Origin: Bacteroidota bacterium
GTDB lineage: Bacteria; Bacteroidota; Bacteroidia; CAILMK01; JAAYUY01
DNA length: 55,643 nucleotides
Direction: 5' to 3'
NCBI GenBank assembly: GCA_018698135.1
Contig: JABINZ010000251.1
Location: 1-55,643 of the forward strand
Shown here: in pieces, positions 1 to 55,643 of the stretch
Layout of the letters: the number at the start of each line of letters is the position of its first letter
How positions within the stretch are numbered: the first letter of the stretch is position 1
Position numbers and translations under genes: made by a program
Notes under the pieces: model-generated
What the model was told of the DNA's origin: nothing
Database searches by the model: none
What the model saw: only the letters and a program-made list of their open reading frames with translations

Positions 1-127
1 AAATTATAACCAGACAGAGTTTGATTTACACTCCCGAGAAATATCATAAAAACACCCACCTATTCTGTGAAAAAAAGAAAAAATTGGATGGAATCAAGAA
101 AAAAACACAAAAAAAACGGATAAAATT

Positions 128-550
128 TTAAACATTAAAGAATAATTGGTTTTGCAACGGTCTTGTATTTAATTGAACATAAGTTGTCTCCATTTTAACC
201 GCTCCTGATTCTTCGCGAAACTTAAGTGGAGAACAAGTAAATCTTTTCTTAAATGCTTTAGAAAATGACGCATGAGATTCGTAACCACAGTTCAATGCTA
301 TATCACTAATAGCTTTCGAGGATGTTATTAAAGTGCTTGCAGCCCTATCTAAGCGAGCCCTGGTAATATAGGAGCCAAGTGATTCTTTCAAATAGGCTTT
401 CATAATTCGCTGAAAATGGAAACTTGAGAAATTGGATATGGAGGCCAAATGCTCCAATTCAAGTTTTTCATCTAAATGATTATGAATATAAAGTAGCACT
501 TTATTGATCCGCTCAAAATAATCATTCTGTGTTTTGGTACGTGCTGTCAT
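128..550 (-). CDS. Short AraC-family transcriptional regulator
   Basis: This is a 140-residue protein whose residues ~17-112 form a complete AraC-type double helix-turn-helix; 'SDIALNCGYESHASFSKAFKKRF' is the usual second helix-turn-helix shown here only as a family signature, ending in a 'SPLKFRE'-like border. It should bind DNA and control transcription. Many relatives carry a C-terminal GyrI-like ligand domain of about 150 residues; here only ~25 residues follow the DNA-binding part, so this is either a naturally short MarA/SoxS-sized regulator or a truncated gene. No target is apparent. The next gene on the same strand (T9SS cargo) has its own terminator between them, so the two are probably transcribed separately. 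The family is clear, the role is not. Confidence 0.85.
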   Translation of the reverse strand: MTARTKTQNDYFERINKVLLYIHNHLDEKLELEHLASISNFSSFHFQRIMKAYLKESLGSYITRARLDRAASTLITSSKAISDIALNCGYESHASFSKAFKKRFTCSPLKFREESGAVKMETTYVQLNTRPLQNQLFFNV

Positions 551-616
551 GATTCATTTTGATTCAAATATCGGATGAAGTATGTATTTGCATTTATCCA
601 AACATGCTGAAATAAA

Positions 617-648
617 AACAGCCCTGCTGGAAATCCAACAGAGCTGTT
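617..648 (-). terminator. Intrinsic terminator after the T9SS cargo gene
   Basis: An imperfect hairpin has outer arms AACAGC (617-622) and GCTGTT (643-648) and an inner paired part broken by single mismatches. On the minus strand it is followed by a T-rich run (complement of 611-616). It lies 25 bases beyond the stop codon of the minus-strand gene at 673-1935. On the plus strand it also has a T run (651-655), so it could work in both directions. Confidence 0.65.
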
Positions 649-672
649 ATTTTTTAAAATGATTAATTCAAT

Positions 673-1935
673 TTACTGAACCAACAATCTTTGTGTACTG
701 GAATAATCTCCAACATTTACTTTTACAAAGTAAACACCTGCATCCAGATTGTTTGTGTTCAATTCTAAGTGATGCTCACCAGCGTGGAGTCTGCCACTCT
801 CAATAGCACTGATTGTTTTTCCTAATGGATTGATAAGATCAACGCTTACATTGGCAGCATTTTCAAGCTTAACAGTCACTTTGGATTCTCCAACTGAAGG
901 ATTAGGATATACTTCTCCAACCTTGAAGCTAACATTTTCTTCAGAAATTGCATCTACCCAATCAGCATCATAAGTAACCTTAAAAATCATGTAAGGATAA
1001 TAACTTACTGAAAAAGCATTACCAGGTAAGTAGCGATAACCAAAACTTGGGCCTAAAATAGGAGCATAGCGAATTTCATAATTCATGATTAAGCCATTGT
1101 TATAATCTTCAAGCTGAGTTCCATCCATATCATAAAACATCTGGTGCCAGAAGTTATTATGCTTCTTATATGGCTCATAAGCATCCGATCCATATAAAGT
1201 ATCACCTAGCTGATAAGAATAAGCTGGTTCGAATCTGAAAGTTACTGCAATAGCAGGCTGTTCAGCTTTTTCAACATTCATATTAACAGGAAACTGTAAC
1301 CACTTATAAGCGCCACCTGACCAGTTTGCAGTATCATCATAGCTAAGCTCATATCTGATTTCCTGAGAATAATCAAGACCATTTAAGGTTACTGAATCAA
1401 ACTCAACAGTTGCCCAAGGCTCTTGTGAAGATGTCCATGAATATCTGTCTACTTTATCAGCATTGTAAACCTGAATAACTATTTCATCTTTCAATGCTGC
1501 ATCATTGTATTTTTCATACAGATAGCGAAATGCAATTGAGTCGACTTTATAAGGTTGTCTTCTTAGTGTTTGTTCATCTTGGAAGAATTTGAAAATTTCA
1601 GATCTTGGATCCAAAGCCATTCCCATTGAATGCCAGCGAACAGAACTTACAGCACCATCAGTTGCAACTCTAACGAGTTGAGTGTCAGGAAAAATAAGGT
1701 TGGTGTAATACTGCATAGTACCACCCAGATAATAATCGAGAGCTGAAGTAAAAGAGAACCATGATTCTTTAATATCTTCACGATAAACAGTGGTTGGCGA
1801 AGTCCATTCGGTTCCTTTGATTACCTTTTGGTTCTCAATAATGTCTCCCTTGAATTGCTTTTGTACAATCGGTGTTTGTGCAAATATGCTTACACAAAAC
1901 AACGACAGTGTTAATAATAGGGTCAATTTTTTCAT
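673..1935 (-). CDS. Secreted protein with T9SS type A sorting domain
   Basis: The 420-residue product begins with a Sec signal peptide (residues 1-19, cleavage after 'SIFAQ') and ends with a T9SS C-terminal sorting domain at ~340-420, seen as 'GEVYPNPSVGESKVTV' and a final 'GVYFVKVNVGDYSSTQRLLVQ'-type beta strand. T9SS substrates are moved across the outer membrane and either released or anchored. The central ~300 residues are rich in Tyr and Trp, look like beta structure, and match no enzyme family I recognise. The gene stands alone, with about 235 bases of non-coding DNA upstream and a terminator downstream. Surface or extracellular location is well supported; function is unknown. Confidence 0.85.
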   Translation of the reverse strand: MKKLTLLLTLSLFCVSIFAQTPIVQKQFKGDIIENQKVIKGTEWTSPTTVYREDIKESWFSFTSALDYYLGGTMQYYTNLIFPDTQLVRVATDGAVSSVRWHSMGMALDPRSEIFKFFQDEQTLRRQPYKVDSIAFRYLYEKYNDAALKDEIVIQVYNADKVDRYSWTSSQEPWATVEFDSVTLNGLDYSQEIRYELSYDDTANWSGGAYKWLQFPVNMNVEKAEQPAIAVTFRFEPAYSYQLGDTLYGSDAYEPYKKHNNFWHQMFYDMDGTQLEDYNNGLIMNYEIRYAPILGPSFGYRYLPGNAFSVSYYPYMIFKVTYDADWVDAISEENVSFKVGEVYPNPSVGESKVTVKLENAANVSVDLINPLGKTISAIESGRLHAGEHHLELNTNNLDAGVYFVKVNVGDYSSTQRLLVQ

Positions 1936-2170
1936 AAGTTTATTTTTTAATCTTTTTATTTGAGTATTCTTTCGTTTATCTGTTTACACAGAAAAAACTG
2001 TCAGAATACAAATTACATTTTTGTTTTTAACATGTACTTAATTGAGCTCAAAATTAGTCATTTATTCATATTCTCAAAATATTTATAGAAATATTAATTG
2101 GCTGCAATGCCCTGAGAATTAAAGTTAGAGAGATTTTACGCATTTCGTTGCTTGTCAATACTAAAATAGT

Positions 2171-2722
2171 TTATCCAATCAGGGTATACAAAGCAGGGTG
2201 GTTTCTTCCATGTTCATTATAATCAAGACCATATCCGACAAGAAATTTGTCGGGCACCTCAAATCCAACATAATCGGGCTTTATATCCTCAACCAATGCC
2301 TCTTTTTTAAATAGTAAGGTGGCAATTTTTATGCTTTCAGGCTCGTGCTCCGACAAGGAGCTTAACATTTGTGTCATGGTTTTTCCTGAATCGACTATGT
2401 CTTCGAGAATTACAACATGCTTGTCTTTCAAGCTTTTCATCAGGCCTATCAATACTTTTATTTTTCCACTTGATTTCAGACCTTGATATGAGGCCAGCTT
2501 AACAAATGACACTTCACAGGGTAGTTTAATTTTTTTCAATAAATCGGATGTAAAGAAAAAACTTCCATTTAAAATGGAAAGGAAAAGCACCTCTCTGTTT
2601 TTATAATCCTTGTTTATTTGATTCGCTAATTCGGCTACTCGATCCAATATTGTTTCCTGATCGATGAAAATTTCGAATTCTTTGTCATGTACCTTAATCT
2701 TGCTTGTCATTTGCGTAAACAT
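2171..2722 (-). CDS. hpt: Hypoxanthine phosphoribosyltransferase
   Basis: This purine-salvage enzyme joins hypoxanthine (or guanine) to PRPP to give IMP (or GMP) in the cytoplasm. The PRPP-binding loop 'VVILEDIVDSGKTM' is at residues 103-116, and the 'SILNGSFFF' segment near residue 49 matches the N-terminal substrate loop of the family. Its 183 residues are the usual length. Met5 (start at 2710) is a possible alternative start, because the first four residues are not typical. The gene is divergent from the hypothetical gene at 2841, with ~118 bases between them that should hold both promoters. Confidence 0.95.
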   Translation of the reverse strand: MFTQMTSKIKVHDKEFEIFIDQETILDRVAELANQINKDYKNREVLFLSILNGSFFFTSDLLKKIKLPCEVSFVKLASYQGLKSSGKIKVLIGLMKSLKDKHVVILEDIVDSGKTMTQMLSSLSEHEPESIKIATLLFKKEALVEDIKPDYVGFEVPDKFLVGYGLDYNEHGRNHPALYTLIG

Positions 2723-2840
2723 TTGAATTACAATGCCTGTTGGAATTGCACATTTTTAAACATTTTAACAAATTTAATTGAATTAACTATAACTTCGTTT
2801 GTGTTCACATTTTAAATTAATGTTAATAAATCTCTGATTA

Positions 2841-3362
2841 ATGTACACTGATCTGAACTTTTTGGCCAGCTTTTTAAATGAAGGTGTTATCATTGAAAAT
2901 AGTAATACACAATATCAAAAAGTTTCTGAAACAGCTCCATTAGCAAAGGTTGAGCAGCCCGAAGAGGTTTATGTTGCAGATATACTGTATCACGGAAGCA
3001 ATAGTTCGAAAGTGGTTTTTTGTGTCCATTATGAAAATGAAGAATGGATTACGGGAAAAGATCGATTATTTCTTGAAAAAATACTAGGTGCTGTTGGCTT
3101 AAGTCTTAATTCAATTGCCCTGATCAATCTGCACAATACATCCTACAAAAGCATTCTACAGGTTGGGAATAAGCTATCCGACAGCACAATAATTTCATTG
3201 GGCTTGCCCTCCCATTTAGTTCGGGATTTTAACACAAATGAGGTTGATATTAAAAATGACCAATCTTATTTATGTTTAGCATGGGGGTTGACAGAAATTG
3301 CCATGGATAAGGACAAGAAAAATATCCTTTGGAAAAACCTCAAAAAGATATTTAATTTATAA
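2841..3362 (+). CDS. Conserved hypothetical protein (possible HolD/psi-like)
   Basis: This is a 173-residue soluble protein with no signal peptide. Its second half, with 'LFLEKILGAVGLSLNSIAL' and an ending of the 'DKDKKNILWKNLKKIF' kind, recalls small Bacteroidota proteins sometimes annotated as DNA polymerase III psi-like, but I make that link from memory of a pattern and hold it weakly. The gene is divergent from hpt and runs head-on into atpG: its TAA ends at 3362 and the atpG stop begins at 3363, leaving no intergenic base. It has normal composition for the window and is surely a gene; the function is open. Confidence 0.6.
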   Translation: MYTDLNFLASFLNEGVIIENSNTQYQKVSETAPLAKVEQPEEVYVADILYHGSNSSKVVFCVHYENEEWITGKDRLFLEKILGAVGLSLNSIALINLHNTSYKSILQVGNKLSDSTIISLGLPSHLVRDFNTNEVDIKNDQSYLCLAWGLTEIAMDKDKKNILWKNLKKIFNL

Positions 3363-4238
3363 TTACGCAGTTGTACCTCCCACAATTTCCAGAATTTCTT
3401 TGGTAATTGTAGCCTGCCTTTCTTTGTTATATTTTAGTTTTAATTCACCTAATAATTCTTCCGCATTTTCAGTGGCTTTGTCCATGGCTGTCATACGAGC
3501 TCCATGTTCTGAGGCGTTAGACTCAAGAAGTGATCTGAAGAATTTAATTTTTAATGAAGTTGGGATAAGCTCATTAATGATCTCATTTTCTGATGGCTCG
3601 AATATGAAATTATGATTCATATGCTTAGCCTGATCACTTTGAAGATCTTGCTCAGCTATGGATTCCAGAGGAAGAAATTTTGTATTGGTTGTTGTATAAA
3701 CAGCAGGATTGGTAAAAGCATTGTAAACAAAACGAATTTCATCATACTCTTTATCAGCAAATGATTTTAATATTCTATTTGCCACTTCTTCAATCTCGCT
3801 GAAGCTAATATTAGACGTGAGGTCAAAATATTTTTCGATAATATTATATCCCTTTTTTGACCTTGAAAAGAAGTCAAAACTTTTTTTACCAAAACAAATT
3901 AAATCAACAGAGGCTTCATATGAATTAATAAGATTGACAGCTTCGCGAATAACAGTACTGTTAAAAGAGCCACACAATCCCTTATCAGAAGTTATTGGAA
4001 TAACCAATACACGTTTTACCTCTCTTTCCTGAAAATAAGGATTAAACGAAAGGTCTTCCATTCCTTCTGCAATTGGAATTATTACTTCATTTATTTTATT
4101 CGCATAAGGACGGATTTTCAAAATGGCATCCTGAGCCTTTCTAAATTTAGAGGCAGAAACCATTTTCATGGCACGGGTAATCTGTTGTGTCGACTTAACA
4201 GACCCTATCCTTGTTCGTATTTCTTTCAGGTTTCCCAT
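3363..4238 (-). CDS. atpG: F-type ATP synthase gamma subunit
   Basis: Gamma is the central rotor stalk of F1. The N-terminal 'IRTRIGSVKSTQQITRAMKMVSASK' helix (shown in part) and the C-terminal 'GARMTAMDKATENAEELL' helix are both diagnostic; these two form the coiled coil inside the alpha3beta3 head. The 291-residue length is normal. It is the last gene of the minus-strand ATP synthase run, 19 bases after atpA. The usual following genes for beta and epsilon (atpD, atpC) are absent here; instead the gene ends against a convergent hypothetical gene with no spacer. Confidence 0.97.
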   Translation of the reverse strand: MGNLKEIRTRIGSVKSTQQITRAMKMVSASKFRKAQDAILKIRPYANKINEVIIPIAEGMEDLSFNPYFQEREVKRVLVIPITSDKGLCGSFNSTVIREAVNLINSYEASVDLICFGKKSFDFFSRSKKGYNIIEKYFDLTSNISFSEIEEVANRILKSFADKEYDEIRFVYNAFTNPAVYTTTNTKFLPLESIAEQDLQSDQAKHMNHNFIFEPSENEIINELIPTSLKIKFFRSLLESNASEHGARMTAMDKATENAEELLGELKLKYNKERQATITKEILEIVGGTTA

Positions 4239-4257
4239 GAGCTAATTCAGCATTATA

Positions 4258-5838
4258 TTATTTCAAATATTTAGGCTCTAAGCTTTTGGCCACATCTCTG
4301 AGAAGGTCGCGTGTGCGGTCATCAATTTTCCCTTGCTTCAATAATTCAAGGACGTCTTTGTGTTTGCTCGTCAGTACATCTAAATATTCTTCTTCGAACT
4401 GAACAACATCCTTCACCTGTATTTTACTTAATAAACCACTTGTTCCCAAGAAAATAATAGCAATCTGATGTTCAATTGAAACCGGACTATAGCGATTTTG
4501 TTTTAAAATTTCAACATTTCGTTCACCTTTGGCAATTACAGATTTTGTTGAAGCATCCAAATCAGAACCAAACTTGGCAAATGTTTCCAATTCACGATAC
4601 TGGGCTTGATCAAGTTTCAAGGTTCCAGCCACTTTTTTCATGGCCTTAATTTGCGCATTTCCTCCAACACGTGATACTGAAATACCCACATTGATCGCTG
4701 GTCTTACACCCGAGTTAAACAAATTCGATTCAAGAAAAATCTGTCCGTCAGTAATTGAAATAACATTGGTTGGGATATATGCTGATACGTCTCCTGCCTG
4801 TGTTTCAATAATGGGCAGTGCTGTCAGTGATCCTCCTCCCTTAATTTTTCCTTTTAATGAATCTGGAATATCATTCATTTTGGCTGCTACTTCGTCAGAG
4901 GCAATTACCTTACAAGCTCTTTCAAGTAATCGGCTATGTAAGTAAAATACATCACCAGGATAAGCTTCTCGTCCGGGAGGTCTTCTTAATAATAAAGACA
5001 CCTCTCTGTAGGAAACGGCTTGCTTTGATAAATCATCATAAATAACCAATGCTGGTCTTCCTGTATCACGAAAATACTCTCCAATGGAACAACCGGCATA
5101 AGGTGCATAAAACTGCAATGGAGCAGGCTCTGCTGCTGAAGCGGATACAATAACAGTATAAGCCATTGCACCAAAATCTTCCAGTGTTTTAACTAATTTA
5201 GCGACATTGGCCTCTTTTTGACCAATAGCAACATAAATACAAAATACGGGCTCGCCTTTGTCGTAATTCTCTTTTTGGTTTATAATGGCATCAATGGCAA
5301 TTGTTGACTTTCCAGTTTGACGGTCTCCAATAATAAGCTCACGCTGCCCTCTTCCAATTGGAATCATTGCATCAATGGCTTTAATTCCTGTTTGTAAAGG
5401 TTCGGATACAGGTTGTCTGAAAATAACACCAGGTGCTTTTCTTTCCAGTGGCATTTCAAACTTCTCGCCACCAATTGGGCCTTTATTATCAATAGGCTCG
5501 CCTAAGGAGTTTACAACACGTCCAAGCATTTGCTCACTCACCAAAACTGAAGCAATACGTTCTGTTCTTCGAACGACATCTCCTTCGCGAATACCATCTG
5601 AAGATCCCATCATTACAACCCCAACATTATCTTCGTCAAGATTCAAAACAACACCTTTTACTCCAGTGGCAAATTCAACTAATTCGCCAGCTGCAACAGA
5701 ATTTAACCCGTATACCCGGGAAATTCCATCTCCTATTTCGAGTATATAACCAACTTCTTCCAGCTCTGTTTTAGAATCAAATCCTGAAAGCTCTTTCCTC
5801 AGTATCGATGAAATTTCACTTGGATTTATATCAGCCAT
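4258..5838 (-). CDS. atpA: F-type ATP synthase alpha subunit
   Basis: Alpha is the non-catalytic nucleotide-binding subunit of the F1 head. The Walker A loop 'GDRQTGKS' is at residues 171-178, and the '[15 protein letters not shown]' Walker B region and '[26 protein letters not shown]' region (partly quoted) are intact. Its 526 residues match the family. It sits 13 bases after atpH and 19 bases before atpG in the order a-c-b-delta-alpha-gamma. The beta subunit that must pair with it lies outside the window. Confidence 0.98.
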
Positions 5839-5851
5839 AAATGATTTTTTT

Positions 5852-6394
5852 TTAATAATTAGATATTTCTTTTCTTATTCGACTTAGCTCGTGAGATACG
5901 CTCGCATCTAAAAGCTTGTCGTTATATTTTAATGCAAAACCTCCAATGATTTCCTCCTTAACAACATTGTTAAGCTCAACATGCTTGTATCCGCTTAACT
6001 TGGCAACAAAGGCTTTTAGTTTCTGCATGACCTCCTCTTTCAGTGGAGCAGCAGTTACAATTTCTGCATCAACAATATTGTTATGCTCTAAATATAGTTT
6101 GTTAAAGCGCTTGAGCATTTCCGGCAAAAAAGTCTCTCGTCTATTGTCAATAATTAATTGAATAAAATCAAGCGTTTTTTTCGAAATATTGCCTTCGAAG
6201 GCTTTCCTGATGACATTTGCTTTTTTGTCGCCTCTGATAACCGGATTACTCAAAAAAACTTTGAAATCACGATTTTCATGGCAGCTATCAAGAATCAATT
6301 TTGAATCCTGATATGCTTTGTCTAAAAAGGACTCACTTTGTGCATACATGAAAAAAGCTTCTGCATAGCGAGATATGGCTCTGCTTTGTGTCAT
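5852..6394 (-). CDS. atpH: F-type ATP synthase delta subunit
   Basis: Delta (OSCP) caps the F1 head and holds the peripheral stalk. The 180-residue product has the N-terminal six-helix domain beginning '[20 protein letters not shown]' and the conserved C-terminal part '[19 protein letters not shown]', which corresponds to the family's 'GG..i..gd...D.S' signature; '[15 protein letters not shown]' follows. It starts directly after the atpF stop codon (6394/6395), which suggests translational coupling of the two stalk subunits. Confidence 0.95.
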
Positions 6395-6895
6395 CTATTG
6401 GAGTTCTTTAATTTTACTTTCTATTAGTGCCTGATGCTCATCTTTTAAGGATAGTTCACGCCTAATTACTTTGGATGCCGTATCGATAACCAGTGCACTA
6501 ATATCGCTCTTAATTTCACGAATTGTTTGCTCACGTTCTTGATGAATCATGTCTCTGGCATCATCAATAATCCGCTTACCTTCTTTTTTGGCATCTTCTC
6601 TTGCCTCTTTCACTATCTCGTCACTGCGCTCCTTTGCTTCTTTAATGATCGCATCGCGCTGTGACTGACCTTCAACAATCAGTTCGAAGTTTTTTTCAGT
6701 TAATGAATTCACTTCTTCACGTGCTTTTTCAGCTTGCTTTAGAGCCTCATCAATGCTTGCTTCACGCTCCTTAAGCATCTCTGTTATTGGCTTCCAGGCA
6801 AACTTCCGTAATAAGAACAATAAGATTAAAAAAATCAATATTGTCCAAAACATCAAGCCGATGTTGGGGCTTAGTAATGCATTAAGTATTACCAT
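6395..6895 (-). CDS. atpF: F-type ATP synthase b subunit
   Basis: Subunit b forms the membrane-anchored peripheral stalk. The 166 residues have one N-terminal membrane segment ('GLMFWTILIFLILLFLLRKF', ~13-32) followed by a long charged helix (~35-160) with the Ala/Glu/Lys-rich coiled coil typical of b. It is preceded by an unusual 85-base gap after atpE that holds a long hairpin, while every other junction in the operon is 0-22 bases or an overlap. It is followed without spacing by atpH. Confidence 0.96.
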   Translation of the reverse strand: MVILNALLSPNIGLMFWTILIFLILLFLLRKFAWKPITEMLKEREASIDEALKQAEKAREEVNSLTEKNFELIVEGQSQRDAIIKEAKERSDEIVKEAREDAKKEGKRIIDDARDMIHQEREQTIREIKSDISALVIDTASKVIRRELSLKDEHQALIESKIKELQ

Positions 6896-6917
6896 TTGAT
6901 ATACATTTAATCAAATT

Positions 6918-6958
6918 CATCAAATAACAGAATAATTGATTATTCCAGTTATTCGATG
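6918..6958 (-). other. Long stem-loop between atpE and atpF
   Basis: On the minus-strand transcript the arms at 948-958 and 918-928 of the 6,000 block (CATCGAATAAC and GTTATTTGATG) pair over 11 bp with one G-U pair. Then, after a small internal loop, 945-939 and 936-930 (GAATAAT/ATTATTC) pair over 6-7 bp. The structure fills the only sizeable gap of the operon. No clear T tract follows it, so it looks more like a processing or stabilising stem, or a weak attenuator, than a full terminator. The role is inferred. Confidence 0.6.
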
Positions 6959-6980
6959 AGTTCAAGTTTTTAAAGCTATG

Positions 6981-7208
6981 TTAGCTAATCATAATGATAC
7001 CAACAACTATTGCAAATAGTGCAGCACCTTCAATCATAGCAGCTGTAATAATCATAGCTGAATTTATTTTACCAGCGGCTTCAGGTTGACGAGCAATTGC
7101 CTGTGCAGCATTTCCACCAATTTGGCCAATTCCTATACCAGCACCTAACACACCTAAACCTGCAGCTAAACCTGCTCCTAATCCTAATCCTAAATCTAAA
7201 AGTAACAT
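6981..7208 (-). CDS. atpE: F-type ATP synthase c subunit (proton type)
   Basis: Subunit c forms the membrane rotor ring. The 75-residue hairpin has two membrane helices joined by the polar loop 'ARQPEAAG' (39-46). The ion-carrying carboxylate is Glu60 in 'AAMIEGAALFAI'. It is followed by Gly-Ala rather than the Ser/Thr that helps bind sodium in Na+-type rings, so proton coupling is the likely mode (inference). The Gly-rich first helix 'GAGLAAGLGVLGAGIGIG' is typical. A long stem-loop lies just downstream and may help keep this mRNA segment abundant, since c is needed in about ten or more copies. Confidence 0.97.
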   Translation of the reverse strand: MLLLDLGLGLGAGLAAGLGVLGAGIGIGQIGGNAAQAIARQPEAAGKINSAMIITAAMIEGAALFAIVVGIIMIS

Positions 7209-7227
7209 TTTTTCTTATTTAAATTTT

Positions 7228-8394
7228 TTAATGTTCTGTTTCAACGGCTTGTCCGATAAACAAGGCCGATAAAGTTGTAAATATATAAGCTTGCAATAAT
7301 GCAATTAAAATTTCTATCATATCAATGAAAAGAGCAAAACCTACTGACAAGAAAGAGGTCCCAACCCCTGCCCACAGAGCCTCTCCAGACTTTCCAAACA
7401 TAAAGATCAAAGATATAAAAGCAAGTATAACCAAGTGACCTGCTGTTATGTTTGCAAATAATCGAATGGCCAGTGCAAATGGCTTTGTGAAAATACTGAC
7501 AAACTCAACAACCAATAAAATAAATTTCACAGGTATGGGTACGCCAGGATACCAAAAAATATGCTGCCAGTAATTCTTTTTACCATTAATATTAGTCGCA
7601 AAAAATGTAATTAATGCCAATGAAGCTGTTACGGCAATATTACCGGTCACATTTCCTGAAAAAGGAACCAGACCCATCATGTTCAGAAACCAAATGAAGA
7701 AAAAGAAATTAAGCAGCAAAGGCAAAAAGCGCTCGTATTTATGTGGTATGTATGTTTTGGCAATATCATCTCTAACAAATACAATGATTGGTTCCAATGC
7801 ACTTTGAAGTCCCGAAGGAGCCACATTTGGATTTCGTTTGTACTTATTTGCAATACTTATGAAAACCCATAAAAGCAGTATGCCTGCAAAGAGCATGAAC
7901 AATACATTTTTTGTAATGGAAAAATCCAAAGGCTTAAGCATCCTAAGCTGTCTCTTTAACGATTTAATTTCTTTCTGTTGGATTTTGTCAGGCTGGGATA
8001 TTGTACTTTTTTCCTCAATTGCTTTTTTTAATTCAAGGTACCTAGGTCCCGTATTTGGAAAGAGCAATGTTCCATGACTTGCGTTGTGATTAAACTCATG
8101 TTCAAACTCACATCCATTTTCTAAAGCTTTCTGCGTTGAAAGATAAAACTTTACATTAATGTTTTTTAGATCAACAAGAATTCTTGGTAATTTTATTCCT
8201 ACAGCTGTTCCATCCTTCTTATGATAAAAGTCCCAAGAATAAGAATCTGCAATATGGTGCAATGCAAAATCAACCAGATTAAACCCTTCTTCTTCTTTTT
8301 CTCCTTCTGAAGCAACAAGAATAAACGGATTTATTAGTATCAGGATTAGCAATATTTGCCTTAAACGAATGTACATATTTAAATTTCTTGTCAA
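7228..8394 (-). CDS. atpB: F-type ATP synthase a subunit, with N-terminal extension
   Basis: Subunit a forms the proton half-channels beside the c ring. The essential stator Arg is in 'FALAIRLFANITAGHLV', and 'FLNMMGLVPFSGNVTGNIAV' is another conserved stretch. At 388 residues it is ~120 longer than E. coli subunit a. The extra N-terminal part has a signal-peptide-like segment ('RQILLILILINPFILVAS') and a soluble, His/Glu-rich region before the first of the channel helices. Such extended forms are common in Bacteroidota. Met7 is a possible alternative start. Its start overlaps the stop of the upstream membrane protein by 4 bases (ATGA), which points to coupled translation. Confidence 0.96.
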   Translation of the reverse strand: MTRNLNMYIRLRQILLILILINPFILVASEGEKEEEGFNLVDFALHHIADSYSWDFYHKKDGTAVGIKLPRILVDLKNINVKFYLSTQKALENGCEFEHEFNHNASHGTLLFPNTGPRYLELKKAIEEKSTISQPDKIQQKEIKSLKRQLRMLKPLDFSITKNVLFMLFAGILLLWVFISIANKYKRNPNVAPSGLQSALEPIIVFVRDDIAKTYIPHKYERFLPLLLNFFFFIWFLNMMGLVPFSGNVTGNIAVTASLALITFFATNINGKKNYWQHIFWYPGVPIPVKFILLVVEFVSIFTKPFALAIRLFANITAGHLVILAFISLIFMFGKSGEALWAGVGTSFLSVGFALFIDMIEILIALLQAYIFTTLSALFIGQAVETEH

Positions 8395-8774
8395 TTATCT
8401 GTCTTTTTTCGCAAAAAACGCACTAAAAAAGAGACCTCGAAAATAGTGAATAACAGATAACTGAGAAAGAAACTCCCAACAAAAATTAAAAGATTATTTT
8501 TAAACGTTCTAAAAACGAAATAAAAATAAATAACGGCAAAGATCATTTTGACAAAAAGCGATGCCAAGGTGAATAATTGGAAGTTGTCGCTGTTCTTACT
8601 TAAAACATTAATCAGCAATACTGTGGAAAGAAGAGTTAAGACAAAAAAGATGAGAAAGTTGCCCAAAACACCCAGTTGAACCTCAGGATCAGCAAGCAAT
8701 GTTGTTAAAGTTCCACCGACAACCAAAATTATCAGGCAAAAAATAACATAATTTTTTAGAAAGTTTTTATACAT
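8391..8774 (-). CDS. Four-helix membrane protein in the ATP synthase operon (AtpI-like position)
   Basis: This 127-residue protein is almost wholly hydrophobic, with four predicted membrane helices (~9-29, 35-60, 66-90, 96-120) and short basic ends ('VRFLRKKTDN'). I see no motif that identifies it. It lies between the AtpZ-like gene and atpB, overlapping atpB by 4 bases. This is the place where many bacteria have atpI, whose product helps assemble the c ring or, with AtpZ, moves divalent cations. An AtpI-like role is therefore plausible from position and size, not from clear sequence similarity. Confidence 0.6.
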   Translation of the reverse strand: MYKNFLKNYVIFCLIILVVGGTLTTLLADPEVQLGVLGNFLIFFVLTLLSTVLLINVLSKNSDNFQLFTLASLFVKMIFAVIYFYFVFRTFKNNLLIFVGSFFLSYLLFTIFEVSFLVRFLRKKTDN

Positions 8775-8783
8775 TTTGGTGAA

Positions 8784-9011
8784 TTATTTTAGAAAAGTAC
8801 GAACAACATATATCATTGACACAACAATCATCACTACCGATAAAATGATTGTAAAAACGCTGTTTTCACTTTCGAATTTATTGTCGAGCCATTGCCCAAC
8901 AAGAACTCCAGCCAACACTGTTGCAAGGATTTGAAAGCCCAGAGAAATGAAACGAAAATAAGCAGGAGGATTGTTGCTATTCTTCTTCAATTTTTTCAGG
9001 AGCTTTGGCAA
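8784..9011 (-). CDS. AtpZ/AtpI-family small membrane protein
   Basis: This 75-residue protein has two membrane helices (~22-43 and 52-72). The pattern 'LGFQILATVLAGVLVGQWLD' fits the AtpZ/ATPase gene 1 family, in which two helices flank a short polar turn with a conserved Asp. The family is encoded at the front of ATP synthase operons, and AtpZ with AtpI is reported to form a magnesium/calcium carrier. Its first 35 bases overlap the end of the bactofilin gene in another frame. The basic N-terminus 'MPKLLKKLKKN' has no internal Met, so the overlap is probably real. Confidence 0.75.
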   Translation of the reverse strand: MPKLLKKLKKNSNNPPAYFRFISLGFQILATVLAGVLVGQWLDNKFESENSVFTIILSVVMIVVSMIYVVRTFLK

Positions 9012-9393
9012 ACAGTGTATTTTCGCTTCTGGGATGATCTTTCATTTTGACATCTCCGCCCATTTCGCAACGACCTGTAAATGAAGCACCGCTTTCAACA
9101 ATTAACTTGTTTGCAAAAATATCCCCTTTAATATTTGCTGTTGCATTAAGTTTTAAGAGGTCTTCAATGTAAATATTCCCAATAACCGTGCAAGACACGT
9201 CTGCGTTTTGTGAACTGATGTTTCCATTAATATATGCACTGGCACCAAGTACAACCTTGGCCTTCGACTGAACGTTACCCTCCACATTTCCATCTATTCT
9301 CAAATCTGAGTCAGAATGAATTTCACCTACAATTTTTGTCGATGCATTTATCGTACTAAATGAATTTGTATTTACTTCAACATTTTTTTTCAT
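8977..9393 (-). CDS. Bactofilin (polymer-forming cytoskeletal protein)
   Basis: Bactofilins build filaments of stacked beta-helices that localise cell-wall enzymes. The 138-residue product has a disordered N-terminus, then the right-handed beta-helix repeats with hydrophobic-Gly spacing ('GEIHSDSDLRIDGNVEGNVQ', 'VVLGASAYINGNISSQ', 'NIKGDIFANKLIVESGASFTG'), and an acidic tail. It lies 22 bases after an M23 peptidase gene. Such peptidase-bactofilin pairs shape the cell wall in other bacteria (for example CcmA with Csd proteins in Helicobacter). It overlaps the AtpZ-like gene, so wall-shape and ATP synthase genes appear to share a transcript. Confidence 0.92.
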   Translation of the reverse strand: MKKNVEVNTNSFSTINASTKIVGEIHSDSDLRIDGNVEGNVQSKAKVVLGASAYINGNISSQNADVSCTVIGNIYIEDLLKLNATANIKGDIFANKLIVESGASFTGRCEMGGDVKMKDHPRSENTLFAKAPEKIEEE

Positions 9394-9415
9394 CTGACAA
9401 TATTATTTTTCTTAT

Positions 9416-10291
9416 TTAAAATGCTATATATTTTTCAGGATCAACGGGATTACCATCAAACCATAACTCAAAATGCAAGTGAGGGCCATGACTAAGCTCA
9501 CCGGATTCTCCGATAATGGCTATTGTTTCCCCTGCTTGAACAAAATTACCAATTTTTTTCAATAACACAGAATTGTGTTTATAAACTGATATTAGATTTT
9601 TCTTGTGTTGGATAACTACGGTATATCCTGTGTTTACACTCCAATCAGCATAAATTACAGTTCCTTCCAGAACTGCCTTTATTCCTGCACTCGGTGTAGA
9701 GGCAATGTCAATAGCCGGGTGACCAGCAAGAGCGTTGAACTTTTCAGTGATTATACCACGAACCGGAGGAAAAAACAAAATATTCCTTATGTTTTTATTG
9801 ACTTTTCCTTCTTCGTCAAAAAACACATTAAATGATTCGTCTTTTTCAAACTCTGCTCGTAGCAAAGAATCTTCTTTTGATTTTATAGGAATATTTGAGT
9901 GTTTGGCAATTTTAATAGAGTCTTTCAGTCGATAGTGATCTTTTGAGTATTCGTCAACATTGCCAGAAAGTATATTGTTCTGTATTTGGATTTTTTCATA
10001 TTGTTGACGAATTGAACTTTCCAGCGAATCAATTTTTGTTGCGTTTTCTGCAAACTCCATACGTGTGTCAAAATCGGCATAACCCGGAATATATTCCCGA
10101 AGCGATGTATAGGCAATTAAAAAATAAACGCCTATTGTAACAAGCAGGACTAACAAACTGATTGCCAACATAACATTTACTCTGGAAAGACTAATCGACC
10201 CGCGCTCTTCTAAACTCTCTTCAGAAAGAACAACAAGCCTGTATTTTCTCTTCAGTTTTTGAACTAAACTTTGCTTGTCTCGCTTATTCAT
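9416..10291 (-). CDS. Membrane-anchored M23 (LytM-type) peptidase
   Basis: This is a probable peptidoglycan endopeptidase or an activator of one. A basic cytoplasmic N-terminus leads into one membrane helix (~34-60), a coiled coil (~80-130) and a C-terminal LytM domain (~180-290). The zinc-binding motifs are complete: 'HPAIDIA' (HxxxD) and 'HGPHLHFEL' (HxH). It acts on the periplasmic side of the inner membrane. It heads the minus-strand run that continues with bactofilin and ATP synthase, and it is divergent from sprE. The partner bactofilin suggests site-directed wall cutting. Confidence 0.93.
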   Translation of the reverse strand: MNKRDKQSLVQKLKRKYRLVVLSEESLEERGSISLSRVNVMLAISLLVLLVTIGVYFLIAYTSLREYIPGYADFDTRMEFAENATKIDSLESSIRQQYEKIQIQNNILSGNVDEYSKDHYRLKDSIKIAKHSNIPIKSKEDSLLRAEFEKDESFNVFFDEEGKVNKNIRNILFFPPVRGIITEKFNALAGHPAIDIASTPSAGIKAVLEGTVIYADWSVNTGYTVVIQHKKNLISVYKHNSVLLKKIGNFVQAGETIAIIGESGELSHGPHLHFELWFDGNPVDPEKYIAF

Positions 10292-10326
10292 CTTTACTTT
10301 TCGATGTTTTTTTGCTAAAATTGAAA

Positions 10327-10334
10327 TATTTTTG
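10327..10334 (+). promoter_or_regulatory. -7 promoter box (TATTTTTG) for sprE/porW
   Basis: TATTTTTG matches the Bacteroidota -7 consensus TAnnTTTG. Transcription would begin near 10338, which is downstream of the most upstream in-frame GTG at 10334 and so argues that translation begins later, at 10373. The -33 element is not clear. Confidence 0.4.
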
Positions 10335-10372
10335 TGGTTTCAAAGTTAGTTACTATTAACATAAATCAAATT

Positions 10373-13063
10373 GTGCCAGTTCGATTAAAAAAAATATTAT
10401 TTCTGTCATTGCCAATTATTGCAATTCTACTTAGCAGTTGTCTTGCCATACAGGATACAGGAGCCGCCAGATTTTTTCACAATGTAACAGCCCGATACAA
10501 TATCTATTTTAACGCCCACGAGCGTTATTTGACTGTTGTTGAACAAACTGAGGAAAATTACATTGACGATTACAATCTAATTTTAAATGTTTACCGCTTT
10601 CCCGATGATGCAATGTCGAAGTCAAATGCGTCTGATGCCGATGAAATTATACGGAAGTGTTCTAAAATATTGGATAAACATAAAATAAGCAATTGGATTG
10701 ATGACAGTTATTACCTCATTGCCCGAGCTTATTTTTACAAAGGAGATTATTTTACCGCCATTGAAACATTTCAGTATATAATAAGCGAATACGAAAACTC
10801 CAATCTTGCCTTCGAATCCATGGTGTGGTTGGCCAAGTGCAATTATCAACTGGGCAAGTTTGATCAATCAACTGCTTTGGTTTCACAAATAAAAAGTATG
10901 CAAGGGCTTCCCGGAAAGCTCACAAAAGAACTTCGTTTGTTGGAAGCCTATTTAAATATTAATCAGAAAGATTATTTATCAGCCATAAAAAATCTCGAAG
11001 AAGCAATTTCTATTGAAAACAAGAAAGATTATAAAACAAGATATACTTTCATACTTGCTCAACTGTATCAATACTCTAACAATTTTGAACCTGCCATTTC
11101 TTTTTATGAAAAAGTAATCAATAAGAACCCACCATACGACATGGCTTTCAATGCCAAAATTGAGGTTTCACGTTGTCATGAGGTGGTTGATGAGCGAACA
11201 GCTCGCTCCATTAAGGCTCGCTTATATAAAATGTTGAAAGATGATAAAAACATTCAATATCTGGATCAAATATATTTCGAAATTGCACTGGTTGATTTAA
11301 AAATTGGCAATACAAAAGAAGCTGAAGAAAATTTAAAACTAAGTCTTAGGTATAACAAAAGCAACGATAACCAAAAAGCATTTGCCTATCTGAAATTAGC
11401 TGAATTTTATTTTGATAAGCCAAACTATTTGCTCTCAAAAGCATATTACGACAGTTCATCCACATTTTTGAGCGAAGACTTTGCTGGCTACGCTGAGCTG
11501 AAAGTAACCAGCATTGTTCTTAGTGAACTGGTAAAACACCTGGTTATTGTTGAAACAGAAGATAGTCTGCTTTATCTGGCAGGCCTTCCAACAAAGTCAA
11601 GAGACAGCTTGATTGATATTGTATGGCAAGCAGAAGAGCAAGCCAAGCGAGACATTGAGCTTGCAGAACAGCAGAAAAAAGTTGCTGAGGAACAAGAGAT
11701 GCGCTACAACAGAGATGTGATGATGGGGCAAAATCGAGGGCTAATGCAACCACCGGGAGTTCCTGGTAGCCTTTCTGCTTCCAACAAGTGGTATTTCTAT
11801 AACAACTCATCCATTGAACTTGGCAAGTCGGAGTTTGCTGTTAAATGGGGAAAGAGAAAGCTTGAAGACAACTGGCGTAGGAAAAAGAAACTAGGCTCAA
11901 TTTCAGAAGAGGGCTTAGCTCAAGACTCGGCTGCCACAGAAGAGGTTATTGAAGCGGTACTTTCTGAAGATGAAAAGAAGTTTATTAGCGAGCAGTTAAA
12001 AAACATTCCCAAGCCAAAACAAAAATACTACATGGACATTCCGTTTACTGAGAGCCAGGTAGTTGCATCGCATAAGCGAATTGTGGAGGCATTGAAAAAA
12101 ATTGGTGATATTTATTTAGAACAGCTGTCCGACACTTCAAATTCGTCTGCATCTTATGAAAAGCTTTTAGGAAGATATCCGAGTTCTAAATATGATGCTC
12201 AAACCCATTACACCCTTTTCAACATTTATAACCCAAGCACTCAGTCAAATAAAAAACAAGCTCATAAGGATTCCATTTTAACAAAATATCCGAATAGCGA
12301 TTATGCTATATTGGTTAAAGATCCTACCTATTTCACACGCATGGCTACCATTAAAAACAAGGAAATCACCCTACTATACGACCAAAGCTACCAGTACTAT
12401 TTAGATGGAGATTGTGATTTGTTAGCGCAAAACGTTAGCAGTAGCAATAAAAATTATCCTGGAAATTCAAAAAACGATCATTTTGAATATCTTGGTGTAC
12501 TTTGTTCAGGTAAGAACAAACCCAAAAAAGACTTTATCCAAAACTTAATTGATTTTCAGAACAATAGCAAAAACGATGAGTTAAAAGAACATGCAAACAA
12601 TTTGGTTAAATATTTAAATGGAGAATTTGAACACATAGAGAAAGCAGAAGTTTCTACAGAAAAGAAAGTTGTTATTGACTCCTTCCTGATAAAAACACCT
12701 TACAAACAAGGACCACAGAGCCCTCATTATTTTGTTTTGTTTTTCGATAGCAGAAAGGTTAATACTGAAAACTTAAAAACAGCTTTTTCCGATTACAATA
12801 CCCAGTATTATAGCTTGGAAAAGTTGAATATTAATACTGTTGTTTTTGATAAAAATATAATGCTTTTACTGGTACAACAATTTGAAAATGGCAGCTCTGC
12901 TCAAAAGTATTACAAAAGCATTCAAAGCGATCAGGATTTTCTCGAAAAAATCAAAAACAGAAAACCTCAAATTGCGGTTATTCATCAGGAAAATTTTGGT
13001 GTCTTGCTGAAGGAAAAGGATGCAGCTGCTTATATTGATTATTTTAAAAAGTTTTACAAGTAA
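10373..13063 (+). CDS. sprE: SprE/PorW-type lipoprotein of the type IX secretion system
   Basis: SprE (PorW) is a TPR-containing lipoprotein needed for T9SS function and gliding in Bacteroidota. The product (896 residues from this start) has a signal peptide ending in the lipobox 'LLSSC', then the family's characteristic 'FFHNVTARYNIYFNAHERYL', several TPR-like helical repeats in the first ~400 residues, a charged Gln/Glu-rich middle and a C-terminal globular part. I chose GTG at 10373 because it gives a standard n-region ('MPVRLKK') and lies after the inferred transcription start; the reading frame is open back to GTG 10334. T9SS cargo genes occur elsewhere in the window. Confidence 0.88.
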   Translation: MPVRLKKILFLSLPIIAILLSSCLAIQDTGAARFFHNVTARYNIYFNAHERYLTVVEQTEENYIDDYNLILNVYRFPDDAMSKSNASDADEIIRKCSKILDKHKISNWIDDSYYLIARAYFYKGDYFTAIETFQYIISEYENSNLAFESMVWLAKCNYQLGKFDQSTALVSQIKSMQGLPGKLTKELRLLEAYLNINQKDYLSAIKNLEEAISIENKKDYKTRYTFILAQLYQYSNNFEPAISFYEKVINKNPPYDMAFNAKIEVSRCHEVVDERTARSIKARLYKMLKDDKNIQYLDQIYFEIALVDLKIGNTKEAEENLKLSLRYNKSNDNQKAFAYLKLAEFYFDKPNYLLSKAYYDSSSTFLSEDFAGYAELKVTSIVLSELVKHLVIVETEDSLLYLAGLPTKSRDSLIDIVWQAEEQAKRDIELAEQQKKVAEEQEMRYNRDVMMGQNRGLMQPPGVPGSLSASNKWYFYNNSSIELGKSEFAVKWGKRKLEDNWRRKKKLGSISEEGLAQDSAATEEVIEAVLSEDEKKFISEQLKNIPKPKQKYYMDIPFTESQVVASHKRIVEALKKIGDIYLEQLSDTSNSSASYEKLLGRYPSSKYDAQTHYTLFNIYNPSTQSNKKQAHKDSILTKYPNSDYAILVKDPTYFTRMATIKNKEITLLYDQSYQYYLDGDCDLLAQNVSSSNKNYPGNSKNDHFEYLGVLCSGKNKPKKDFIQNLIDFQNNSKNDELKEHANNLVKYLNGEFEHIEKAEVSTEKKVVIDSFLIKTPYKQGPQSPHYFVLFFDSRKVNTENLKTAFSDYNTQYYSLEKLNINTVVFDKNIMLLLVQQFENGSSAQKYYKSIQSDQDFLEKIKNRKPQIAVIHQENFGVLLKEKDAAAYIDYFKKFYK

Positions 13064-13132
13064 AAATCGCCCTTTTTTTGCCTCAATATCTGGCAGTTAA
13101 TAATATTCCTTAAGCATACATTATTTTTAAAG

Positions 13133-13140
13133 TAATTTTG
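13133..13140 (+). promoter_or_regulatory. -7 promoter box (TAATTTTG) for the penicillin-binding protein gene
   Basis: TAATTTTG fits TAnnTTTG and lies 31 bases before the start codon, in a 108-base gap after sprE. I cannot see a convincing -33 element, so this is a modest prediction. Confidence 0.35.
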
Positions 13141-13171
13141 TACATCGGAATATATAAATGCAACAACACAG

Positions 13172-15391
13172 ATGAAATCAGCAAAAAAGAATAAAAAAGG
13201 CAATTACAAAACCTTCCTTAAATGGTTTTGGGGTTCTGTTGTCTTGGTGTTCACACTTTTTGTTTTATTAATAATCGGCATTATCGCGGGTGTATTCAAA
13301 AAGTTGCCCGATGCTCGTCAATTGGAAAACCCAGAAACAACATTGGCTACAGAGATCTACTCTTCTGATGGGGTATTGCTCGGTAAGTTTTTCAATGAAA
13401 ACAGGTCGAAAGTAGCCTATGATGAAATTAGCCCTAATGTTTATAATGCCTTAATTGCAACTGAAGATGTTCGCTTTGAAGATCATTCAGGTATCGATCC
13501 TCGGGGAACATTGGCTATACCCTATTACATTATACGTGGCAAAAAGAAAGGTGCCAGCACAATTTCGCAACAATTGGCTAAAAACCTGTTTGGTCGAAAT
13601 CAATTTAATACTCTACCGAAAAAAATCATTCAAAAACTCAAGGAATGGATTATCGCCATTCGACTGGAACGCTATTATACTAAGCAGGAAATAATAAATA
13701 TGTACCTCAACAAGGTTGATTTTGGTAGTAATTCCTGGGGTATTAAGGCTGCATCAAAAACATATTTTAATAAATTACCAGATGCGCTTAACGTACAAGA
13801 ATCTGCAACAATAATTGGAGTCTTGAAAGCTGTTACTGCCTATAATCCTTATCTGAATCCCGAACGCTCATTAAATAGGAGAAATGTGGTTTTGGGCCAA
13901 ATGTATAAATACGGCTATATCAAAACACAAGAGGAGTTCGACTCGTTAGTTGCTCTTCCCATTAAACTTGATTATAAAGTAGAAAGTCATAATCAGGGGA
14001 TGGCGCGATACTTCAGGGAGTTTTTGCGAATGGAGCTTAATGAATGGAGTAAAAGTGAAAATATCGATTTATATGCCAGTGGATTGAAAATTCACACCAC
14101 TATTGATAGCCGAATGCAAACATATGCTGAAGCAGCCACTCGGGAACATCTGACCGAACTTCAGGAGCTCTTTTTCAAGCATTGGGACGGACGAAAGAAT
14201 GCACCATTCAGCAAAATAAGCGAAAAGCAAATTGAGTCAATCATGACGCGTGCAGTTAAAAACAGCGATCGCTACAGAGCCTTGAAAAGGGGTGGCAAAA
14301 GCTGGGAAGAAATACAGGAAGATTTCCAAATTAAAAGGAAAATGAAATTGTTTTCCTATAAAGGCGACATTGAAAAAGAAATGTCACCTTACGATTCTGT
14401 CTATTATTACAAATACTTCTTGCATCCTGGTTTTATGGCCATGGATACCAAAAGCGGCCAAATTAAGGCTTGGGTTGGGGGGATTGATTACAAATACTTT
14501 AAATATGATCATGTAAACAAAAGAGCGAAAAGGCAGGTAGGGTCAACCTTCAAACCTTTTGTTTATACTGTTGGAATAATGGAGGGTTATTCTCCATGTT
14601 TGAAAGTGCCCAATGTACCTGTAATTTTTCCTGACTTCAATAATTGGAGGCCCCGAAACTCGGACGGAGAATATGGCGAAATTATGACCCTAAATGAAGG
14701 CATGTCAAAATCTGTAAACTGCATGACTGCATGGGTGATGAAGCAAGTTGGCCCAGAAGCCGTTTTGGATTTGGTTGCAAAAATGGGAATCGACACCAGC
14801 GATATGGACCCTTATCCATCAATTTGCCTGGGAACTCCGGATGTATCCGTTTTTGAAATGGTGGGAGCTTTTAATACCTATGGTAACAATGGTGTATGGG
14901 TAGAGCCTACTTTTATTAGCCGAATTGAAGACAAAAATGGCAATACAATCAAAGAGTATGTTGCCCGCGAAGTTCCTGTTTTAAAAAACACCCACAACTT
15001 TGTGATGCTAGACATGCTTCAATCTGTAACCCGAGGCTGGGGAACTGCCACTCGACTGCGATATCGCTACAATTTTACCAATCAAATAGGAGGAAAAACA
15101 GGTACAACTCAAAACAACTCGGATGGATGGTTTATTGGAACAACTCCTGAAATAACAGCTGGCTGCTGGGTTGGAGCTGAAGACCGATCCGTTCATTTCA
15201 GAAGAACTGACTATGGACAAGGTGCTAGTATGGCCTTGCCAATATGGGCCTATTTTATGAAAAAAGTGTATGCCGATTCCACGCTTGGATATAAGCAAAG
15301 CGATTTTGAAATACCTGAAGAAAAGCTTCCAGTTGAGCTCGATTGTTCGAATTATGAAGCTGATGTTGAACCAAACGCATTGCAGGAATAA
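13172..15391 (+). CDS. Class A penicillin-binding protein (PBP1A type)
   Basis: This bifunctional enzyme polymerises and crosslinks peptidoglycan. The 739 residues have a short cytoplasmic tail, one membrane helix (~22-44), a GT51 glycosyltransferase domain with 'ATEDVRFEDHSGID' carrying the catalytic Glu, and a transpeptidase domain. The transpeptidase active-site motifs are complete: STFK (Ser458), SVN in 'SKSVNCM', and KTG at 642-644. The end of the gene is immediately followed by the uvrC start codon (15391/15392), so the two are almost certainly co-transcribed. Confidence 0.95.
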   Translation: MKSAKKNKKGNYKTFLKWFWGSVVLVFTLFVLLIIGIIAGVFKKLPDARQLENPETTLATEIYSSDGVLLGKFFNENRSKVAYDEISPNVYNALIATEDVRFEDHSGIDPRGTLAIPYYIIRGKKKGASTISQQLAKNLFGRNQFNTLPKKIIQKLKEWIIAIRLERYYTKQEIINMYLNKVDFGSNSWGIKAASKTYFNKLPDALNVQESATIIGVLKAVTAYNPYLNPERSLNRRNVVLGQMYKYGYIKTQEEFDSLVALPIKLDYKVESHNQGMARYFREFLRMELNEWSKSENIDLYASGLKIHTTIDSRMQTYAEAATREHLTELQELFFKHWDGRKNAPFSKISEKQIESIMTRAVKNSDRYRALKRGGKSWEEIQEDFQIKRKMKLFSYKGDIEKEMSPYDSVYYYKYFLHPGFMAMDTKSGQIKAWVGGIDYKYFKYDHVNKRAKRQVGSTFKPFVYTVGIMEGYSPCLKVPNVPVIFPDFNNWRPRNSDGEYGEIMTLNEGMSKSVNCMTAWVMKQVGPEAVLDLVAKMGIDTSDMDPYPSICLGTPDVSVFEMVGAFNTYGNNGVWVEPTFISRIEDKNGNTIKEYVAREVPVLKNTHNFVMLDMLQSVTRGWGTATRLRYRYNFTNQIGGKTGTTQNNSDGWFIGTTPEITAGCWVGAEDRSVHFRRTDYGQGASMALPIWAYFMKKVYADSTLGYKQSDFEIPEEKLPVELDCSNYEADVEPNALQE

Positions 15392-17191
15392 ATGCTTGAT
15401 TTTACGCAACAGCTAAGTTTATTGCCCAATAAGCCCGGTATTTACAAGTTTTCAAACAAGCAAAACGACATCATTTACATTGGTAAGGCAAAAAACCTAA
15501 AAAAAAGGGTGTCGTCTTATTTTTCTAAAAAGGAAGGGGTTGGTGCTCGTACCAAAATCATGGTTTCCCATGTTGTCCAGATTAACTATACTGTTGTTGA
15601 AAGCGAGCAAGAAGCCCTTTTGCTTGAAAATTCATTAATAAAAAAATACCAACCCAAATACAATGTACTGCTCAAAGATGGAAAAACATTTCCATTTATT
15701 GCTATAAAAAAAGAAGCATTTCCACGGGTATTTTCCACTCGAAGCATGATAAAGGATGGGAGTGAGTATTATGGCCCTTTTGTTTCAGGTTTAAACAAAA
15801 ACATGCTACTAGATTTATTGCAAAAACATTTCTTCCTGCGAACATGCAAGTTCAACCTATCAGAAGAACCAATTAAGGCCAAGAAGTATAAAGTTTGCCT
15901 AAGCTATCATATTAATTTGTGTAAAGGCCCTTGTGAATCCTTGCAAACAGAGCAAGATTATATGACCAATATTGATCATGTTCGCAAAATACTAAAGGGA
16001 AAAACAGCCAGCGTAATCAACTATGTTAAAGCTCAAATGGCAACGGCTGCAACAAATCTTGAATTTGAAAAAGCAAACGAATTAAAGCAAACACTCGATG
16101 CACTTCAAACATATGAAGCCAAGTCAACTGTTGTGAATCCCAAATTATCTGATATCGATGTTTTTTCAATTTATTCAACTGATAAAATTGCTATAGTTAA
16201 TTATCTTAGAATTACCAATGGTGCTATTATTCAGACCGATACGGTTGAGATTAAAAAATCTCTTGATGAAAGCGATTCTGACATTTTGATGTTGGCCATA
16301 ACCGAGTTTCGCGAACGATTTGGTAGTGGTACGAAACAAATTGTTGTGCCAATAAAGCTTGATTTTACCGATAGCACTGTAAAATATACCATCCCAAAAA
16401 CAGGAGATAAGAAAAAATTGCTCGAACTATCCTATAAAAATGCATGGTTTTATTTCAAAGATCTGCAAGAAAGAAAAAATCTTCAACAAGATAAGGGTCA
16501 GCGCTCATTAAGTTTATTAAAACAGGTTCAAAAAGATCTTGTATTAAAAAAACTACCCATGGTAATTGAGTGTTTCGACAACTCAAACATGCAAGGTTCT
16601 TATCCTGTTGCAGCACTTGTTGTTTTTAAAAATGCTAAACCATTTAAACGCGAATACAGGCATTACAATATAAAAAATGTCGAAGGGCCCGATGATTTTG
16701 CATCAATGGAGGAGGTTATCTATCGAAGATACAGACGATTGCTGGAAGAAGGGGAAAAGCTTCCTGACTTAATTGTGGTAGACGGTGGCAAGGGTCAGGT
16801 AAGTTCGGCTTATAAGAGTTTGTGTTCATTAGGAATTGAAGGACAAGTTGAAATGGTTGGTATTGCCAAGCGCTTTGAAGAGATATATAAGGTTGGCGAT
16901 ACACTTCCTTTGGGTATTGACAAAAAATCTCCGACCAACCGACTTATACAACAATTGAGAAATGAGGCACATCGCTTTGGTATCACCCATCACCGGTCTC
17001 GCAGAATACGAGGAAGCCTGGTGACAGAACTGAACGACATTAAGGGAGTTGGAAAGCTTACGGCTGAAAAACTTCTCAGGCATTTCAAATCAATCCAAGG
17101 AGTTAAAAATTCCAATTTTGAAGAATTAGTTTCATTGGTGGGAAAACAAAAAACAGAGGTTATACAAGAATATTTCAAGAAAAACCCATAG
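15392..17191 (+). CDS. uvrC: Excinuclease ABC subunit C
   Basis: UvrC makes the two incisions of nucleotide excision repair with UvrA/UvrB. The N-terminal GIY-YIG nuclease ('GIYKFSNKQNDIIYIGKAKN', ~15-35) is followed by the Cys-rich segment ('CKGPCESLQ'), a UvrB-binding UVR helix ('NLEFEKANELKQTLDAL'), the RNase H-like C-terminal nuclease ('IECFDNSNMQGSYPVAALVV', 'IVVDGGKGQVSSA') and helix-hairpin-helix DNA-binding motifs near the end ('LNDIKGVGKLTAEKLLRHF'). The 599-residue length is normal. It starts on the base after the PBP stop codon. Confidence 0.97.
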   Translation: MLDFTQQLSLLPNKPGIYKFSNKQNDIIYIGKAKNLKKRVSSYFSKKEGVGARTKIMVSHVVQINYTVVESEQEALLLENSLIKKYQPKYNVLLKDGKTFPFIAIKKEAFPRVFSTRSMIKDGSEYYGPFVSGLNKNMLLDLLQKHFFLRTCKFNLSEEPIKAKKYKVCLSYHINLCKGPCESLQTEQDYMTNIDHVRKILKGKTASVINYVKAQMATAATNLEFEKANELKQTLDALQTYEAKSTVVNPKLSDIDVFSIYSTDKIAIVNYLRITNGAIIQTDTVEIKKSLDESDSDILMLAITEFRERFGSGTKQIVVPIKLDFTDSTVKYTIPKTGDKKKLLELSYKNAWFYFKDLQERKNLQQDKGQRSLSLLKQVQKDLVLKKLPMVIECFDNSNMQGSYPVAALVVFKNAKPFKREYRHYNIKNVEGPDDFASMEEVIYRRYRRLLEEGEKLPDLIVVDGGKGQVSSAYKSLCSLGIEGQVEMVGIAKRFEEIYKVGDTLPLGIDKKSPTNRLIQQLRNEAHRFGITHHRSRRIRGSLVTELNDIKGVGKLTAEKLLRHFKSIQGVKNSNFEELVSLVGKQKTEVIQEYFKKNP

Positions 17192-17277
17192 AAAGCTATT
17201 TATTTTAGTTTATTGACGAATTTAGATATATAGAATTTTTGGCATTTTAATTGACTAAAACCAATAAAAAATTTATA

Positions 17278-18069
17278 ATGAAAAGAGTTTTAAGAATTAG
17301 TCCCATACTGTTTGCTGCTATATTATTTTTTGCAAGTTGTAAGGACGAACCCATTAATATTTTTACCGTTGAAGACGATAAAGAATTGGGTCTTCAGGTG
17401 AAAGATGAAATTGAAAATGATCCGGCAACATATCCCTTGCTTGACGAGGCTCAATATCCCGAAGCATACCAGCATCTTAGAAGAATACGCGATACCATTC
17501 TGGCATCCGGACAAGTAGGATATGCCGATGATTTTAGCTGGGAATGCAAACTGGTTGACGAGGATGTGTTAAATGCATTTTGCGCACCCGGTGGTTATAT
17601 TTATGTTTATACAGGCTTAATTAAATACCTCGACAACGAAGCACAGTTTGCCGGAGTTCTTGGACACGAAATGGCACACGCTGCTCGTAGGCACTCAACG
17701 AGTCAGCTTACAAAGGCTTATGGAATTTCGGTGCTACTTTCAGTTATCGTTGGAAATGACCCCGGTGTTTTAGCTCAAATAACCTCCTCATTATTGGTTT
17801 TGGCCTTTAGCAGAAGTCATGAAAATGATGCAGATGCTTATTCCGTTGTTTATCTTAACCCTTCTCATTATGATGCTCGTGGAGTTGGAGGATTTTTTGA
17901 AAAATTACATGAAGGCGATAGCAGTGGCTTGAGTATTCCTTTTTTAAGCACTCATCCATCAGATGCATCACGCATCGAAAACATTAACAATAAGTGGATG
18001 GAACTTGGATCTGTTGCAGGTGACTGGGACTCTTTAAGTTATGACGCCTTTAAACTAAGTTTGCCCTAA
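17278..18069 (+). CDS. M48-family metallopeptidase lipoprotein
   Basis: This is a probable periplasmic or outer-membrane zinc protease of the BepA/YfgC-like M48 group, which in other bacteria help quality control of envelope proteins. A lipoprotein signal ends at 'FFASC'. The zinc site is 'GHEMAHAARRHS' (HExxH), with the third ligand Glu in 'SRSHENDADAYS'. From this ATG it has 263 residues and a typical signal peptide 'MKRVLRISPILFAAILFFAS'; a TTG at 17251 would add nine residues that spoil the signal, so I prefer 17278. It follows uvrC by 86 bases. Confidence 0.9.
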   Translation: MKRVLRISPILFAAILFFASCKDEPINIFTVEDDKELGLQVKDEIENDPATYPLLDEAQYPEAYQHLRRIRDTILASGQVGYADDFSWECKLVDEDVLNAFCAPGGYIYVYTGLIKYLDNEAQFAGVLGHEMAHAARRHSTSQLTKAYGISVLLSVIVGNDPGVLAQITSSLLVLAFSRSHENDADAYSVVYLNPSHYDARGVGGFFEKLHEGDSSGLSIPFLSTHPSDASRIENINNKWMELGSVAGDWDSLSYDAFKLSLP

Positions 18070-18164
18070 AGGTTTTTACAATTATTTGGCCTGCTGTCGT
18101 GAAGCAAACCTCGTAGCATATAATGCTTTGCAAGTCACGTCTTGTGGTTAAAAAAATATAATTC

Positions 18165-18542
18165 ATGATCCAATTTGTATTTGATGAGAAAGCGGAAGTA
18201 ATTCGTATAACCTATACGGGCGAAATTAATATTGAGGATTATTCTCATTTGTTTAAGACTCTTGTCGAGGTTAACTCCACGAAACCATTTCCAAAGAACC
18301 TATTAGTATTGTCAGATTATCGTAAAGCGCATGCATCATTTGTACCTAAAGATATGGGTGAGTTATGGAGCCTGATGGAACAACACTTTGTGTTGATTGA
18401 ATCAATAAAAGAGGCCATGCTTCACAGCTCACCTTATGAAACAGCTCTATCCGAAATTGCAGCCAAGAATATTCCAGACAATAGATATGAGATGAAGATA
18501 TTCTCTTATGAAACAAATGCCATTAAATGGTTAATATCCTAG
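18165..18542 (+). CDS. SpoIIAA/STAS-like small protein
   Basis: This is a 125-residue cytoplasmic protein. The pattern of a beta strand pair ('VFDEKAEVIRITYTGEINIE'), a helix, then 'KNLLVLSDYRKAHASF' and a helix with 'IESIKEAMLHSSPYETALS' resembles the SpoIIAA-like/STAS fold found in many small Bacteroidota proteins of unknown role. I infer the fold from this layout; there is no catalytic motif. It lies between the M48 gene and thiL with gaps of ~95 and ~125 bases, so it is probably a single-gene unit. Confidence 0.6.
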   Translation: MIQFVFDEKAEVIRITYTGEINIEDYSHLFKTLVEVNSTKPFPKNLLVLSDYRKAHASFVPKDMGELWSLMEQHFVLIESIKEAMLHSSPYETALSEIAAKNIPDNRYEMKIFSYETNAIKWLIS

Positions 18543-18645
18543 ACTAAATCGGTTAATTTAGAACCCAAAACAGACCTCGTCATCATAATTACAACTTTTA
18601 TCTGATCCCATTTTAAAGATGCTGGTTTTCACAAAGCTGATTTTG

Positions 18646-18653
18646 TATCTTTG
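18646..18653 (+). promoter_or_regulatory. -7 promoter box (TATCTTTG) for thiL
   Basis: TATCTTTG is a full match to TAnnTTTG, with a T-rich stretch (18626-18629) at about the right distance for a -33 element. Transcription should begin around 18657, only ~10 bases before the TTG start codon of thiL at 18668, so the mRNA leader would be very short. Confidence 0.55.
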
Positions 18654-18667
18654 CAAAAATTATTATT

Positions 18668-19729
18668 TTGAGTGAAATTACTTTTACCCCAATCAACGAA
18701 TTAGGGGAATTTGGCCTGATTGATAGGCTTACAGAACAAATTCAAATCCAGAATGCCTCCAGTATTAAAGCTGGTGGAGACGATTGTGCAGTTATCGATT
18801 ACAAGAATAAGCAAACGCTTGTTTCAACAGATATGCTGGTAAGCAATGTGCATTTCGACTTACTTTACACTCCTTTGCAACATCTTGGATACAAATCCAT
18901 CATAGCAGGTATTTCAGATATTTATGCTATGAACGGAATGGCCGAACAAGTTGTTGTATCAATTGCTATTAGCAATCAGTTTTCTATTGAAATGTTGGAT
19001 TTGCTATTTAGTGGTATGCTAACAGCTTGTGAGCAATATAAGGTCGATTTTGTGGGTGGAGACACTACAACAATTGATACTGGCTTGGTCATAAACGTAA
19101 CAGCCATGGGGCATGCTGCGAAAAAAGAAATCGTGTATAGAGATGGGGCTAAGAAAAACGACATCCTATGTGTTTCAGGAGATTTAGGAGCATCTTATGT
19201 CGGCTTGTTAATTCTTGAAAGAGAGAAACAGGTTTTTTTAGCCGATAAGCAAATGCAACCTAAGTTGGAAGGCTACGACTATGTGTTAAAACGACAATTA
19301 AGGCCAGAGGCCAGAATAGACGTGGTAAAGGAATTAAAAGCCTTGGGAGTTGTTCCTACATCCATGATAGATATTTCAGATGGATTGAGTTCTGAAATTC
19401 TCCATATTTCAAAACAATCAAAATTGGGATGCAAGCTTTTTGAAGAAAAGATCCCTATAGACCCCACTACTTACAATACAGCTCGTGAGCTAAATCTGGA
19501 CCCCACTACTTGTGCATTAAGTGGAGGCGAAGATTACGAATTGCTTTTTACCGTTTCTGCAGAAGAGTTTGAAAAATTAAAAGACCATCCTGATTTTACA
19601 CCTATTGGTCATATGACTGACTTGGATTTTGGCTGTAAAATGATTTCCAAATCTGGCTATGAGCACGAACTGAAAGCACAAGGCTGGAAGGTATTTGGGG
19701 CAAAAGAAGGTGAGGAATCTGCTTCGTGA
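18668..19729 (+). CDS. thiL: Thiamine-monophosphate kinase
   Basis: ThiL phosphorylates thiamine monophosphate to thiamine diphosphate, the active cofactor, using ATP. The 353 residues show the family opening 'ELGEFGLIDRLTEQI', the metal/substrate segment 'AGGDDCAVID', 'STDMLVSNVHFD', 'DFVGGDTTTID', and 'CALSGGEDYELLFTV' near the C-terminus. The start is a TTG; there is no earlier ATG in frame and the family motif begins about ten residues in, so TTG is credible. The next gene starts within its stop codon. No TPP riboswitch is visible upstream. Confidence 0.95.
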   Translation: MSEITFTPINELGEFGLIDRLTEQIQIQNASSIKAGGDDCAVIDYKNKQTLVSTDMLVSNVHFDLLYTPLQHLGYKSIIAGISDIYAMNGMAEQVVVSIAISNQFSIEMLDLLFSGMLTACEQYKVDFVGGDTTTIDTGLVINVTAMGHAAKKEIVYRDGAKKNDILCVSGDLGASYVGLLILEREKQVFLADKQMQPKLEGYDYVLKRQLRPEARIDVVKELKALGVVPTSMIDISDGLSSEILHISKQSKLGCKLFEEKIPIDPTTYNTARELNLDPTTCALSGGEDYELLFTVSAEEFEKLKDHPDFTPIGHMTDLDFGCKMISKSGYEHELKAQGWKVFGAKEGEESAS

Positions 19730-19749
19730 TTAATTCAATTCAAAAACAA

Positions 19750-21033
19750 ATGCGGAGGCTGACATTTTTTTTCATTCTTCTTTTTCCATTTTATTCTTTT
19801 TCTCAAAATCTTAACCACATCGAATCTCGTGGAGATTATTTTCATGTTTACACCCTTTCTGTTGACAAAGGAAGGCTTTCAACAATAAATCTGCCCGTAT
19901 CCGCTACAGGAGTGTCATTTCAAATTGATCTACACGAGACTTTTGTCGGGAGCTACATAATTTGCGCTGAAGAAAAAATCGATATTATTGCCAACACCCA
20001 CGATAAAGAAACCGCCTATGAAGGACGTTTTAAGGTGTCTGAACTAATACTCATTGAGCCGAATTGCAAATCCATTCAATTATATTCCAGTCTTCTTTCA
20101 GGAAAAATAGTTTTTCATTTATATCATGCTGGAGTCATTGATATATCAAAGTCTCCTACGAGAGGCGATGCTGATTCATTGGCTTGTTCAAAACCAAAAA
20201 CAATTGATCAGTCAGTTTGGAGAGATGGTTTGCCTGCTCCTACTGAAAATCCTGCTTTTACCCAAACAGACCATGTTGTTGTTCATCATTCAGCTGGTTC
20301 AAACCTAAACACAGATCATTTGTCAGCAATCCGAACAATTTATATATACCATACGCAAACCAATGGATGGGATGATATTGGATACAATTATGTTATTGCT
20401 CGTGATGGTACAATTTACGATGCAAGGGAAGGGCATAATCTGGTTGAAGAAGACTTTGTGAAAGGAGCCCATTTCTGTGGTAAAAATTCTAACACCATGG
20501 GCGTATCAATTCTGGGAACCTATACCAACGAATTACCCCCTGACACAGCAGTCAGCGCGCTTGTTTGGCTTTTATCATGGAAGTTGCACAAGGATCAATT
20601 AAATCCATTAGACAGCAGCATTCATCCACGAGGAGGCAACGATTATCTTCCCGTTATTTGTGGCCATCAAGACGGTTGTGCAACCATCTGCCCAGGCGAT
20701 ATCTTTTACAGCCAGTTTAATCAAATACGAAATGAGGTCTGGGAAAAAATAAAGAATTGCCCATCAAATACAGTTCTTGAAAACAAGACTAATATGGAGG
20801 CAGTTGTTTACCCACAGCCAGCAAGCTCAAAAATATTTATTCGGATTGCATCGGATTTTCAAAACACAAACACGCTGCTTCAGCTTTTCAGAGCTGATGG
20901 TCAAATTATATATCAGGAAATCCAACAGAACACTTCTTTTTCAGTTGATGTTTCCCAATTCGGAAAGGGTGTTTATTTCCTCAAGATACAAAGCGATAAG
21001 CATTATTATCAACAGTTGGTTCTGCTAAACTAA
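19750..21033 (+). CDS. Secreted PGRP-type N-acetylmuramoyl-L-alanine amidase with T9SS sorting domain
   Basis: This zinc amidase should cleave the bond between N-acetylmuramic acid and the peptide stem. It has a signal peptide ('RRLTFFFILLFPFYSFS'), an N-terminal region of ~130 residues of unknown fold, a PGRP/amidase-2 domain with zinc ligands in 'DHVVVHHSAGS', 'VICGHQDGC' and 'CPGD', and a T9SS type A sorting domain ('YPQPASSKIFIRIAS' ... 'GVYFLKIQ'). The sorting domain implies export beyond the outer membrane. A GTG at 19726 overlapping the thiL stop is an alternative start; the ATG at 19750 gives the better signal peptide. Confidence 0.88.
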   Translation: MRRLTFFFILLFPFYSFSQNLNHIESRGDYFHVYTLSVDKGRLSTINLPVSATGVSFQIDLHETFVGSYIICAEEKIDIIANTHDKETAYEGRFKVSELILIEPNCKSIQLYSSLLSGKIVFHLYHAGVIDISKSPTRGDADSLACSKPKTIDQSVWRDGLPAPTENPAFTQTDHVVVHHSAGSNLNTDHLSAIRTIYIYHTQTNGWDDIGYNYVIARDGTIYDAREGHNLVEEDFVKGAHFCGKNSNTMGVSILGTYTNELPPDTAVSALVWLLSWKLHKDQLNPLDSSIHPRGGNDYLPVICGHQDGCATICPGDIFYSQFNQIRNEVWEKIKNCPSNTVLENKTNMEAVVYPQPASSKIFIRIASDFQNTNTLLQLFRADGQIIYQEIQQNTSFSVDVSQFGKGVYFLKIQSDKHYYQQLVLLN

Positions 21034-21035
21034 GA

Positions 21036-21557
21036 TCATTTTGGGGGAACAATCATCTTAAGAAGCTCGTCCTCAAGCTGTATAACCCTTTGGGTTTCTG
21101 AAATAATATTGTCACAGGTGTTTTTTGCCGCACCAAACTGCATGAGTAAGTCTGCAATCGTAGCTGTTAGCAATGCATTATTCAAATACGTGAAAAGGGT
21201 ATTGGAGTATGTTTGAATTAGCAGACATTTATCTTCCACCTTACCGGACTTGAGTTTAATATCAACACCTCCATTATCGTCATCTATTTTGCTTATTTCT
21301 AATAATTCATCCTGCACATAAGTTGTTGATGCTTGCAGGTTTTCTAGCTCATAAACACTTTGCTCGACATAAAACCGTGCCTCTTCGTAATTAACAGCAT
21401 CTAGGGCATCTTCAATATTTTCGTAGAGATTTTCAGCATAGGTTAGCACATCCTTTGAGTATTTTCCGGCATCTTTAACATGCTTTACCAATACTTTGTT
21501 TTGGGCATTTGAGGTGAATACAAATAATGCAATAAAAGCTACTAATAAATATTTCAT
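21036..21557 (-). CDS. Exported helical protein of unknown function
   Basis: The 173-residue product has a Sec signal peptide (1-18, 'AFIALFVFTSNAQ') and is then almost entirely predicted alpha-helical and acidic. 'YAENLYENIEDALDAVNYEEA' resembles a helical-bundle segment; there are two Cys (in 'DKCLLIQ' and 'KNTCDN') that might pair. I recognise no family. Its start codon overlaps the stop of the S9 peptidase by 4 bases (ATGA), so it is the second gene of that operon. It ends two bases from the convergent amidase gene. Confidence 0.65.
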   Translation of the reverse strand: MKYLLVAFIALFVFTSNAQNKVLVKHVKDAGKYSKDVLTYAENLYENIEDALDAVNYEEARFYVEQSVYELENLQASTTYVQDELLEISKIDDDNGGVDIKLKSGKVEDKCLLIQTYSNTLFTYLNNALLTATIADLLMQFGAAKNTCDNIISETQRVIQLEDELLKMIVPPK

Positions 21558-24394
21558 TTTCCTTTTTTGATAAGTTCATAACCCGACTCTTTTCCTTTTT
21601 TTAAAGCAGGAATACCATCTGTCATCCAAACAGGGGCAGGCTTGTCTAGTAAATAATGATCAAAAAACTGACTCATGCGAATACTTAAGTCCATTCTATT
21701 GGGCCATTGTTTCAAATTATGTGCCTCTCCATTATAGGTTAGCATCCACACAGGCTTTTCAAGCCTTCGTAATGCCATAAAAAACTCGATTCCCTGATAC
21801 CAGGGGACAGCTCCATCTTTATCATTGTGCATTAATAAAAGTGGTGTTTTTACCTGATCTGCAAAAAACAAGGGCGAGTTTTCAATGTATAGATCCAGAT
21901 TTTCCCATAAGGTAGCACCAATTCGACTTTGCCCTGCTTCGTATTGAAACATTCGGCTCATACCAGATTCCCAACGAATGCCTCCAAAAGCACTGGTCAT
22001 ATTGCTAACAACAGCACCCCCCATGGCACATTTAAACATATCGGTTTGTGTAATAATATAAGCGGTTTGGTATCCTCCCCAACTTTGTCCTTGTAAGCCC
22101 ATTCTCTCCTGATCGACAAATCCTTGTTCAATCAAATAATTAGTACCGCTCACCACCGTGTTTAAAGCCGACTTTCCCGGATGCCCTTTGTCATAATAGA
22201 TGTCTGGAATAAAAATTAAATAGCCATTGCTCGTAAACAGTGGAAACGAAATAACAGAATGACTTGGTTTGGGCACATAATACTGATGAAGGCCATCAGT
22301 ATAGCGTTCATAGTAATAAACAATCATTGGATACTTTTTGCTGGGATCGAAATTCTCAGGTTTATACAGCAGTCCTTTGTTTTCTTTTCCATTCTCCATT
22401 GTCCAGCTTATTTCTTCCACACTTCCCCATAAATACTCTTTTTGCTGGGGATTAGCATCGCTCAACTTGTTTGATGTTTTAAAATCATCATAGCTTACAT
22501 AAAGATCAGGGCAATCGGTGAATGAGCTTTTATAATAGCTGTATACTTCTCCATCTTTCGATTTCTTCAAATATTTGATGCTGTAATCATCAAACAAAAG
22601 CGCTGTAGGATCCGATTTTTCAACTCCCCTTAAGCGGAAATAGCCCGATTTTTTATTTTCTTCCCCAAAAGCTGACAAAACCAAGTCTTGATTTGGTGAA
22701 AGAAATTCTTCTTCAGGATTGAGCCTTACATATTTTAACCGTATTTCATTTTTCCGCCCATATGAGTTAGTCAGGTTTACTGTATTTTGAGGATTAGCAG
22801 GATCGATTTTCCACAAATCATAACGATCATAAATTAAAACAAATTCGTCATCGGCTGTCCAGGCAGCAACCCCATATGGACGTGGGTTTGAAGGAACATC
22901 GTGCTCTTCCTGATACAAAGGAAAGGGGATAGCTCCAGATATCTTGCGCACCTCTTTTCCTTTGGTGGTTTTAATATACCATGAACTATCCTTTGCTGCG
23001 TACCAATAAACATATTTTCCGGCAGGAGAAACAGAAACACTTGATTCTTCTTTTTCCAGAATCATCGACTTTTCACCTGTTTTAAGGTCAATTAAAAAAG
23101 CATCAAAAAACCTACTTCCGCTCCAGGAATATGCTTTTTGATATTTTTCCTGTGCAAAACCAAGTGCATAGCGACCATTTCCCCGATTGTAAAAACGAAC
23201 CCTCGGCATTTCTTCTGTGGCTAACTGTCGCATTTTCTTTTCATCAATCAAATAAACAGCCTTATAATTCTTCTTCAAATCTGCACTCAGGCTTTTGTTT
23301 TGTTGAGTTTGCAATCTTGTATCTTGCCAATTCCAAATATCTAGTTTGTATTTCTCTTCATCTAATAAGGTATCTTCTGGTTCTGGCTCTAGAATAGGGG
23401 CGTTTCCAAAGAAAATACGGTTTCCGGCCTTTGAAAAACTTATGCTACTATACTCGCTAACACTCCAGCCTTCAAGCATATTCTCACTTGTATTATCAAT
23501 TATTAATTTGGGTTTCTTTTTTTTCCAAACCAAACCATAGTATAAATCATATAATTTGTGCTTCCCCGTATCTTCAGAAACAACAAAGGCTATCTGTGTT
23601 CCAACCTCATCAATTCCAAAATTTTTCATCTCTCCTGTTGTCCGGAAAAGCTCCTTTCTTTCAAGCGTAAGTGGGTTAAACACCCAAATAGATGTTGAAT
23701 CCAGAGAGTCCTTAATGACTGATTTTATTACAAATAATTCTCCGTTTTTTGATATAGAATATTCAGACACATTTTCAAAAACAACTTCTTCGCCTGAAAT
23801 AGGATTTAGAATGTGAAGGTGGGTATTTAGCTGTTTTTTAAGTTTCTTGTTTACTTTCTTTAGCGAGTCCTTTTCTTCTTTGCTTACAAGGCTATCTGCC
23901 TTTATAGATTTTACTTCTTCAGGAATTTGTTTTTCTAGTAAATATGCAATTCTTGAGGGGCCTTCTTCAGCTATTTTGAATGATTTAACATCGGCAATTT
24001 TAATTAAGCTATCTTTTCCAAACAGAAAAATACCTAATGAATCCTTTGGCAACTTTTCCTTTTTCACTTTATCAAATTTCATTTGCCGTAAAGTATCCGT
24101 TTGGGGTTTGATGCTGAAGGCAAAAAAATCATTTGCATAGGCAAATTTAGCCGCCTTTCCTCTGGGAAAAACAAGTGTTCTGTCTGTTGAAATGTGATAT
24201 AAAAACAAGTTTCCATCACCTTTTTGAGGATTCACCTCCCAGGAGACGAAGACTCCGTTATTTGAGATAGTACTCTTGGTAACATTTTCCCAGCTTTTAT
24301 ATACGCTGTGATCAAGTGGTTTTTTGCTTACATTTTGTGCTGATATTGAGTTCGTAATCAATATCAGAAATATAACAGGAAGGAATCTCTTCAT
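21554..24394 (-). CDS. S9-family serine peptidase (prolyl oligopeptidase family)
   Basis: This is a large periplasmic or outer-membrane peptidase of the S9 family, like the dipeptidyl aminopeptidases that Bacteroidota use to take up peptides. From Met3 it has ~946 residues: signal peptide ('PVIFLILITNSISAQ'), a long beta-propeller region (~40-660) and a C-terminal alpha/beta hydrolase. The catalytic triad looks complete: Ser in 'GLQGQSWGGYQ' (GxSxGG), Asp in 'MHNDKDGAVPW' and His in 'YNGEAHNLK'. The first Met of the frame is at 24400; the one used here gives the normal 'MKRF' signal start. Confidence 0.92.
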   Translation of the reverse strand: MKRFLPVIFLILITNSISAQNVSKKPLDHSVYKSWENVTKSTISNNGVFVSWEVNPQKGDGNLFLYHISTDRTLVFPRGKAAKFAYANDFFAFSIKPQTDTLRQMKFDKVKKEKLPKDSLGIFLFGKDSLIKIADVKSFKIAEEGPSRIAYLLEKQIPEEVKSIKADSLVSKEEKDSLKKVNKKLKKQLNTHLHILNPISGEEVVFENVSEYSISKNGELFVIKSVIKDSLDSTSIWVFNPLTLERKELFRTTGEMKNFGIDEVGTQIAFVVSEDTGKHKLYDLYYGLVWKKKKPKLIIDNTSENMLEGWSVSEYSSISFSKAGNRIFFGNAPILEPEPEDTLLDEEKYKLDIWNWQDTRLQTQQNKSLSADLKKNYKAVYLIDEKKMRQLATEEMPRVRFYNRGNGRYALGFAQEKYQKAYSWSGSRFFDAFLIDLKTGEKSMILEKEESSVSVSPAGKYVYWYAAKDSSWYIKTTKGKEVRKISGAIPFPLYQEEHDVPSNPRPYGVAAWTADDEFVLIYDRYDLWKIDPANPQNTVNLTNSYGRKNEIRLKYVRLNPEEEFLSPNQDLVLSAFGEENKKSGYFRLRGVEKSDPTALLFDDYSIKYLKKSKDGEVYSYYKSSFTDCPDLYVSYDDFKTSNKLSDANPQQKEYLWGSVEEISWTMENGKENKGLLYKPENFDPSKKYPMIVYYYERYTDGLHQYYVPKPSHSVISFPLFTSNGYLIFIPDIYYDKGHPGKSALNTVVSGTNYLIEQGFVDQERMGLQGQSWGGYQTAYIITQTDMFKCAMGGAVVSNMTSAFGGIRWESGMSRMFQYEAGQSRIGATLWENLDLYIENSPLFFADQVKTPLLLMHNDKDGAVPWYQGIEFFMALRRLEKPVWMLTYNGEAHNLKQWPNRMDLSIRMSQFFDHYLLDKPAPVWMTDGIPALKKGKESGYELIKKGK

Positions 24395-24434
24395 GAACAA
24401 AGACTTTATTATTTAAAACGAAAATAAGCGTTTT

Positions 24435-25649
24435 TTAGGAAACCTTTTGTCCGCTTATTTTTTTAGGTATTTTCAGAAAAAACACAAAAGGTATTCCCCC
24501 CAATGCTAAATAAGCAGTAAATCGATAGGTGTTTTCAAGGCCAATACTATCTGCTAATAAACCAACAAAAAAGGCTGCTGATGCTGCAATTCCAAAAGAA
24601 ATGGCCATAAAAATGCTATTCAGGAATGCTGGCCGTTTGCCGGGAATATCTTGCACCATAGCCAATAACACAGGTGTTGTTGCAAAATGAAAGAAGCCAA
24701 TTAATGTCAATAAGGCAAACATAATTAGCTTGTGTTCAAACCATATAAATAGCCACATCAGCACCGGGCTGATTAGAGCAATGATTAACAAGGTTGTTTT
24801 TCTTCCAATTTTATCAGAAAATGTGCCTGAAAAATAAGTTCCAAAAACACTTCCTGCCTGCAATATCATCAGAGCTGCACCGCTTAACCATAAACTACCT
24901 CCCTTTACCGTAATAAAGGTTGGTAAAAAGAGCGTAAGTGCCGTTTTCATTGCACCCCGACAGGTCATATAACCTGCTAGCATGATAAAGAATGGAACCA
25001 AAGGTCGAAGTGTTTTAAATACACCCGTTTGTTTTTCACGTCCAATGTCCTGAGAGATTTTTATTTTTCCAAGTCTGAAATACAAAAATATTGACGATAG
25101 AATTCCAAAAGGTAATAGCCTGTAAGTTCCTTCCAAACCCCATAATGAAACCGCTCCAACAATTACCATTGGGCCTAATGTTCTTGCAAGCTCTCCTCCG
25201 ATCATATAATAGCTCATGCCTTTTCCTACCCGATCTCCAGAAACTTTTTTCATCATCACAGGGGTAGGAATATGGTAGAATGTTGAGCTCAAACCAGCTG
25301 TTAAAATCAAAACAACTAATAAGTTATAAGATGGGGCTAAGCCAATAAGACTCATAGCGCTGGCTGTGATTGCCGGTGTTACAATCACGATATACCTCAT
25401 TTTAATTTTATCTGCAAAAGACCCAATTATTGGGTTTAATAAGGCGGGAATTGATTGCAACGAGCCCAACAATCCAACCTTTGCATAGCTAAGGTCAAAT
25501 TTTGTAATAAGCAATGGTACAATGGGCGCTAAAAACGAGTTGAAAATATCATGAAGCAAATGGCTAAAGGCAACCAAAATCACATTAGCTGTCTGGAATT
25601 TTGAACTTGCATTTCCTGATTCCTTATTATTTTGAGGGCTACTATTCAC
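24435..25649 (-). CDS. MFS transporter, fosmidomycin-resistance (Fsr)-like
   Basis: This is a 404-residue, 12-helix major facilitator. The first helix 'ANVILVAFSHLLHDIFNSFL' with 'PLLITKFDLSYAKVGLLGS' and 'NPIIGSFADKIKMR' closely matches the Fsr branch, which exports fosmidomycin and perhaps sugars or arabinose. The later 'GTFSDKIGRKTTLLI' is the second-half MFS signature. It overlaps the upstream beta-barrel gene by 8 bases and ends the YjbQ/outer-membrane protein/MFS operon. The family is clear; the natural substrate is not known. Confidence 0.88.
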   Translation of the reverse strand: MNSSPQNNKESGNASSKFQTANVILVAFSHLLHDIFNSFLAPIVPLLITKFDLSYAKVGLLGSLQSIPALLNPIIGSFADKIKMRYIVIVTPAITASAMSLIGLAPSYNLLVVLILTAGLSSTFYHIPTPVMMKKVSGDRVGKGMSYYMIGGELARTLGPMVIVGAVSLWGLEGTYRLLPFGILSSIFLYFRLGKIKISQDIGREKQTGVFKTLRPLVPFFIMLAGYMTCRGAMKTALTLFLPTFITVKGGSLWLSGAALMILQAGSVFGTYFSGTFSDKIGRKTTLLIIALISPVLMWLFIWFEHKLIMFALLTLIGFFHFATTPVLLAMVQDIPGKRPAFLNSIFMAISFGIAASAAFFVGLLADSIGLENTYRFTAYLALGGIPFVFFLKIPKKISGQKVS

Positions 25650-26787
25650 TTATGGTTCCCTTAAGGTACTCGTGTAAATTGAAATTCATTATACCCACCA
25701 TTTCCGGTATAGTACGGCTTCCCAGAAAAAATTCATCCCTTTTTACATAAAACGGAAATGGCCGTTTTAGCTGAACGAATTGATTGTCTAAAATAAGTAA
25801 AGACTCAATACCAGTGGAAGTTTTTCCAACATCATCGGCTTGAAGGGAGGCAATTTCTGCGAGATAAATATTCTTGCTCTCGCAACTTATTGATGAGTCG
25901 ACTTGAAAACTTTCGTTGAGGAAAATATTTTCAAGTAAACCAGCCCGAACCTTTTCAGAATCGTAGCTATAAAAGAAGTATACAGGCGAAAATGTATAGT
26001 ATTTTTTGAACGAAGCCATTATTTCTCTGTTCTCTTCGTCTCGTTTATATTCCATGCTTTCAGCCTCGCTATGTCTACCGTCCTTTTTCAGACTTTGAAT
26101 TATTTGCTGATAGGTTTTTAGCCTAACCAATAATGCTCCTTCATGCAGTTCTACAATTTGTTTGTCAGCCAATTGCTCCTCTTTATTGACCCTTTTCTCG
26201 AATGGATTTTGACGTATAGGAATACTGAGCAAAAACTGCAAATTGGAAAAACTCACATCATTTAATGGATAATAATAGCGAAAACCAAGAGAAATATCAT
26301 TTTGAACATCAACATGCAAACCGGCAAAAACCTCAAACTCTTTTTTGAATTTTTCTACTGGAAGAATGTAAGAGTTGTTGGGGTTTGAGCCTTCTTGAAA
26401 AAGAGCTTCTAAAATGAATTCTGCCTGAACACCAAGTTCAAGCCTCACGGGATCAATTAATCGATATCCCAGATCAATTTCTGTGTCCAAATATTTGTAT
26501 TTATACTTGACATATGGGCTGCTTACTTTTGAGTTCCGCATGGAGAAATTAAACCCTAAACGTGTATCAAAGCGGGGTGCCAAATCCTTTTTAGCATAGA
26601 GGCCAATTAATGGCATGCTTCCATATTCCATGTTAAAAGAATCGGTTTTAAATTTTGAATAATTCAAACCAATATTCACACCCGGATCAACATGTTTCCA
26701 TATTCCTGTTTTTGTTTCCTGGGCACTCGAAACAGTGTAAACGAATACAAAAACAAATAACCATTTACCTTTTATCACTTTCATCAT
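25642..26787 (-). CDS. Predicted outer-membrane beta-barrel protein, unknown function
   Basis: The 381-residue product has a signal peptide ('[18 protein letters not shown]') followed by alternating hydrophobic strands such as '[20 protein letters not shown]', '[13 protein letters not shown]' and '[17 protein letters not shown]', which suggest an 8-stranded outer-membrane barrel at ~20-190. The second half (~195-381) is charged and mixed and probably soluble. I cannot name the family. Start and stop overlap its neighbours (4 bases with the YjbQ gene, 8 with the MFS gene), so the three are translated from one message. Confidence 0.6.
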
Positions 26788-27221
26788 TCGCCTATTATTT
26801 TAACCAAAACCCGTTTTCTTCTTTTGCCATCAAATTCACCGTAAAATATTTGCTCCCATGGGCCAAAATCTAGCTTACCATTGGTTATGGCCACAACAAC
26901 TTCGCGACCCATTATTGTCCTTTTCAGATGTGCATCTGCATTGTCCTCATACGTATTGTGTTTGTACTGAGAATAGGGCATTTCAGGTGCAAGTTTTTCG
27001 AGCCAAACCTCAAAATCCTGATGCAAGCCTCCTTCGTCATCATTAATAAAAACACTGGCTGTAATATGCATGGCATTAATTAATATCAAGCCTTCTTGTA
27101 CACCACTTTCATCTATGCACTGCTGTGCATAATGGGTAATGTTTATTAGCTCTCTTCTTGCTTTAATATCGAACCAGAGTTCTTTTCTAAAAGATTTCAT
27201 TTGATCTGTTTTGTCATGCAA
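26784..27221 (-). CDS. YjbQ/UPF0047-family protein
   Basis: This is a 145-residue cytoplasmic protein of the UPF0047 family; E. coli YjbQ shows weak thiamine-phosphate synthase activity when overproduced. The family motifs are present: '[20 protein letters not shown]' near residues 44-63 with conserved His, '[20 protein letters not shown]' and '[19 protein letters not shown]', which form the trimer's active site. It is the first gene of an operon with an outer-membrane protein and an Fsr-like exporter, which does not obviously fit thiamine synthesis. Confidence 0.9.
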
Positions 27222-27300
27222 AAATACATAAGTCTGCGCGAGTTAGGCTTAAAGATGCTTAATTTGGACATTTGGCTTAGGGATTTTGTTTACATTTAAG

Positions 27301-27308
27301 TAGTTTTG
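27301..27308 (+). promoter_or_regulatory. -7 promoter box (TAGTTTTG) for the small lipoprotein gene
   Basis: TAGTTTTG matches TAnnTTTG and lies ~24 bases before the preferred ATG. There is a TTTG at 27285-27288, but it is closer than the usual spacing, so the -33 element is doubtful. Confidence 0.4.
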
Positions 27309-27331
27309 ATGTGAGAACTAAAAACAGACAC

Positions 27332-27775
27332 ATGAAAAAATCTTTATTATTTCTTTCGCTGCTTGTCTTTTCTTCAATCTTCTTAATTAATTGCACCAAA
27401 ACAATCACGAATCCCACTGGTGACTGGGATATAACTGCAGTTGTAAACTCTGGTGGTCAATTTGACGTAACTGCTACGGCAAACATTAATGTTGAGGGAA
27501 CAACATTTACGGCCACTATAACCACTATCGATATTGGTGGTGCTGCTGAAGTGCATGTAATAAACCTGACAGGAGATGTTGATGGAGACAAGCTAATTGT
27601 TGATGCGTTTGTGTTTCCAGTGGTCGTTGGTGGCAATACCAATACGGTAACACTTTCTGTGACGCTAACCATCACAGACGATGCATTAACGGGTACTGGT
27701 ACTTATTCTGAAATAATTCCGGGAGTTGCAGATCCTGTTGATGGAACGGTTACCATAACAGGAACAAAAAAATAA
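27332..27775 (+). CDS. Small Thr/Val-rich lipoprotein
   Basis: The 147-residue product from this ATG has a lipoprotein signal ('LLVFSSIFLINC') and a mature part that is strongly beta in character, rich in Thr, Val and Gly ('GDWDITAVVNSGGQFDVTAT', 'TLTITDDALTGTGTYSE'). It resembles a small lipocalin-like or Ig-like beta barrel, but no motif confirms that. A TAGTTTTG -7 box at 27301-27308 would start the transcript near 27312, after the GTG at 27311, which supports the ATG at 27332. It is divergent from the YjbQ operon and convergent with the electron-transfer operon. Confidence 0.6.
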   Translation: MKKSLLFLSLLVFSSIFLINCTKTITNPTGDWDITAVVNSGGQFDVTATANINVEGTTFTATITTIDIGGAAEVHVINLTGDVDGDKLIVDAFVFPVVVGGNTNTVTLSVTLTITDDALTGTGTYSEIIPGVADPVDGTVTITGTKK

Positions 27776-27801
27776 GGATTACAATAAGTAATTCTGCAGT
27801 A

Positions 27802-29412
27802 TCAAAACTTTTTGGACAGACGGAAATAGACATGATTCTCGTTGTAGGTGGTATTAATACCTAATTCATAATTCAATGAGAAATACATCTTTTGATAAAC
27901 TTTCCAGTCTATGCTAAGTTCAACATAGTTTTGAATTAATTTTTGTTCATAACGATTATACAAACCATTCAGGTAGCGATAGTTGAGTGCCAAAAACAGC
28001 TTGTCGCTTGCAAGGCTTTTTTGAAGTCGCAATGCATAAATGCCTGCACTCATATATGTGGTTTGCAAATAGGTGGCTGTTAGACTGGCGTTTAAATCCC
28101 ACAGTGGAAGTTTGTAATAATTAAAAAATGCAATCAGATTATAAGCTGGCTGTGGATCTGTTTTTCGAAAACGATAACCCCCGCTGAAACCCATGGAAAG
28201 CTTTTGGCTTGGCCTGTAATACAGCCTTAATCGATAACCTTGGCGCACTTCAGAGTCAATAATGCTGTCGAGTAGGTTTTTGAATGTTTCGTAATACAAC
28301 ACGTTTTTTCGTGCATCATAAGATGCCGACAGGCTTAGTTTTGGTGTAAAACGATATCGCGTTCTAAAATAAAAACTCGTGAGGCTCACCGTGTTTTGTG
28401 ACTCTCCGTTAAGCATTTTGTACAAGTCTGCTTCTAATGAGCCAAAAACGTATAACTTTTTAAAGTTACTTCTATGTTGCAGATAGGCAAATCTGCGATC
28501 GATTTCTTTATTATTCCGTTGCTCAATAAATGCAAAAGTGTTTCGGATTGTATTCTTTGGTTTGTCTATTTTCCAGGCCAGATAAGCACCATATTGCATC
28601 ATATTGAAATTAAAGCTATAGTCTGAATAATCAGGACGGGATCCGATAAAACCACCGACATTAACAGCTTTAAAATTCTTTTGCATTTGGAGACCATCAA
28701 TAGCGCCAACATTCGATAATTCAGAATTGATTTTTCGTCCAATTAGCAAATAGCTTTCTTTTGAAAAATCATAGCGTAAGTTTAAATTGTAAATTTTCAA
28801 ACCATTGTAAATGTTGTCTTTAATTTCGTTCCACTCAGCTGTTTTATGACTGAAATTGATATAGGTTTCGGCTGATAGTTTACTTTTGGAAATATTCATT
28901 TTCTTGAGGGCAAGGCTATATCTCATGCGCATAAAACCAGAATTATTCTCACTCGAAAAACTTGAATAGGAAGCTGCACTCACATGACCCAATATTTTGC
29001 TTTTGGGCTTTCTTTTTTCATCTGTTGATTGTATGTTTTTTGATTCAATTGCCAGAATAGTGTCTCCTACTACATCAGCAGGGGGTTTGGTCTCTTCTTT
29101 TTTGATGGATATTTTTGCATATAACAAATCCGAAATATTCAATTGGCCTGAAAACAGATACTCTCCTACACATGAAATCGAGGATATACTATTAACTTTA
29201 AGAACAGCTTTAAAGATTTGATCTTCTTTTTTAAAAAGAGTGTCTCCAACTAAAATTCCATCCGTTGTTTTGAATTTTACATACACATTCTGTGAGCTTA
29301 TATAGGAAACGCGCCCTTCTATATATTCTATTTTGTTCTGGCCTTTTACGGCTAAAAAAAACAGGAGAAATAAAATGCTTGAAAATATAATTTTCATAAT
29401 ATTCTTTTTCAA
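27802..29412 (-). CDS. Outer-membrane beta-barrel, probable porin partner of the multihaem cytochromes
   Basis: The 536-residue product has a signal peptide (ending 'AVKGQ'), a small N-terminal beta domain (~25-105, 'VEGRV'-like strands resembling an SH3-type fold), a low-complexity linker (~110-140) and a C-terminal region (~145-536) of about 18-20 amphipathic strands, ending in 'VYFRLSKKF' with the C-terminal Phe of outer-membrane barrels. It is the last gene of the multihaem operon, 2 bases after the 13-haem gene. By analogy with porin-cytochrome conduits (MtrB and similar) it may hold a cytochrome within the outer membrane. I see no direct similarity to MtrB; the role is from context. Confidence 0.6.
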   Translation of the reverse strand: MKKNIMKIIFSSILFLLFFLAVKGQNKIEYIEGRVSYISSQNVYVKFKTTDGILVGDTLFKKEDQIFKAVLKVNSISSISCVGEYLFSGQLNISDLLYAKISIKKEETKPPADVVGDTILAIESKNIQSTDEKRKPKSKILGHVSAASYSSFSSENNSGFMRMRYSLALKKMNISKSKLSAETYINFSHKTAEWNEIKDNIYNGLKIYNLNLRYDFSKESYLLIGRKINSELSNVGAIDGLQMQKNFKAVNVGGFIGSRPDYSDYSFNFNMMQYGAYLAWKIDKPKNTIRNTFAFIEQRNNKEIDRRFAYLQHRSNFKKLYVFGSLEADLYKMLNGESQNTVSLTSFYFRTRYRFTPKLSLSASYDARKNVLYYETFKNLLDSIIDSEVRQGYRLRLYYRPSQKLSMGFSGGYRFRKTDPQPAYNLIAFFNYYKLPLWDLNASLTATYLQTTYMSAGIYALRLQKSLASDKLFLALNYRYLNGLYNRYEQKLIQNYVELSIDWKVYQKMYFSLNYELGINTTYNENHVYFRLSKKF

Positions 29413-29414
29413 AC

Positions 29415-30452
29415 TTAATCGGCAGTTCCTCTGGGGTGACAGTCAAAACAGGCTATGCTGTTATATAGGTAGTCAGGTTCTTCGTCATGCTCTTTATCCA
29501 TTTCCGATTTATTATGATCATGACAATCAATGCAGGTATAAACCTGATAATTTGATGTATTTGTATGGCAGTCGACACAGCTGTTCCACTCTCCATTATG
29601 TTTGCCGCTAAAAATTGGAAAATATTTGTTATCATGATCAAATGTTGCCGGCTTCCATCCGGGATTTGTCGTATGGCATTGTGAGCAATCAGTACTAAAA
29701 CCCGATCCTGAGTGGTTGGGATTGTTGGTTGCATTAAAATCAGACTCGTGACAACTAAAACAATCGGTTGAAATATTTGAATAATTGCCCGCCACATGAC
29801 ACAAATTACAATCTTGCAAATTGTGCCCCTGAGTTAAAGGAAAGAACACATGATTAAAACCTGAAGAACCCCATTCAAAAGCACCAATTCGATGGCATTC
29901 TGAACATTCAGTTGAAAATCCTGCAGTAGTATGGTTCGGTTCAGAAGTTGAATAATAATCCTGTTGATGACAATCCATACATTCAATTCCCAATGGCTCA
30001 AAATCCAATAAAGAGGCTGATTTATGACAATCATAACAATCGGCAAGTGCATGGGCTCCCATTAAAGGAAATCGGCTTTGATAGTGTATTTCAGAAATAT
30101 TGCTAACAATCCATGAAAAAGGACTGTGGCATCTTTCACAATCAGTTCCGAGGCTTGCATTATGCATGTCTGTATGGCAATCCATACAGTCCTCGCCAGC
30201 CTCGCCAAAAATCAGGGTTGGATGGCAGAGCTTGCAATCAGTTTCAACATGCTGCCCTTCCAATGGCAATGCTGTTGTGTTGTGGTCAAAGGAATAGATT
30301 TCCTTATCCAGCTTCCACCCACCAGGGCTATGACAAACCGTACAACTGATTTTAAAGTTCTCTCCATGAGTTGGTTCTTCGGTTTTGAATCCTAGAATTA
30401 AAACAACCATTACCAATACTGATATTAGCGTAATTAATGACAATCTTCGCAT
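29415..30452 (-). CDS. 13-haem c-type cytochrome
   Basis: The 345-residue protein has an N-terminal hydrophobic signal or anchor (~5-22, 'LITLISVLVMVVLILGF') and 13 CxxCH haem-attachment motifs, the first being 'CTVCH' near residue 37 and the last 'CFDCH' at the very end. Haem density is about one per 26 residues. Four copies of a module 'FDH...F.L.G.H.....C..CH' give extra His that could be distal haem ligands. No lipobox is present, so it is probably periplasmic or membrane-tethered. Its start lies within the last codons of the 20-haem gene. It is likely the periplasmic wire of the operon. Confidence 0.9.
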   Translation of the reverse strand: MRRLSLITLISVLVMVVLILGFKTEEPTHGENFKISCTVCHSPGGWKLDKEIYSFDHNTTALPLEGQHVETDCKLCHPTLIFGEAGEDCMDCHTDMHNASLGTDCERCHSPFSWIVSNISEIHYQSRFPLMGAHALADCYDCHKSASLLDFEPLGIECMDCHQQDYYSTSEPNHTTAGFSTECSECHRIGAFEWGSSGFNHVFFPLTQGHNLQDCNLCHVAGNYSNISTDCFSCHESDFNATNNPNHSGSGFSTDCSQCHTTNPGWKPATFDHDNKYFPIFSGKHNGEWNSCVDCHTNTSNYQVYTCIDCHDHNKSEMDKEHDEEPDYLYNSIACFDCHPRGTAD

Positions 30453-32023
30453 CTGTAATCCTTTATTTTATATAATGTATACGTATTCGATCCATTCTGA
30501 ACATCTTTATGACACTTAGCACAAGATACATTTATGTGTTTCCCGTCTAGCTTAAAGGCCGTATTATCGTGATTAAATTTTCCGGCTTGCCAATTAACAA
30601 AGCCATGACAACGGGCACAATCAGTAATATCATTTTTATCAAATTGTTTGTAATGAACATCTGTGTGGCATTGATCACAATTCGTAGACAATGATGAAAA
30701 TTGTTGATTATAATTTCCTCCACCAGAAGACTTAAAATGACATGCCCTGCAGCTTTGATTTTTATGTGCTCCTAAAAGATCAAATTCTGTTTTCGTATGG
30801 TCAAAGGTTACTGCTTTCCACATGTTTTCATTGTGACAAGAGGTGCAGGTCTGTTTAGGATAATATTTTTCACTTATGTAGGTTTTATGAATATTGTCGT
30901 GACAGTCCACACAACTTTTTCCAATATTTCTGAAACTCCAGTCTTTCCCTTTTTTATGACATTCTAGACAAGGAGTTGCTATATGCGCACCTTTTAAAGG
31001 GAAAATTGATTTGTTATGTTGATCTTGGGTGTAGTAAGTTGTCTGAAAGCCATCCAAACGATGACAGTCTTTACAATCAGGCGATTTTCCATTTTTCACC
31101 AACTGTCCTTTATGCTCATCTGCATGGCAATCTTTACAATAATTGTGTCTTAACGGATTGGTATACGCTCCCTTGTGGCATGTTTTGCAATCAACATGCA
31201 AATGCTTGCCTTGTAAAGCAAAATTTGTTTTGCTATGATCAAAATCATTCTCCCCTTTAATCATGTGAAAAGACTCTTCTGTGTGGCATTTCTTACAATC
31301 CTGACCAAATTTATTATCGTGTTGATCTTTATGGCAATTGGTGCAATTTCCAAACTCCACTCCCGAAAATACTTGAAAATCTTTGCCATTTCGTTTTTCA
31401 AGAGCGTGACACTTTACACATTCAACATCAATGTGCTTTCCAATAAGAGTGAACTCGGTTTGATCGTGTTTGAAATTTTTAGCTGATGTAAACTCGTCAA
31501 ATACATGGCATTCCAAACAATTATCTACTAGTGTTTTTTGATGGAAATCGTCATGGCACACAAGACAGCCCTGACCCAAGCCCATAAATGTTTTCCTCTT
31601 CTTTTCTTTTACCTTTTCTTCAATAACAAATTCTTTTTTATGACAGTCGACACATTTGTTCTTTGCATGAGCACCTTCCAGCTTATATCCAGTTAAACTG
31701 TGGTCAAATTTCTCTTCATCAAACTTGATGATTTGAAAGTTTTTCCCATGATGGTCGCTATGACATTTAATGCACTTTTCACTGGTAACCTCTTTTGAAG
31801 CATGATAACCAGACTTTTGCTCAATGCGTTGGTTAATATCTTTATGGCAGTCAAGACATTTGTTGTTTGAAACCCTTTTCCCCATGGTATGACATTCTGT
31901 ACAATTTCCCGTTCCTTCCAGATGGGCATGAGCTTCTGCCAGTTCTCCCGGGGATATAGGTGTTGACATTTTACACCCTACAAAAAGGAGCAATAACAAG
32001 CTATATAAATGGAAATGTTTCAT
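30434..32023 (-). CDS. 20-haem c-type cytochrome lipoprotein
   Basis: The 529-residue product starts with a lipoprotein signal (lipobox 'LFVGC', Cys17) and carries 20 CxxCH motifs; the last ('CEDCH') forms the final five residues. Six copies of the module F-x-H-x2-T-x-F-x-L-x-G-x-H-x5-CxxCH recur roughly every 60-90 residues. Lipid anchoring makes an outer-membrane location likely, on the periplasmic side or the cell surface. The start codon overlaps the stop of the FAD protein (TAATG), and the stop overlaps the next cytochrome start. It would pass electrons between the 13-haem protein, the barrel and outside partners; that order is inference. Confidence 0.92.
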   Translation of the reverse strand: MKHFHLYSLLLLLFVGCKMSTPISPGELAEAHAHLEGTGNCTECHTMGKRVSNNKCLDCHKDINQRIEQKSGYHASKEVTSEKCIKCHSDHHGKNFQIIKFDEEKFDHSLTGYKLEGAHAKNKCVDCHKKEFVIEEKVKEKKRKTFMGLGQGCLVCHDDFHQKTLVDNCLECHVFDEFTSAKNFKHDQTEFTLIGKHIDVECVKCHALEKRNGKDFQVFSGVEFGNCTNCHKDQHDNKFGQDCKKCHTEESFHMIKGENDFDHSKTNFALQGKHLHVDCKTCHKGAYTNPLRHNYCKDCHADEHKGQLVKNGKSPDCKDCHRLDGFQTTYYTQDQHNKSIFPLKGAHIATPCLECHKKGKDWSFRNIGKSCVDCHDNIHKTYISEKYYPKQTCTSCHNENMWKAVTFDHTKTEFDLLGAHKNQSCRACHFKSSGGGNYNQQFSSLSTNCDQCHTDVHYKQFDKNDITDCARCHGFVNWQAGKFNHDNTAFKLDGKHINVSCAKCHKDVQNGSNTYTLYKIKDYRCEDCH

Positions 32024-33357
32024 TAATTTTTTTCGTGCTTTAACAGGGCCTCTCCGAATTTTTTAGTGATCGTTATTCCTGCTTTTTTCAAAAACTCTGT
32101 TGGCAATTCACCTCCGGCAAAAATATAGACCAGGTCGTTTTTAATAAGCTTTTCTGAATCGTCTGAAGCAAGTACAATTTCAGATTTTTCAATGCCTTTT
32201 AAATTGGTTTTAAATTGAACATCAAGCTTATTGTTCTCAATAGCAGCTTTTATTAGGTCTCTGTTTTTAGGCTTTATCCTGCTAAATGTGTCATTTCTAT
32301 ACGAAAGAGTTACCCTGTTTTGATCTGCCAATAAAAGTGCTGATTCAACAGCAGAATCGCCACCACCAACAACCAATATGTCTTTATCTTTGATATCTTC
32401 AGGTTCCAAAAGACGATAAGCTACCTTTTCAGTGTTTTTACCCGGAACATTCAATTTTCGAGGAGTTCCCCTTCGCCCAATTGAAAGTAAAATATTAGCT
32501 GTAGTGATCTGTTGACCATCTAATGTTTCTATTTTGAAAAATCCATTCTCTTTTGAAATAGACTCAACTTTGGCATTTTCCCGAATGCTGATTTCGTTTT
32601 TCTCTAATACCTGATGCCACAAATTAAGTAATTCTGTCTTGCTTGTTTCAAATAACTTTACTTTCCCAAACAAAGGCAATTCCATAGGAGAGGTCATGAC
32701 TACTTTTGAGCGGGGAAAGGTAAAGACTGTTCCTCCCAATGTATTTTGATCGATTGTGAGGAAATTTAACTTGAGTTTTTTTGCCGTTAATGAGGCAGAA
32801 ATACCAGCAGGTCCTGCTCCAACAATTACAAGATCATAGTCGGCATTGGGATCTTTCTTAATTGCTTTTGAAATATTTTCAACGGCTTGTTTTCCTTGCT
32901 CAACTGCATTTTTAATAAGCCCCATACCTCCCAGCTCTCCGGCAATATAAATTCCTTTGACATTTGTTTCAAATGTTTGGTTAACATGAGGTAAATCCAC
33001 ACCTCTTTTTTCAGTGCCAATGCAAAGCGTAATTGCTTCTGTTGGGCAAGCATGGAAACAGGCACCGTGACCAATACATAAGGACGCATTTACAACTGTT
33101 GCTTTTCCATTTACAATACCTAAAATATCCTTTTCCGGACAGGCGGCAATGCAAGCTCCTGTTCGAATACAACTGTTTGGATCAACAACCGGGTGTAAAG
33201 AAACAGGCTCAAATAAACCTTCTTCTTTCGCAATCTTAATTTTCTCCTCTACTTTTCTTGAATCCTTTTTTTGCTTCCTTAAATAAAAAACAACAAGAAC
33301 AACACAAAAAACAGCAATAAAAGAATATATAAGCAGGTTTTCTAAAAGTATTTCCAT
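32023..33357 (-). CDS. Membrane-anchored ferredoxin-type iron-sulfur / FAD-NAD(P) oxidoreductase
   Basis: From this ATG the product has 444 residues: one N-terminal membrane helix ('NLLIYSFIAVFCVVLVVFYL') followed by a basic stretch that puts the rest in the cytoplasm, a two-motif ferredoxin domain, a short linker with 'GIYIAGELGGMGLIKNAV', then a thioredoxin-reductase-like domain with FAD-binding 'VIVGAGPAGISA' and NAD(P)-binding 'ILVVGGGDSAVES'. The redox CxxC of thioredoxin reductase is missing, so it is more like a ferredoxin-NAD(P) reductase. In both ferredoxin motifs the second Cys is replaced (Thr, His). The frame is open 27 bases further, overlapping the cytochrome b gene. It probably feeds the cytochromes. 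Confidence 0.85.
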   Translation of the reverse strand: MEILLENLLIYSFIAVFCVVLVVFYLRKQKKDSRKVEEKIKIAKEEGLFEPVSLHPVVDPNSCIRTGACIAACPEKDILGIVNGKATVVNASLCIGHGACFHACPTEAITLCIGTEKRGVDLPHVNQTFETNVKGIYIAGELGGMGLIKNAVEQGKQAVENISKAIKKDPNADYDLVIVGAGPAGISASLTAKKLKLNFLTIDQNTLGGTVFTFPRSKVVMTSPMELPLFGKVKLFETSKTELLNLWHQVLEKNEISIRENAKVESISKENGFFKIETLDGQQITTANILLSIGRRGTPRKLNVPGKNTEKVAYRLLEPEDIKDKDILVVGGGDSAVESALLLADQNRVTLSYRNDTFSRIKPKNRDLIKAAIENNKLDVQFKTNLKGIEKSEIVLASDDSEKLIKNDLVYIFAGGELPTEFLKKAGITITKKFGEALLKHEKN

Positions 33358-33361
33358 CTTA

Positions 33362-34231
33362 TTAAAATATCCACCTGTATCCAAAAGTTAACGTAACAGC
33401 AACATGTACGATCATAATTGCTAGCATTACCAGTGCAAAAGGAAGGTGCGCCACATGCCAATACTTAAAAAGGTTCTTCATGGTGTCGAGGCGCTCAATT
33501 CTTCTATGTAACGACAGTTCTGTTTTGACCAATTTAATTATCTTTTTCCTTTCAGTTGCCGGCATTTTACTTTTTCGTATCACCCGCCTAACTTCGGCTC
33601 TTGCTTTCCTGTCTGAACGATTTTGACTGAAGTAGCGAACAAATATGTTTTTGCGATATATTTCAACTTTCTTTTGCGTTGAATTGGCGATTATGCGACT
33701 ACTTTCTTCATTTAAAAACTGAGAAGCTGACAGTATACTGCTTGTTTGGTTTTTCATTTCAGATACTTCGTGCAGGCTCATTTCTCGACCTTCAATTGTT
33801 CTTGGTATTTGAATGTATATAAATCGCCCAATTATTCCGCTTAAAAACACAGCCACCATGCTCCAAAAACTAATCGAAACAATGCCTCCAAACTTGAAAG
33901 AGGTGTGAAACAAAACCATAATAGGGCCTAATGTGCAAAGGAAAATATGGAATTCAAGCCAATGCTTTAATAAGCCAAGACGAGATAATTTCCGCCATCT
34001 TTTACGCAACATATAAATACTAACACCAATTATCATTGCAACTGAGCCAAAAATACCCAATCCATGTCCAATGATTCCACTTGGCTTTAAACTTTCATAG
34101 TCGGAATGAAAAAACCTTTCAGAAATAGTTGTTTGATAATAGCTCATTCCAATATAGACCAAATAGATCAAGGTCAAAAAAACAATGGCAGAAAGTACTG
34201 CAATATAAAAATAATGCGCTTTTTGATTCAT
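33362..34231 (-). CDS. Multi-pass membrane protein, probable b-type cytochrome
   Basis: From this ATG the product has 289 residues with five or so membrane helices. Histidines placed like b-haem ligands occur in 'GIIGHGLGIFG', 'LKHWLEFHIFLCTLG', 'MVLFHTSF' and 'YWHVAHLPFALVMLAIMIVH'. Between the third and last helices is a long basic cytoplasmic loop (~140-240). It is the first gene of the multihaem operon and would link the cytoplasmic FAD protein, or the quinone pool, to the periplasmic haems. An in-frame ATG at 34273 exists, but the inferred transcription start (~34274) lies at it, so the ATG at 34231 is more likely. Confidence 0.75.
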   Translation of the reverse strand: MNQKAHYFYIAVLSAIVFLTLIYLVYIGMSYYQTTISERFFHSDYESLKPSGIIGHGLGIFGSVAMIIGVSIYMLRKRWRKLSRLGLLKHWLEFHIFLCTLGPIMVLFHTSFKFGGIVSISFWSMVAVFLSGIIGRFIYIQIPRTIEGREMSLHEVSEMKNQTSSILSASQFLNEESSRIIANSTQKKVEIYRKNIFVRYFSQNRSDRKARAEVRRVIRKSKMPATERKKIIKLVKTELSLHRRIERLDTMKNLFKYWHVAHLPFALVMLAIMIVHVAVTLTFGYRWIF

Positions 34232-34277
34232 AGTTGTTTTTACACTTAGAAAAGATTTGTGCAATTTAGACATTTAA

Positions 34278-34285
34278 CAAAGATA
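34278..34285 (-). promoter_or_regulatory. -7 promoter box (TATCTTTG) of the multihaem operon
   Basis: On the minus strand TATCTTTG is a full match to TAnnTTTG. The expected -33 region (about 34303-34309) has no TTTG, which suggests the promoter needs an activator. The predicted start is near 34274, giving a leader of ~43 bases before the ATG at 34231. Confidence 0.5.
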
Positions 34286-34311
34286 TCTGTCGAACATATT
34301 AAGAATTCCAC

Positions 34312-34329
34312 ATATGATATTAATCATAT
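34312..34329. promoter_or_regulatory. FNR/CRP-type palindromic operator upstream of the multihaem operon
   Basis: ATATGAT and ATCATAT are perfect 7-bp inverted arms around a 4-base spacer, with the core TGAT-N4-ATCA shared with the FNR consensus TTGAT-N4-ATCAA. The centre is about 46 bases upstream of the predicted transcription start, in the range where CRP/FNR-family activators act. It therefore suggests control by oxygen or redox state. The regulator itself is not in the window. Confidence 0.55.
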
Positions 34330-34402
34330 CTTGCATAAGTTACAGAAGTTGATGATTATAAAGTAATCTCTGGTCTTTTCTGCTGTGATAAGAAGCAGTT
34401 GG

Positions 34403-34432
34403 AATAGCCTAATAGATATAAACTAGGCTATT
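34403..34432 (-). other. 9-bp hairpin at the 3' end of the small membrane protein gene
   Basis: AATAGCCTA (34403-34411) and TAGGCTATT (34424-34432) are perfect inverted arms with a 12-base loop; the second arm overlaps the gene's stop codon. It is in the right place to end transcription before the multihaem promoter, but no T tract follows on the minus strand, so a terminator role is only possible. Confidence 0.4.
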
Positions 34433-34779
34433 AAGAGAAACACAACAGATACGATAATAAGAAATGATGCAATTCGATGTGTCCATCTGAAAAAAGGAAT
34501 CCAAGGTTTTTCGAAACTTAGAAAGACTCCAGAAATCAACGCAAACAATATAGATGCGACTAACACCAAAGGTATTTCGTTTTCATTTAGCTGAAAAGCT
34601 GTCTCGTTAAAATACCTGAAAAACATAATAGATCCCCAAACAATTGCTCCGAGGGAAATTATTTTGTGTGCTCCAAATAGTATGGCATGAGGTGGGCGTC
34701 CTTTTTTGCTAAGCCAAATGCCACTAGAAATGGCTAATAAGAATGTTATTCCTAAAAAAATGACAGCTGTTTTTATCAT
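34423..34779 (-). CDS. Small four-helix membrane protein with conserved-looking His
   Basis: The 118-residue product is nearly all membrane (helices ~4-22, 33-55, 68-88, 97-117). His residues at helix ends ('PPHAILFGAHKIISLG', 'FFRWTHRIASFLII') could bind haem b, as in small cytochrome b561-like or DUF4405-type proteins; I have no motif to settle this. It lies 34 bases after the SRAP gene on the same strand and ~190 bases before the multihaem operon start. The operator and promoter between them suggest separate transcription, but a link in function is possible. Confidence 0.55.
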   Translation of the reverse strand: MIKTAVIFLGITFLLAISSGIWLSKKGRPPHAILFGAHKIISLGAIVWGSIMFFRYFNETAFQLNENEIPLVLVASILFALISGVFLSFEKPWIPFFRWTHRIASFLIIVSVVFLLIA

Positions 34780-34813
34780 GTTAATTCTTTTCTATTGATA
34801 TCTCCCCGATATG

Positions 34814-35473
34814 TTAAACAGGAAGAATTAGCTCCTCAAAATTATTACGAGGAGAGTTTACCAATGAAGATACTTCATAGGTATTCATATCGTCCTTGTT
34901 ATAAGGTTTCAGAATGTCTACTAATTCTTCTGATTTCTGACTATTATCCAGCCATATTTTTTCCTGATCTCTGTTCAAAATTACTGGCATTCGGTTGTGT
35001 ATTGGAGCCATCAACTCGTTAGGTGCACAGGTAATAATACTAAACGAGTGAATTGTTTGTCCTTCGGTATCTTTCCACTGATCCCACAAGCCGGCCATGG
35101 AGAATAATTCATTGTTTTTCAGGCGAATGCAGGTTGGTATTTTGCCTTTTTCGGTTTTCTGCCATTCATAAAAACCATCAGAAATTACCAGACATCGCTT
35201 GCTTTTTAGCAGATTGCGAAAAGCCGGTTTTTCCAAAAGTGTTTCAGATCTTGCATTTATCATTTTGTTGCCAATTGACTGATCTTTAGCCCAAAACGGA
35301 ACAAGACCCCATCGAAAAAAACGAATTCTTTCTGGCTCTGAATTGCTAATTACGGGTAGTTGTTGACTAGGGGCAGCATTATAAACTGGCTTGTACTTGT
35401 CCTCCTCTATTTCCACATGAAACCGTTCAGTGATTTCATCAATTTTTTTTGTTATGATAAAACGCCCACACAT
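34814..35473 (-). CDS. SRAP-family protein (YedK/HMCES type)
   Basis: SRAP proteins form a covalent thiazolidine bond with abasic sites in single-stranded DNA and so protect them. The start is fixed by the catalytic Cys2: the protein must begin 'MCGRFIITKK', which places the ATG at 35473; the frame is open another 51 bases upstream. Other active-site parts are present: 'NARSETLLEKPAFRNLLKSK' with the conserved Asn and Glu, 'ISDGFYEWQ', and the His in 'PIHNRMPVIL'. The 219-residue length is normal. No SOS box can be judged here. Confidence 0.94.
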   Translation of the reverse strand: MCGRFIITKKIDEITERFHVEIEEDKYKPVYNAAPSQQLPVISNSEPERIRFFRWGLVPFWAKDQSIGNKMINARSETLLEKPAFRNLLKSKRCLVISDGFYEWQKTEKGKIPTCIRLKNNELFSMAGLWDQWKDTEGQTIHSFSIITCAPNELMAPIHNRMPVILNRDQEKIWLDNSQKSEELVDILKPYNKDDMNTYEVSSLVNSPRNNFEELILPV

Positions 35474-35575
35474 AATAATTCTATTGATGATTTCATAATC
35501 TAAAAGATAATAGCAAGTTAGCAAATATTATTTTATTGCTCAAGTCGCAGGAGGCTGCTATTGCATTAAGAAAGA

Positions 35576-36301
35576 TTATTTCAGCTTATATCCATACCAA
35601 TAACCTGTATTGTAATTACCATCTTTCGCAATAAATACGTAATTATTTGCAAATGACAACGAGTAGCTAAAATCACCATCCGTATATTTATAACGCCCCA
35701 TTTCGCTCCCTTGCAGGTTATACTTAAATATTGTTTTCTGTTCAGAGTCCAGTGTATAAAAACATTTATTTCCAACAGCTATAGAAACTGCCCCAGTATT
35801 GGCCTCGCGTCCACATTGAATATTGCTAATGGAACTGACCAGCTCTCCACTTTGAACCTCATAAACAAATACAAAACCGCTCGAGTTGCAATAAAAATAC
35901 TTCCCATTGCGGCTAATTCCAAGGCTAGTGTTTTCGTCCTCATAAAGTTGTTCGTGCAGTAGAATGAGGTTGCCTTTTTTCAAATTGTTTATTTGATATA
36001 TATTTCTGTTGAATGTGCATACATAAAAGCACTTTTTAGAATTATCATACAATAGGCTCCTCATGTCTAAACCAAGGGCAAAACTTTCAATAATATGGCC
36101 TTTTTTGTCGATTTTGTTAACGACACCCTCATCAGCAATTCCTCCATGTGCAGTATAATAGTATTTCCCATCAAAACAAATATGGGCATTGTGGGTTTTG
36201 GTTTGCTCTTCAAATATTTTTTTGGGCTGTAGCTCTTGTGCCTGAACGATAAGATTGCTGACTATTATTAAGAAAATAATTACAAATATTCGAGCCCTCA
36301 T
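35576..36301 (-). CDS. Exported protein of unknown function, beta-propeller-like
   Basis: The 241-residue product has a signal peptide ('IFVIIFLIIVSNLIVQAQ') and a mature part with repeated strands spaced about 40 residues apart: 'YYYTAHGGIADEGVVNKI', 'KCFYVCTFNRNIYQINN', 'KYFYCNSSGFVFVYEVQ' and 'KCFYTLDSEQKTIFKYN'. This looks like a WD/NHL-type beta-propeller of five or six blades. No enzyme motif is visible. It begins 9 bases after the acetyltransferase gene, so the two are probably one operon. The function is not known. Confidence 0.6.
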   Translation of the reverse strand: MRARIFVIIFLIIVSNLIVQAQELQPKKIFEEQTKTHNAHICFDGKYYYTAHGGIADEGVVNKIDKKGHIIESFALGLDMRSLLYDNSKKCFYVCTFNRNIYQINNLKKGNLILLHEQLYEDENTSLGISRNGKYFYCNSSGFVFVYEVQSGELVSSISNIQCGREANTGAVSIAVGNKCFYTLDSEQKTIFKYNLQGSEMGRYKYTDGDFSYSLSFANNYVFIAKDGNYNTGYWYGYKLK

Positions 36302-36310
36302 TTTTTGTGT

Positions 36311-36775
36311 TTAACAAATTTCAAAAGGAAACCACTCAAACATATCGTAATGCTTGCTATCCATTCCGATGGCCTGATAAACCTTGATGGCGCTTGTGTT
36401 TCGCTTATCAACATAGAGCCGAAGGCCTTTTATTTCTGAAGACTTTGTCACCTTTTCTTTTAAGAATTCAAACATCCGCTTAAACACTTTTTGTCCTCTG
36501 TTTTCCTTTCGAATATAAACAGATTGTATCCACCAGACTGTGCCGTTTCGCCAATCACTCCACTCGTAGGTAATTAATAACGAACCAACAACAACCCCAT
36601 TGTCTTCGGCAATAAAATACTGTCCATGATTGGGTGTGTTAAAAGCATTTTTTACGCCTTCTTTTACAATTTCTTCATTTAGCTCCAGACCTTCAGTTTC
36701 TCTGGCCATGTAAATCTGAAACAACACAATGGTGTCAATATCTTTCTTATTGGCTGTTCGTATGACAAAACTCAT
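36311..36775 (-). CDS. GNAT-family N-acetyltransferase
   Basis: This is a 154-residue GNAT-fold enzyme that should move an acetyl group from acetyl-CoA to an amine. The acetyl-CoA-binding part is 'QSVYIRKENRGQKVFKRMFE' (motif A, with R/Q-x2-G-x-K/V), preceded by the beta strand 'GVVVGSLLITYEWSDWRNG' and followed by 'GLRLYVDKRNTSAIKVYQAI'. The N-terminal 'IRTANKKDIDTIVLFQIYMA' is also usual. The substrate cannot be told. It is transcribed with the propeller-like gene that follows. Confidence 0.88.
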   Translation of the reverse strand: MSFVIRTANKKDIDTIVLFQIYMARETEGLELNEEIVKEGVKNAFNTPNHGQYFIAEDNGVVVGSLLITYEWSDWRNGTVWWIQSVYIRKENRGQKVFKRMFEFLKEKVTKSSEIKGLRLYVDKRNTSAIKVYQAIGMDSKHYDMFEWFPFEIC

Positions 36776-36859
36776 ATACCCTCTTTTTGCAAATCTAATA
36801 AGTTTTCAATTACTCACATCCAGTTGATTATTATTCTATCATATACATGTTTAAGTAAC

Positions 36860-36867
36860 TAAATTTG
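36860..36867 (+). promoter_or_regulatory. -7 promoter box (TAAATTTG) for the OmpA-family gene
   Basis: TAAATTTG fits TAnnTTTG and lies 20 bases before the ATG of the OmpA-family gene; transcription would begin near 36871. The -33 element is unclear. Confidence 0.45.
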
Positions 36868-36887
36868 AGCTTTAAAACATTCAGCTT

Positions 36888-37856
36888 ATGCGCTATTTAA
36901 GACTCGTTAGTATCCTTTTTATCGTTTCAATCCTTTTAACTTCTTGTGTAACAAAGAAAAAATATTTGTATTTGGAGGGCAAATATTATGATGCTTATGA
37001 TGATAATAAAAGGTTAGAAAAGGAATTGGTGGGCAAAACAGCGCAAAACGAAGCTGATACCAAACTTATCCGTGAATATAAAAACGAGATACAGGAGTTG
37101 AAAGCAGACACAAGTCAGCAAGGAAAATCGTTACGAAGCCTTAAGGACCGCTACAAGCAATTAAACAGTACTTATTTGTTGCTTGAAAAAACAAGCAAAA
37201 GGGCTCTGGAGGGCACAACTGCAGAAATATTCAATGTTCAGAAACAATTGCTTGAAACCCAGAGAATATTGGAAGAAAAAGAACAGCGACTGAATGAAAC
37301 TGCTTTGGTATTGGCTGAAAGGGAGAAAAGCTTACAAGAACTACAGTCCATTCTTGACAAACAAAAACAAATGGTTGAGGCGCTCAAGAAAAAAGTTTCA
37401 GCGGCTTTATTGGGTTTTGAAAACAATGGTCTTACAATAGAAATCAAAAATGGCAAGGTGTATATTAGCCTGGAAGAAAAGCTATTGTTTGCTACTGGAA
37501 GCTCTAAGGTTGACAGTAAAGGCGAAGAGGCTTTAAAGAAGCTTGCCGAAATGCTCCAAACCAATACCGAGATCAATGTGTTAATTGAAGGCCATACCGA
37601 TGATGTTCCTTATGTGTCAAATAGTGGTTCCATTAAAGATAATTGGGACTTGAGTGTTTTGCGTGCCACATCCATCATTCGGATATTGTTGAAACATGGA
37701 GAAATTGATCCTGTGAGACTGACACCTGCTGGAAGAGGTGAGTTTCTGCCAATAGCCACTGAAGATACCAAAGAGGCTCGGGCTAAAAACAGGCGAATTG
37801 AAATTATCCTGACTCCCAAGCTTGATGAGCTGTTCCAAATAATTGAGAGCAATTAG
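36888..37856 (+). CDS. OmpA-family lipoprotein with coiled coil
   Basis: The 322-residue product is a lipoprotein (signal ends 'LLTSC') with a long coiled coil (~30-165, Glu/Lys/Gln-rich) and a C-terminal OmpA peptidoglycan-binding domain (~185-315) shown by 'LIEGHTDDVPY', 'NWDLSVLRATSIIRILL' and 'GRGEFLPIATEDTKEARAKN' with the family's 'NRRIEI' ending. It would tie the outer membrane to the wall, the coiled coil acting as a spacer. Its stop codon overlaps the convergent serine-hydrolase-like gene by 4 bases. Confidence 0.92.
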   Translation: MRYLRLVSILFIVSILLTSCVTKKKYLYLEGKYYDAYDDNKRLEKELVGKTAQNEADTKLIREYKNEIQELKADTSQQGKSLRSLKDRYKQLNSTYLLLEKTSKRALEGTTAEIFNVQKQLLETQRILEEKEQRLNETALVLAEREKSLQELQSILDKQKQMVEALKKKVSAALLGFENNGLTIEIKNGKVYISLEEKLLFATGSSKVDSKGEEALKKLAEMLQTNTEINVLIEGHTDDVPYVSNSGSIKDNWDLSVLRATSIIRILLKHGEIDPVRLTPAGRGEFLPIATEDTKEARAKNRRIEIILTPKLDELFQIIESN

Positions 37857-39127
37857 TTTATCCTCACATATCTAACTGCAGAGTATCCTTTCAAAAACAA
37901 GGCGTCCACCTCATCATTTTCATTTACCTCAAACTGAAGACTGATTGCTTTAGTACTTAATAAAAAATTAGTACCACTATAGGGGTGGCACACATGAGCT
38001 TCCTCTCCATTAAGGTAAAGCACCATTTTTCCATTTTTCTTAATTACGCTAATAAATTCTTCTCCATTTGCAGAATATTCGCCAACACATTTGCTTATAT
38101 CGATACACGGAATGTGTGTGTTGCCTGGAACTAGTTTTTCATTTAACATAATGTGCCAGACAATTGATGCCAGATTTTCTTTGGTTTCTGAAACAATTAC
38201 AACCGACTTTTTTGAATTTGGCTCAAAAGCCATAAATATGTTCATTTTTTCTGCCTGTGCAAACCTATAATAATAATTGCTGCTATCTGACTGATATACA
38301 AGCCATCCCGCGCTAATTAGCCCATTTTTAAAACGTGTTTCCTTGCGATATTTTCTTAATGCTATCACATGAGGCTGCAAATCGATACTCTTCAGCCCTG
38401 TTTGAATCTTCATGAGTTGGATTAAATCGTTTGGTGTCGAAACAAAGCTTCCCTTTTTGAAATTGTCTCCTTCACTTTGAATTTTTCCTCCATTGACAAC
38501 AAATGTATTTGTCAGCGAAACCTTCCGAAATAAATTGTCGTTGAAATAAAGTTCACATGGTAGGCCATATTTTTTCAATAACAATTTTGACAAATAATAC
38601 AGATCATTTGATCCTTGGTTATAAACCATACCCGGAACAAAATCAATTGATCGTTTTGTGAAACTCAAATTTTCTTCCTCATAACTATTGCAATAGTCAT
38701 CCTGTTGAGAATTCTCTTCCGACAGGCCAGAGGATTGCACGGCCAAATGAAAAAGCTTGGCCTTTTTAAACTGTTTATCCTTCGCTCTTTGATTTTTATC
38801 AAGCAATTCATTAATGTATAAATCTGGCTGTATCCCCAAATCCATCATGTCGGCCATTTGAAGAGAAACCCAAACGGGAAGAAGTTCGCTCACATCAATT
38901 TTTGTTTCTCGATTAAGGAAGTGGTTTTCAGAATTTGCCATCAGGCATTCTTCATTATCGCCATCTTGAACAGCAATAAACATAGAGGCATATTGCCCCG
39001 ACTCAATACCTTGTAAAACATGGCTGCGAAGTTGAGGCGAGATGGTGGTCGTTTGTGCCGAAGCGACATGGCTTATTAACGCAATCACCCAAAAAGTTAA
39101 TACATGTTTAGAAAGCCTTTTTTTCAC
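37853..39127 (-). CDS. Serine-hydrolase (beta-lactamase-like) homologue, apparently inactive
   Basis: The 424-residue exported protein (signal 'VIALISHVASAQ') has the class C beta-lactamase/esterase layout: 'DVSELLPVWVSLQMADMMDL' aligns with the active-site helix, 'MVYNQGSNDLYYLSKLLLKK' with the YxN region, and 'KNGLISAGWLVYQSDSSNYY' with the late strand. The key residues are lost: no Lys three after the Ser (SELL not SxxK), and YNQ in place of YxN. A further ~90-residue C-terminal domain follows. It begins one base after the TonB-dependent receptor stop, so the two are one operon. Family assignment is from layout; catalysis is doubtful. Confidence 0.65.
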   Translation of the reverse strand: MKKRLSKHVLTFWVIALISHVASAQTTTISPQLRSHVLQGIESGQYASMFIAVQDGDNEECLMANSENHFLNRETKIDVSELLPVWVSLQMADMMDLGIQPDLYINELLDKNQRAKDKQFKKAKLFHLAVQSSGLSEENSQQDDYCNSYEEENLSFTKRSIDFVPGMVYNQGSNDLYYLSKLLLKKYGLPCELYFNDNLFRKVSLTNTFVVNGGKIQSEGDNFKKGSFVSTPNDLIQLMKIQTGLKSIDLQPHVIALRKYRKETRFKNGLISAGWLVYQSDSSNYYYRFAQAEKMNIFMAFEPNSKKSVVIVSETKENLASIVWHIMLNEKLVPGNTHIPCIDISKCVGEYSANGEEFISVIKKNGKMVLYLNGEEAHVCHPYSGTNFLLSTKAISLQFEVNENDEVDALFLKGYSAVRYVRIN

Positions 39128-39128
39128 T

Positions 39129-41453
39129 TTATATTTTTAATGAATATTGCAATCCATAATTTATTGGTTCACGAATATCCCCCGGGCGTATCATATACTC
39201 ACGATTCAGCATGTTTTTTATAACAAATAAAAGCTTGTGAATCTTTTTGAATTCATAGGCCACATAAAAATCGAAAACAAAATCTCCTTTGTTGTGATTT
39301 TCTCTATAGTTTTTTATCCCAGGCAGAATAACGCCCACACCTATTCCATTAGGATATGTTGGGTTTGGTGGTGTTCGGATAGAGTCTTCGAAGGCTTTGT
39401 CAATATTAATCATATAGCTATGGTAATCAACATCCAATCCCGAGGCAAAGCCTTTGTATTCCAGGCTTATAGATGCTTTAAGACTATGGTAGAATCGATA
39501 TTTCAAGATATTCTTCGTACTGGAGTATCCGGCCATGTTTTCTTCAAAGTTCAGATCAATCGGATTGGTATAGGTATAGCCAAAACCCATGTCAAGTGGT
39601 ATTTTTCCGATTTTTCCTTTTCCATTAATCGCAATATCCACCCCATATATTCGTGCATTTGTTATGTTAAATGCCTTAAAACCAGTGTAGTCAACAAAAT
39701 CCCATAAGGTTGGATTAACAAGTCCCTCGGGGTAATGTTGGCCAAAATTGAACTCAATCATGCTTTTATACTCCGATGCGAATATGGCCAGATCAAGAAA
39801 ACCAGTCCATTTTTTAATCCGAAACGCCTGAAGCGCTCCAATTTCAGAAGACCAGCCCGTTTCGGCATGCAGATTTTCATTAGGAAATATTTTTAAGCTC
39901 CCAACCTGTGTGACTGTATATTTCTCTGCCACTGTGGGGTAGCGAAAGCCCTGCCCAAAAGATGCTCGAAGAAAAGTGTGTTTGGCTACATGATAATTCA
40001 ATCCAGCCCGAAATACAGGCTTCGATTCAGCTTCATCGTCATTAATCTGATACCAATCCCATCTTCCCCCAAAAGAAATGGTTAGGCTGTCAAATTTTTT
40101 GTCTACTTGCGCATAGGCGCTAAAGTTATTTCCAAAATGTGATGTGTCTCCAAAAATCTCTGACTCAGCTTGCATGTGATAGGCAGACACGCCACTTGTA
40201 ATCACCAAACTTTTATTCGCATAATACTGAAACTTATAATCAGCAAAATAAAGCTTGTCCAGATTGTTTTGCCCGCTATTGTTTGTATTCTGAATGCGAT
40301 AAAAGCGCGTTTTTAAACTCTGTTTAACTTTTTTGTTGTTAAAATAACTTAAGTAGGGATCGATATTAAATCGATTGAGCTGATAATTCTGATTAAAAGT
40401 GGGGGAAGCCATATACACTCCTGTATCTCCGTCTCTCCATAGCAAAAAGAGATTGCCCTTTTCCCTCATATAAGAGGTTTTAACGCCTACTTTGAGTCCC
40501 TTTATTTTTTTGAAAGAATATTGAGAACCAAAAGTAAATCTGACATTTTTTTCATTATCATTTTGCCGATAGCCATCATTGGTTAGCGCATAAGCGCCAA
40601 ATATCATATCCAGATTTCCAATTTTTCTGGAATGAAACAATTGAATATTATTTTTAAATTTTAAGGTATCGCCCCACCATTGAATTTCTTTCCTTTTGGG
40701 GCTTCCAAACAAAGTAGATGAAACTTGTAGCTTTGTTAATGCCTTTTGTTTAGGGAATGCTGTTCGAATGTTAATTACACCGTTTAGGGCTGAAGACCCG
40801 AATAATGCAGAAGAAGCCCCTTTAATAATTTCTATTTGTTCAATACTTTCAAGTGGCATATAGTCCCATACAACTTCGCCCGATGCTCCTGTAAGCATAG
40901 GCAGGTCGTCAACCAGCAACATTACCCTGCTTCCTGCGCCATAGCTGTAGCCACTTCCTCCTCGAATGCTCAGCTGCTTGTCAACCACCATTACTCCCGG
41001 AACCTTTTGAATAACACTCTCCAATGAACTCGCATTGTTATTTTGTATGGCCTTTGGCTTTACAACAACCATCGAAACAGTCACATCGGTATGTTTTTGC
41101 TCATATTTGCCCGCACTTACAACCACTTCGTCCAACAAGGTGCTTTGAATTTGCAGCTCCACTTCAATTCTTAGCTTTTGATTATCAATTACATGAAAGG
41201 TTTTTTCCGCTTTTTCATAACCAATAATGCTAAAATGCAAGACGTGTGAACCAGCCGGAAGTTGTAGAAAAAAATGACCCTCGCTATTTGAAGCCACTCC
41301 ATGATCTGCCGTAGTATATATATTTACTCCTGTTAATGTTTCATGTGTGTGTTGATCTCTAACCGTTCCTTCAACTCCAGATTCCTGGCTAAAAACAAAA
41401 GTGTTTGACACGATTAGGATAAGAATCAATATAAATCTGGCAATGTGTGTCAT
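39129..41453 (-). CDS. TonB-dependent outer-membrane receptor
   Basis: From this ATG the 774-residue product has a signal peptide ('FILILILIVSNTFVFS'), a carboxypeptidase-regulatory-like domain ('GVEGTVRDQHTHETLTGVNI'), a plug domain ('LESVIQKVPGVMVVDKQLSI', 'IEIIKGASSALFGSSALNGV') and a 22-strand barrel ending 'EPINYGLQYSLKI'. It imports a substrate by TonB energy. There is no SusD gene next to it, so a glycan system is unlikely; a metal chelate, cofactor or peptide is more probable. The frame is open 213 bases further but the first Met with a signal peptide is at 41453. Confidence 0.93.
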   Translation of the reverse strand: MTHIARFILILILIVSNTFVFSQESGVEGTVRDQHTHETLTGVNIYTTADHGVASNSEGHFFLQLPAGSHVLHFSIIGYEKAEKTFHVIDNQKLRIEVELQIQSTLLDEVVVSAGKYEQKHTDVTVSMVVVKPKAIQNNNASSLESVIQKVPGVMVVDKQLSIRGGSGYSYGAGSRVMLLVDDLPMLTGASGEVVWDYMPLESIEQIEIIKGASSALFGSSALNGVINIRTAFPKQKALTKLQVSSTLFGSPKRKEIQWWGDTLKFKNNIQLFHSRKIGNLDMIFGAYALTNDGYRQNDNEKNVRFTFGSQYSFKKIKGLKVGVKTSYMREKGNLFLLWRDGDTGVYMASPTFNQNYQLNRFNIDPYLSYFNNKKVKQSLKTRFYRIQNTNNSGQNNLDKLYFADYKFQYYANKSLVITSGVSAYHMQAESEIFGDTSHFGNNFSAYAQVDKKFDSLTISFGGRWDWYQINDDEAESKPVFRAGLNYHVAKHTFLRASFGQGFRYPTVAEKYTVTQVGSLKIFPNENLHAETGWSSEIGALQAFRIKKWTGFLDLAIFASEYKSMIEFNFGQHYPEGLVNPTLWDFVDYTGFKAFNITNARIYGVDIAINGKGKIGKIPLDMGFGYTYTNPIDLNFEENMAGYSSTKNILKYRFYHSLKASISLEYKGFASGLDVDYHSYMINIDKAFEDSIRTPPNPTYPNGIGVGVILPGIKNYRENHNKGDFVFDFYVAYEFKKIHKLLFVIKNMLNREYMIRPGDIREPINYGLQYSLKI

Positions 41454-41532
41454 TTGAACATATAAAATTAACACAATGTTTGAAATATTATTCTTATTTT
41501 CGAATAAATGATTGTTGCCTAAAACTAATAGA

Positions 41533-42261
41533 ATGATGAATCTTAAATACGCCTTATCAATTTTTGCACTCCTGTTGCTGAACATCCAATTGTCTGCACA
41601 ATGTGTTCCCGATTCCAATGAAAGATTTCCCGGTATTTTTCCAGATACTACACAAAACTTAGACACAGCCTTTGTGGGTTCATATTATGAAATGGTGATG
41701 ACTGCTATTGTTCCAAAAGACACTTTATTTTTTGGAAATAGAATTCCTATCGATTCTATTGGCATTGCCAAATTTGAAGGACTTCCTGCGGGCTTTACCG
41801 TTACAGCCAACACTTCGTCCTCTTATTGGAAGGGAGGAGATTCTGGCTGTATTGTTATTCAGGGTACTCCAAGCTCGACCGACAAAGGGGTTTACCCGCT
41901 AAGCATACAAGTAATTGCAGTTGTTGCAGGAACACCTGCCCCATATATGGTTCCTGGTTATAAGCTGATTATCGAAGGCGGAAGTGGCTTTTTTGAAAGA
42001 GATAATTCCAACCAAGTTGTTGCATATCCCAATCCTTTTACGGATGAGACCAAAATACGGTTCAGCAGTATTTATTCTGAAAAAATGTGTTTTCGGGTTT
42101 TTGATGTAAACGGTGGCGAACTTTATTCAACAGATGTTAAAACACTTATAGGTATGAATGAAGTTATTTTTCAAAACAACAATTTTCCTGAAGGATTATA
42201 TTTTTACACATTAAGAAGTGATAACTACTCGATGGCGAATAAATTCTTGTTAAAGTATTAA
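41533..42261 (+). CDS. Secreted protein with T9SS type A sorting domain
   Basis: The 242-residue product from this ATG has a signal peptide ('LSIFALLLLNIQLSAQC'), a mature domain of ~130 residues with Thr/Pro-rich beta strands resembling an Ig-like or putative Ig ('GIAKFEGLPAGFTVTANTSS', 'GCIVIQGTPSSTDKGVYPLS'), and a T9SS sorting domain (~165-242, 'VVAYPNPFTDETKIRFSS' ... 'GLYFYTLRSD'). It is divergent from the TonB-dependent receptor, with 79 bases between starts. The TTG at 41512 is a less likely start. Binding or adhesive role is possible; not known. Confidence 0.82.
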   Translation: MMNLKYALSIFALLLLNIQLSAQCVPDSNERFPGIFPDTTQNLDTAFVGSYYEMVMTAIVPKDTLFFGNRIPIDSIGIAKFEGLPAGFTVTANTSSSYWKGGDSGCIVIQGTPSSTDKGVYPLSIQVIAVVAGTPAPYMVPGYKLIIEGGSGFFERDNSNQVVAYPNPFTDETKIRFSSIYSEKMCFRVFDVNGGELYSTDVKTLIGMNEVIFQNNNFPEGLYFYTLRSDNYSMANKFLLKY

Positions 42262-42343
42262 TTTACAAGCGGGTGTATTAATTAATAGGTATTAATGCTT
42301 TAAGAGTTCTTTTGCATTTGCCAATCCTTATGATAAATGCACC

Positions 42344-42351
42344 TACTTTTG
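42344..42351 (+). promoter_or_regulatory. -7 promoter box (TACTTTTG) for the U32 gene
   Basis: TACTTTTG matches TAnnTTTG and lies 20 bases before the ATG of the U32-family gene, with a TTTG at 42317-42320 that could serve as the -33 element though the gap (23 bases) is slightly long. Confidence 0.45.
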
Positions 42352-42371
42352 TGGGCTAAATAATTTCACCA

Positions 42372-43601
42372 ATGGATATACTTGCACCTGCAGGATCGTA
42401 TGAATCACTAAGAGCCGCCATACAAGCTGGTGCCAATTCTGTGTACTTTGGAATTGATAAGCTGAATATGCGTTCGCGTTCAAGCATGAATTTTACGCTA
42501 GCCGACCTTGCAGAAATTTCCATAATTTGTCGAGACAATGGGGTTAAGTCATACATAACATTAAATACCGTAATGTATGAAGAAGATCTTGCTGTTATGC
42601 GCGAAATTGTCGATGCTGCTATTTCGCATCACATAGATGCAATTATTGCATCTGATCAAGCGGTGATTAATTATGTTCATGGAAAAAACATTGCCCTTCA
42701 CCTTTCTACACAAATTAATATTTCAAACATTGAATCTGTAAAGTTTTATGCGAATTTTGCCGAGGTCGTTGTGCTTGCGAGAGAATTAAGTCTTGATCAA
42801 ATAAAAACAATCAGCTCAGAAATATCATCACAAAATATTTGCGGGCCATCGGGTAAGCACATTCGTGTAGAGGTTTTTGGTCATGGCGCTTTATGCATGG
42901 CTGTTTCTGGAAAATGCTTTCTAAGCGAACACATGCATCATGCTTCGGCCAATCGGGGTGCATGCTATCAGGTATGCCGAAGAGAATTTCAGGTGAAAGA
43001 CGACAAGGGCGAAGAGCTCAAGCTTGAAAATAATTACATCTTGTCGCCAAAAGATTTGTGTACCATTGGGTTTTTAGATCAGATTGTTGAGGCTGGTGTT
43101 TCTGTTCTCAAAATAGAAGGGCGGGGTCGTTCGCCCGAGTATGTTAAAACTGTTGTTTCTGCCTATCGACAAGCCGAAGAAGCGATAGCTTCAGGATCAT
43201 ATACAAAGGAGCTGGCAGAAGAGTTAACGATAAGATTGGGTCAGGTTTTTAATCGCGGCTTCTGGGAAGGACATTACTTGGGAGACAAAATGTCGAATTG
43301 GAATACAAATATCCATGGATCAAAAGCAACACACAGAAAGGAATATGCAGGCAAAGGAGTTAAGTACTTTAAAAAAATAAAAGTAGCCGAGTTTCTTTTA
43401 GAGAGTGGCGTCTTAAGTGTCGGGGAAACGATTATTATCACCGGACCAACCACAGGGGTTATCGAGTTTGTTGTTCAGGATTTGTGGTTTGACGACAAAA
43501 GTGTTTCACGTGTAACAAAAGGTGATCGCTTTTCCATAAAAATGGAACAAACAATTCGGGCTTCTGATAAATTATATCGCTTGTTAAAAGCCGATCGCTA
43601 A
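42372..43601 (+). CDS. U32-family protein, TrhP-like tRNA hydroxylation factor
   Basis: U32 proteins of this size (409 residues) include E. coli TrhP (YegQ), which uses prephenate and an iron-sulfur cluster to hydroxylate tRNA uridine-34. The family opening 'ILAPAGSYESLRAAIQAGAN' and the Cys cluster 'GALCMAVSGKCFLSEHMHH' with 'SANRGACYQVCRR' (four Cys) are clear. 'VLKIEGRGRSPEYVKTVVSA' and 'NRGFWEGHYLG' are also typical. The name 'collagenase-like peptidase' is historic. I favour the TrhP role over the 23S rRNA role of RlhA because of the length. Confidence 0.88.
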   Translation: MDILAPAGSYESLRAAIQAGANSVYFGIDKLNMRSRSSMNFTLADLAEISIICRDNGVKSYITLNTVMYEEDLAVMREIVDAAISHHIDAIIASDQAVINYVHGKNIALHLSTQINISNIESVKFYANFAEVVVLARELSLDQIKTISSEISSQNICGPSGKHIRVEVFGHGALCMAVSGKCFLSEHMHHASANRGACYQVCRREFQVKDDKGEELKLENNYILSPKDLCTIGFLDQIVEAGVSVLKIEGRGRSPEYVKTVVSAYRQAEEAIASGSYTKELAEELTIRLGQVFNRGFWEGHYLGDKMSNWNTNIHGSKATHRKEYAGKGVKYFKKIKVAEFLLESGVLSVGETIIITGPTTGVIEFVVQDLWFDDKSVSRVTKGDRFSIKMEQTIRASDKLYRLLKADR

Positions 43602-45211
43602 TTTTCGGGCAAGTAAAACTTAAGATCCAGAATTTCCCAGTTTGCCTTCAACTCCACTTTTTGATTTAAATAATAAACGCCTTCCGGTTGGATGCGGTCT
43701 TCAATATTTCCACTGTCCCAATGTCCATTATTGTTTGCATCAAGAATAAAACGAAAGCTATAGTTGCCCGGAACTAGGTTTTTAAAACCAACCTCTTTTT
43801 CGCCATCTCCCAATATCGTTTCTCTTCTAACCGTTTTCTTTCTGGAATTAAGAAGCTCTACAATCAGGCTTTTATCTTTCCGCAATTCTGATGGCATCAG
43901 CTTGATGGCAATTGCCCCAAGATCTGTTTCGCCCCTTATCATGAAATTAATTAGAATTGAATCGTTATTCCTACCCGATGTTCCACGAAAACTGTTTTTA
44001 TTGATATAAATACGATAGTTCTTTCCTGGACCAAAATTCTCGGAAATATTAATAAGTAGCGGATTGTCTTCATTTCTTTTGAAAGAAAAACGCTTGCTTA
44101 CTACATTGCTGTCCTCATAAATAATAATTCTACTCGTATCAATAAAAATGATGGGCTCGCTGCTTCTTATATAAATTTTGCTGCTTAAACCATAATAGTC
44201 GTTTCTTTTGAAGACATCAATGCTGGGCTTGCTGCTCTCTTTGAGGTTTTTGTATCGAACTGTAATGGTGTCGTATTTTGCATAACCCACCTTAACCCTG
44301 AATTGGTTGGTATCTGGATTTTCTCTGTTTGTCCAGGCATAAATGGTGTCTTTTTCACTATTACTTGCAAAAAACAGGCTATCCCCCTCTTGAGGATTGA
44401 GCAAAGAAATTTCCCCATCTTTATAGGTTTTGTTAAAATAAAACACTGACTTTCCGGGCTTTACTCCTTCCGATCCAATCAGCTTAAGCTTGCCTGCACT
44501 ATTAGTAAATAACTGTAGCTGAAAGCCTTGAGTGTCACTTTGAAGAATAATGTCTTGTCCCCAAAAAGCAATCCGCTCTCCTGGGTCGTAATAATAGTTT
44601 CTGTTCAGGTCTTCAATACCAAAAAGCTGATACTTACCCGCCCGCATGTTCTGAAACCTAAACTCACCAGCCTTGTTTGAGCGGGCAAAATACCTTGGTT
44701 TTTCTTTAAAAATCCCACTATCATTTTCTGACTGATAAATTAATATCTTAATATCTTCAACTGCCTCTTTTGAATAAGAATCAAAAATGTGACCCGTAAG
44801 ACCCAAGGAGTCGATTTCTCCTCCTGTTGAAAAAACATACTGATAATCCTTTAAAACATTTCCCTCAGTGATATCTGCTATAGCATTTCCGAATTGAATT
44901 GTATAAGTGGTGCTGTCGGCAAGTTCCTCTTTTAATTTAATTAACACTGTTTTTCCTTTCAGGTTTACATCAGGTGTTTCATCTAAAGGAGGGCTTATGA
45001 TAAGCTCCTGAGCAGCGCTTTTAAGCATTACATACTCATTCATTCGAACTGCTATTTCCTTTTCTGTAAACCAAATACTACCATTGGGAGGTGTTTCTTC
45101 CAAAACGATTGGTGGACTTTTGTCAACAGGTCCTCCTCCCGGATTGCTTTGAATTGCGCATGATCCAAGTAGGAAAAGAAATAAAACGTATAGAAAGTGG
45201 CTTTTTATCAT
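43598..45211 (-). CDS. Ig-like domain lipoprotein
   Basis: The 537-residue product is a lipoprotein (signal ends 'LLGSC') that starts with the 'NPGGGPVDKSPPIVLEETPP' pattern of a family widespread in Bacteroidota, holding an SbsA-type Ig-like domain (~35-130) that ends in 'YTIQFGNAIADITEGN', followed by prealbumin-like beta domains ('AGEFRFQNMRAGKYQLFGIE' and 'LVPGNYSFRFILDANNNGHW'). Its job is unknown. It is the last gene of the ybeY-mnmG operon (6-base gap after mnmG), and its stop overlaps the convergent U32 stop by 4 bases. Confidence 0.82.
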   Translation of the reverse strand: MIKSHFLYVLFLFLLGSCAIQSNPGGGPVDKSPPIVLEETPPNGSIWFTEKEIAVRMNEYVMLKSAAQELIISPPLDETPDVNLKGKTVLIKLKEELADSTTYTIQFGNAIADITEGNVLKDYQYVFSTGGEIDSLGLTGHIFDSYSKEAVEDIKILIYQSENDSGIFKEKPRYFARSNKAGEFRFQNMRAGKYQLFGIEDLNRNYYYDPGERIAFWGQDIILQSDTQGFQLQLFTNSAGKLKLIGSEGVKPGKSVFYFNKTYKDGEISLLNPQEGDSLFFASNSEKDTIYAWTNRENPDTNQFRVKVGYAKYDTITVRYKNLKESSKPSIDVFKRNDYYGLSSKIYIRSSEPIIFIDTSRIIIYEDSNVVSKRFSFKRNEDNPLLINISENFGPGKNYRIYINKNSFRGTSGRNNDSILINFMIRGETDLGAIAIKLMPSELRKDKSLIVELLNSRKKTVRRETILGDGEKEVGFKNLVPGNYSFRFILDANNNGHWDSGNIEDRIQPEGVYYLNQKVELKANWEILDLKFYLPEN

Positions 45212-45217
45212 ATCTAA

Positions 45218-47083
45218 TTATCTACCCAAATGTACCAGTAAAATAGAAACATCCGCAGGAGAAACACCACTTATTCGAGTTGCTTGACCGATTGAGCCTG
45301 GGCGAATCTTCTTTAGTTTTTCACGCGCCTCATTCGACAACGATGCAATCCCCTCATAATCAACCCTTTCGGGGATATTAATATTTTCAAGTCGAGCAAC
45401 TTTCTCTACAAACTCTCTTTCCTTCTCTATATACGTTTTGTACTTCATTTGTATTTCAGATTGCGCTATCTCCTCATTATCATACACTTCTAAAAACTCA
45501 TCAAGCTTGGGAATTGATTCTTTCATTGCTTGAATGTCAATCTCAGGGCGCAACAAAACTGATAACAATTTTGCCCTCTGCTTAAGTGGGCTTCCGTTCC
45601 TATTAATTATTGCACTGTTAAGCTCTTCCAAAGACGCTCCTTGCTCTGTAAAAAATGCTTTTATACTATCGACACTTTTTTCCTTTTTCAAAACCCTTTC
45701 GAGGCTATCATTACTTGCGAGCCCTATCTGATTTGATCTTTTCGTTAGCCTTATGTCTGCATTATCCTGACGTAGTAGGATTCTGAATTCCGCCCTAGAG
45801 GTAAATAGCCTGTATGGCTCTTCTGTTCCTTTGGTAACCAGGTCATCAATCAATACGCCAATATATGCTTCCGACCGGCCTAAAACAAAAGGGCCCTCAT
45901 CCTTTATTTTTAAAGCGGCATTTATTCCAGCCATCAAGCCTTGTGCGGCAGCTTCTTCATATCCTGTTGTCCCGTTTATTTGCCCCGTGAAGTACAAATT
46001 CTCAATTATTTTCGACTCCAGCGTGTTTTTCAGCTGAGTGGGGGCGAAATAGTCATATTCAATGGCATAACCTGGCCTGAATATTTTCGCATTTTCAAAA
46101 CCCTCAACCAGCCTAAGTGCTTTCAACTGTATATGGTCTGGAAGGGAGGATGAAAAGCCATTAATATAGTATTCAATGGTATCCCAGCCTTCGGGCTCCA
46201 CAAACAATTGGTGTCTGTTTCTGTCGGTAAATCGATTAATTTTATCTTCAATTGATGGACAGTAGCGCGGTCCGACCCCTTTTATCCTGTCTGTAAACAT
46301 AGGGGATTCGCCAAATCCACTTCTGAGGGCATCGTGTGATTCTTCGTTTGTATAGGCTATAAAGCAGCTTCTTTGCTTTGTCAGTGGTGAGGTGCTGTTT
46401 GAATATGAAAATTTACCCGGATTTTCGTCACCACCCTGTTCTTCCAGTTTTGAAAAGTCAATAGATCTTCCATCAACACGAACAGGGGTTCCTGTTTTCA
46501 TTCGTCCCATTTCAAAACCAAAGTCATGAATTTTCTCAGAAAGACCAATAGATGCAAACTCTCCTATTCGGCCACCACTTTGCTGGTTGCTTCCAATGTG
46601 AATTTTTCCATTCAAAAACGTACCATTGGAAAGTACAACTGCTTTGGAAAATATTTCCAAACCCATTTGCGTTTTTACACCAATTACCCTATCCCCCTTA
46701 ACAATTACATCAACAACCATGTCTTGCCAAAAATCCAAATTTGGAAGGCTTTCCAGAATCTTTCTCCATTCGATTGTAAACAATGTTCTATCGTTTTGTG
46801 TTCTTGGGCTCCACATTGCTGGCCCTTTTGAGCGGTTAAGCATTCTGAACTGAATTGCAGACTTGTCAGCTACAATCCCTGAATACCCTCCAAGGGCATC
46901 TATTTCTCTAACCACTTGGCCTTTTGCCACTCCGCCCATTGCCGGATTGCAGGACATTTGTGCAATATTCTGCATATTAAGGGTAATCAAAAGCGTTTTT
47001 GCCCCAAGGTTTGCTGCGGCTGCTGCTGCTTCTGCGCCAGCGTGTCCTCCCCCTACTACTATTATGTCGTAATTATCTAGCAT
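45218..47083 (-). CDS. mnmG: tRNA uridine-5-carboxymethylaminomethyl modification enzyme MnmG
   Basis: MnmG (GidA) with MnmE makes cmnm5U at tRNA wobble position 34 using FAD and methylene-tetrahydrofolate. The 621 residues carry the N-terminal FAD loop 'VVGGGHAGAEAAAAAANLGA', 'MSCNPAMGGVAKGQVVREID' with the catalytic Cys, 'GRMKTGTPVRVDGRSID', 'YFTGQINGTTGYEEAAAQGL' and the C-terminal helical domain ending 'ATRISGVSPADVSILLVHL'. It lies 2 bases after ybeY, in one operon. In other bacteria this gene is often near the replication origin, which I cannot test here. Confidence 0.97.
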   Translation of the reverse strand: MLDNYDIIVVGGGHAGAEAAAAAANLGAKTLLITLNMQNIAQMSCNPAMGGVAKGQVVREIDALGGYSGIVADKSAIQFRMLNRSKGPAMWSPRTQNDRTLFTIEWRKILESLPNLDFWQDMVVDVIVKGDRVIGVKTQMGLEIFSKAVVLSNGTFLNGKIHIGSNQQSGGRIGEFASIGLSEKIHDFGFEMGRMKTGTPVRVDGRSIDFSKLEEQGGDENPGKFSYSNSTSPLTKQRSCFIAYTNEESHDALRSGFGESPMFTDRIKGVGPRYCPSIEDKINRFTDRNRHQLFVEPEGWDTIEYYINGFSSSLPDHIQLKALRLVEGFENAKIFRPGYAIEYDYFAPTQLKNTLESKIIENLYFTGQINGTTGYEEAAAQGLMAGINAALKIKDEGPFVLGRSEAYIGVLIDDLVTKGTEEPYRLFTSRAEFRILLRQDNADIRLTKRSNQIGLASNDSLERVLKKEKSVDSIKAFFTEQGASLEELNSAIINRNGSPLKQRAKLLSVLLRPEIDIQAMKESIPKLDEFLEVYDNEEIAQSEIQMKYKTYIEKEREFVEKVARLENINIPERVDYEGIASLSNEAREKLKKIRPGSIGQATRISGVSPADVSILLVHLGR

Positions 47084-47085
47084 TT

Positions 47086-47505
47086 CTATGTTCCACGTGA
47101 AACCATCATTCCTAGAAACTTGTTCTCTAAATGGGTCATGTTTGTTTTTTCTTGACTTGTATAATCATTTTCACCGCAAAGATGTAATACACCATGAATA
47201 ATCACGCGATTTAACTCGTTTGCCTCATCAACTCCAATGTTTCGCGCGTTTTCCTTTATACGATCGGTACTGATATAAAGATCGCCTTCAATAATATCCA
47301 GATTCTCAGAATAGTTAAAAGAAATCGTGTCGGTTAGGTCATCTTTGTGTAAATATTTTGTATTTATATTTAACAACTCTTCATCATCTAATAAATTGAT
47401 ATTTATATACTTATAGCTTTTATTATATTTTTTAACTATCATATTAATTACAGCCAATAAGTTGTCCTGCAACTTTTCATTTTGCTTGCCTATTAGCCTG
47501 ATCAT
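47086..47505 (-). CDS. ybeY: rRNA maturation RNase YbeY
   Basis: YbeY is a zinc-dependent endoribonuclease for 16S rRNA 3'-end maturation and ribosome quality control. The 139-residue product has 'LNTKYLHKDDLTDTISFNYS'-like family sequence (residues ~48-67), 'GDLYISTDRIKENA' and the zinc site 'VIIHGVLHLCGENDY', which keeps the first two His but has Asn-Asp where the third His is usual, as in other Bacteroidota. It is placed directly after the stop of a T9SS surface protein gene and 2 bases before mnmG. Confidence 0.93.
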   Translation of the reverse strand: MIRLIGKQNEKLQDNLLAVINMIVKKYNKSYKYININLLDDEELLNINTKYLHKDDLTDTISFNYSENLDIIEGDLYISTDRIKENARNIGVDEANELNRVIIHGVLHLCGENDYTSQEKTNMTHLENKFLGMMVSRGT

Positions 47506-49275
47506 TTATCTTAAAAGTTGAATTGTTGAGGTAAACTTTTCATGTTCTCCATTCTTTCCCATCAATATTGCATGATAATAATAGGTTCCAACCGGAGCAA
47601 TGTTGCCATTAATAGTACCGTCCCAGCCATTCTCAATTCCTTTGCTGTAAAAAATTTCTTCACCCCACCGACTGTAAATGGTCATTTCAGATTCGGCTAA
47701 ATTAATAAGCATGCCTTTTGGTGCAAATATTTCATTTGCCAAATAGCCCGAACTGGGGGTAAATGTATTTGGCCAAAAAGCAAGCAAGGCGCCTGTTAAA
47801 CAGACAATATTTGACTTGCTTGTTTCCTTGAAACCATACATGTTGCCGTCATTTTCATGATCCTCAATATAAAAGCATTTTTCATAACCTTTCATTTCCT
47901 GAACCCTTAATCCGCTGGCAAAATTACTAACAACTTTACCCAACTCTGCTTCCACACTCCACTCCTCATCAACCTCCACATATAATAATTGCTTTTCCAG
48001 GCCTGCATTCCAGCCTGTATATCTATTCCAGCTTAATATGCTTCCGTCATCGTTATCGTCTTTTAAGAGTACTATATTTTTCGCAGTATTTGACTTGGCA
48101 ACCTCAGTTCCGCATAGGTCGATTACAGCTACCTGATAGTTATAAACAGTTTTGTTTACATCAACATTATCATCTACATAACTTTCTGTATTTGAATTAT
48201 ATGCAATCGTTTTATACAAACTGGCAGCCCTGCTAAACTCTCCTTTGTAAATTTTGAATTCCATGATATCGTTAGAGGCTTCGGTAGTCCAATCAATGAC
48301 AATCTTATCATCCACAACATTTACATTGCTTAGGTAAACATAGGATGGGCTCTCTACAAAATTGGTTTTCAAATTTCTCGCATTAGAGCTTGCCGTTAAA
48401 CTTTTATTAATGTTTCTGGCTCTTATGATAATGGAATAATTGGTTTCGTTTTCTAATCCTGTTAAAACAAAGTTTAATGCATTTCCTGGAAGGCTGCTAA
48501 CTACTTTATAGGTTCCTCCTTCTTTGCTTAGCAATATCTCGTATCTTCGAAACGCTTCTCCCCATGCTGAATAATGGCTCCAACTCAGGCTAATCTCCCG
48601 TTTACAGCTATCCTGATTTGCATCCAAAAAAACGGATTTATGCCCAAACGAAATGGAAGAAAAATTATCACAACTATCTATCGCTACAATTCGATACTGC
48701 TCTGTTTTGCTTTTTGAATCTCCAGTTAAGGAGTCAATAAAAAAAGTGCTGTCGCGACTATTTAAATAACCAATTTGTATATTCTGATCATTTCCATCTA
48801 CATAATAAACAATATAGCCCTTGGTGTCGGTCGATCCGCTTTTTGTCCATCCAATAGTAGCGAATCCGTTTACTACGCTGAGGCTATCAATCTGAATTAT
48901 TTTAGGAGACTCTTTATCAACCCCTACTATTTTAGATGTCTCTTTCTTTTCTCCTCCACAATTATATTTATACTCTATATAGTAGTCCCACTCATTTGAA
49001 GTCGCTCCTGCATTAACTTCTACATGTTGAGTTATATTATAGTCGGCAATTTCTTTCAATAATAAAAAAGCGCTGCTGCTGTTTTCTCTACCATATATTC
49101 TATAGTGTATAAAAGCATCGCATGGAGGAAGGGGTTTGCTCCATATAATAGTAATGTCATTGTTTTTGTCTAAACAAACTCTTTCAATGTAAATAGCCTT
49201 TGCTAATTTGATATTCGAAATCAGCATTACTACAACAATAAAATATTTAATTTTGCCTAAACTCATATAACTCAA
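47506..49275 (-). CDS. Surface protein with fibronectin type III-like repeats and T9SS type B sorting domain
   Basis: The 589-residue product has a signal peptide, several fibronectin type III-like units (~25-420, each with 'I.W'-type strands such as 'GFATIGWTKSGSTDTKGYIV' and 'DKIVIDWTTEASNDIMEFKI'), and a C-terminal type B (gliding-motility-associated, CHU_C) sorting domain at ~500-589: 'FWPNTFTPSSGYLANEIFAP', 'MTIYSRWGEEIFYS', 'GWDGTINGNIAPVGTYYYHA'. It should be exported by the T9SS and held at the surface. It opens the operon with ybeY, mnmG and an Ig-like lipoprotein. No enzyme domain is seen. Confidence 0.9.
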   Translation of the reverse strand: MSYMSLGKIKYFIVVVMLISNIKLAKAIYIERVCLDKNNDITIIWSKPLPPCDAFIHYRIYGRENSSSAFLLLKEIADYNITQHVEVNAGATSNEWDYYIEYKYNCGGEKKETSKIVGVDKESPKIIQIDSLSVVNGFATIGWTKSGSTDTKGYIVYYVDGNDQNIQIGYLNSRDSTFFIDSLTGDSKSKTEQYRIVAIDSCDNFSSISFGHKSVFLDANQDSCKREISLSWSHYSAWGEAFRRYEILLSKEGGTYKVVSSLPGNALNFVLTGLENETNYSIIIRARNINKSLTASSNARNLKTNFVESPSYVYLSNVNVVDDKIVIDWTTEASNDIMEFKIYKGEFSRAASLYKTIAYNSNTESYVDDNVDVNKTVYNYQVAVIDLCGTEVAKSNTAKNIVLLKDDNDDGSILSWNRYTGWNAGLEKQLLYVEVDEEWSVEAELGKVVSNFASGLRVQEMKGYEKCFYIEDHENDGNMYGFKETSKSNIVCLTGALLAFWPNTFTPSSGYLANEIFAPKGMLINLAESEMTIYSRWGEEIFYSKGIENGWDGTINGNIAPVGTYYYHAILMGKNGEHEKFTSTIQLLR

Positions 49276-49320
49276 TTACAACAATATAACTATAATTTCA
49301 TATTAATATTACATTTAATA

Positions 49321-50058
49321 ATGAATTCAAAAAAAGAACAAAAAGCAAACACCGAAATTCGATTAAACAAATATATAGCCAGTTGTGGTATTTGCTCCAG
49401 ACGTAAGGCCGATGAACACATTGCTAATGGATCTGTAAAAGTCAATGGCAAAGTTATTAAAGAGCTTGGTTTTAAAGTAACTACGCAGGATAATGTTTCT
49501 GTTAATAATCAAAAAATACAATCGGAATATAAAGTATATGTGCTTCTAAACAAGCCCAAAGATACCGTAACAACAACCCATGATCCTCAAAACCGAAAAA
49601 CCGTAATGGATTATGTTTCGCTTGAAAAAGATGTGCGTATTTTTCCTGTAGGTAGGCTCGACAGAAACACTACAGGTGTTTTGCTTCTTACCAATGATGG
49701 AAACCTCTCTTATTCATTAACCCATCCCTCTAAACAAATTAAGAAAACCTATCAGGCACAGCTCGACAAACCACTTTCTCCTGAAGATTTACAAGAACTA
49801 ATGTCGGGAGTGATGGTTGATGATGAAAAATGCTTTTTCGATTCCATTCATATTTTAGAAAGCTCACTTCTTAAAAAAGTCGAAGTTGTGCTTCATTCCG
49901 GCAAATATCACATTGTTAAAAGAATGTTTGAATCTATTAATTACAAGGTTCGATATTTGGATAGAATATCCTTTGCTGGGATAGGAAAATCCAAGCTTAA
50001 AAGGGGTGACTGGCGATATCTTACACCTTATGAAATTGAAAAGCTAAAAACCCGATAA
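49321..50058 (+). CDS. Pseudouridine synthase (RsuA/RluB/RluE family)
   Basis: The 245-residue enzyme converts uridine to pseudouridine in rRNA or tRNA. An S4 RNA-binding domain ('IRLNKYIASCGICSRRKADE', ~12-70) precedes the catalytic domain with the active Asp in 'VGRLDRNTTGVLLLTNDG' (~100-117). 'YKVYVLLNKPKDTVTT' and 'GKYHIVKRMFESINYKV' fit the same family. The target cannot be told; RluB (23S) is likely because single-copy Bacteroidota homologues of this size are so annotated. It is divergent from the type B surface gene, with 45 bases between them. Confidence 0.9.
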   Translation: MNSKKEQKANTEIRLNKYIASCGICSRRKADEHIANGSVKVNGKVIKELGFKVTTQDNVSVNNQKIQSEYKVYVLLNKPKDTVTTTHDPQNRKTVMDYVSLEKDVRIFPVGRLDRNTTGVLLLTNDGNLSYSLTHPSKQIKKTYQAQLDKPLSPEDLQELMSGVMVDDEKCFFDSIHILESSLLKKVEVVLHSGKYHIVKRMFESINYKVRYLDRISFAGIGKSKLKRGDWRYLTPYEIEKLKTR

Positions 50059-50480
50059 ATTCTGGATTAAATGTGTATAAAACGGCTCATTAAAATTACC
50101 TTAATAACTTACTGTTTGTCCATAAAAATTAAAGCTGTATAAAATTAATACCAACACTAAATAATGCTTAACCCACAGCTTTTTCGTCCAAACTAATCCA
50201 CAATTAATTAATCTATCTAATTGTTCATTAATACTATATGTCTGATACTAAACTAAATGGTCTGTTAATATCCTTCTCAATTAATTTGATAGTCTCTTAA
50301 CAATCTATTGAGCAAATTAATATTTTACAATCTATCAACATCCTTATTAATACTATTAATTATTATTAATTAAATATTAAATATTAATATTAATTGGGTT
50401 TGTTAATAACCTTGATTCACAGCAAAAAGAGGTTTTACTGAATTGATTTTCATTAATTTCTTTGTGATTTAAAAATATAA
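50059..50480. other. AT-rich intergenic region before nusA, no gene seen
   Basis: More than 400 bases without a plausible coding frame, very AT-rich, with many TTAAT/ATTAAT elements; 50341-50396 is almost pure A/T. Three loosely similar 12-mers (near 50261, 50331 and 50399) are spaced 70 and 68 bases apart, and one 9-mer, TAATCCACA near 50194, differs by one base from the DnaA box TTATCCACA. rimP, often found here before nusA in other Bacteroidota, is missing. I cannot give the region a firm function. Confidence 0.5.
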
Positions 50481-50488
50481 TATCTTTG
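50481..50488 (+). promoter_or_regulatory. -7 promoter box (TATCTTTG) for nusA-infB
   Basis: TATCTTTG fully matches TAnnTTTG, with a TTTG at 50461-50464 and TTTC at 50457-50460 as possible -33 elements. The predicted start is near 50492, which would put the terminator-like hairpin at the very 5' end of the transcript. Confidence 0.55.
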
Positions 50489-50497
50489 CGGCTGCGG

Positions 50498-50516
50498 AAG
50501 GGGACATTGTCCCCTT
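50498..50516 (+). terminator. Terminator-like hairpin in the nusA leader
   Basis: AAGGGGAC (50498-50505) and GTCCCCTT (50509-50516) form an 8-bp perfect stem with a 3-base loop, followed by a T run to 50521. It has all marks of an intrinsic terminator but lies 50 bases before the nusA start and just after an apparent promoter. It may be an attenuator through which NusA, a termination factor, regulates itself. It could also simply end transcripts from upstream. Confidence 0.7.
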
Positions 50517-50566
50517 TTTTTGTAAAACTTTTGTATAGATTTAATTGATTTACAAAGTCAAAAAAG

Positions 50567-51802
50567 ATGGACAGAAACGAAATTATTGAATCCTTTGCTG
50601 GTTTAAAAGACCTCAAGAGTATTGATAGAGCTACAATGATAAAAGTTCTTGAAGAAGTGTTTAGGGATTTACTTGAAAAGATGCATGAGGACACCGAAAA
50701 CTTCGACATTATTATTAATGCTGAAAAAGGAGATATTCAAATATGGCATAACAGAACCATTGTTCCTGATGGTGAAGTTGAAAACCCTTTGAAAGAGGTG
50801 GAATTAAAGCAGGCGTTAAAAATTGAAGAAGATTTTGAAGTTGGAGAAGAGTTATCAGAAGAAATAAAAATTGCTTCATTTGGAAGAAGAGCCATTCAGA
50901 ATGCAAAGGTTAGCTTACAGAATAAAATACTTGAAATAGAAAGAAACGATATCATCAAAAGATATGAAGATAGGATTGATGAAATTGTAACGGGTGAAGT
51001 GTATCGGGTTTGGAAAAAAGAAATGCTTGTATTGGACGATGATGGCAATGAATTAATATTACCCCGTTATCATCAAATTCCAAAAGATTATTTTGCCAAA
51101 GGCGACCAGGTAAGAGCAGTTGTTCATACTATTGAAAATAAAGGCGGTAATCCTAAAGTTATATTAAGCAGAACATCTCCCGAATTTTTAGAGAGACTTT
51201 TTGAGCTGGAAGTACCTGAAATAGCAGATGGTTTGGTGAGTATTCGCAAAATAGTTCGCGAACCAGGCGAAAGAGCCAAAGTTGCAGTTGAGTCGTATGA
51301 CGATAGAATAGATCCTGTAGGTGCTTGTGTAGGAATGAAAGGAAGCCGTATTCATGGCATTGTAAGAGAGTTAAGAAATGAGAATATTGATATTATAAAT
51401 TATACAGACAATGTTTCACTTCTTATTTCGCGTGCCCTGAGTCCAGCAAAAACAGGCACAATTACGTTGGGAGGAGAAAGTAAAAAAGCATCAGTATATC
51501 TAAAACCAGATCAGGTTTCTTTGGCAATTGGAAAAGACGGTTTAAACATTAAACTGGCTGCCCGATTAACAGGTTATGAAATTGATGTGTTCCGCGATGT
51601 GGATGATGAAGAATATGATATTGAGTTGGACGAATTTGCCGATGAAATTGATAGCTGGATTATTGATGAGCTAAAAGAAATTGGTTGCGATACTGCAAAA
51701 TCAGTTTTGGCACTAACCAAGAAAGAAATTGCTGTTAGAACTGATCTTGAAGAAGAAACAGTTGAACAGGTTGTGTCCATACTAAGAAAGGAATTCGAGT
51801 AA
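50567..51802 (+). CDS. nusA: Transcription termination/antitermination factor NusA
   Basis: NusA binds RNA polymerase and nascent RNA to modulate pausing, termination and antitermination. The 411 residues contain the N-terminal polymerase-binding domain (~1-125), an S1 domain ('VTGEVYRVWKKEMLVLDDDG'), and KH1/KH2 domains ('RIDPVGACVGMKGSRIHGIV' and 'VSLAIGKDGLNIKLAARLTG') with both GxxG loops. It lacks the C-terminal acidic repeats of the E. coli protein but has a short acidic helical tail. It is 15 bases before infB. rimP, usually in front, is absent. Confidence 0.97.
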   Translation: MDRNEIIESFAGLKDLKSIDRATMIKVLEEVFRDLLEKMHEDTENFDIIINAEKGDIQIWHNRTIVPDGEVENPLKEVELKQALKIEEDFEVGEELSEEIKIASFGRRAIQNAKVSLQNKILEIERNDIIKRYEDRIDEIVTGEVYRVWKKEMLVLDDDGNELILPRYHQIPKDYFAKGDQVRAVVHTIENKGGNPKVILSRTSPEFLERLFELEVPEIADGLVSIRKIVREPGERAKVAVESYDDRIDPVGACVGMKGSRIHGIVRELRNENIDIINYTDNVSLLISRALSPAKTGTITLGGESKKASVYLKPDQVSLAIGKDGLNIKLAARLTGYEIDVFRDVDDEEYDIELDEFADEIDSWIIDELKEIGCDTAKSVLALTKKEIAVRTDLEEETVEQVVSILRKEFE

Positions 51803-51817
51803 GAAATAAGGAAAAAT

Positions 51818-54811
51818 ATGTCAAATAGCGCGCCTAAAAGATTATCAAAGGTTGCAAAGGAACTTAATATTGCAACAACAACAATTATTGAGTTCCTTGG
51901 TAGCAAAAATGTAGAAGTCGACAGCAATCCGAACACCAAGATTTCTGCCGATGTCTATGATATGCTATTGGAGAAGTTTCAGTCAGACAAGTTGTCTAAA
52001 GAAAAAACAGAAGAAAAAATTGAGGTCGCTAAAAAAGAAGACTCTAGCCGAAGAGCTCAATATTTTCCTCAGCAGGAGGAAAAAGAAGAAATTCTTATCA
52101 AGTCAAATCTTATTGCTCAGCCCGAAGAAGTTGTAGAAGAGAAAAAAGTTGCGCCTGAGCCTAAAAAAGAGATCGTAGAAAAACCGATTGAGCCTGAAGC
52201 GGAAAAAGTAATAGAGAAACCTGAAATAAAGGTGGTTGAGCCAGTTGAAGAAAAGCTTGTTGAACCAATAGAAGAGAAGCCAAAGAAAGAAGAAGCTGAA
52301 CTAAAAGTTGTCGGAAAAATAGATCTGGGCAAAAAAGATAAGCCGAAAAAGGAAGAGCTTGCCAAAGAGATTCCTAAAGAGATTATTAAGGAAGAAGCCC
52401 CAGTTGAAGAAAAGGCCGAAGAACCTGTGATAGAAAAGGCCGAAGTGGTTGAGGAAAAAGCTGTTGAGGAGAATATTGAAACAGTTGAGGCTGAAGAGAA
52501 GAAAGAAGAAAAAGAAGAGAAAGAGGAAGAAAAGAAAGAAGAAAAGCCTGAAGAGCCCAAAGAAGAACCAACACCAGAGCCAAAAGAAGCTGAAGAAAAA
52601 AGCGAAATAGAAATAAAGGCTGAAAAGGCCGATCAGCCAATTGTTAAAGAGGCCGAAACAGAGATAAAGAAAGTAGTTGAGAGGGATAAGCCCAAAGAGC
52701 CCGGACTTACCATTGTTGGAAAAATTGATGTTGACATTATCAATGCCAGCAAGCGAAGAAAACCAGTGGCATCAACAACCGACCCTTCATCTATGCGAGC
52801 TAAAAAACGCAAAAGGATTCTTAAAAAAGAGAAACCCGCTGGAGGAAAACCAGATCCCGTTAGAGTTCAAAAAGGAAAGAGACCTGTTGCTGCTAGAAAG
52901 CCAGAGGTAGATGACAAGAAAATTAAAGAACAAGTATCTGCAACACTGGCCAAGCTAACCGGAAAACAAACAGCCGGAGGGGTTACACGCTCAAAGCTTA
53001 AAAAACAAAAAAGAAGAGATCAAAAAGAGAGAATACAAATTGAACAAGATACAGTAGTCGAAAAAGTACTGGAAGTTATTGAGTTTATTACTGTTAACGA
53101 GTTAGCAAACCTAATGAGTGTTGGTGTTACAGAGGTTATTACCTCTTGTATGAACATGGGTATGATGGTTAATATCAACCAAAGATTGGACGCTGAAACT
53201 ATCATGTTTGTGGCTGATGAATTTGATTTTGACGTAACCTTTAAGCAGGAAAGCACAGACGAGCCGGCACTCGAAGAAGAAGATAATGAAGAATTTGTTG
53301 AAGAGCGGGCCCCGGTAGTTACCATTATGGGTCATGTTGATCATGGTAAAACAACACTACTCGATCATATTCGCAAGTCTCATATTACCGATAAAGAAGC
53401 AGGAGGTATTACCCAGCATATTGGCGCCTATGAAGTACGGATGAAAGACGGAAAGAAAATCGTTTTTCTTGACACACCAGGTCATGAAGCATTTACATCT
53501 ATGCGTGCACGTGGAGCCAAAGTAACCGATATTGTAATTATTGTTGTCTCGGCTGATGATTCTGTGATGCCCCAAACAAAAGAGGCCATTAGTCACGCAC
53601 AGGCAGCAGGCGCACCGCTTGTTTTTGCCATTAACAAAATTGACCGAGACGGAGCCAATCCTGACCGGATTAGAGAACAACTTTCGGAAATGAATATTTT
53701 AGTTGAAGAATGGGGAGGTAAATACCAGAGCCAGGAAATTTCAGCTAAAAACGGAATTAATATAGATGAGCTTTTAGAAAAAGTATTACTGGAAGCAGAA
53801 ATGCTTGAACTAAAGGCCGATCCAAAGAAAAGAGCAATTGGAACAGTAATCGAAGCCTCTTTAGACAAAGGAAAAGGAATTGTAGCCACCTTGTTGGTTC
53901 AAAAAGGTTGTTTAAAAGTTGGAGATCCTATTTTGGCCGGAGCATTTTATGCAAAAGTTAAAGCCCTTTACGATGAAAACAGAAGCCGACTGGATAGCGT
54001 TGGCCCCTCCACTCCTATCGAAGTATTAGGTTTTGATGGCTCACCTACATCGGGCGATATTTTTTATGTTACCGAAAGCGAACAACAAGCAAAGGAAATT
54101 GCTGCCAAGCGAAAACGTTTAATTCGTGAGCAGGGAATTCGTGCCACCAAACACGTTACACTGGACGAAATTGGAAGACGTATTGCCCTTGGAAGCTTTA
54201 AAGAGCTGAATATTATTATCAAGGGAGACGTGGATGGTTCTGTAGAGGCCCTGTCCGACTCCATGCAAAAGTTGAGTAGTGAAGAAGTTCAGGTGAATGT
54301 AATTCACAAAGGAGTAGGTCAAATTTCAGAATCAGATGTGATGTTGGCCTCTGCCTCAGATGCTGTTATTTTAGGCTTCCAGGTACGACCTTCTTTAACA
54401 GCCCGAAAAATGGCTGAGAACGAACAAATTGATATTCGACATTATTCGGTTATTTACGATGCCATTGAAGAATTAAAATCCGCAATCGAAGGCATGCTTG
54501 AACCAACACAGGTTGAAAAAATAGTTTGCAATGTGGAAGTTAGAGATGTGTTTAAAATAACCAAGGTGGGAACCATTGCCGGAAGTATGGTCATTGATGG
54601 TAAAATCACAAGAAAAACACGGGTTCGTGTGTTGCGCGAAGGAGTTGTGGTATTTACGGGAGATCTTTCGTCACTCAAGCGATTTAAAGACGATGTGAAA
54701 GAAGTTTCCTCTGGCTACGAATGCGGAGTTGGCGTTTATAATTTCAACGATCTTAAAGTGGGCGACATCATCGAAGGTTTCACAACCGAGCAAGTTTCCA
54801 GAAAGCTATAG
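51818..54811 (+). CDS. infB: Translation initiation factor IF-2
   Basis: IF-2 is the GTPase that brings initiator tRNA to the 30S subunit. The 997 residues start with an IF2-N domain ('[20 protein letters not shown]'), then a ~250-residue low-complexity linker very rich in Glu, Lys, Pro and Val (~60-310), a second IF2-N-like segment (~410-460), and the GTPase core with G1 'GHVDHGKT' (about residue 504), G3 'DTPGHEAF' and G4 'NKID', followed by beta-barrel domain II, domain III and the tRNA-binding C-terminal domain. The long linker is typical of Bacteroidota. It follows nusA by 15 bases. Confidence 0.97.
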
Positions 54812-55257
54812 ATTTGTTTTCTACTGAAGGATTAAAGCTGCAGTTTTATTGCAATTGCTCTCGTGCCTTTTAAATTTCCAATACAGAAGTCTTCTTAATT
54901 GATACCATTAATTTAAGAGAATAAGTTTGAATTTTTGCTAATTGAAAATTGAGTATTATTTGTTATTTGTATTTTGACATTTGGTGCTTAAAAAATGATT
55001 GGCTTTTAATCAAACAAACTTCTTTTCTTTTCCTGTAAATCCAAGTACCGGCCCAATCACAGCCTAGCAACAATCCTATTTATTTTCAGTATATTTCTCC
55101 TGTAAAAAGCATAAATTTTGTTCAATTAAAATACAAAATTTATATTCTCAGTCGGAATCGCTTCGCTTTTACATGATTTTTTATCATTTGTCAGTAGGTG
55201 GTTTCAAACGAAAAAAATTCATGTATATTTGATGTAAGATCAAAAAATACGTCTTCA
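54812..55257. other. Intergenic region after infB, no gene seen
   Basis: About 450 bases with no credible coding frame, AT-rich. It holds a perfect 10-bp inverted repeat, ATAAATTTTG (55111-55120) and CAAAATTTAT (55134-55143). No clear infB terminator is visible. Confidence 0.5.
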
Positions 55258-55461
55258 ATGAAATTTGACATGGTTTCTCTTACAATTTACCACAACATCC
55301 ACTACGCCCTTCATCTTATCAGAGTGAAGGATTGTTACCACCACCACGGGAATACGAAACAAAATGAACCTACAAGATATGATAAAGAGTTGTTCACTGA
55401 TTTGAAAAAGGAAAGACACTATTTACAGTATATAGCACTGAATAACAACAAATTAGAATAA
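55258..55461 (+). CDS. Doubtful small ORF of unknown function
   Basis: From the ATG at 55258 this is 67 residues; the frame can be opened 60 bases earlier with a GTG. The protein has many His and Tyr ('YHNIHYALHLIRVKDCYHHH') and ends in charged helical sequence; I recognise nothing. It lies between two 10-bp inverted repeats in otherwise empty DNA and could be a chance frame or the remnant of a mobile element. Confidence 0.25.
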   Translation: MKFDMVSLTIYHNIHYALHLIRVKDCYHHHGNTKQNEPTRYDKELFTDLKKERHYLQYIALNNNKLE

Positions 55462-55475
55462 TAAACATATAAGTA

Positions 55476-55500
55476 GAATAAACAACATTATTGTTTATTC
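55476..55500. other. Perfect 10-bp inverted repeat downstream of the small ORF
   Basis: GAATAAACAA (55476-55485) and TTGTTTATTC (55491-55500) are perfect arms around a 5-base loop. No T tract follows, so it is either a weak 3' stem-loop or a protein-binding palindrome. Confidence 0.45.
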
Positions 55501-55643
55501 CTACGTTGGTGTTAATTAAAAGAATTTCAGGTGTTTATGAATGCGTTGGACGCACATTTTACTAAGTTTTCACCCTATTCAATGCGTGTTTTTTTACGTT
55601 ATGAAAGGCAATTGGATGGAATATAAGGTTCAAAGATATTTAA

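Follow-up and report, generated by a model that had tools for sequence, protein, structure and literature searches.

Does the run of five minus-strand genes at positions 27802-34231 of contig JABINZ010000251.1 (55,643 nt, the whole of which is called the window here) encode one electron conduit across the envelope of its Bacteroidota host, and, if so, which way would electrons flow through it, and is the system new? A first-pass annotation had described the run as a compact five-gene array with 33 c-type haems and as a candidate for an undescribed system. The five ORFs, A to E (Table 1), were confirmed at this location. Exactly 20 CxxCH motifs are found in C and exactly 13 in D, which reproduces the annotated total, and among the ORFs of the window longer than 60 codons the motif is present only in these two. 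The genes are tightly packed: about 4 nt separate A from B, B and C overlap by 1 nt, C and D overlap by 19 nt, and the gap between D and E is 2 or 17 nt, depending on which start is chosen for E. The ORF listed for A extends over 33362-34273, and its conserved start is an ATG within it, at 34231, which coincides with the boundary given in the annotation.

Table 1. Features of the five-gene locus (all on the minus strand) and the basis of each assignment
Feature	Position	Strand	Basis or remark
A: inner-membrane di-haem-b protein (PCC3-type IMP), predicted	33362..34231	-	ORF list; topology and haem binding predicted
B: membrane-anchored ferredoxin/FAD/NAD(P) reductase	32023..33384	-	conserved start about 33357
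C: 20-haem c-type cytochrome (c7/MtrA-like)	30434..32023	-	CxxCH count, profile matches
D: 13-haem cytochrome	29415..30452	-	CxxCH count, haem spacing, homologues
E: outer-membrane beta-barrel, predicted	27802..29412	-	AF2; conserved start about 29397

This gene set recurs far beyond the window. A, B, C and E occur together in 78 loci from many families of the phylum Bacteroidota, and the order A to E is repeated in dozens of genomes, which rules out an artefact or a chance arrangement. Among the 99 loci with both A and C, B was found in 95 at first, and in three of the other four it lay just beyond the region initially taken; it is thus present in 98 of 99, the remaining locus being at a contig end. 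E was recognised in 81 of these 99 loci; several of those in which it was not are truncated by the end of a contig or of the region taken. Sixty loci also retain the overlap between C and D, with a length of 19 or 22 nt. Pairwise, the distance matrices of A, B and E correlate at r=0.93-0.96 and that of C with the others at 0.79-0.80, values from which species relatedness has not been removed. Thus, the homologues stay together across the phylum rather than occurring singly and apart. The cultured type strain Emticicia oligotrophica likewise has all five genes, on a plasmid, where they immediately follow a ResB/CcsA gene for cytochrome c assembly. In this strain, DSM 17448, the locus tags of B, D and E are EMTOL_RS21095, RS21105 and RS21110. 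A plasmid search with C returned Emticicia only, and the plasmid searches overall returned Emticicia and short IMP relatives only; on viral contigs, A as a single query had no match, and an alignment of A found three short partial relatives only.

Protein A places the module beside a published system, porin-cytochrome complex 3 (PCC3; He et al. 2017, PMC5566968; PMC10734462; PMC12442390), the function of which is itself unverified. With about 300 aa, five TM helices (from hydropathy and alignment fit), SGXXG on TM4 and two WX3HX13H motifs, A matches the signature of the PCC3 IMP exactly. SGXXG is found in 106 of 106 A homologues and both WX3HX13H motifs in 100 of them. The invariant histidines are H109, H123, H273, H276 and H290 (numbered from the ORF start at 34273). 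Four of them would ligate two stacked b haems, the pair H109/H276 towards the cytoplasm and the pair H123/H290 towards the periplasm; a loop of about 100 residues, predicted to be cytoplasmic, would separate TM4 from TM5. In a Pfam search the window's A had no match, and BcsF was rejected as its identity (E 0.0052, 16.7 bits against a cut-off of 56). Ferric reductases and NADPH oxidases would share with this module the two b haems predicted to be held across the membrane by two HX13H pairs and the putative cytoplasmic NAD(P)H-flavin donor. They differ in that A lacks a Pfam match, that B is an Fe-S and TrxR-like rather than an FNR-type protein, and that the acceptor would be a chain of cytochromes.

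The annotation of B as a membrane-anchored ferredoxin/FAD/NAD(P) reductase is borne out by its motifs and its Pyr_redox domain. B has one N-terminal TM helix, and by the positive-inside rule it probably faces the cytoplasm. In each of its two ferredoxin-type motifs, CxxTxxCxxxCP and CxxHxxCxxxCP, the second Cys is missing and is replaced by Thr or His, respectively. The FAD and NAD(P) Rossmann domains are of the thioredoxin-reductase/YpdA type but lack the redox CXXC, on which ground a disulfide reductase was rejected, and B stays below the NCBIfam cut-offs for YpdA (166 bits against 339.9) and TRX_reduct (78.7 against 343.5). Four further clusters with an A-family protein, from plasmids of Proteobacteria and Spirosoma, were examined. 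In each of them this protein is directly flanked by an NAD-FAD-2Fe-2S reductase on one side and, downstream, by a cytochrome-type gene, which carries no name in the Spirosoma cluster. In these trios (Alteromonas, Sphingobium, Methylophaga and Spirosoma), as here, an A-family protein with two HX13H pairs adjoins an NAD(P)H flavoprotein and is followed by a multihaem c3-type cytochrome. Unlike here, the IMP is shorter (about 250 aa), the reductase is of the 2Fe-2S FNR type, the cytochrome is single and small and no barrel is annotated; in Alteromonas, a NiFe hydrogenase lies alongside. That different NAD(P)H reductases take the same position beside A-like proteins speaks for electrons passing directly from one to the other of B and A, and such an exchange is consistent with the link to a cytoplasmic dinucleotide reductase drawn in the first-pass annotation.

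The two cytochromes vary in different ways. C homologues carry 20 haems in 71 copies and 23 in 10 copies, the latter mainly from Saprospiraceae. The family has 20 invariant CxxCH motifs and 20 invariant distal His, so that every haem is potentially bis-His-ligated, and haem spacing is identical in two different genomes. Profile matches connect C with the Geobacter dodecahaem protein 3ov0 (5e-14), its best structural relative by sequence profile, and with 6r2q_A of the Mtr complex (8e-6), whereas Foldseek gave no significant match, which is perhaps unsurprising given that the model lacks the haems (pTM 0.43). C had been called a lipoprotein, and the lipobox is real in this species, where the predicted lipoprotein could sit on the outer membrane or the cell surface; in the family it is rare, a loose regular expression finding it in 8 of 94 ORFs scored as C (a set that includes some mis-assigned D). 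D consists of a constant N-terminal part, with haem spacing common to the family, followed by a variable region of triheme repeats of about 75 residues, some of them 99% identical. Its haem number ranges from 10 to 61 and follows 3k+1 in 74 of 76 complete copies; the initial exceptions were mostly due to CX3CH/CX4CH variant haem motifs. At the locus with the 61-haem D, TRF detected no DNA tandem arrays, although the protein repeats are clear, and D has neither a lipobox nor a recognised surface signal. Iterated triheme c7-like units are shared with the GSU1996-type "nanowire" (3ov0) and c7 cytochromes, from which D differs in its 10-61 haems, its constant N-terminal part and its operon with a barrel and a reductase; TIGR04257, used for the GSU1996-type comparison, scored only far below its cut-off.

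For E, AF2 predicts a barrel (pLDDT 90, pTM 0.68), as annotated, with 22 strands and an N-terminal beta domain at residues 28-102 that is presumably periplasmic. By strand count, taken alone, such a barrel would have a lumen of cytochrome size. Since E has no Pfam match and Foldseek returned generic barrels, with MtrB (6r2q_B) only at rank 34 (TMq 0.34), we rejected an MtrB-type identity. The Mtr/Mto/Pio systems (MtrA-MtrB-MtrC) likewise combine a barrel with multihaem cytochromes, and C is weakly similar to 6r2q_A by profile; the present module has twice the haems, another inner-membrane input and a barrel outside Pfam. Against the DmsE/MtrA model TIGR03508, C reaches 42.8 bits (cut-off 192.2), the window's D has no such match and nothing in the host genome exceeds the cut-off. 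The OmbB-OmaB-OmcB complex (Pcc), with its 8-haem periplasmic and 12-haem outer cytochromes, was also rejected, the numbers here being 20 and 13, and 20/23 and 10-61 in the family.

Closer to hand is PCC3. Its near-fixed, periplasmic cytochrome has 21, 24 or 27 haems, compared with 20 or 23 in C, both in steps of three; its variable, extracellular cytochrome has 10-85, compared with 10-61 in D, with repeats in both; its porin would correspond to the predicted barrel E; and a low residue-per-haem ratio is common to the two. PCC3 porins, however, have up to 42 predicted strands against 22 in E, and the present module differs further in its occurrence in Bacteroidota and in the strict 3k+1 rule of D. 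Above all, published PCC3 comprises four conserved genes without a dedicated reductase, relative to which B is new. Because B is an addition to the four-gene set, we file the module as an undescribed variant of the PCC3 kind, and not as PCC3 itself, with a kinship based on motif and layout. The claim that neither the cytochromes nor the barrel resemble known conduits can thus be upheld only in part: the variant with its reductase is undescribed, but the kind, with its IMP signature, had already been published. Earlier work had also noticed putative PCCs in Bacteroidetes (PMC6344600) and large Bacteroidota cytochromes that were as yet undescribed (PMC11495043).

Taken together, the five genes probably specify a single PCC3-like electron conduit that crosses the envelope and has an inlet of its own for NAD(P)H (or ferredoxin), with a net flow that is most likely outward. 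In this model, for which we infer complex formation, localisation, carrier order, direction and acceptor alike, B would be tethered to the cytoplasmic face of the inner membrane, and its FAD would accept a hydride from NAD(P)H. Single electrons would pass over two Fe-S clusters to that b haem of A which lies nearer the cytoplasm and then over the two stacked haems of A to the periplasmic face, as in the haem pair of ferric reductase and NADPH oxidase. C would bridge the periplasm as a rigid 20-haem wire, and a periplasmic gap of fixed width would explain its near-constant haem number. The barrel may hold D in the outer membrane by its constant N-terminal part, with the triheme repeats projecting outward and wire length tuned in each lineage by gain or loss of three-haem blocks. 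Fe/Mn oxides, humics, electrodes or partner cells could be the final acceptors, and the role would be electron disposal or extracellular reduction. No sequence feature shows the direction; we favour outward flow because NAD(P)H is more reducing than the likely outer donors and the membrane potential should favour electron exit. Haem-copper oxidases, present in the host genome and in 28 of 28 module-positive genomes, also occur in module-negative ones (38 of 40) and neither support nor exclude anaerobic respiration.

The same conduit might instead run inward, D oxidising Fe(II) minerals, Fe(0), partner cells or reduced humics and electrons passing via C and A to the menaquinone pool or, via B, to NAD(P)+. 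The host genome encodes COX1 twice and lacks a bd oxidase, and Emticicia, which carries the complete module, is described as an aerobe. PCC3, moreover, is found in Fe(II) oxidisers, where it was suggested to take up electrons for delivery to quinone (PMC5566968). We nevertheless consider inward flow unlikely, since direct transfer from Fe(II) to NAD(P)+ would run uphill in potential and have the membrane potential against it as well, and since the quinone route would not need the reductase found at virtually every locus. The near-universal presence of B also bears on the idea that A is a quinol-active cytochrome b fed mainly by the quinol pool, with B as a side entrance or a regulator. This accords with the quinone activity proposed by He et al. 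for the IMP of PCC3 and PCC4 (PMC5566968), but we give it perhaps one chance in a few: no quinone site was identified in A, and NAD(P)H reductases neighbour A-family proteins in other clusters as well.

It is quite improbable that the cytochromes serve within the envelope, next to a barrel that is an unrelated transporter, either by donating electrons to a periplasmic reductase or as an electron capacitor, an idea raised in PMC10734462 and PMC11495043. Their low residue-per-haem ratio and large haem numbers would suit such a role, but the barrel is too regular a companion of A and C, a gene for a terminal reductase was not among the constant members of the operon, which also led us to reject a periplasmic nitrite/nitrate-type module, and the 61-haem D, if extended, would exceed the periplasm.

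On the outward reading, a bolder generalisation can be offered tentatively, and it may well prove too broad: a phylum-wide, horizontally mobile form of extracellular electron transfer in which a His-substituted Fe-S flavoenzyme draws directly on NAD(P)H or ferredoxin and the quinone pool is bypassed, with C as a fixed 20-haem ruler and D as a nanowire evolving by three-haem steps. If true, extracellular electron transfer would be widespread in Bacteroidota, usually seen as fermenters or aerobic polymer degraders, and would be fed there by a reductase rather than by quinol. The family would also offer a natural series of wires, each three haems longer than the last and ranging from 10 to 61, on which conduction could be tested against length. 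The module is compact, and one cultured type strain has it on a plasmid. It would also provide the PCC3 kind, itself unverified in function, with a plausible partner in the cytoplasm and a host in which to test it.

The first-pass annotation had described a compact operon with 33 c-type haem motifs, and this was borne out: all five ORFs lie on one strand, overlapping or separated by very short gaps, and an exact count gives 20 CxxCH motifs in cytochrome C and 13 in cytochrome D, with none in any other ORF of the window. The remaining genes encode a predicted inner-membrane di-haem-b protein (A), a membrane-anchored ferredoxin/FAD/NAD(P) reductase (B) and a predicted outer-membrane barrel (E). 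B matches Fer4 and Pyr_redox, and for C and D the matches are to models of cytochromes c7/c3; A and E have no match in Pfam. Just upstream of A, a 118-aa membrane ORF with weak similarity to DUF4405, a model that also matches three A-family members, possibly encodes an extra b-type protein.

Coordinates of the module and of related features (L-handles denote individual loci of homologues; G000 is the window's genome)
Feature	Location	Strand
A–E operon	window 27802-34231	-
Fe-S motifs of B	window about 33010-33180	
Membrane ORF upstream of A	window 34423-34779	-
TPR protein F, examples	L028:4895-5494; L032:4603-5202	
Plasmid pEMTOL02 module	L143:8899-21483	
Hydrogenase-linked cluster, Alteromonas macleodii plasmid	L146:3974-12588	
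Partial A relative and cytochromes, IMGVR_UViG_3300032240_001991	L141:7920-12031	
Two 11-haem proteins between C and barrel	L137:2211-7049	
7-CxxCH protein	G000:C192 ~12700-13350 (L148)	
4-CxxCH protein	G000:C255 (L150)	

Across 296 genomes of the phylum, chosen without regard to cytochromes, we found 28 near-full-length A homologues besides the window's own (34-55% identity), and the system's multihaem genes follow A in 26 of the 28 neighbourhoods; the two exceptions (L034 and L049) keep A and hardly anything else. Scanning genomes with the A alignment turned up at least 515 relatives. Of these, the best 80 bear titles of Bacteroidota or its subgroups, save a few general titles and one Chlorobiota, and most again carry A-B-C-D-E on a single strand. 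Since these 80 were picked for their likeness to A, the fact that B to E recur next to them counts as separate evidence, but they do not measure the system's reach beyond the phylum. The genes do stay together across Bacteroidota, as the annotation had proposed checking: A and C co-occur in 99 loci, and A, B, C and E in 78 (totals that include the same contig twice, as L007 and L060). B is apparently missing from four A+C loci; in three it lies at the operon's far end, beyond the stretch first fetched, and in the fourth the contig ends. Two layouts occur, A-(F)-B-C-D-E and A-(F)-C-D-E-B, where F, absent from the window, is a TPR protein of ~200 residues and a possible assembly factor; many relatives from classes other than the window's have it immediately after A. 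Distance matrices of A, B and E correlate mutually at 0.93-0.96, and the matrix of C correlates with these three at about 0.8, which indicates that the A, B, C, E set is largely co-inherited. L058 and L059 hold a separate cluster, probably a paralogous electron-transfer system, in which a remote relative of A and a protein remotely resembling B accompany cytochromes with 10 and 3 haems. The distribution of the system is patchy: of 60 relatives of the window's genome, just the two members of its genus have full-length C, and all five genes lie on the 100-kb plasmid pEMTOL02 of the cultured type strain Emticicia oligotrophica DSM 17448 (C with 23 haems, D with 40), directly preceded by a ResB/CcsA gene for cytochrome c assembly, with a GW-domain protein encoded after them; together, these observations point to spread of the module by horizontal transfer.

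In A, SGXXG is present in 106/106 homologues, two HX13H motifs in 105/106 and two WX3HX13H motifs in 100/106, and H109, H123, H276 and H290 are invariant in a 26-member alignment. If the basic segments (R90-K91-R92 and the long TM4-TM5 loop) lie inside, H109 and H276 would face the cytoplasm and H123 and H290 the periplasm, so that A would form a transmembrane path of two haems. B comprises a single N-terminal TM helix, a basic stretch, two ferredoxin motifs and a TrxR-like FAD/NAD(P) unit, which has no redox disulfide; its scores fall well under the cut-offs of both the YpdA and TrxB models. In the main clade, both ferredoxin motifs lack the second cysteine, replaced by Thr/Ser in the first and His in the second (C-x-G-H-x-x-C-x3-CP in the 99 homologues listed), while the clade with B at the operon's end has a canonical first motif and keeps the His in the second. 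The clusters are possibly His-ligated or [3Fe-4S].

Of the complete copies of C, 71 carry 20 haems and 10 carry 23, the few other values being truncated or mis-assigned ORFs; the haem spacing of C in the window equals that in the homologous locus L105. All CxxCH motifs and 20 further histidines are invariant, so every haem can be bis-His. The profile of C matches 3ov0 (a Geobacter triheme-repeat cytochrome) and 6r2q_A (Mtr complex); the AF2 model matched no PDB fold, and its high local (84.7) but low global confidence (pTM 0.43) is as for an elongated chain modelled without haems. Cytochrome filaments span roughly 0.8 nm per haem, and by analogy the 20 haems would extend about 16 nm, a distance comparable to the width of the periplasm. 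Short and long forms of D share an N-terminal haem spacing of 36-16-16-34-19-25, followed by units of ~75 residues spaced about 35-15-25. Haem number is 1 mod 3 in 59/76 by raw CxxCH and in 74/76 with CX3CH and CX4CH variants counted, these being related sequences of shared ancestry, not independent events. Units up to 99% alike within a single protein (L039) and echoed blocks of four to five units (L107 and L117) indicate that D lengthens through duplication of triheme blocks. The chief exception to the 3k+1 rule is L137, where two 11-haem proteins seemingly replace D. Elsewhere, the window's genome encodes a 4-CxxCH protein and a 7-CxxCH protein whose C-terminal repeat region looks TPR-like. 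The AF2 model of E (pLDDT 90) has an N-terminal beta domain and 22 strands from residue 139 onward; its hits in the PDB are barrels of a generic kind (ushers, TonB-dependent receptors, porins), among which MtrB ranks 34th. TonB-dependent receptors also have 22 strands and house a folded plug domain, which makes a cytochrome-sized lumen plausible.

The closest described system is porin-cytochrome complex 3 (PCC3), comprising a porin, an extracellular multihaem cytochrome (median 34 haems, maximum 85), a periplasmic one (median 21; 21/24/27 in Gallionellaceae) and an inner-membrane protein, with a function still putative as of 2025 (PMC5566968, PMC10734462, PMC12442390). A carries the signature given for the PCC3/PCC4 inner-membrane protein by He et al. 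2017 (PMC5566968); however, a reductase is not among the PCC3 genes listed, whereas the window's module has B. Putative porin-cytochrome complexes of unassigned type, counted via gene organisation, were reported in Bacteroidetes of a humic bog (PMC6344600), and activated sludge has yielded undescribed cytochromes of Bacteroidota that carry very large numbers of haems (PMC11495043). In a search of mainly open-access literature, we found no prior account of the five-gene module, its reductase, the constant number of 20 haems in C or the 3k+1 pattern of D.

Electrons probably reach A from a cytoplasmic flavoenzyme, though quinol may instead be the donor. Relatives of A of ~250 aa on Sphingobium, Methylophaga, Alteromonas and Spirosoma plasmids retain the HX13H pairs (SGXXG in 3/4), and in all four clusters opened the gene immediately upstream encodes an FAD/NAD-binding or 2Fe-2S reductase; in three of them the next gene downstream is an annotated cytochrome. 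As this arrangement persists despite another reductase family, exchange between A and a cytoplasmic flavoenzyme is the most economical reading. On the Alteromonas macleodii plasmid, NiFe-hydrogenase genes adjoin this trio of A-family protein, 2Fe-2S reductase and c3 cytochrome. On a 327-kb contig classified as viral, a partial relative of A is encoded next to cytochromes of 4 and 7 haems and a protein of 729 aa; the contig either belongs to a large virus that carries electron-transfer genes or is host DNA filed in error.

Less probably, the same conduit would instead serve electron uptake. The window's genome has two COX1 genes and CcsA-type cytochrome c assembly, with no bd oxidase, and oxidases are about equally common in module-positive (28/28) and module-negative (38/40) genomes, so host context does not settle the direction. 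Outward flow is favoured by the NAD(P)H potential and the membrane potential: electrons would pass from NAD(P)H through FAD to the Fe-S clusters within B, then to the two b haems of A, the 20 c haems of C and, via D seated in barrel E, to the cell exterior.
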